Position numbers and translations under genes: made by a program. The notes below the pieces were generated by a model that was not told the DNA's origin, ran no database searches, and saw nothing but the letters and a program-made list of their open reading frames with translations. 34,683 nt of DNA, from contig JAADFQ010000116.1 of NCBI GenBank assembly GCA_013152835.1, forward strand, positions 1-34,683. Direction: 5' to 3'. The number at the start of each line of letters is the position of its first letter. Position 1 is the stretch's first letter. The DNA is from FCB group bacterium (lineage in GTDB: Bacteria > Fidelibacterota > Marinisomatia > Marinisomatales > J089). Shown here piece after piece: positions 1 through 34,683 of this stretch.

Positions 1-1
1 T

Positions 2-334
2 ATAATTTTTTCTGTTAATGTAGTAAAAACAGACACCATTTTTTTAGCTGCAAAAGAAATATCAAAATGTGAATATTTTATAGCGAATGATACAGGATTA
101 ATGCATTTAGCAGATATATTAAAAATTCCAACTGTTGCGATATTTGGTATGACCAATATATACAAAAGCGGTCCATGGAATAAACCAAATGAAATTATAT
201 CACTAAATTTAAAATGTTCACCATGCTATAAACATGGAAAGATTAAATGTAGGAATAAAAAAAAGTATGCGTGCATGGATATCCCGTTGGAAATAGTGCT
301 CGAAGGATTTGAAGCATTAAAGAAAAAATTATAG
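2..334 (+). CDS. Glycosyltransferase family 9 (heptosyltransferase-like), C-terminal part, truncated by window start
   Basis: Frame is open from nt 2: ...CEYFIANDTGLMHLADILKIPTVAIFGMTN, a typical GT9 C-terminal motif; stop at 332-334. Confidence 0.8.
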   Translation: MIFSVNVVKTDTIFLAAKEISKCEYFIANDTGLMHLADILKIPTVAIFGMTNIYKSGPWNKPNEIISLNLKCSPCYKHGKIKCRNKKKYACMDIPLEIVLEGFEALKKKL

Positions 335-372
335 TCGGAAAATTACACAATTGAAAGGACAGGAGGTTTTTC

Positions 373-993
373 ATGAAACCATTTATTTTAATATGTGGAG
401 TGCCACATTCTTTTACATCCATGATAAGTAGTTTTATACTAGACAACGGAGCTTATGCAAACGAAATCTGGGATAATCCTAAATATCATTTATCATATAC
501 TAGGTTAGAAGAGAGGGAACTCCAGAACTTTGTGAGTAAGAAAACTAAATTTAAAGATTATGATTTAAAAAACTATTTTGCTTCGCTACCTACTGATAGA
601 GTTGCGATGGCAAAAGCACCTCTGGCAACTTTTTTCATTAATGATTTAGCAAAGTATACAAAAAGAGAAATAAAGGTTATTTATGTAATACGCAACCCGG
701 AACAGATTATACTTAGCTCAATAGAGAAAAGTAATAAAAGTTTTATATTCTATTTTGAGCGAATTGCATGGATGTATCGATTTATGGTCGATTGTCAATT
801 TGAAGTACTGCCAGTAATTGCAGAACGCATAAAAAAAGACGGGAAAAAAATACTAGAATACTGTGAATTACCAAGTGATAACATCAATTATGATTCGATA
901 AAGCCACTGAAATCGCGTAAACCTAACTATTTAAAATATCGGTTTGCCAATATATTGTGGAAACGATTGAGCATATTTTTCGAAGTCTTTTGA
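373..993 (+). CDS. Sulfotransferase-like protein (P-loop motif GVPHSFTSMIS and VIRNPEQIILSS)
   Basis: ORF with SD-like aggagg upstream; N-terminal GVPHSFTS and VIYVIRNPEQ segments resemble the 5'-PSB and 3'-PB motifs of PAPS-dependent sulfotransferases. Confidence 0.55.
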   Translation: MKPFILICGVPHSFTSMISSFILDNGAYANEIWDNPKYHLSYTRLEERELQNFVSKKTKFKDYDLKNYFASLPTDRVAMAKAPLATFFINDLAKYTKREIKVIYVIRNPEQIILSSIEKSNKSFIFYFERIAWMYRFMVDCQFEVLPVIAERIKKDGKKILEYCELPSDNINYDSIKPLKSRKPNYLKYRFANILWKRLSIFFEVF

Positions 994-1127
994 AGAATCA
1001 CAGATACTTTTAAACTAATGATTGATGATTTACGGCATAATTTTACATACAGATTCTGAATGGTATCTTTTCTAATGCAGTTAGACAGAACAAAACTAAA
1101 ATTTACTTTATTAGGGTCGTTGATCTA

Positions 1128-2591
1128 ATGGCTATGAGAAATCAAGTAAAAAAAATCGGCAAAAATACAGCTATCTATGGAATGGGAAATGTGTTATCAA
1201 AATTAGCCGCTTTTTTCCTGATACCGATTTATACCCGATACCTGATTACGTCTGATGTCGGTATTTTAGTTTTATTGGAAATTCTGGAAAAATTCTTAAT
1301 AACTATAGCACCTCTGGGTATAATCAGAGCTATTTGGCGATATTTACCCGAATCAAGACCCAATGATCAATCCCGGATACTCATCACTGCATTTATGGGA
1401 ACAGTGATAATTAATATTGTCATTTTGACAACTATTGGATTGAACTATAAATTACTGGGTCCCTTTTTTGGATTGCAACCGGATAATTTTAAACTGGTGT
1501 TAATTGTTCTGCTGAACATTTTTTTATCCCTTGGCGGACGCTTTATCCAGTCTATATGGCAATATCAACAAAAACCTTTCTACTATGTAATCTTATCATG
1601 GGTACAGTTTCTTGGCATACTTTTAGTGACAATTCTATTTGTGGTTGTGTATCAGTGGGGATTATGGGGAGTACTATTAGCAAAAACAATCGTACTGGGA
1701 ATCATTTTTGTCTTTAGTGGCGTTGTTATTCTTTTCGAACATCTGTCATTTCCTTCGTTACGATTGTATTTAAAATTATTACGGTTTGGCGCTCCGTTAA
1801 TTTTATTGGCCGTTGTTACACCGGTATTGACGCTTTCAAGCCGCGGATTCTTAAGACTGTTTGTTCCGTTGGAAGAAATCGGTATTTATGGCATTGCGTA
1901 CAAATTTGGAATGCTCATTAATATGCTGTTGGTAGTACCGCTTCAGCGGGGGTGGATACCCCTGATGTATCGAATGGGAATTGAAAAAAAATCCCACGCC
2001 ATTTATCGGGATGTATTATTCTATTTTGCTACGATCGGATCGGTTTTCTTTTTAATCGTATCTTTTTTCAGTCAACCGTTATTGACGACCATTGCGCAAC
2101 CGGAATACCTGTCCGGAGCTTTTTTAATACCGATCATCACCTTTGCCTATCTGATCAACGGACTAAGGCAATTTTTCATTGCCGGTGCCGTAATGAAGGA
2201 CCGAACGTCCCGGTTAGCGGTAGCCGCTACAGTAGCGATCATTACCAACCTGATCTTAAACTATTTTCTGATCCGGTCTTTCGGGATTGCTGGCGCAGCC
2301 TGGTCAACGCTTATTTCTTATAGTGTATTAAGTTTTCTTGTATACCTCACGTCGCGGAAGCTGGTGGCAATTGACTGGGGATTCCTCCGTCTGATTAAAC
2401 TAACTGTGGTTACATTTATCATTTACGGTGTTGTGATATTTTTGAAAGAATTATTTCCCCAACAACAAATTATAATTTCTTTTACCGGTCTGGTATTATT
2501 TATTATAGTTCTGTTTGTTACCCGAATATTAGGTACGAAAGAAATAAAAGGAATTAAGGCATTGGTAATCCAATTAAAAAATCGGATATGA
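1128..2591 (+). CDS. Polysaccharide biosynthesis flippase (Wzx/MATE-like MOP superfamily)
   Basis: 487 aa, multi-TM, N-terminus KKIGKNTAIYGMGNVLSKLAAFFLIPIYTRYL typical of Wzx proteins. Confidence 0.88.
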   Translation: MAMRNQVKKIGKNTAIYGMGNVLSKLAAFFLIPIYTRYLITSDVGILVLLEILEKFLITIAPLGIIRAIWRYLPESRPNDQSRILITAFMGTVIINIVILTTIGLNYKLLGPFFGLQPDNFKLVLIVLLNIFLSLGGRFIQSIWQYQQKPFYYVILSWVQFLGILLVTILFVVVYQWGLWGVLLAKTIVLGIIFVFSGVVILFEHLSFPSLRLYLKLLRFGAPLILLAVVTPVLTLSSRGFLRLFVPLEEIGIYGIAYKFGMLINMLLVVPLQRGWIPLMYRMGIEKKSHAIYRDVLFYFATIGSVFFLIVSFFSQPLLTTIAQPEYLSGAFLIPIITFAYLINGLRQFFIAGAVMKDRTSRLAVAATVAIITNLILNYFLIRSFGIAGAAWSTLISYSVLSFLVYLTSRKLVAIDWGFLRLIKLTVVTFIIYGVVIFLKELFPQQQIIISFTGLVLFIIVLFVTRILGTKEIKGIKALVIQLKNRI

Positions 2592-4984
2592 ATATGGTGA
2601 AAAAAAGTCGTTTTTTACTTTGGCAGTTGATTCCCGCAATTGTACTTGTATTCTTATATAAAATGGCGCTGATTGGAATGGTACCACTCGCCAATGATAC
2701 AATTAGTCACAAACCTATTGCGCATTGGATTAATCAATACGCTGCGGATAATGATGGTTATCCTTTTTGGTATCCGCATTTATTCAGTGGGATGCCGGCT
2801 TTTGGCAGCCATATTAATACACCGGGCGATCCAACCCGAGCATTGCTCAGTTTCCTCTTGATTAACCGGGGTCTTAAATATTGGTTCCATTTTGTCCTGG
2901 GGGGACTAGGTGTCTTTTTCATTTTGCGGAGAAAAAAAATAGGACCAGTTCCGGCACTGTTTGGTGGATTAATCTTTTCATTGACACCCTATTTATTTGG
3001 ATTAGTTAATGCCGGGCATTCATCCAAGATTTTTGCTCTCTGTTACGTACCCTGGGTTTTTGCCGCTGCCGATTATTGCTTTCATTCCGTCCGCTGGCGG
3101 GGAATCCTGTTACTTGGATTGGCATCCGCATTGCAATTGTGGGCAAATCACCCGCAAATTGTGTATTATACCTGGATGGTGATCCTATTATGGTGGTCTT
3201 GGACACAAATAAGTCTGATTATCAATAAGAAATGGCGGATCAATACCGGTGGTATACAAACCATTTTTATTCTCGGTAGTTTGTTAGTCGCGTTTCTGTT
3301 AGTATCCACTCCGTATGTATTTATCTATGAATTTCAACAGCAGTCCAATCGCGGAGCTCCATCCGTTTTGGATTCGACGAATGAAACCGAATCGGGAACG
3401 AAATGGGATTATGCCACCCAGTGGTCATTTCAACCACGAGAAACCGTATCCTTTTTATACCCGTATTTTTATGGTTTACAGAATTTTCCCACCAGAGATA
3501 TTAAAGGTGCGGCGTATTGGGGAGGGATGCCCTTCACTCAATCAACACATTACATCGGTCTGTTAGTCATATTAATTTCAATACTGGGGGCTCTGCTTAA
3601 AAAACCGGATAAATTTCAAACATTCCTTTGGGTAACCAGCGCTTTAATATTACTCGTTGGTTTTGGAAAATATATTCCGATTTTATTTGGTCCGCTTTTT
3701 TACTGGGCCCCATTTTTCAGTAAATTTCGAACTCCATCCATGATTTACGCTTTACTTCCTTTTACGTTCAGCTTGTTGGCAGCGTTTGGACTACAAATAA
3801 TATTAGATTTCCTGACCGATGGTTCTAAAGAAAAGTTAGTTCGCGTTACTCAGCGCACAGTCTGGATATTTGGGAGTTTCATTGCCGTAACGCTTGTGCT
3901 TTTACTATTTGGAAACGCCCTGGTATCATTTATAAAACCGGGTGAACTATCAAAATACGGTGCCCAGGCAATCGGTCAGATAAAACAGGTTAGGAGTGAA
4001 TTATTCCAAAAAGGAATGTTACTGGCTTTCTTTTTATCAGTCTCCGGTGGAGCATCCATTTGGTTGGTGGCAAAAAGGAAATTATCGATAAAACTATTCG
4101 GGTGGATTATTATAATATTAACCTTGATCGATCTTTGGACCGTCGATAATGAATTCCTCTATCTTAAAAATCCGTCTTCGATGAATCGCCAATTCAAACC
4201 GAATAAGATCACCCAATTCCTGAATAAGGATCAGGATTATTTTCGAATCTATCCCCGGGATGATTTCGGAACAAATTGGTATGGGTATTTTGGAATCAGT
4301 AGTGTAGGTGGATACAGACCGGTTAAATTGAGAACCTATCAGGATTTGATGGATGCGGGCGGATTGAACCGGTTGCCGATTCTGAACATGCTGAATGTCA
4401 AGTACCTGATAACGAAAAAAAATATTCAGCATCCGAATTTTGTTCCGGTTTTACGGTCTACTCAAAATGTATATTTGAATGAATCGGTACTTCCCAAAGC
4501 CTGGATCGTTAATAAAATAAAAACCGTAAAGTCCCAAAAAACTTCATTGAATCAAATCCTGGATCAGGAATTTGAGCCGGGAAAACAGGCAGTGGTAGTT
4601 AGTGATACCGATATTATTGTCGATTCAACAGCTGACGGCTCTGTGAATATTGCCAATTATAGCGAAAATGAGATTATACTTAAGGTCAAAATTCACGGAC
4701 AGGGATTCCTAGTTTTATCCGAAAATTATTATCCGCCTGGATGGCGGGCTTCGATCGATGGAGGGGAAACAAAAATATATCAGACCAACCATATTTTACG
4801 TGGAATTATAGTACCTGATGGTGAACATGATATACGCTTTTGGTACGATTCGGGAACCTTCACAATTGTAAAGATTATTTCCCGCGCGAGCTTCATTATC
4901 GTTCTTTTATTGCTTGCATATTCTTATCACAGACCGATTCTGCAGTGGATGAAAAAACGTAAAGATAACCATGCGGTGGCTTAA
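2588..4984 (+). CDS. YfhO-like large integral membrane protein
   Basis: 798 aa, multi-TM, N-terminal PLANDTISHKPIAHWINQYAADNDGYPFWYPHLFSGMPAFG and C-terminal LSENYYPPGWRASIDGGETKIYQTNHILRGIIVPDGEHDIRFWY; 4-bp overlap with upstream gene. Confidence 0.8.
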   Translation: MNMVKKSRFLLWQLIPAIVLVFLYKMALIGMVPLANDTISHKPIAHWINQYAADNDGYPFWYPHLFSGMPAFGSHINTPGDPTRALLSFLLINRGLKYWFHFVLGGLGVFFILRRKKIGPVPALFGGLIFSLTPYLFGLVNAGHSSKIFALCYVPWVFAAADYCFHSVRWRGILLLGLASALQLWANHPQIVYYTWMVILLWWSWTQISLIINKKWRINTGGIQTIFILGSLLVAFLLVSTPYVFIYEFQQQSNRGAPSVLDSTNETESGTKWDYATQWSFQPRETVSFLYPYFYGLQNFPTRDIKGAAYWGGMPFTQSTHYIGLLVILISILGALLKKPDKFQTFLWVTSALILLVGFGKYIPILFGPLFYWAPFFSKFRTPSMIYALLPFTFSLLAAFGLQIILDFLTDGSKEKLVRVTQRTVWIFGSFIAVTLVLLLFGNALVSFIKPGELSKYGAQAIGQIKQVRSELFQKGMLLAFFLSVSGGASIWLVAKRKLSIKLFGWIIIILTLIDLWTVDNEFLYLKNPSSMNRQFKPNKITQFLNKDQDYFRIYPRDDFGTNWYGYFGISSVGGYRPVKLRTYQDLMDAGGLNRLPILNMLNVKYLITKKNIQHPNFVPVLRSTQNVYLNESVLPKAWIVNKIKTVKSQKTSLNQILDQEFEPGKQAVVVSDTDIIVDSTADGSVNIANYSENEIILKVKIHGQGFLVLSENYYPPGWRASIDGGETKIYQTNHILRGIIVPDGEHDIRFWYDSGTFTIVKIISRASFIIVLLLLAYSYHRPILQWMKKRKDNHAVA

Positions 4985-6143
4985 TCATACCGGGAATATA
5001 AAAGGCGGATTATTCGTATTAGGGATCGCCCTGATCGGTGTGCTCCTATTTTATTCCCAGCAACTGGTCAATGCGCTGCGGGATGACAATCGACAGATTG
5101 CGTCTCTATATGCCGAATTGATAACCTCCGCTGTAGCTGAACAAGACGATACTAATCTTGACTTCATCTTCGAGAACATTATTAAAAAAGTCCAATTCCC
5201 GGTTATTCAATCGAATACGGAGGGAGTTCCCGTTTCGTGGAGAAACCTTCCGGAAAGCCTGGACGCTCCCGATGAAATTCGATCCATCATGGATATGATG
5301 GATCGTCAAAACCAACCCCTGCCACTGATCTATACCAACACCGAAACAGGAGAACAATACACATTTGGTCATCTACACTTTGGTGACTCGGGATTAATTC
5401 AAAGACTCATCTGGCTACCGTATGTGGAAATCGGAGCCATTGCCTTATTTATCCTGCTGGGATTCGTGGGATTTTCCGTTATACGCAATAGTGAGCAGCG
5501 CAATATCTGGGTCGGAATGGCCCGGGAAACGGCCCACCAATTGGGAACGCCGGTTTCCTCCTTGTTGGGCTGGGTTGCCTGGCTCAACGATCATCCGGAT
5601 AAGACCGGGGAAATATTACCGGAAATTAAAACCGATCTGGGACGTTTGGAGCAAATTGGAGAACGATTCAGTAAAATGGGATCAGAACCGAAATTGTCGG
5701 AAATCGATGCGTCGCAGATGGTCCAGGAACTGGTGAGTTATTTCAATCGGCGTATTCCCAATATGGGCAAATCAGTAACAATTCATAATGATGTGGAACC
5801 CAATGTTCGTATTCGTGCCAATGGAACCTTGCTTTCCTGGGCGGTAGAAAATATTATTAAAAACGGTCTCGATGCGATTGAGAGTAATAGTGGTGAAATC
5901 CGGGTTCAGCTTCACCAGGAAAATAACGACGTTTTCATATCCGTTCGGGATAATGGGCGAGGCATCCCGCGTAAGCATTGGCGAAATATTTTCCGGCCCG
6001 GATATTCGACCAAATCCAGGGGATGGGGGCTGGGCCTTTCCCTGACCAGGAGAATCATCGAAGATCTCCACCAGGGGCAAGTGTTCGTGGCCCATTCGGA
6101 GCCGGGTAAGGGCACCGAGATTCAGATTAAACTTCCCCAATAA
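4971..6143 (+). CDS. Sensor histidine kinase (orphan; two TM segments)
   Basis: H-box-like GMARETAHQLGTPVSSL, N-box NIIKNGLDAI, G-boxes DNGRGIP and GWGLGLSLTRRIIEDLHQG. Confidence 0.9.
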   Translation: MRWLNHTGNIKGGLFVLGIALIGVLLFYSQQLVNALRDDNRQIASLYAELITSAVAEQDDTNLDFIFENIIKKVQFPVIQSNTEGVPVSWRNLPESLDAPDEIRSIMDMMDRQNQPLPLIYTNTETGEQYTFGHLHFGDSGLIQRLIWLPYVEIGAIALFILLGFVGFSVIRNSEQRNIWVGMARETAHQLGTPVSSLLGWVAWLNDHPDKTGEILPEIKTDLGRLEQIGERFSKMGSEPKLSEIDASQMVQELVSYFNRRIPNMGKSVTIHNDVEPNVRIRANGTLLSWAVENIIKNGLDAIESNSGEIRVQLHQENNDVFISVRDNGRGIPRKHWRNIFRPGYSTKSRGWGLGLSLTRRIIEDLHQGQVFVAHSEPGKGTEIQIKLPQ

Positions 6144-6148
6144 TCTGC

Positions 6149-6565
6149 TTAATCTTCAGGGAGATCGGGTTTCCTTCGCAGCCTTTTTTTTCGCGACTTG
6201 AGCTTTTTCGATTGTATTCTGGTTTCAATTGCCCGTCTGGGGGTTGCGGTCGCAATCCGCGGACGTTCTTTTTCGCGTGCTTTACTCAGCAACGAATCCA
6301 ACCGTTTCAGCGCATCCTGACGATTTTTCAATTGCGAACGAAACCGAGTCGCTTTTATCACGACTTCATCGTCTACATTGATGCGATTTTTTGCTAGTTG
6401 GCGAAAGCGGTTCATCTCCGCCTCATTCAGCGGCAAAGCGTCAAGCGATAAACGAAGCTGAACGCCGGTTGCCACCTTGTTCACATGCTGGCCTCCGGGA
6501 CCGGAAGAACGAATGAATTCCCAGCGAACAGGCAGACGATCCAGCGGTGAGTTGTGGGTATTCAT
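6149..6565 (-). CDS. arfB: Peptide chain release factor-like aminoacyl-tRNA hydrolase (ArfB/YaeJ family)
   Basis: RSSGPGGQHVNKV GGQ motif plus basic C-terminal tail; start placed at internal Met (MNTHNSPLDRL), abutting mpg. Confidence 0.85.
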   Translation of the reverse strand: MNTHNSPLDRLPVRWEFIRSSGPGGQHVNKVATGVQLRLSLDALPLNEAEMNRFRQLAKNRINVDDEVVIKATRFRSQLKNRQDALKRLDSLLSKAREKERPRIATATPRRAIETRIQSKKLKSRKKRLRRKPDLPED

Positions 6566-6566
6566 T

Positions 6567-7217
6567 TCAGATACGGACGACCAGAGTGTTTTTGGGTGGA
6601 CGCCGGGTGCAATATTCCGCATAGTCGCCGTGAATAAACCGGTAGGGAAGATGTTCATCGCGACCTTTGGGAATTCCCAGTCGCGGAGTGCAGAGGATTG
6701 TATCCGGGGGATTAGTTGCCGGTGTGATGCATAAGTGATCTGGGTCCAACGTGTGTCCGTCCCACTCAGGAACCTTGAGGCCTAAACTTTTACACAACAG
6801 TGTTTGCCCGGCACAGAGTCGTTCTGCCGGGCGAACGCGCCCGTTGAGTTTGTTCAATGACTGCATTTGTTGTATCATTTTCTCATAATGCGGATGATCT
6901 TCAAAGGGAAATCCCGATTTAATCAGTACGGCATCGCCCGGATCTCCGCAACTGATATTGAATGAGTCACCACCTCGGGAATAATACATGTAAATCGTAC
7001 CGGGGGGCATAAAAAGGGCTTTTCGCTTCTCGGTGAATCCCAGGGAAGCATGACTGCCTTTTTCCCGACGATAATAGGCTTCGGTTTCAATGATGATGGC
7101 GGCTAACCAGAATTCGTCTTGAAGACGATGCCATAAGATGGCACCCAGTAATTCCTTGGCAACCTGTTGCGGATCACGTTGGAAGAAGGATGCCGGAAGT
7201 GGTGACGGGAGTTTCAT
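6567..7217 (-). CDS. mpg: DNA-3-methyladenine glycosylase (AAG/Mpg family)
   Basis: ARELLGAILW-like N-terminus, IIIETEAYYRREKGSHASLGFTEKRKALFMPPGTIYMYYSRGGDSFNISC. Confidence 0.85.
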   Translation of the reverse strand: MKLPSPLPASFFQRDPQQVAKELLGAILWHRLQDEFWLAAIIIETEAYYRREKGSHASLGFTEKRKALFMPPGTIYMYYSRGGDSFNISCGDPGDAVLIKSGFPFEDHPHYEKMIQQMQSLNKLNGRVRPAERLCAGQTLLCKSLGLKVPEWDGHTLDPDHLCITPATNPPDTILCTPRLGIPKGRDEHLPYRFIHGDYAEYCTRRPPKNTLVVRI

Positions 7218-7319
7218 CCTTGAAATTTACTACTCCGGAGAAAATATTCTTTATATGGATCGACTTGTGAATCGGATGAACCGGCGGTAATTTTCCCGTC
7301 AATAAATTAGGAGAAAATT

Positions 7320-7655
7320 GTGGATATTCTCTTTGGAATGGCTGGAAGTGGTCAGACACAGGGCGGTGGAATCGCAGCTTTTTTACCGTTCATACTGATC
7401 ATGTTCATCATTTATTTCCTGATGATCAGGCCCCAAACCAAGCGGCAAAAAGAAAAACAGAAAATGCTGGAATCCCTAAAAAAGGGGGATAAAATTGTCA
7501 CCATCGGCGGCGTTCACGGAACGGTCGGCGGATTTAAAGACAAAGGAAAAGTGGTCGTTGTGAAGGTCGATAAAAATACGGACCTCAATTTGAATCGGTC
7601 GGCGATCGCCGGTTTGGCCGGAACAAATGTGGAGAGCGAACCGCTGGAGGGTTAA
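7320..7655 (+). CDS. yajC: Preprotein translocase subunit YajC
   Basis: FILIMFIIYFLMIRPQTKRQKEKQKMLESLKKGDKIVTIGGVHGTV; GTG start with aggag upstream. Confidence 0.93.
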   Translation: MDILFGMAGSGQTQGGGIAAFLPFILIMFIIYFLMIRPQTKRQKEKQKMLESLKKGDKIVTIGGVHGTVGGFKDKGKVVVVKVDKNTDLNLNRSAIAGLAGTNVESEPLEG

Positions 7656-7660
7656 GCTGA

Positions 7661-8203
7661 ATGGCCGTCAGACCTATACTCCATTATGGCAACCCGATAC
7701 TTCGGGAGAAGTGTAAACCAGTGATTGACTTTCAATCCCTGGCTGCAATACTCGAAGATATGTATGATTCCATGTATGAAGCGGACGGTATTGGTCTGGC
7801 CGCCAATCAGATTGGATTTGACCTGCACTGCTTCGTTATTGACGTTACCCATACGGAAGAAGCGGACGAACCGATTGTATTTGTGAACAGTAAACTGATT
7901 GCATCCCGTGGCGCTTCCGACTATGAAGAAGGTTGTCTGTCGCTTCCCGGTATTCAATTGAATATCAGCCGCCCTGAATTTGTCACGATTGAATATCAGG
8001 ATGAGTCCGGAAAAACCTTTTCCCGTGAATTTGGCGGATTGTTGGCAAGGGCCATTCAACATGAAATGGATCACCTGAATGGCGTGATGATTGTAGATCG
8101 GGTCAGCGAATTGGCCAGGATGAAATATCAGCAGGAATTGAAAGCATTTGTCAACGAAACCCGGCAAAAACCCAAGCCCGATTTAAAAGGGATTAATCTT
8201 TAG
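7661..8203 (+). CDS. def: Peptide deformylase
   Basis: Motifs GIGLAANQIG, EEGCLSLPGI, QHEMDHLNGVM. Confidence 0.96.
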   Translation: MAVRPILHYGNPILREKCKPVIDFQSLAAILEDMYDSMYEADGIGLAANQIGFDLHCFVIDVTHTEEADEPIVFVNSKLIASRGASDYEEGCLSLPGIQLNISRPEFVTIEYQDESGKTFSREFGGLLARAIQHEMDHLNGVMIVDRVSELARMKYQQELKAFVNETRQKPKPDLKGINL

Positions 8204-8245
8204 TCATTTTATTAACGCTAAACTATTGATTATAAGTCCTCGACC

Positions 8246-9175
8246 ATGAAAATAGTCTTCATGGGAAATCCCGATTTCGCCGTTCCTTCGTTAAATAAAC
8301 TGGCGTTATCACATCACGATATTATAGGCGTCGTTTCCAATCCGGAACGGCGGATGGGCCGTGGTCGGCAACTGCAATTAACGGCGGTAGGGGATGAGGC
8401 GCGTCGCTTGGGTTTACCCCTATATCCGGTCGATAATTTAAAAAGCGATGAGACCCGTCGGATCTTAGGTGAGCTGAAACCTGATCTTTTCGTAGTTGTG
8501 GCCTATCGCATCCTACCCAAATCATTATTAACGCTTCCTCGGTTCGGAGCTGTGAATCTACACGCTTCTTTGTTGCCCCGGTATCGGGGAGCGGCGCCGA
8601 TCCAGTGGTCATTGATCAATGGAGACGCGGAAACCGGCATCACGACATTCCTTATTCAACCGAAAGTGGATGTGGGGCAGATTCTCCTGCAAAAATCAAC
8701 ACCGATTTATCCGGACGATGATGCCGGAACGCTTTCCGAACGATTGTCTGTAATCGGTGCCGACCTGCTCGTGGAGACCGTTGACGGTTTAGAGCGTCAT
8801 ACAATTGAACCTCGGGAACAGGATCATCGGTTAGCGACTCCCGCTCCAAAGATTCATTCCGAAATGACAAGGATTCGATGGGAACAACCGGCCGAACTCA
8901 TTCATGGTTGGGTCCGGGCCTTGTCACCCTCTCCCCGGGCGTATACTTTATGCCGCGGAAAGAGGTTGTGCATTGTGAAGTCCACGCCGCATGCCCGATC
9001 CGACTCAGCTTTACCGGGGACGGTTGTGGAGGTGTCGAAACGGCACTGTCTGGTTCAAACCGGTGACGGTTTGTTGGAAATACTGAGCGTTCATCCGGAG
9101 GGAAAGCGGGTTATGGATTTTGTGTCGTTTCAGGCCGGGGCGAAATTAACCGCAGGGGAGCGATTGGGCTCTTGA
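8246..9175 (+). CDS. fmt: Methionyl-tRNA formyltransferase
   Basis: MKIVFMGNPDFAVPSL, NLHASLLPRYRGAAPIQWSLINGDAETGITTF. Confidence 0.96.
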   Translation: MKIVFMGNPDFAVPSLNKLALSHHDIIGVVSNPERRMGRGRQLQLTAVGDEARRLGLPLYPVDNLKSDETRRILGELKPDLFVVVAYRILPKSLLTLPRFGAVNLHASLLPRYRGAAPIQWSLINGDAETGITTFLIQPKVDVGQILLQKSTPIYPDDDAGTLSERLSVIGADLLVETVDGLERHTIEPREQDHRLATPAPKIHSEMTRIRWEQPAELIHGWVRALSPSPRAYTLCRGKRLCIVKSTPHARSDSALPGTVVEVSKRHCLVQTGDGLLEILSVHPEGKRVMDFVSFQAGAKLTAGERLGS

Positions 9176-10476
9176 TATCGGGACGGGAAATGGCCCTGAA
9201 GGGTCTGATTGATTTCTATCATACCAGGCAACGCCTGGATATAATTTTCTATCGTCTTCATTCGAAGGCAATTCCTGATCGGGAGTGGCTGAGGGCACGG
9301 GTTTTGGTGAAGGATTGCCTTCGCTGGCGTCGCCACCTGGATCGCCACATTAATCATTTTTCCCGAAAACCGGCCGCTAAACTTCCCTTGAATCTTCGTT
9401 CCCTGGCACAAATATTGGTTTATGAAGTATTGATGGATGACGGAGTTCCGGCTTATGCTGCGGTCGACGAGGCGGTGAATCTGGCGCGAAAAAAAATCAG
9501 CCGGAAAGCAGCCGGATTTATCAATGCCCTGGGGCGGTCTCTGGAACGGTCTGCCATTGAATTTCCGGTCGGTTCTGTTGCGCAAAAAGAATCCTTCCCG
9601 GACTGGATGGTGAATCGTTGGAAAACGTTTTGGGGTGCGGAAGAGGCGAAACTCATCTGTCAGCACCTGAATAGCGGAACCGGCACGGTGATTCGCCGTA
9701 ATCCATCCATGATAAATGAAGCGGATTTAATCGATGACATTCAGGCGATCGGTGGTCAACTCGATCGGATGCCGGCCACCGATATATTTTATCGAGTGAC
9801 GGGGACACCGTCCGGACTCAGAACACTTCCCCGGTTTCTGGACGGATCTTTTTCTCTCCAGGGGCGGGGCGCCGGGGCCGTGGTTGAATTACTCAATCCA
9901 CAGCCAGGGGAAACCATTCTGGACGTATGTGCTGCTCCGGGGACCAAAACACGTTATATGGCTGAATTGATGCGGGGAGAGGGAACCATATTTGCTTCCG
10001 ATATTTCCTCAGAAAGAATATCGACGGCTCAGAAGGACGATCGTCGTCATCCCGCCCGAAATATTGAATGGTCCGTAAAAAATGCACAAGAAGATACCTT
10101 TCCTCTGGCGGAGGCGATTCTCATTGATGCTCCCTGTACCGGAACCGGGGTCATTGGAAAACATCCGGAAATAAAATGGCGGAGAAGGCCGGGCGACGTC
10201 CAAAAATTCCAGGAAATACAGATTGGTATACTTACCCATATGATGAAATTTCTAAAACCGGGAGGGCGAATCGTATACGCTACCTGTTCATTAGAGAAGG
10301 AAGAAAATTGGGATGTGGTCGATGCCGTGCTTAAATTAACAAAACATTTTGAGGTTGAGTCGCCCCGGGATCAATTTCCAGCGCATTGGATGGATAAGCG
10401 GGGTGCCCTGCATACCCGTCCGGTCCATGAATCCATTGATGGATTATTTGGCGTTATACTGAGGAAAAAATCTTGA
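9172..10476 (+). CDS. rsmB: 16S rRNA (cytosine(967)-C5)-methyltransferase RsmB
   Basis: N-terminal NusB-like domain; VCAAPGTKTRYMAEL, DAPCTGTGVIGKHPEIKWRR, YATCSLEKEEN; TTG start in TTGA overlap with fmt. Confidence 0.92.
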   Translation: MISGREMALKGLIDFYHTRQRLDIIFYRLHSKAIPDREWLRARVLVKDCLRWRRHLDRHINHFSRKPAAKLPLNLRSLAQILVYEVLMDDGVPAYAAVDEAVNLARKKISRKAAGFINALGRSLERSAIEFPVGSVAQKESFPDWMVNRWKTFWGAEEAKLICQHLNSGTGTVIRRNPSMINEADLIDDIQAIGGQLDRMPATDIFYRVTGTPSGLRTLPRFLDGSFSLQGRGAGAVVELLNPQPGETILDVCAAPGTKTRYMAELMRGEGTIFASDISSERISTAQKDDRRHPARNIEWSVKNAQEDTFPLAEAILIDAPCTGTGVIGKHPEIKWRRRPGDVQKFQEIQIGILTHMMKFLKPGGRIVYATCSLEKEENWDVVDAVLKLTKHFEVESPRDQFPAHWMDKRGALHTRPVHESIDGLFGVILRKKS

Positions 10477-11228
10477 AAACAATCATTCGATATCTGGTCT
10501 CCATCGGACTCATCACCCTGGCAATCCTGGTGTTGATGGAACTGGTTATCATGCCACTGTATACCCGTCAGAGTCAGGAGCGATATTTGGTGAATGTGGA
10601 GAATCGACCCTTGAAGAAATCACTATCGGTATTAAAGTCCGAAGGGTTTAAAGGCATGGTTTACGATACCCTGTACACCAATAGTCAGAATGCCGATTAT
10701 GTGGTTGATCAGTTTCCTCCTCCGAATACCAAAGTTAAGGAGGGACGAACCGTTCGGTTAACCATAACCCGTCCTGAAAAAATGGTATCCGTTCCTAATT
10801 TAATCGGGCAATCGCGACGCAGCGCTCAATTAATGCTGACCCAGGCCGGATTGGAGATCGATACGGTATTTACTGAGTATAATCCTGACTTTCCAAAAAA
10901 TACCGTGGTTTGGCAGGCTCCCAAAGCAGGCGATCCGGTTCCCCGGGGACTGGGCGTCCATCTGACCATCAGTAAGGGAATGCCGCCCAATTTCTTTCAG
11001 GTTCCCAATCTGTTTGGCCTTAGTCAGAAGAAAGCATTGGAAGAATTGCAGAAAGCGGGCTTGAAGCTGGGGAAAGTGTTTTACCGGCAAAATGAGGATT
11101 TAATCCCCTATACCGTGTTGGATCAATCCGTGGATGCCGGTACGGTTCTGGATCGTTCGCAGTCCATCGATATTACGATCAGCGTATTGGATATGCAGGA
11201 CATCTTTAACCAGATGATGAATCAATAG
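10473..11228 (+). CDS. Membrane-anchored PASTA-domain protein (no kinase or PBP domain)
   Basis: Single N-terminal TM then three PASTA-like repeats (VPNLIGQSRRSAQLMLTQAGLEI; VPNLFGLSQKKALEELQKAGLKLG). Confidence 0.85.
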   Translation: MKTIIRYLVSIGLITLAILVLMELVIMPLYTRQSQERYLVNVENRPLKKSLSVLKSEGFKGMVYDTLYTNSQNADYVVDQFPPPNTKVKEGRTVRLTITRPEKMVSVPNLIGQSRRSAQLMLTQAGLEIDTVFTEYNPDFPKNTVVWQAPKAGDPVPRGLGVHLTISKGMPPNFFQVPNLFGLSQKKALEELQKAGLKLGKVFYRQNEDLIPYTVLDQSVDAGTVLDRSQSIDITISVLDMQDIFNQMMNQ

Positions 11229-11232
11229 CCTC

Positions 11233-11820
11233 GTGATTACTTCCGGTTACTGGTTTCGCAAGCTCATCCATCTGGCAAATGCGTTGATACCGCTCATATA
11301 TCTCGTCGTATTTACCGAACGATGGATCCCGGCTCTCATCTTGTCGGTGCTTGTTATGTTGGCCCTCGTTATCGAATTCTTACGGAAACGTTCCGGGTGG
11401 ATAAACCAGTTCTTTAACCGTTACCTCAATTTTATGTTGAAAACTGATGAAATGGACGGAATCTGGACCGGCGCAACCTGGGTTTTCCTGGGCTCTCTGA
11501 TTACGATTGTTGTCTTCCCGAAACCGTTGGCTATTCTGGCTTTACTTTATATGTGTTTTGGTGATACGGTGGCCGCCCTGGTAGGGAAAGCATGGGGCCG
11601 ACTCCGATTCGGTGAAAAATCGCTGGAAGGTTTTCTCTCCGGATTAGCGGTTTGTTTTGTTATCGCCTGGTTTTTTCCCGAACTTTCTTGGCCGGTCCGC
11701 AGTATAGGTGCAATTATGGCCATGAGTGTCGAGATACTACCCATTCCAATCGATGATAACCTGAGAATTCCGGTTTTCTCCGGAGCGGCGATGACTCTGG
11801 CAGGGATGGTTGGCTTATGA
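11233..11820 (+). CDS. Diacylglycerol/polyprenol (dolichol) kinase or phosphatidate cytidylyltransferase-family membrane protein
   Basis: 195 aa, multi-TM; FGDTVAALVGKAWGRLRFGEKSLEGFLSGLAVCF motif typical of the dolichol kinase/SEC59-like family; GTG start. Confidence 0.75.
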   Translation: MITSGYWFRKLIHLANALIPLIYLVVFTERWIPALILSVLVMLALVIEFLRKRSGWINQFFNRYLNFMLKTDEMDGIWTGATWVFLGSLITIVVFPKPLAILALLYMCFGDTVAALVGKAWGRLRFGEKSLEGFLSGLAVCFVIAWFFPELSWPVRSIGAIMAMSVEILPIPIDDNLRIPVFSGAAMTLAGMVGL

Positions 11821-13877
11821 CGTTTTTATCACCGGGGATTCTGTGGGGTTTATTTGCAGCAGCGATTCCTATTCTGATTCATTTAATCAGCCAGCGAAAT
11901 ACGCGGGAAGTGGAATTCAGTTCACTGGTATTCATCCAGGAATTGGAGCATGAAACGTTGCGGAATGTGAATTTACGCCAATGGCTGTTAATTCTGCTTC
12001 GCACGCTAATTATTCTGTTTCTGGTTCTGGCTTTTGCCAAGCCCGTTCGACAGGGAATCATCCCCTCCTGGGTGGCTGGCGAGCAGCAATCCCGCATCGT
12101 ATGTCTCGTGGACAATTCGGCGAGTATGGCTGCGGAGGGTCGAGGAATATCTTTCCTGGACCAGGCGAAAGTGCTGGTGCCGGAAATTCTGGCATCCATC
12201 AAAGGGGATCGTACGGTTGCCATTTATCAGACAACACCTTTTCAAAAGATTTATGACGGAGCGCCGAATTCAACAGATATTCAGTCCAAACTTTCGGATA
12301 TGGTTCAAACGGCCGGCAAGGATCATCTCTGGTCGGCGGTTGATTCCATTCTTGTCCGGGAAAAACCGCATGAACCCAATAAGGAATTTTTTATCCTGAG
12401 TGATTTACCTTCATTACCGTCCACGGAATGGACACCGGACTCCACCTGGCGGTATTATCTGGTTCCGTTTCCTGAAGTTGAGGATAATCTGTCCATTCAA
12501 TCGGCGGAGATACTGAGTGAAGTCAGACTGCCGACGTCGCTATTGAAGATCCAGACCGCACTGGTAAATAATGGCCAAATCGAAAAACGGAATATTCCCA
12601 TTGATTTATATTTGAGTGATCAACGGGTGGGGCAGGTTGTATCGACATTAGCTGCGAAAAGTCGGAAGGGCTATCTTTTTCAGGCTTTTCCCGGTGATGT
12701 GGGTATCATCAAAGGCCGGCTTGAAATTCCCGAAGATGATTTTTCACTGGATAATCGCTGGACCCTGGATATCTCGATTCCCGAACAGATTGTATGCAAT
12801 GTGACCACCGGGAAAGGGGAGGATGGTTTTTTCCTGAATCTGGCCTTATCCTCCATTGACAATCAAGCCGACTTTCTCATCGTGACCCGAAATCCCAATT
12901 CCGTCCCGGAAAACCTGCTCTTGGATGAATCGGATGTCTTTATACTGCATAATCCGGATTTCATTCCCGACAGGACGGCAAAAAACATCAAATCCTTCCT
13001 GGAAGCAGGCGGCAGCGGACTGATCTTTTATGGGGAATCACTGGCCAATAATCTTAGCAAAACGGCCCGAAATGCTTTGGGTCTGCCCGTATCGAAGGGG
13101 TTGCGTCAGGCGGGAGCCGATAATTATTATTCACTGAATTCGAAAACAACCCATGCCATTCTCTCGGACCTGAATTTGCGCAATTTGAAAGGTGAACTTC
13201 CCCAGGTGTTCCGATATATCCGGTTGCGACCCGGCCCCGAAGATGAAATCATTTTACGGTTGACGAATGGTGATCCGTTTCTTATTCGCCATTCCATCGG
13301 ACGGGGATCATTATTCATTATCTCCAGTCTCATGAATCTAAGCTGGAATGATCTTCCCATGAGGGGGTTACTGGTACCCTTGCTGCACCGGTTGTTAATC
13401 GTATCGGCAACGGATGAAACCCAGACGTCGCCGGTGGAAGTCGGAGAGCCCAAAATTCTGTCGATTCCGAGGGAAGTTATCAGCAATCAATGGGAAGTAA
13501 TCAGTCCCTCGGGAAAAAGCTTTCTGGTCATTCCTGATTTTAATACGGAATCACTGATCATTAATAATACGCTGGAAGTGGGCTCCTACGATATCCAGGC
13601 TGACGGATATCCCTATGCCTCCTTTTCGACCCGCCTGGCGCCGACAGAATATCCGGACTACCGGGCGGATCCTGATCGCCTGATGGATAGCTTCGCAGGG
13701 GCAACCGTACGCCGGATAACCCCCGGTCCGCGAATCAAAGCGGATTTGGAATCGATTCGCTATGGAAAATCCTTATGGCGTTTCTTTTTGATTCTGGCGC
13801 TGTTTTGTGCGGTTGCCGAAACCATTATTGGACGTTTAAATCCGGCCACGGTCCGGGCGCCAAAACATGAATCCTGA
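11817..13877 (+). CDS. BatA-type N-terminal domain / vWA-like membrane protein
   Basis: MTFLSPGILWGLFAAAIPILIHLISQRNTREVEFSSLVFIQELEHET...RQWLLILLRTLIILFLVLAFAKP; IVCLVDNSASM MIDAS-like motif. Confidence 0.85.
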   Translation: MTFLSPGILWGLFAAAIPILIHLISQRNTREVEFSSLVFIQELEHETLRNVNLRQWLLILLRTLIILFLVLAFAKPVRQGIIPSWVAGEQQSRIVCLVDNSASMAAEGRGISFLDQAKVLVPEILASIKGDRTVAIYQTTPFQKIYDGAPNSTDIQSKLSDMVQTAGKDHLWSAVDSILVREKPHEPNKEFFILSDLPSLPSTEWTPDSTWRYYLVPFPEVEDNLSIQSAEILSEVRLPTSLLKIQTALVNNGQIEKRNIPIDLYLSDQRVGQVVSTLAAKSRKGYLFQAFPGDVGIIKGRLEIPEDDFSLDNRWTLDISIPEQIVCNVTTGKGEDGFFLNLALSSIDNQADFLIVTRNPNSVPENLLLDESDVFILHNPDFIPDRTAKNIKSFLEAGGSGLIFYGESLANNLSKTARNALGLPVSKGLRQAGADNYYSLNSKTTHAILSDLNLRNLKGELPQVFRYIRLRPGPEDEIILRLTNGDPFLIRHSIGRGSLFIISSLMNLSWNDLPMRGLLVPLLHRLLIVSATDETQTSPVEVGEPKILSIPREVISNQWEVISPSGKSFLVIPDFNTESLIINNTLEVGSYDIQADGYPYASFSTRLAPTEYPDYRADPDRLMDSFAGATVRRITPGPRIKADLESIRYGKSLWRFFLILALFCAVAETIIGRLNPATVRAPKHES

Positions 13878-15138
13878 TTTATCCGTAAACCGGGAAAATG
13901 CCATTCTGGTGGGCGTTATTCACGGTCATAACGACGCCGAAAAGGTTCAGCTTCACATGGATGAACTGGCGCTTCTGGCGGATACGGCCGGTGCGGATAT
14001 TGCGGGGCGAGTGGTTCAAAAATTATCCCGGATCAATCCTTCATTTTTTGTGGGTAAGGGCAAAGCGGAACAGATTGTTCATCAAGCCCAGGAACTGAAT
14101 TGCCAGTTAATTATCTTTGATGATGATCTGAATCCCGGTCAGGTGAAAAATTTTCAAAAATTATCCGAAAGTATCAAAGTTATTGATCGTTCAGCCTTGA
14201 TTCTGGATATTTTTCGGAAACATGCCAAAACCAGGGAATCGAAAACCCAGGTTGAACTGGCCCATCTCCAGTATCTGCTTCCTCGTCTGACCAGGATGTG
14301 GACCCATCTGGAACGTCAGATGGGCGGTATCGGGACCCGGGCCGGGGCCGGAGAAACACAGATTGAGGTGGATCGCCGGTTAATTCGCAACCGGATTGCT
14401 CATTTAAAGAAAGAGTTGGTCAGAATCGGGAAGGAACGAACGATTCAAACCAAGCGTCGGGAGAACGGATTCCGGGTTGCTCTCGTGGGATATACCAATG
14501 CAGGGAAATCAACCCTGATGAACGCACTGACCGGAGCCGAGGTTTATATTCAGGATCAGTTGTTTGCTACTCTGGACACAACGGTCCGCAAGGTTCAACT
14601 GGATGAATCGCGGATCTTTTTCCTCAGTGATACGGTGGGATTTATTCGCAAACTTCCCCATCATCTGGTGGCCAGTTTTCGCAGTACCCTGGCGGAGGTA
14701 ACCCATGCCGATTTAATCTTAATTGTCCTCGATGCTTCCTCAACGCAGCTTCAGGAACATCTGGATACGATTATGTCGGTTCTTAAAGATTTGGAAGCCG
14801 ATCGGGAAAACCATGTATTAATTCTAAATAAAATTGATTTAATCGACGATGCTCACCACGTTCAACGCCTGCGCAATCAATTCCCGGAAGCCATCATGGT
14901 ATCGGCACGGAATCACCTGCGGTTGGACAAATTGTTACTGTCAGTAGCCGGAAAAATTGATCAACGGTTTATTACGGCTGAAGTGGAAATTCCCTTTCAT
15001 CAGGGGAAAAATATTGCTCTGGCTCAGGATGGTGTGGAAGTGTTGCATCGGGAAGTGAGTGCATCCGGGATTCGTCTTACGATTCGCGGGTTGACCGGTC
15101 GCGTGAACCAGATTTTACATACCGTATCCGAGTTATAA
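13867..15138 (+). CDS. hflX: GTPase HflX
   Basis: LERQMGGIGTRAGAGETQIEVDRR, GYTNAGKSTLMNALTGA, DTVGFIRKLPHHLVASFRSTL. Confidence 0.95.
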   Translation: MNPDLSVNRENAILVGVIHGHNDAEKVQLHMDELALLADTAGADIAGRVVQKLSRINPSFFVGKGKAEQIVHQAQELNCQLIIFDDDLNPGQVKNFQKLSESIKVIDRSALILDIFRKHAKTRESKTQVELAHLQYLLPRLTRMWTHLERQMGGIGTRAGAGETQIEVDRRLIRNRIAHLKKELVRIGKERTIQTKRRENGFRVALVGYTNAGKSTLMNALTGAEVYIQDQLFATLDTTVRKVQLDESRIFFLSDTVGFIRKLPHHLVASFRSTLAEVTHADLILIVLDASSTQLQEHLDTIMSVLKDLEADRENHVLILNKIDLIDDAHHVQRLRNQFPEAIMVSARNHLRLDKLLLSVAGKIDQRFITAEVEIPFHQGKNIALAQDGVEVLHREVSASGIRLTIRGLTGRVNQILHTVSEL

Positions 15139-15350
15139 AAAACCCCCGCCGGAGCGGGGGTTTAAATATCCATTGCCGGCGATTTTCAGGACCGTGATTT
15201 GACACGGTGGAGGCCTCCCGCCACCAGCAAACTTCCTTGATCCCGAATCCGGGAAAGGCCTGTTTTTTGATGCCGGAGTACAGCTTCCTAGGGTAATGAT
15301 TGAAGATCCTGAAATACGTTCCGACAATGGAAAGGTCAAAGAGCATTAGG
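15139..15350 (-). ncRNA. Candidate structured ncRNA (6S-like architecture), minus strand
   Basis: No credible CDS. Long closing stem pairs 15169-15191 with 15307-15331, with a CCGTG/CACGG mini-hairpin (15192-15207) and an AGGCCT/AGGCCT apical helix holding a TCCCG/CGGGA hairpin (15241-15254). Terminator with T6 lies downstream on minus strand. Strand and family are inferred. Confidence 0.45.
15140..15163. terminator. Intrinsic terminator, probably bidirectional; the U-tract is better on the minus strand
   Basis: Perfect 10-bp stem AAACCCCCGC/GCGGGGGTTT, loop CGGA. Minus strand reads GCGGGGGTTTTTTATAA (T6); plus strand only TTTAAAT. Confidence 0.85.
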
Positions 15351-15380
15351 AATCTATTTTTGAGCCGTAATGCCGGGCAA
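15351..15380 (-). promoter_or_regulatory. Possible sigma70-like promoter for the minus-strand ncRNA (TTGCCC-N18-TAGATT)
   Basis: gggcaa at 15375-15380 and aatcta at 15351-15356 on the plus strand read as -35/-10-like boxes on minus. Confidence 0.25.
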
Positions 15381-15603
15381 GGAGAATCGGTGTATTCGCT
15401 ACAGAAAAGGACTGCAATCGGACAAAGAGTAGTGAGTAATTATTTACTTTGCAGGAGACCTTAGCGCCGGTCGTATCATTCGCAGTTTAAGAAAAGGGTC
15501 TCCATAGGCCCGCCTTTATTCTTTGGGAGCAAGTGGGGTAGCTTTGAGGTTCGGACCGTTGATTTCTCGAGGGAAAACTTTGTTATTTAAACGTAGGCGT
15601 CCA

Positions 15604-16833
15604 TTATTCCGGATACAACTCCGTTTCCCCTTCGCTCTTGGCTACGACGACCGCGCCAATGGAGTCACTGGTAACATTGACCATAGTGCGAAACATGTCC
15701 AGGGGACGGTCAACAGCCAGCATGGTTCCTACGATCAAGGCCGCTCCGGCATTGTCGCCCAGCCCAACGGCGTCGAGGACGATAAAGATCATCACCAGAC
15801 CGGCGGAAGGTACTGCTGCCGTGCCAACGGAGGCCAAAAAGGCGGTGAGAACAATCGTCAACTGCTGGGCAAACCCCATATCCGCACCGAGTGCCTGGGC
15901 GATGAAAAGAACGCCGGCGCATTCGTAAAGTGCAGTGCCGTCCATATTGATTGTGGCTCCGAGGGGCAGGACAAAACTGGTGACCTTATTGGAAACACCG
16001 GCACTATTTTCAATACAATCCATGGTCACCGGCAGGGTGGCGCCGGACGAACTGGTGGAAAAAGCGGTCAGGAAGGCCGGCATCATGGCGCGGGCATGTT
16101 TTAACGGATTAATTCGCGTGAACAGCCAGAATACGAGGGGAAGAACAATGAAAAAATGCAGGGACAAACCGGCCGTAATCGTGATCATATACAGCCCGAC
16201 GGCCTTGAATAATTCGAATCCTGCAGTGGCCACAGCCTTGGTGATCAGTCCGAAAACACCGATAGGAAGAAGCCGGATGATACCCCGGGTCAGTGTCATC
16301 ATGGCGGAAAAGCCGAATTGGAAAAAATCATTTAAAAATTTCTGTGGCCGACCCTCCAGCCGCGTGATGGCAAAACCAAACGCAATCGACCAGAAAATAA
16401 TCGCCAGCATATCCCCGTTGGCCATGGCCTTCACCGGATTGGTGGGAATCATCCGGAGCAGAATTTCAAACATTGATTTTGGTTTGTTCAGGGTGCCGGG
16501 ATCAAAGGCCTGAAAATTTCCGCTGAGATTTAATCCGGCGCCGGGTTTGATCAGATTCGTCATGGCCAGACCAATCAGAATTGCCAGAATAGAGGTCAGG
16601 AAATAATATCCGAATGTTTTGGCTCCCATGCGTCCCAGCGTACGACTGTCCCCCAGACCGGCGACTCCGGACGTGATCGAAAAAATAATTAAAGGGACAA
16701 TGATCATCTTCAATAAACGCAGAAATAAGGTACCCAGCGGGGCGACGAATAAGGCCTTTTCGCCCAGGGACAGGGCGAAGATAGTTCCGGCCGCCATGGC
16801 GATCAGAACCTGCCAATGCAGTTTAATTTTCAT
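15604..16833 (-). CDS. Dicarboxylate/amino acid:cation symporter (DAACS family)
   Basis: MKIKLHWQVLIAMAAGTIFAL..., AFSTSSSGATLPVTMDCIE, FVLPLGATINMDGTALYE; start at 16833 has ggagg upstream. Confidence 0.93.
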   Translation of the reverse strand: MKIKLHWQVLIAMAAGTIFALSLGEKALFVAPLGTLFLRLLKMIIVPLIIFSITSGVAGLGDSRTLGRMGAKTFGYYFLTSILAILIGLAMTNLIKPGAGLNLSGNFQAFDPGTLNKPKSMFEILLRMIPTNPVKAMANGDMLAIIFWSIAFGFAITRLEGRPQKFLNDFFQFGFSAMMTLTRGIIRLLPIGVFGLITKAVATAGFELFKAVGLYMITITAGLSLHFFIVLPLVFWLFTRINPLKHARAMMPAFLTAFSTSSSGATLPVTMDCIENSAGVSNKVTSFVLPLGATINMDGTALYECAGVLFIAQALGADMGFAQQLTIVLTAFLASVGTAAVPSAGLVMIFIVLDAVGLGDNAGAALIVGTMLAVDRPLDMFRTMVNVTSDSIGAVVVAKSEGETELYPE

Positions 16834-16911
16834 GGTAAAGAATTCCTCCAATCATGGTCCAATATAGGACCAATCCGGTAGATGCCTCTACTGCTAATCG
16901 GTGGAATGAAA

Positions 16912-19080
16912 CTACCGGGACGTTAACTTTTGGAGGACCGACTCCAGCGAGGTGGTCGGTTGATCACAAGCATAGTTGCGGCAGATATAGTAGGTCGGTT
17001 TTTCATCCACTGTGGTATAGGCGGATAGCCAGGGAATCAAGTTTACCACGGATGGATCGGATGCCGTTTTTTCCAGGATTACACTGTTGGGTAAATACGC
17101 CGTTCGTACTTTGGAAAAATCCGTGTCGCTTCCCCGACTTTTAACATCCCGAACGAGGACGATTTCCCGGGAAGATGGACGGTCATAATACAGGGCTAAC
17201 AACATACCGGAGTAGCCTCTTGGAGCGCGGGTAATTTCATTGGAAAATACCTGAAGTATCCGATCCGCTTTGTCGATCCACGAGAGGTCACCGGTGATTC
17301 GTCCTAACTGATTCATTACCAAGGCCAGGATTGAATTCCCGGACGGAAGTGCTCCATCGTAGGCTGTTTTCAGACGGACCGGTACATCGGAGTCGGATTC
17401 ACTGCCCAGGAAAAAACCGCCCTGATCCTGATCCCAAAAATCATCGACCGTTAGTTTTGCCAGTTCCAATACAGAATTCAATACATCCGGATCTCCGGTG
17501 GCTTTGTACAGCGTGATACCGCCCCAAATCACATAAGCATAATCATCCAGTTGGGCCGGTAAATCCGCAGAACCGTCGATCCAGCGTTTGAGTAAGCGAC
17601 CATCTTTCCGACGACATTGATTTAAAACAAAACGGTAGGTCTTTTCAGCTTCTGTGATTATTTCAGGTGAATTCAACGCCATGCCGGTCTGGGCCAGCGC
17701 TGCGATCACCAATCCGTTCCAATCGGTGAGGATCTTCGTATCCTTTTCGGGATGAATCCGTTTTTCCCGAACCTGGTAAAGACGTTTTGTTATAGTGCTG
17801 ATCTGCCTGTCTAATTCGTCCCGACTCCATCCCCGGGAAATGGCGAAAGCGGAGGGATCCACGGCGACATGCAATATATTGGCACCGTTATTTGGTTGGC
17901 CCGGTTCGGAATAGTTCCCCTGTTCGGAAACCCCAAAGTAGGTCATGACCCAATCGGCTTCCGGTCCCAGGATGCGTTTGATTTCTTCCCGAGTCCAGAG
18001 ATAGAATTTGCCTTCCTCACCATCACTGTCTGCATCTTCCGCCGAATAAAAGCCACCCTCCGGAGCTTCCATTTCCTCCGTGAGATACGTGATGATGTCG
18101 CGGCAGGTTTGGGCATACCGGGAATTCCGGGTAAGCTGATATGCCTCGGAATAGGCCAGTAAAAGCAGTGCCTGATCATAGAGCATTTTTTCAAAATGGG
18201 GAACCAGCCACCGGGCGTCGGTACTGTAGCGATGAAAACCCATCCCGACCTGATCGAATATTCCGCCGTACCGCAGGGCCGTTAATGTTTTTTCCACCAT
18301 GTTCAAAGCCGAGGAATCATCGTAATCATACGCGTAACGGAGCAGGAAAAGTAAATTTTGCGGCGAGGGAAATTTCGGTGCATTTCCGAAACCACCATTC
18401 CGGGAATCGAAATCGCGGGCGAACTGGCGATAGGTTTGTTCCAGAATATCTTTGGGCAGTCCCGAACCGGCGGGTGTGGACTGAGCCGCCAAATAGGATT
18501 GAATATCCGCGACGGTCGATTGAATCTTATCCTGTTGCTGATCCCAGGCACGGGCCAGGGCCGGGAGTAATTCCATCATTCCCGGCCGGTTACCCCGACC
18601 TGTTTTCGGAAAGTAAGTCCCGGCAAAAAACGGAATTTTATCCGGCGTCATTACAATGGTCAGGGGCCAACCACCGGATCCGGTCATGGTCTGACAGACC
18701 ATCATATATAAATGGTCAATTTCAGGATGCTCTTCGCGATCCACCTTAATTGCCACGAAATTCGCATTCAGCAAGGCAGCCACTTCTTCGTCTTCGAAGG
18801 ATTCTGTTTCCATCACATGACACCAATGACAGGTGGAGTATCCGATGGAAAGGAAAATCGGCCGGTTCAGGGATTTTGCCAGTTGAAAGGCTTTCTCTCC
18901 CCAGGGATACCAGTCCACAGGATTGGTGGCGTGCTGTTGAAGATAAGGACTTTTCTCATTGGCCAAATGATTCATGTGGGTTTCCTTGATAGCGGGTGCA
19001 GGACCACCGGATCGGTTTTGACAGGTAGTGAGCAGGGGGAAAATGACTCCAACCAGGAGAATGGAGGATTTTAAGTTCAT
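16912..19080 (-). CDS. Thioredoxin-domain protein of the YyaL/DUF255 (SPATA20-like) family, probable lipoprotein
   Basis: [54 protein letters not shown]-terminal signal with lipobox-like LLTTCQ. Confidence 0.92.
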
Positions 19081-19129
19081 AGTCGCACTTGGAATTTGGG
19101 GTGACTCAAAGTAATTTTACAGCCCAAAC

Positions 19130-20881
19130 ATGCATTCCGCACCTTCAAAATATTTTTTTATCATTCCCCTGGGGATCCTATTAATCGTCACTTTAGTCAT
19201 GGTTACTGTCGAACCACATCGCTTTCAAAAGTTTCAAAACCTGTTTTTAACGCAATATTACAAGGATAATCCGGTTAATGCGACCTGGATCGGCATTCAT
19301 GATTACGACGACCAACTGCCGGATTTCCGTCCGCAGGCGGTTCAGGAACGCTTGGATCGGCTCCGCGAGTACCGCCGTATCTTCGTGGATATCCGGGAAA
19401 ACGAATTGTCGCGGGATGACCGGATCGACCGGGAAATAATTCTAAACTCCATTGATCAGGAAATTTTCAATTATACCGAACTGAAATCTTATCGCTGGAA
19501 TCCTTTGATTTATATGTACACGCTTGGATTCGCCGTGGAAAGCCTTTCCGGTTACGATTTTGCTCCGGCCGAAGAACGCGGTTTGAATCTGAAAGGCCGC
19601 CTGTTTGCCATACCGGAATTTCTGAGAGTGGCGACGGGAAACCTGGATACCATGCCGGCGCCACATATGGAAACGGCCATTCGTCAATGTCGGGGGATTG
19701 AAAAACTGGTTTCCACCGGATTGGATTCTTTCCTTACGGATTTGGAAACGGATGAAACACATGTAATACGGCAGGCCGCATTATCCGCTCAACAATCACT
19801 GGTACAATTTCGCTCCTTCCTGGAGCAGCGTCTGAAAGAGGGACCCTATCGTGATTTTCGGATTGGGCCCCATCTGTACGGGAAAAAACTGGAACTGACG
19901 TTGAATGAGAATCTGCTCCCGGAGGAAGTGCTGGCCCGCGCCGAAATAGCGTTAAAACGAATACAATCTCAAATGCTGGAACTGGCCACTCCGTTATATA
20001 CGGAACTTACTCATGAACAACCGTCGGTGAACGGACACGCTGACGAACTGAATATCATTCGTACGGTCCTGGATGATATTGCCAGGAATCACGCCAAAAG
20101 AGAAGCAGTTGTGACCAGCGTTCGTTCCACAATTGACGAATTAACCCGTTTTATTCAGGATCGGCAGATCATCACCCTGGATTCAACAAAACCGCTCGTG
20201 ATCCGGGAAACGCCCGAATATCAGCGCGGTGTATCGATCGCTTCGCTCCAGGCTCCGGGCCCCCTGGAAAAAAATCTTCAGACCTATTTTAATGTATCGC
20301 CCATTCCCACGGACTGGACTGACGAACAGGCCGAATCTTTTCTCCGGGAATACAATACCATTTCCGTTAAGATCCTGGCAATCCACGAAGCCCTTCCCGG
20401 TCATTATGTCCAGTTAATTTATGCCAATCGAAACCCGTCGTTAGCCCGGGCGGTGTTTTCCAGCGGCGTCATGGTGGAAGGCTGGGCGCACTATGCCGAA
20501 TCCATGATGATTGATGAAGGATTGGGAAACGGTGATCCCCGGTATAAGCTGGTGGAATTAAAATGGAAACTACGCGGAATCGCCAATGCGATTATGGATC
20601 AAAAAATTCATACGGAAGACATGACCAGGGAGGAAGCCCTGGATCTGATGATTAACGAAACCTTTCAGGAAACATCCGAAGCGGAAGCGAAATGGCGACG
20701 GGCACAACTCACTTCCTGCCAGCTTTCCACGTATTTTGTTGGTTATGATTTAATGATGGCTCTGCGTAGCGATGTGGAAGCCGACCAGGGACCTAATTTT
20801 AATCTGGGCGCTTTTCATGAAGCCTTACTGAATCAGGGTTCTATTCCCATTCGATATCTTCGCGAGTATCTCCTGAATTAA
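19130..20881 (+). CDS. DUF885 family protein (putative metallopeptidase-like)
   Basis: 583 aa, N-terminal TM anchor; IHEALPGHYVQL motif and GVMVEGWAHYAESMM. Confidence 0.85.
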   Translation: MHSAPSKYFFIIPLGILLIVTLVMVTVEPHRFQKFQNLFLTQYYKDNPVNATWIGIHDYDDQLPDFRPQAVQERLDRLREYRRIFVDIRENELSRDDRIDREIILNSIDQEIFNYTELKSYRWNPLIYMYTLGFAVESLSGYDFAPAEERGLNLKGRLFAIPEFLRVATGNLDTMPAPHMETAIRQCRGIEKLVSTGLDSFLTDLETDETHVIRQAALSAQQSLVQFRSFLEQRLKEGPYRDFRIGPHLYGKKLELTLNENLLPEEVLARAEIALKRIQSQMLELATPLYTELTHEQPSVNGHADELNIIRTVLDDIARNHAKREAVVTSVRSTIDELTRFIQDRQIITLDSTKPLVIRETPEYQRGVSIASLQAPGPLEKNLQTYFNVSPIPTDWTDEQAESFLREYNTISVKILAIHEALPGHYVQLIYANRNPSLARAVFSSGVMVEGWAHYAESMMIDEGLGNGDPRYKLVELKWKLRGIANAIMDQKIHTEDMTREEALDLMINETFQETSEAEAKWRRAQLTSCQLSTYFVGYDLMMALRSDVEADQGPNFNLGAFHEALLNQGSIPIRYLREYLLN

Positions 20882-20891
20882 GAGTCTTCCT

Positions 20892-22353
20892 TTGATTTAT
20901 ATAATTGTTATAGCGGTTTATCTCCTGGCGCTCATCGGCCTGGGGTCGTATAAAGCGAGTAAAGTCAAGACACAATCCGATTTCTCCATTGCCGGTCGTT
21001 CTCTGGGACCCTGGGTTTTGATGGGCACCATGTTGGCCACCTGGATCGGCACCGGATCGATTCTGGGAAATGCCGGGAAGGCCTATGAGACCGGTGTGGC
21101 CGCATTTATCCTGCCCCTGGGGGGCGTTCTCGGGATTCTGTTACTGACTCAAATTGCGGGAAAAGCCCGGTTATCCGAAAAATTTACCGTACCGGAAATT
21201 ATCGGTGATCGTTTCGGTTCCGGAGCCCGTTTACTTTCCGTCATTGCTCTGGTTATGGCTTATATGGTCATCGTCAGCTATCAGTACAATGCCGGTGGAG
21301 CCGTGTTGCAGACAATTCTGGTGGATGATTCCGGAAATCCCTGGCTGTCCCCTTCAACATCCACGATTATCGCCGCCGCCATTATTGTGTTATACACGCT
21401 GCTGGCCGGACTCCTGAGCGTTGCCTACACGGATGTGGGAAACGGGATTATCATGACGATTTCACTGGTGATCGCTTTTCCCGTTCTCTGGGTGAAGGCG
21501 GGAGGTTGGGATGGCATGGAAGCGGCGTTTGCCGCCCGGGGTCTGGAAAACCACATGCGTTTTTGGGGAACCTATTCAGCGGTGGACATCCTGAATTTTA
21601 CTTTGCCTCCATTCTTACTGGTCCTGGGCGATGCCAATATGTATCAACGTTTTTTCGCCAGTAAAAACGCCCAGGGCGCCCGGTCCGCGACCAGGATTCT
21701 CGTGTTTGCCGTCGCCTTGATCGAACTGTTGGTGATTGCCTCGGCATGGGTGAGTTCCAGCATGATTCCCGATGCCGCTAACGGTCGTCACGTATTGATT
21801 TTTGCGTCCCATCGAATTTTGCCTCCGTTTCTTGGAGCAATTATGCTGACCACCATTGTGGGCATCATCATCTCAACGGCGGATTCCTATCTTCTGGTCC
21901 CGGCAACAACGCTCAACAACGCTTATCCGGGATGTGTATATGAAATATATCAATTCACAGGCTTCCGAAAAACGGATTGTTTTGTACAGTCGCCTGCTGG
22001 TTCTGGGATTGGGACTGATTGCCTATTGGGTGTCCCGTGGTTTTGCGGAATCCACCGGATTCCTGGAACGAGCCTTGTATGCCTATACGATATACGGGGC
22101 GGCGATTACGCCCACGCTGGTGGCGGCGATTTTCTGGAAAGGAGCCACAACCGCGGGATCGATTGCTTCGATTATTACGGGAACAGTCACGACCTTGTTA
22201 TGGAAAGAAACCGGTTTCTTTCAAACTTTTCTCCCTTCCACCGGATGGATTACCCGACTGGATGAAGTTTTACCGGCCATTATTCTGTCGGTGATCGCCC
22301 TGGTTGCCGTCAGTGCACTGACGAGGGAAAAAGCTATTCGTAACCGCGCATAA
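20892..22353 (+). pseudogene. Sodium:solute symporter (SSS family), frameshifted at 21904-21923
   Basis: ORFs 20892..22265 and 21856..22353 are consecutive parts of one SSS protein. A 10-bp tandem duplication CAACAACGCT x2 shifts the frame; removing one copy gives LLVPATTLIRDVYMKYINSQAS. Confidence 0.85.
21904..21923 (+). repeat. Exact 10-bp tandem duplication (CAACAACGCT)2
   Basis: Copies at 21904-21913 and 21914-21923. Confidence 0.95.
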
Positions 22354-22600
22354 AGCGGTAAAAAATCCACGCCCCGATTCCGTAAGCAATCCCGTCGGTC
22401 CAATCACCGACGAATCGGCTTGACCATTGGGGAAGTATCCATTCAAAAACGATGAACAGAATTGTAGCGCTGATTATCACCTGTAATCCGGGCATGGACC
22501 ATCCCGGCCGGACCCGTTCCTGAATCCACTGGATGGCGCTTAAAATCAGCGGTAAGGCCAGGAGATCATCCAGTTTCCCGGACAGGACCGGAAGACGCAC
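22334..22600 (-). CDS. Small integral membrane protein (true start probably upstream, to about 22678)
   Basis: Hydrophobic ORF ...VRLPVLSGKLDDLLALPLILSAIQWIQERV...; open upstream to the TGA at 22679-22681 with additional hydrophobic sequence, but no ATG/GTG/TTG there in frame. Confidence 0.6.
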   Translation of the reverse strand: MRLPVLSGKLDDLLALPLILSAIQWIQERVRPGWSMPGLQVIISATILFIVFEWILPQWSSRFVGDWTDGIAYGIGAWIFYRFMRGYE

Positions 22601-22670
22601 GCCAACTGCCTGGAGCCATTGATGCCCCAGGAAAAGCGCCAGGAATGAGAGGAAAAGAGTCGTCCGGATA

Positions 22671-22754
22671 TTAAATATTCAGGATGGCCACCAAGGTCAT
22701 CGCGATGGAGAGCAGGACGAGCGTAGTGGTGAATCCGTTGATCTGATTTTTCAT
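22671..22754 (-). CDS. Possible 27-aa single-TM small protein MKNQINGFTTTLVLLSIAMTLVAILNI
   Basis: ATG ORF (27 aa) with polar N-terminus and hydrophobic stretch, in the gap between GNAT and small membrane protein; below the ORF-track length cutoff. Confidence 0.35.
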   Translation of the reverse strand: MKNQINGFTTTLVLLSIAMTLVAILNI

Positions 22755-22778
22755 GAAAAATCTGCCTTTTTTATGAAG

Positions 22779-23396
22779 TTAAAATTGGAGTGGTAAGGGG
22801 GGGTCGTGTTTATATTGAAGGGACGTATCCGGAAGTAAGTCCCGCCGGTAATACTCGAATGTTTTTCCCGTGCCCTGCCAGTTTTCTACCCGATTGGTGA
22901 TGGATATTTCGCCGGTGAACCGGGAAGAAACTCCCAGTTTAACATGACCGGTCACATAACGAATCTTGCCCCGTTTTCGGGCCCAGTTTAAATAGACCCG
23001 TTTCAACATTTTGGCATATCCGTTGGCCTTATACTGGGCCTTGATTACAAAGGCTAGGGTATAGAGTGTATTTTGCTTGCCGAAATTTTCATCCCGTCGC
23101 GCCCAGCTTTCCTGACTCAATTCTTCCAGGGGAACGCCGATAACATATCCGATAATTTCACCCTTGTAACGGGCGATAAAGGGTAAGGAGCCGCGCTTAT
23201 TAAAATATTTATGGATCGTGGACTTCGTCAGGACGGCTTTTTCACCATATTCCTGGGCCAAATGCCGGGAAATGTCGATCAGGGCCGGGTAATCCTGCTC
23301 ACCTACATGTTGCAGGAGTTCAATCTGAAAATCACCGCTGGTGGCAATGATTCGCGAATCGGATTGATGGTTAATATCGAAGGAAAGCTGTTCCAT
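22779..23396 (-). CDS. GNAT family N-acetyltransferase
   Basis: LPFIARYKGEIIGYVIGVPLE ... LYTLAFVIKAQYKANGYAKMLKRVYLNWARKRG, GNAT core pattern. Confidence 0.75.
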   Translation of the reverse strand: MEQLSFDINHQSDSRIIATSGDFQIELLQHVGEQDYPALIDISRHLAQEYGEKAVLTKSTIHKYFNKRGSLPFIARYKGEIIGYVIGVPLEELSQESWARRDENFGKQNTLYTLAFVIKAQYKANGYAKMLKRVYLNWARKRGKIRYVTGHVKLGVSSRFTGEISITNRVENWQGTGKTFEYYRRDLLPDTSLQYKHDPPLPLQF

Positions 23397-23485
23397 AAGG
23401 CCGGAAATTTACAAACTTCTGTGAGCAATGGAATGGATTAAAGCGCAGACATGGTGAGCAAATCATCTCTGTTCCAAATAAAACT

Positions 23486-23513
23486 TTATAAAAACAACAG
23501 AACAATATTCAAG
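23486..23513 (-). promoter_or_regulatory. Candidate sigma70-like promoter TTGAAT-N16-TATAAA upstream of the GNAT gene
   Basis: Minus strand boxes at 23513-23508 and 23491-23486, about 90 bp upstream of the GNAT start. Confidence 0.35.
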
Positions 23514-23671
23514 ACTTACCCCGAATCGAGGTTAAACAATCTGCAAAGATAATGTCATTGTACAAAAGTGACCTTGAAGGTCTGGTGAATGGTTTTATAC
23601 GTATAGGCTCACTGGATTAATGAACACCCAGAACCGGACTTCAATCGTTTTAAAACACCATCTCCACGCAT

Positions 23672-24698
23672 TCACGCCAACTGTTTCAGAACGGTGATGG
23701 TTTTTTCCAGCATGGCATCGGTGAAATCCAGATGAGTGACGAAACGCATGGTGGCAGCGTTCATTCCCACCGTGAGGATTCCTTCCTTTTGAAGAGCTTC
23801 GGTCAGCCAGGCGGTGGTTTTATCCGGCGCCATCTTGGCGATAACAATATTTGTTGATACGGGCAATACGGATTCGATAAAGGCGCATGAGGACAGCGCT
23901 TCGGCCAGTTCCCTGGCCCGGCGATGATCATCCTTCAACCGGTCAACATGGTGGTCAAGGGCAAATATCCCCGCCGCTGCCAGATATCCCGCCTGGCGCA
24001 TTCCACCGCCCATGACTTTCCGGATACGTCGGGCCTGTTTTATGAAGTCACTGTTCCCGATCAGCAAAGACCCCACGGGTGCTCCTAATCCTTTGGAAAG
24101 GCAAATGGAGATGGAATCGAACCAGGCGCCGACAGATTCCGGTGAATCGCCGGTTTCCACCAGAGCGTTGAACAGTCGCGCTCCGTCCAGATGAAAGCGT
24201 AAGGAATTCGTCCGGCAAAAAGCACTAATGGCAGCCAACTCGGGAGTTATCCCAAATACTGCCGCCCCCTTTATTGCACGTATTTTCAGCGGAAACGAGG
24301 GCCGTATGGGGAAAATGTTCATCATCGGGATTCACCGCCGCACGAACCTGGCTCACGGTAAAACGTCCGCGATCACCATCCAATAGGCGCACTGAACAAC
24401 CGGAATTGTAGGCAATCCCACCACCTTCATAATTGTAAATATGCGCCAGGCGATCGCAGACAACTTCATCCCCGGGTTGGGTATGAACCTTGATCGCGAT
24501 CTGGTTGGTCATGGTACCGGATGAACAGAATAATACCGCTTCCTTGTCGAACAGTCGGGCAGCCTTGGTTTCTAATTCTATTACAGTCGGGTCATCCCGG
24601 AATACATCATCGCCCACTTCGGCATGAAACATGGCGTCCAGCATATCCGGGGTTGGGCGGGTAACCGTATCACTGCGAAGATCAATCCATTTGGTCAT
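23672..24698 (-). pseudogene. ltaE: Low-specificity L-threonine aldolase, frameshifted
   Basis: ORF 24225..24698 (MTKWIDLRSDTVTRPT...SAENTCNKGGGS) and ORF 23672..24325 (TPELAAISAFCRTNSLRFHLDGARLFNALVE...SICLSKGLGAPVGSLL) are two halves of one LtaE; frame break near 24243-24270. Confidence 0.85.
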
Positions 24699-24887
24699 AA
24701 TTTCCTGCTGATTTTATTGCCGCAATTTAGGACGAGTGGTATGGGAAGGGAAACGGTGATTGGTAGTCAATTCGCCTTTGTGTCCACTCTCATGTTTTGC
24801 GAACAGACGTTTTTACCAAGTGAGGGCAGTGCGTAGTTTGGTTTGTACCGTTGATTTAATGACGAATGGAAACTGGAAGGAAAGGAT

Positions 24888-25055
24888 GTCACAACGCAAA
24901 GCGTTTTGACAAGGAAACACAATAGGTTAACTTTGCGGAAGTTTCTCCCTACGCAAGGCCTTCGGGACCGCAAAGTTTTCAAATGGAAGTCGACAGAACG
25001 TCACAACACAGAGCGTTGTGACGAGGGACGAGAGAAATAGAGCATTGTGATGTGG
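24888..25055. repeat. Cluster of diverged palindromic intergenic repeats
   Basis: GTCACAACGCAAAGCGTTTTGACAAGG (about 24888-24914), GTCACAACACAGAGCGTTGTGACGAGG (about 25000-25026; 23/27 identical), partial AGAGCATTGTGATGTGG (about 25039-25055); AACTTTGCGG...CCGCAAAGTT inverted repeat between them. Confidence 0.75.
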
Positions 25056-25175
25056 GGAATAAAGGCGAGACAAGGAATCCGGATGAATTCCGTAAGGGAA
25101 ACCATTTATTTTGGATTGGAGCGGATTTTCCTCTAATTTTATCTGCTATACTTGAATTGAAATTGCACAAATAAC

Positions 25176-26519
25176 GTGTTTGAACAAATCACAGACCGGT
25201 TCGATACTATTTTCCGAAATCTTCGTGGGTTAGGGAAAATCACCGATTCGAACATCCGGCAAACTGCGCGGGAAATCCGACGGGTTCTGCTGGATGCCGA
25301 CGTGAATTTCCGTGTCGCCCGGGATTTTGTCAAACGCGTCAGCGAACGCGCCGAAGGGACCAAAGTTATCAAATCGATCCGGCCCGGTGAACAATTCATC
25401 AAGATTATTCACGAAGAGTTGGTTGCGGTTTTGGGTCCGGAATCCGGAGAATTGGATCTGGGCTCAAAAAAACCGGCGGTTATTTTGCTGGCTGGTCTTC
25501 AGGGATCGGGAAAAACGACAACGGCGGCTAAATTAGCCTATCGGTTAACGCAGGAAAAGAAAAACGTTATTCTGGTGGCCGCGGATATGGTTCGCCCCGC
25601 TGCGGTGAAACAATTGGAGATATTGGGTCGGAAGGTCGGAGTGGACGTGATTTCCGATTTGGCATCGACCCCGGTTCAGGTAGTGAAAGTGTCCCTGGAA
25701 CAAGCCCGCCGGGAAGGTCGGGATGTAATGATTATTGATTCCGCGGGACGATCTCACGTGGACGAGAAAATGATGGCTGAAATTCGGGAGATTTCCAGCG
25801 TATCCAACCCCCAGGAAATTCTTTTTGTGGTGGATGGCATGACGGGACAGGACGCAGTGAATTCGGCACAAGCGTTTAATGAAGCTTTGGAATTGACCGG
25901 TATTATCCTCACCAAGATGGATGGCGATGCCCGGGGCGGCGCGGCCGTTTCGGTACGGGAGGTTACCGGGAAACCGATTAAATATCTGGGCGTCTCCGAA
26001 AAGCTGGACGGCCTGGAAGTTTTCGATCCGCACCGGATTGCCGATCGAATCCTGGGCAAGGGAGATGTGGTCGCCCTGGTTGAGAAAGCGAAAGAAACGC
26101 TGGATGTTGAAGCGGCCGATAAACTGAGAAAAAAAATTGAAAAGAATACCTTTGATTTAGACGACTTTCGGGATCAGCTTCGTCGCTTGCAGAAAATGGG
26201 TTCCATGAGCCAGCTCCTGGGAATGCTTCCCGGAGTTCCCCGGAAAGCTCTCAAGGGGATTCAGATGGATGACCGTCAACTCCTTTGGACGGAAGCCCTG
26301 ATTAACAGTATGACGCCTGCGGAGCGGAAACAACCTCAAATGATAAACGGGAGCCGTCGGAAACGGATTGCCCGGGGGGCGGGGCGATCGGTGCAGGAAG
26401 TAAATCAATTATTGAAAAATTTTGCTATGATGCAGAAAATGATGAAATCAATGGGGAAAATGAAACTCCCCGGTCTGCCCGGAAACATGCCCGGGATGGG
26501 ACAATTTTTAGGAAATTGA
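25176..26519 (+). CDS. ffh: Signal recognition particle protein Ffh/SRP54
   Basis: LLAGLQGSGKTTTAAKLA, DSAGR, TKMDGDARGGAAVS, C-terminal M domain with Met-rich tail; GTG start. Confidence 0.96.
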   Translation: MFEQITDRFDTIFRNLRGLGKITDSNIRQTAREIRRVLLDADVNFRVARDFVKRVSERAEGTKVIKSIRPGEQFIKIIHEELVAVLGPESGELDLGSKKPAVILLAGLQGSGKTTTAAKLAYRLTQEKKNVILVAADMVRPAAVKQLEILGRKVGVDVISDLASTPVQVVKVSLEQARREGRDVMIIDSAGRSHVDEKMMAEIREISSVSNPQEILFVVDGMTGQDAVNSAQAFNEALELTGIILTKMDGDARGGAAVSVREVTGKPIKYLGVSEKLDGLEVFDPHRIADRILGKGDVVALVEKAKETLDVEAADKLRKKIEKNTFDLDDFRDQLRRLQKMGSMSQLLGMLPGVPRKALKGIQMDDRQLLWTEALINSMTPAERKQPQMINGSRRKRIARGAGRSVQEVNQLLKNFAMMQKMMKSMGKMKLPGLPGNMPGMGQFLGN

Positions 26520-26536
26520 ACTAAGGAGTAAGACGA

Positions 26537-27190
26537 TTGGCGATTAAAATCAGATTGAAACGAATTGGACGTAGAAATCGTCCTTTCTACCGGGTAGTAG
26601 TTATGGATTCACGGAAACGTCGGGACGGGGCAGCCATCGAGGAATTGGGCTGGTATAATCCGATTGCCCGGGATAAAGATTCAAATTTCGTGTTAAAAGA
26701 AGATCGGGTGTTTCACTGGCTGACGGTTGGTGCCCAGCCTACCGATGCGGTGAACGGATTAATGAAACGCGCCGGATTGGCCTTGAAATGGCACTTAATA
26801 AAACAGGGTTTGGATGAAGATTCCATTCGGAAAGAAATGGAAAAATGGGAGCTGAACAAGGAAAATCGGAAGAAACCCGCCAAGGTGGAAAAACCGGCCG
26901 AAGTTGTTGATACCGCACCGGCTGAAGCCGAGGAACCGGAAACTGCGGTTGAGGAAGAAAAAACCGAATCTACACCACCCGAAGAAAATTTGCCGGACCA
27001 GGAAGAGGCTCCGACGGAACCATCCACTGATAAACCGGAGGAAACGGAAGTGTCCGCAACTGACGGTGACAACACTTCAGAATCCTCAGAATCTGAATCA
27101 AAACCGAGTAACGACGATACGCCAGAGACTGAAGAATCGACTGATGAAAAACAAACGGAGGAGGGTGGCGATCAGGCTGAGGAAAAATAA
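26537..27190 (+). CDS. rpsP: 30S ribosomal protein S16 with long acidic C-terminal extension
   Basis: MAIKIRLKRIGRRNRPFYRVVVMDSRKRRDGAAIEELGWYNPIA; tail EEPETAVEEEKTESTPPEENLPDQEEAP...EEK; TTG start with aaggag. Confidence 0.95.
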   Translation: MAIKIRLKRIGRRNRPFYRVVVMDSRKRRDGAAIEELGWYNPIARDKDSNFVLKEDRVFHWLTVGAQPTDAVNGLMKRAGLALKWHLIKQGLDEDSIRKEMEKWELNKENRKKPAKVEKPAEVVDTAPAEAEEPETAVEEEKTESTPPEENLPDQEEAPTEPSTDKPEETEVSATDGDNTSESSESESKPSNDDTPETEESTDEKQTEEGGDQAEEK

Positions 27191-27226
27191 GACGACTAAC
27201 AGCCGTGAATGGAGGAGAACAGGATT

Positions 27227-27463
27227 ATGGAGGAGTTCATCTTAACCGTCGTAAAGCAACTGGTTGACAAACCGGAAGAAGTGAAAATCAATGCCGTGGA
27301 GACCGAACGACGAATCATTTATGAATTGACTGTCGGTGATGGCGATTATGGTAAAGTCATTGGAAAGCGAGGTAAGAATATCAGCGCTATTCGTTCTCTG
27401 GTTTTCGCGATTAATGCCAAAGAGGGTGGTAAACGAGCCCGATTGGATGTTATCGATCAGTAA
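27227..27463 (+). CDS. khpA: KH-domain RNA-binding protein KhpA
   Basis: DYGKVIGKRGKNISAIRSLVFAINAKEGGKRARLDV; start at 27227 with ggagga upstream. Confidence 0.9.
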   Translation: MEEFILTVVKQLVDKPEEVKINAVETERRIIYELTVGDGDYGKVIGKRGKNISAIRSLVFAINAKEGGKRARLDVIDQ

Positions 27464-27470
27464 GGAACCT

Positions 27471-27977
27471 ATGTCAGATTCACGACTCTATCCCATCGCA
27501 CGAATTACAAAAGCGGCCGGTTTGAAAGGCGAAGTCCGTCTCCGTCCTCTATCCCGGTATTTTGAGGAATATATCCAGGAAAAACCGTTGTTTCTGGGTG
27601 TTTCCGAGGAATACAGCCGTGAAACCCGCATCGTTGAAAAAGTGGGCCTGGGAAAACGAATCCGGTTTTTATTCGACGGAATTGAATCCCGTGCCGAAGC
27701 GGAATCACTTATCGGCCAGACCTTGTTTGCCCGGGTCACCGAACGCGATAATATCGTCCTGGTATCAGAAGAATTAATCGGATCGACGGTCATCACCGAT
27801 ATCGGGGATTATATCGGCGAATTATCGGAAATTCTTTGGTTGCCGGCCAATGACGTTTACGTCATTAAGCAGGGCGCGAAAGATATCCTGATCCCGGTGA
27901 TTCCGGAAATCGTCAAAACCGTCGAACCGGAAGAGGGAATTATTGTCATTCATCCCATGGATGGATTGATGGAGTGA
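27471..27977 (+). CDS. rimM: Ribosome maturation factor RimM
   Basis: YPIARITKAAGLKGEVRLRPLS; C-terminal PRC-barrel-like segment; conserved order rpsP-khpA-rimM-trmD-rplS. Confidence 0.92.
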   Translation: MSDSRLYPIARITKAAGLKGEVRLRPLSRYFEEYIQEKPLFLGVSEEYSRETRIVEKVGLGKRIRFLFDGIESRAEAESLIGQTLFARVTERDNIVLVSEELIGSTVITDIGDYIGELSEILWLPANDVYVIKQGAKDILIPVIPEIVKTVEPEEGIIVIHPMDGLME

Positions 27978-28690
27978 AGCGCTTTGTCGTTATCACTCCG
28001 GTACCCCAGATCATTGACAGTATTGTAACCAATAGCATATTGCGTCAGGCAGTGGAAAAAGGTCTGGCGGAATTTCACACCATCAATCTGAGAGATTTTG
28101 GCGAAGGAAATTATCGTCAAATCGATGATGAACCGTTCGGCGGTGGCCCCGGTATGGTCCTGATGGCCGAGCCCTTGTTCGCCGCAGTGGATGCGGCGTT
28201 GAAATGGTTGGATGGAAAGGGTCAAATCCGCTACGTGTTTCCTTCCCCCCAGGGGCAGGTTTGGACTTATGCGACGACGCGCCGGGAAATGACCGGGGAA
28301 AACTTTATTTTTCTGTGCGGACATTACAAGGGCATCGACGAACGCGTTTTGGATGCGCTGAGACCGGTGGAATATTCACTGGGTGATTTTGTCGTCTCCG
28401 GTGGGGAACTTCCTACCATGATTATGATCGACAGCATGGTTCGTTTGATTCCGGGCGTGTTAAATGACCTGGACTCGGCATTAACCGATTCCCATGTGAC
28501 AGAGCTGTTGGACGCGCCCTGGTATACCCGTCCACGGACGGTGAAAGGGCAGGAGGTTCCGGAAGTGTTATTGTCCGGACATCATCAAAAAATTGAGGAG
28601 TGGCACCGGAAACAACGGGAACAGCGAACCCGTGAACGGCGTCCTGATCTTTGGAAGAAATATCAACAACAAAAGAACAGCAATGAGTAA
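27974..28690 (+). CDS. trmD: tRNA (guanine-N1)-methyltransferase TrmD
   Basis: DDEPFGGGPGMVLMAEPL, LCGHYKGIDERV, EYSLGDFVVSGGELP; GTG start in 4-bp overlap with rimM. Confidence 0.95.
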   Translation: MKRFVVITPVPQIIDSIVTNSILRQAVEKGLAEFHTINLRDFGEGNYRQIDDEPFGGGPGMVLMAEPLFAAVDAALKWLDGKGQIRYVFPSPQGQVWTYATTRREMTGENFIFLCGHYKGIDERVLDALRPVEYSLGDFVVSGGELPTMIMIDSMVRLIPGVLNDLDSALTDSHVTELLDAPWYTRPRTVKGQEVPEVLLSGHHQKIEEWHRKQREQRTRERRPDLWKKYQQQKNSNE

Positions 28691-28736
28691 TCCTGTGGAG
28701 ACCCAGTTCGGAAAAGCTCATTGATTGGAGACCAGC

Positions 28737-29078
28737 ATGAATAAGTTACAAGAAGCGACGAAAGAATACTTAAAGACGGATATCCCGGACTTCGCGCCGG
28801 GGGATACCCTGGCGATCGACGTGCGCGTCGTTGAAGGTGGCAAGGAAAGAATTCAGCGCTTCCAGGGCGTTGTTATCGGACGGAAAGGCGGCGGGATCGA
28901 GGAAACATTTACCGTGCGGAAAATTTCCAGTGGCATCGGCGTGGAGCGGATTTTCCCCCTCCATTCTCCCATGCTTGCCAAAATAGAAGTGTTGCGACGC
29001 GGGAAGGTCCGCCGGGCAAAACTGAATTATCTGAAATCACTGCGTGGCAAAGCCGCCCGAATTGCGGAAAAACGCTAA
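28737..29078 (+). CDS. rplS: 50S ribosomal protein L19
   Basis: [60 protein letters not shown]. Confidence 0.96.
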
Positions 29079-29095
29079 ACGACTCCATAATCACC

Positions 29096-29133
29096 AACCC
29101 TCTTCATCTGTCAGGATCGAAGAGGGTTTTTTA
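29096..29133 (+). terminator. Intrinsic terminator downstream of rplS
   Basis: AACCCTCTTC (29096-29105) pairs with GAAGAGGGTT (29119-29128), followed by TTTTTT. Confidence 0.88.
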
Positions 29134-29144
29134 TTTGTATCGAA

Positions 29145-30302
29145 ATGAAACCTAACGAAAAACTGGTTTTGTGGATTACGGGAAGTTCCCACTTTTCCGT
29201 ACATGCCTTTATGATCATTTTGCCGAACATCATGCTGGTTCTGAAAAATGAGTTCGGGACCGGCCTGGATACCCTGGGTCTGGTGGCCATGTTGGGATCG
29301 TTCATGTTCGGTCTGGGAGCCATTCCCACCGGGTGGCTGGAAACCCGGCTGGGAAGCCGGAATCTGCTGCTGATGTATTATGGCGGGAGTATCCTGGCCT
29401 CAATCGGGATTGCGCTTAGTTCTACAATGGTCGGTTTCACGGCGGGGCTCATGATTCTGGGGCTGTCAGCCAGCATTTATCATCCGGCCGGACTGACCCT
29501 GATTTCCAAAAGTGTTCGCAATCTGCCGGGGGGGATGGCGGCCCATGGTATCGCCGGATCGCTGGGGCTGGCCACGGGTCCCCTGATTGCTTCATTTATC
29601 ACCGACAGCTTCGGCTGGCGCGGAGCCTATCTGGTGATGGCCGGGTTCAATGCCGGTCTGGCCGTCCTGACCCTGATCGTCGTGGACCGGGATGTACGGA
29701 ATCATCATATTCAGCGCGAATCGTCGCCGAAGAATACCAACCGCCGGGCGTTATTTCTGTATTATTCCGTGGCCGTATTAATGGGTCTGGCTTACGCTGG
29801 ATTTACCACCTTCCTGCCGGCTCATTTCGCCCAGCAATCTTCCGGCTGGCTGACCGGATTTTCCGATACGCTGCGTGGCGGAACCCTGATGACCCTCGTA
29901 CTGACAGCCGGTATTCTGGGACAAATCCTGGGCGGCTACCTGGGGAATCATTTTCCGCGGCGGAAACTGGTCTTTTGGATTGTAGCCCTGAATATTCCCC
30001 TGCTCCTGGCGCTGGGCTTTACCAGCGGCATTATCCTGCTTTCCGTGGGACTTATCCTGGGCGTGGTTCACTTCAATTTTCAACCGGTGGGGAATTCCCT
30101 GATCGCCGACCTGACGCAGGACACGGATCGCGGATTGGGTTATGGGGTTAGTTTTTTCCTCAATTTCGGTGTGGGCGCCCTGGCGGCGGGCCTCAGCGGT
30201 GTGATCGCTGAATCCTTCGGCGTTTCCTGGGTATTTCCTGCCATGGCCGTTATCCTGCTTCCCGGATTATTCCTGGCCGGTCGTCTCGAAAAAGCCGCCT
30301 GA
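29145..30302 (+). CDS. Major facilitator superfamily transporter
   Basis: 385 aa with 12-TM-like hydrophobicity; GAIPTGWLETRLGSRNLLL loop motif. Confidence 0.85.
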   Translation: MKPNEKLVLWITGSSHFSVHAFMIILPNIMLVLKNEFGTGLDTLGLVAMLGSFMFGLGAIPTGWLETRLGSRNLLLMYYGGSILASIGIALSSTMVGFTAGLMILGLSASIYHPAGLTLISKSVRNLPGGMAAHGIAGSLGLATGPLIASFITDSFGWRGAYLVMAGFNAGLAVLTLIVVDRDVRNHHIQRESSPKNTNRRALFLYYSVAVLMGLAYAGFTTFLPAHFAQQSSGWLTGFSDTLRGGTLMTLVLTAGILGQILGGYLGNHFPRRKLVFWIVALNIPLLLALGFTSGIILLSVGLILGVVHFNFQPVGNSLIADLTQDTDRGLGYGVSFFLNFGVGALAAGLSGVIAESFGVSWVFPAMAVILLPGLFLAGRLEKAA

Positions 30303-30354
30303 GTTTCCCGTGTTGGTCCTTGGCATTCCTTTGATCTTCCAGTAATTTTCACCG

Positions 30355-31725
30355 ATGTCCAGGTCACGGGAAAATACAGCAGTATTACGAAATCTTCCCT
30401 CCGTCGCGGTGGTTCTTGAAGCGCTGGCGGACTTGCGCACAGTGAATCAAGCCATACTTACGGCTTTGGTGCGCCGGGAAGTGGCCGCCTGGCGGAAAAC
30501 ACTCCTGGAAGGCGGGGAAACACGGAGCCGGGAAGATCTGACCGCCGGAATTCAACACCGGGTACGCATTCAACTGGAAGGCCGTCCTCAACCATTAATC
30601 AACGCCACGGGAATTGTATTGCATACCGGATTCGGACGAGCTCCGCTTCATGACCAACAGTTGGCCCGGGTTTCGGCGCGAATGAGCGGTTATACCAATC
30701 TGGAGTTTGATCTAAACTCCGGGAGTCGCGGAAACCGCCTGGATCATGTTGCATTCCTGTTGAATACCCTGACGGGAGCGGAAGCGGCAGTAGTGGTGAA
30801 CAATAATGCAGCCGCCGTGCTGCTGACATTGAATGCCCTGGCGGAAGGTCGGGAAGTGATCGTTTCCCGCGGACAGGAAGTGGAAATCGGTGGCTCTTTC
30901 CGTATCCCGGATATTGTGGAAAAATCGGGCGCGATCATTCGCGAAGTGGGAACCACCAACCGGACGCATCTCAAGGATTATGAAGACGCGGTTGGAAAAA
31001 ACACGGGCGGTCTCCTGTGGGTCCACACCTCCAACTATCGTGTGCAGGGGTTCACCCATGCGGTGGCATTGAACGACCTGGCGGAGTTGGGCCGACGCAA
31101 GCGACTCCCGCTAATCGCCGACCTGGGAAGCGGCGCCCTGCAGGATTTGACCACGCTGGGGCTGCCTTCCGAGCCCACCGTTTCATCGGTGATCAAACAG
31201 GGTGCGGATGTGGTGACATTTTCCGGCGATAAATTGCTGGGGGGACCCCAGGCCGGGCTCATCGTGGGCAAGCGGCGCTGGATTCGGAAAATAACCCGCG
31301 ATCCCATCTACCGGGCCGTGCGCTGTGATAAATGGACCCTGGCTCTTTTGTGGGATGCGCTGGTGCATACCGAGGATAATCTGACTCACCGCCTGTTGTC
31401 TTCCGAAAGCGAGGTGCTCCAACGGCGGGCGGAAAAAATCCTGGAGCAAATTCGACCGGAGATTATCGCCCGCTGGTCAATCACCGTTCGGAAAACCACG
31501 GTGGAAGCGGGGAGCGGATCATTACCCACGCACCAGTTACCCAGCGCGGCCCTGGCATTTCAGCAGGAAAACACGGCCCTGGAAGACCTGGCCGGTCGCC
31601 TCCGGAGCGGATCGCCTCCGGTGGTGGGTTTCATTCATCGGGGGACCTTTTTTCTGGATCTGAAGGCCGTTCTCCCCGAACAGGATGCCCGGTTAATCCA
31701 GGCTCTAAACGCACTGGACGCATGA
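30355..31725 (+). CDS. selA: L-seryl-tRNA(Sec) selenium transferase
   Basis: NATGIVLHTGFGRAPL, NNNAAAVLLTLNALAEGREVIVSRGQEVEIGGSFRIPDI, TFSGDKLLGGPQAGLIVGK. Confidence 0.96.
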   Translation: MSRSRENTAVLRNLPSVAVVLEALADLRTVNQAILTALVRREVAAWRKTLLEGGETRSREDLTAGIQHRVRIQLEGRPQPLINATGIVLHTGFGRAPLHDQQLARVSARMSGYTNLEFDLNSGSRGNRLDHVAFLLNTLTGAEAAVVVNNNAAAVLLTLNALAEGREVIVSRGQEVEIGGSFRIPDIVEKSGAIIREVGTTNRTHLKDYEDAVGKNTGGLLWVHTSNYRVQGFTHAVALNDLAELGRRKRLPLIADLGSGALQDLTTLGLPSEPTVSSVIKQGADVVTFSGDKLLGGPQAGLIVGKRRWIRKITRDPIYRAVRCDKWTLALLWDALVHTEDNLTHRLLSSESEVLQRRAEKILEQIRPEIIARWSITVRKTTVEAGSGSLPTHQLPSAALAFQQENTALEDLAGRLRSGSPPVVGFIHRGTFFLDLKAVLPEQDARLIQALNALDA

Positions 31726-33590
31726 ACCAGATTGTCATCGGAACGGCCGGTCATATCGATCACGGGAAAACCGCCCTGGTGGAAGCCCTGACCGGCGTGA
31801 ATACGGATCGTCTTGAGGAAGAACAGCGCCGCGGTATGACGATTGACCTGGGTTTTGCCTTTCTGAATGAGCGACTCACGATCATTGACGTTCCCGGTCA
31901 TGAAAAATTTATTCGCAACATGGTGGCCGGTGTGGCCACCATTCATATCGGACTTTTAGTCGTTGCCACCGATGACGGTGTCATGCCCCAGACCCGGGAG
32001 CATGTGCATATCCTGAATTTGATGGGACTCCACGCCTGTCTGGTCGCCCTGACAAAATGTGACCTGATCGACGACCCGGACTGGCTGGATTTGGTGGAAG
32101 AAGATGTGCGGGACCTGATTAAAACGACCCATCTCACCGTTCCCGAAATCATCCGCACATCCACGACCACCGGCGAAGGAATCGATCGTTTGCGCCAGGC
32201 ACTCCTGACGCTGGCCGATGAAATCATCCTTCCCGATCCCGGGCCCTTTTTTCGTCTGCCCATCGATCGGGCCTTTCTCAAGGCGGGGTTCGGCACCATC
32301 ATCACCGGAACGGTCATTTCCGGTCATTGCCATATTGGTGATGAAGTGGAAATTGTTCCCGCTGCCGTGAAAGGGAAGGTGCGGAAAATTCAGAGTCATC
32401 AACAGGACGTTGATTCGGTCCGGGCCGGGGATCGGGCCGCCCTGAACATCAGCGGATTAACCCGGCAGGATGTGTTTCGGGGGGCGCAGGCGACGACCCC
32501 CGGCTGGCTCACCCGCGCTCATCGTTTGCTAGTGGATTATACCCCTTTGCCGGAGACAAAACTACCCAAACCGAAACAGCGGGTCCGGATTCACCTGGGC
32601 ACGGATGAAATTCTGGCCCGGATTACGCTTGTCGGTCCGGATTCGGAACATCCCGAGACCTGGCGCGGGGTGCTGGAACCGGAACGGGATATCTATACGA
32701 CGCTGAATGACCGCTTTCTCCTGCGAACCTATTCGCCCATGACCACGATTGGCGGCGGCCTGATCCTTCATCCCACGCCCCGGGGTAAGTGGCGTCAGGT
32801 GAAATCTGCCGCCCAGGAAATCCCCCGGGAGCCGGAGCGCCGACTGGAGTGGCTGGTGCGGGAGCGGGGCGATGATTTGTGGACGCTCAAGGATTGGAGT
32901 CGATTATTTTCCGTTGACCCGGACACGCTGTTATCCTATTTGCCCAACACCGATTGCGAATACACGGAAGAGAACTTTCTCTTTTCCCGTGAATGCATGG
33001 ACCGGGACCAGGATCGCCTGAAAACCATTCTGGCGGCGTTTCATCAACGGTATCCCTACCGCAGCCGCATGAATAAGGAAAATCTGAAGTCGGAATTTCA
33101 ATCCAATGACCGCTGGTTTCGGTATGTGCTGGAAGCCCTGAATCAGTCACAATCAATTCGGCTGGACGATCAGGGGGTTGCTCTCACTGATCACGTGGTA
33201 ACGTTAAGTTTCGATGATCAGTCCCGAATCGAGCATCTGATCCGGGTGTTTCGCGCGGCGGAACTGCGACCCCTCGATCTGGCGGAATTGACCGCCGCTC
33301 TCCGGCAGGAGGAAACGCTGGTACTGGAATTATTGCATGTGCTGAAAGGCCGGGGACAAGCCCTGGAAATCAAACCGGGAATCTGGCTCCTGACGGAAAC
33401 GATCGAATCGATGAAGCAATTGCTTGTGAAGCACTTTCAGGATTCGAACACCTTATCGGTGGCTCAGCTGAAGGATTTGTTCGGCGTTACGCGGAAAACC
33501 GGAATTCCCCTGCTGGAATATTTTGACCGTCGTGATTGGACCCGCCGGGAAGGGAACGAACGCACCGCGGGAGAAAGTCTGAACGAATGA
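31722..33590 (+). CDS. selB: Selenocysteine-specific translation elongation factor
   Basis: GTAGHIDHGKTALVEALTGVNTDRLEEEQRRGMTIDLGFA; C-terminal winged-helix domains; 4-bp overlap with selA. Confidence 0.96.
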   Translation: MNQIVIGTAGHIDHGKTALVEALTGVNTDRLEEEQRRGMTIDLGFAFLNERLTIIDVPGHEKFIRNMVAGVATIHIGLLVVATDDGVMPQTREHVHILNLMGLHACLVALTKCDLIDDPDWLDLVEEDVRDLIKTTHLTVPEIIRTSTTTGEGIDRLRQALLTLADEIILPDPGPFFRLPIDRAFLKAGFGTIITGTVISGHCHIGDEVEIVPAAVKGKVRKIQSHQQDVDSVRAGDRAALNISGLTRQDVFRGAQATTPGWLTRAHRLLVDYTPLPETKLPKPKQRVRIHLGTDEILARITLVGPDSEHPETWRGVLEPERDIYTTLNDRFLLRTYSPMTTIGGGLILHPTPRGKWRQVKSAAQEIPREPERRLEWLVRERGDDLWTLKDWSRLFSVDPDTLLSYLPNTDCEYTEENFLFSRECMDRDQDRLKTILAAFHQRYPYRSRMNKENLKSEFQSNDRWFRYVLEALNQSQSIRLDDQGVALTDHVVTLSFDDQSRIEHLIRVFRAAELRPLDLAELTAALRQEETLVLELLHVLKGRGQALEIKPGIWLLTETIESMKQLLVKHFQDSNTLSVAQLKDLFGVTRKTGIPLLEYFDRRDWTRREGNERTAGESLNE

Positions 33591-34683
33591 AGGCTAAAAA
33601 ACCGGTCCAGACGCCCCTGATGCGCCAGTACGGGGACATTAAACGGAAATATCCGGATACGATTTTACTGTTCAGAATGGGCGACTTTTTCGAAACCTTT
33701 AACGAGGATGCCAAAATCACCGCCCGAATCCTGGGGATCGTTCTCACGAAACGCTCCAACGGCGCTGCCGCGGACACGCCCCTGGCCGGATTCCCTCACC
33801 ACGCCCTGGACAATTATTTGCCAAAACTGGTGAACGCGGGACACCGGGTGGCGATCTGTGAACAGGTGGAGGACCCGAAACTGGCCCAGGGAATCGTGAA
33901 ACGAGAAGTGGTGGAAGTGGTGACACCGGGAACGCTTACGCTGGACCGAACCGGAAAATCGAACCAGTTTATCGCCTGCCTTTACCGGTCCAAACGTCGG
34001 GCGGGTTATGCCTGCTATGATCCTGCAACGGGCGATGTATTCCTGGGTGAATGCGCGGAGAACGAGCTCACCGAAGCGCTCCGGAAATTTTCGCCCCGGG
34101 AAGTGCTGGTGGATGAATCCGTGACCTATTCCACCGAACCCTGGTATCGGGAATTGCGTCCCTTTGTCACGAAAATCGAGGGCTGGATATTTGACCCCAA
34201 AGAATGCGCCGAACGTTTGACCACCCATTTTACGGTGGCCACTCTGAAAGGGTTTGGCGTGGCTGAAATGGAGCTGGCCGTCACGGCGGCGGGGGTGTTG
34301 TTCTATCATAATGTGACCAATTTGAATTCGACCATGGATCATGTGTCCCGTTTACAGCCGGTTCGTCAACGCGGATATATGTCCCTGGACGGTTTTACGG
34401 TGCGCAACCTGGAGGTGTTTCAGTCTCTGGCGTCCCAGGGAACGCACGGCACGCTGCTGGATGTTCTCGACGAAACTGCCACGCCGGGAGGGGGGCGTCT
34501 GCTCCGTCGCTGGCTGGCGCGGCCGCTCTGCGATGTGGATCGGATACGGCGTCGTCATGAAATTGTGGCCGCTCTGAAAGCGAAGCCGGAACTCCTGAAC
34601 CAGCTTCGGGACCGGTTACAGCAATTCGTGGACCTGGAGCGCGTCCTGTCCAAAATCAGCCTGGGAAAGGCCCATCCCAAAGA
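33587..34683 (+). CDS. mutS: DNA mismatch repair protein MutS, N-terminal part, truncated by window end
   Basis: MKAKKPVQTPLMRQYGDIKRKYPDTILLFRMGDFFETFNEDAKITARILGIVLTKRSN...DTPLAGFPHHALDNYLPKLVNAGHRVAICEQVEDP; ATGA overlap with selB. Confidence 0.95.
   Translation, partial: MKAKKPVQTPLMRQYGDIKRKYPDTILLFRMGDFFETFNEDAKITARILGIVLTKRSNGAAADTPLAGFPHHALDNYLPKLVNAGHRVAICEQVEDPKLAQGIVKREVVEVVTPGTLTLDRTGKSNQFIACLYRSKRRAGYACYDPATGDVFLGECAENELTEALRKFSPREVLVDESVTYSTEPWYRELRPFVTKIEGWIFDPKECAERLTTHFTVATLKGFGVAEMELAVTAAGVLFYHNVTNLNSTMDHVSRLQPVRQRGYMSLDGFTVRNLEVFQSLASQGTHGTLLDVLDETATPGGGRLLRRWLARPLCDVDRIRRRHEIVAALKAKPELLNQLRDRLQQFVDLERVLSKISLGKAHPK

Follow-up and report, generated by a model that had tools for sequence, protein, structure and literature searches.

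In well-studied bacteria other than the one considered here, 6S RNA binds RNA polymerase and is a global regulator of transcription. In Escherichia coli the pRNA starts at U44, and the Rfam description of the Bacteroidales-1 family (RF01693) reads "6S-Bacteroidales RNA suggested." Next to the pRNA start lies a conserved adenine, and a GG at pRNA positions 4/5 or 5/6 is widely conserved (PMC8414754). In the 6S-1 RNA of Bacillus subtilis, the 3' strand of the bubble already folds into a small hairpin in the free RNA (PMC8876501), and Bacteroides thetaiotaomicron has a 6S RNA for which pRNAs appear in transcriptome data (PMC7366714). None of the papers searched names a 6S RNA together with Marinimicrobia, although an earlier listing is possible.

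Identity of the RNA gene beside hflX

The window is the whole stretch of 34,683 nucleotides that was analyzed (contig JAADFQ010000116.1). The source is placed in the phylum Neomarinimicrobiota (Fidelibacterota, formerly Marinimicrobia/SAR406) by its closest hflX relatives and by the presence of the RNA described below in named genomes of that phylum. A structured RNA gene sits in the gap between hflX (13867-15138, plus strand), its convergent neighbor, and a gene for a sodium:dicarboxylate symporter (Pfam PF00375; 15604-16851, minus strand), its co-directional upstream neighbor. What the preliminary description had put forward here, a separate RNA of some 200 nt encoded on the minus strand, stands as a prediction, homologs with the same gene order matching the 6S model and the structure covarying. 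We are highly confident that the RNA is ssrS, the 6S RNA of a Neomarinimicrobiota bacterium, with a predicted function on RNA polymerase. Judged by its sequence relationships, it is a diverged 6S RNA, not merely one that is 6S-like in shape, and is missed by default Rfam annotation.

At the gathering threshold Rfam returns no match in the window, and a whole-genome search of the source genome returned none for RF00013. The two families named in the preliminary description fared differently: the window copy does give a weak match to the full RF00013 model (15163-15329, 21.4 bits, under a cut-off of 46.4 bits that is a detection threshold and not a property of the RNA), while 6S-Flavo (RF01685) has no match in either the window or the source genome. 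Relatives come closer to RF00013. Two homologs whose DNA is 77% identical (L016 and L140) score 36.9 and 39.5 bits, and among 150 related genomes 26 have RF00013 matches, two of them over the cut-off (G048 and G027, both at 46.7 bits and at the same place as the match of our own model) and others at 46.3, 45.3, and 43.5 bits. Nearly all of these matches span model positions 1-187. They fall on the sites of the window's homologs, eight genomes (G031, G037, G024, G017, G019, G138, G047, and G004) being in both lists of matches.

The chain of relatives was closed with R1, a covariance model built here from 19 sequences. In the window R1 scores 158.5 bits (E 3e-38) on the minus strand at 15167-15335, the structured core of the RNA, with nothing comparable anywhere else. 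In relatives its coordinates nearly equal the RF00013 sites; on contig C35 of G031, for instance, the match extends over 2647-2814 with RF00013, 2662-2790 in the DNA search, and 2651-2813 with R1, and in Neomarinimicrobiota strain D37C9 RF00013 exceeds its cut-off at 2580-2759, where R1 matches at 2581-2755. When R1 was run on 1.2 kb of E. coli sequence spanning ssrS, the top hit was ssrS (496-650 versus an annotated 484-666), with a weak score of 17.2 bits. Counting against the 6S reading are the window's RF00013 score under the cut-off, the weakness of the E. coli match, the missing pRNA GG discussed below, and an alignment fitted to the structure. The 6S identity is nevertheless supported by the homologs that match the 6S model, by the covarying structure, and by the R1 hits to ssrS of E. 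coli and to a 6S-type RNA of Bacteroidota; membership thus follows from homology via successive relatives rather than from shape.

Relaxed matches to Ysr49, RsmY, anti-hemB, and others were rejected because they arise mainly from the terminator hairpin. Beside the 6S locus of one homolog (L113:1702-1806, minus strand) there is a match to FtrB, a Francisella sRNA, at 39.3 bits (cut-off 66), probably by chance.

Covariation and distribution in the phylum

A DNA search with a 201-base query found a match in 85 of the 150 related genomes, single in all but one. When homologs were aligned with MAFFT and folded with RNAalifold without prior structure (alignment A1), 20 of 30 apical-arm pairs displayed compensatory changes. 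We then used R1 to align 65 homologs; this alignment is fitted to the structure, which biases its pairing counts in favor of pairing, and in it 91.1% of cells pair, versus 69.3% in shuffles and 37-52% with the partners slid. The covariation among homologs that the preliminary description had called for is found in 51 of the 56 pairs, which have changes on both sides, the number of such cells being 832 versus 261 in shuffles. All 10 pairs of the closing stem (helix 1) change on both sides, each taking up to six pair types, a variation that would be hard to get through fitting alone.

These data bear on whether the region might be a chance structure or protein coding, for which one could cite two short ORFs of 89 and 68 aa that run across it on the minus strand. 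We assign that explanation a vanishingly small probability, since it is refuted by the covariation. It is also at odds with the lengths between helices, which vary among homologs, and with the fold of the window RNA, which beats 200 of 200 dinucleotide shuffles on both strands (z of -5.1 for the minus and -4.0 for the plus strand).

As for distribution, R1 matches 178 of the 245 genomes searched in this large and mostly uncultured phylum, nearly always once per genome, and 74 of its 94 good genomes; RF00013 at its cut-off recovers 2 of the 150 related genomes, and R1 thus closes an annotation gap. Three genomes (G084, G224, and G226) have two matches apiece, perhaps because the gene is duplicated or the bin is mixed. 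In the G015 family, a lineage whose 24 genomes measure 0.4-1.0 Mb and include eight that are at least 90% complete, R1 gives no convincing match, also with laxer filters, the best reaching 18.3 bits; loss or strong divergence of the RNA in this lineage is likely. No similar DNA was found in phage records.

Gene boundaries, fold, and predicted pRNA

The gene exhibits promoter- and terminator-like signals and is single copy in nearly all genomes, which fits a putative free-standing gene of about 180-200 nt. On the minus strand, TTGCCC (15375-15380) and TAGATT (15351-15356) are separated by 18 nucleotides, just as the preliminary description had it, and would be the -35-like and -10-like elements of a putative ssrS promoter; homologs often have TAAATT at the same distance. 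Of 98 homologs, 40 have the pattern TTG-N19..22-TAnnWT 16-36 nt upstream of where the model begins (mean 5.1 and maximum 9 in shuffles). At the other end, a hairpin at 15140-15163 with the stem AAACCCCCGC-TCCG-GCGGGGGTTT is followed by a T run to 15137. It has the 10 pairs that had been claimed for it, only 7 of which are G/C, and some of the T run lies inside the stem. By a strict rule, counted with no shuffle control, a hairpin and then a T run lie within 70 nt in 42 of 98 homologs. From these signals, we predict a transcript of about 205-210 nt (15137-15345). The terminator hairpin (15137-15163 with the T run) is directly behind the hflX stop codon, is flanked on either side by T-rich sequence, and may therefore terminate both hflX and ssrS, one from each direction. 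The RNA would accordingly be transcribed from its own minus-strand promoter and stop at a terminator that hflX uses as well.

The order of symporter gene, ssrS, and convergent hflX is kept among homologs: of 99 loci, 79 have a convergent hflX 3' of the RNA, 62 have a co-directional symporter gene 5' of it, and just 3 have neither, many loci ending early. The near-constant position beside hflX or the symporter gene and the overlap with the hflX terminator are what one would expect if this were a conserved regulatory RNA unrelated to 6S, for instance one acting on either gene as an antisense or 3' regulator, with no more than a 6S layout. We nonetheless hold this to be extremely improbable: the RNA has a promoter-like signal of its own, it is single copy throughout the phylum, and its similarity to RF00013 and to a Bacteroidota 6S-type RNA is family specific.

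The predicted 6S RNA is modeled as a rod in which a closing stem leads into an open central bubble, whose 3' side carries a small hairpin, and an apical arm follows. These are all the parts of the 6S layout that had been recognized from the sequence. The closing stem is formed by 15321-15331 (5' strand) and 15169-15179 (3' strand), and the inner stem, first described as 15307-15314 with 15184-15191, adjoins the bubble; both stems are at those places in the minimum-energy fold. The single mismatch previously noted in the closing stem is indeed a C-A on the plus strand, whereas on the minus strand it becomes a G-U pair. Together with the R1 score and the orientation of the promoter-like and terminator-like signals, this favors the minus strand. 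In the homolog alignment the inner stem (P2) extends over 15305-15314, the predicted pRNA template, and 15184-15193, with 94-96% of cells paired in its helices 4 and 5. Alignment with E. coli ssrS places the 5' side of the central bubble at 15291-15304. On the 3' side, the previously reported mini-hairpin CCGUG-UCAAAU-CACGG is located at 15192-15207. Its stem changes in step across homologs (e.g., UCAUG/CAUGA and CCGUUC/GAAUGG), in which the best stem has a mean of 4.9 pairs versus 3.9 in shuffles. The apical arm (15209-15290, helices 6-10) carries the near-invariant CAAAAAACAGGCCUU ... AAGGAAGUUUGCUG, and in helix 9 of the consensus structure CAGGCCTT pairs via CCTT with the AAGG of AAGGAAG. 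A pairing that had been suggested between the two AGGCCT motifs (15211-15216 and 15256-15261) was rejected and lies outside the conserved structure; one AGGCCT varies (AGGTGC, AGGCAT, AGGTCA) while CAGGCC is near-fixed, hence the two do not covary.

Alignment with E. coli ssrS, combined with the assumed E. coli start, puts the predicted pRNA start opposite C15302. The predicted pRNA is 5'-GAAGAUCCUGAAAU (plus-strand sequence 15302-15315) and would be about 8-14 nt long, starting GAAGAUCC from plus 15302. At the aligned place most homologs have a pyrimidine and then an A. In contrast to RF00013 RNAs, the window's predicted pRNA has no GG at positions 4/5, nor at 5/6; a GG is present in some relatives (GUAGGUUCC, GAAGGAUCU) and was counted in 14 of 65 homologs, an approximate figure as the count pattern misplaced the start in a few of the sequences. 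The pyrimidine and A also bear on an Ms1-type RNA, that is, a 6S-shaped RNA that binds sigma-free polymerase core and does not serve as a pRNA template. Ms1 of Actinobacteria is described as structurally related to 6S (PMC9130861), and shape alone would therefore not tell the two apart. We consider an Ms1-type RNA very improbable, given that both the sequence and the structure of the homologs agree with RF00013 across its whole length and that these two bases stand where the E. coli pRNA starts.

The mode of action proposed here follows that of the E. coli and B. subtilis RNAs (PMC8876501). The bubble would most likely imitate an open promoter, and the RNA would hold the housekeeping RNA polymerase holoenzyme as growth slows. 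The enzyme would then transcribe the short pRNA, beginning on the 5' side of the bubble and continuing into the inner stem, which would open and release the holoenzyme. For this organism, transcription, polymerase binding, pRNA synthesis, and growth-phase control are all inferred.

Comparison with described 6S RNAs

Among Bacteroidota, one RNA of Draconibacterium orientale (L232:1501-1691, minus strand) is matched by R1, by RF01693 (61.1 bits, over the cut-off), and by RF01685 (40.9 bits), and it has AAAGCAGGCCUU...GGAAGUUUG in common with the R1 RNA. This suggests that RF01693, RF01685, and RF00013 belong in one clan. The window itself gives no RF01693 match even at E values of up to 10, its RNA being linked to that family through L232 only. 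At five other Bacteroidota loci the RF01693 RNAs are missed by R1, and a 6S-Flavo search of 39 genomes gave one weak match elsewhere and none over the cut-off. In two Bacteroidales metagenome genomes, R1 matches at L237:1501-1700 and L238:693-892 (both minus strand; 40.8 and 38.4 bits) where Rfam has no match; these are likely unannotated Bacteroidota 6S RNAs or misassigned bins. R1 is a better model for the phylum and its neighbors, and the pRNA predictions are open to small-RNA data.

The window RNA resembles E. coli ssrS and RF00013 in its length, closing stem, and central bubble, in an apical arm with a GCC...GGAAGC-type motif, and in the conserved 3' bubble sequence CCACC. It differs in its neighbors, which are zapA and fau in E. 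coli. With B. subtilis 6S-1 it shares a 3' bubble hairpin in the free fold; the difference is that the 3' arm of the window hairpin has bases in common with the first pairs of the inner stem. In this model, opening the inner stem could lengthen the hairpin, a little like E. coli. We tentatively suggest, as a possibility short of an even chance, that Neomarinimicrobiota 6S is a phylum-wide subtype, lost in the 0.4-1 Mb lineage, with a fixed apical motif, a pRNA without the usual GG, and a release step mixed between those of B. subtilis and E. coli, which would link canonical 6S RNA to the Bacteroidota 6S-type families.
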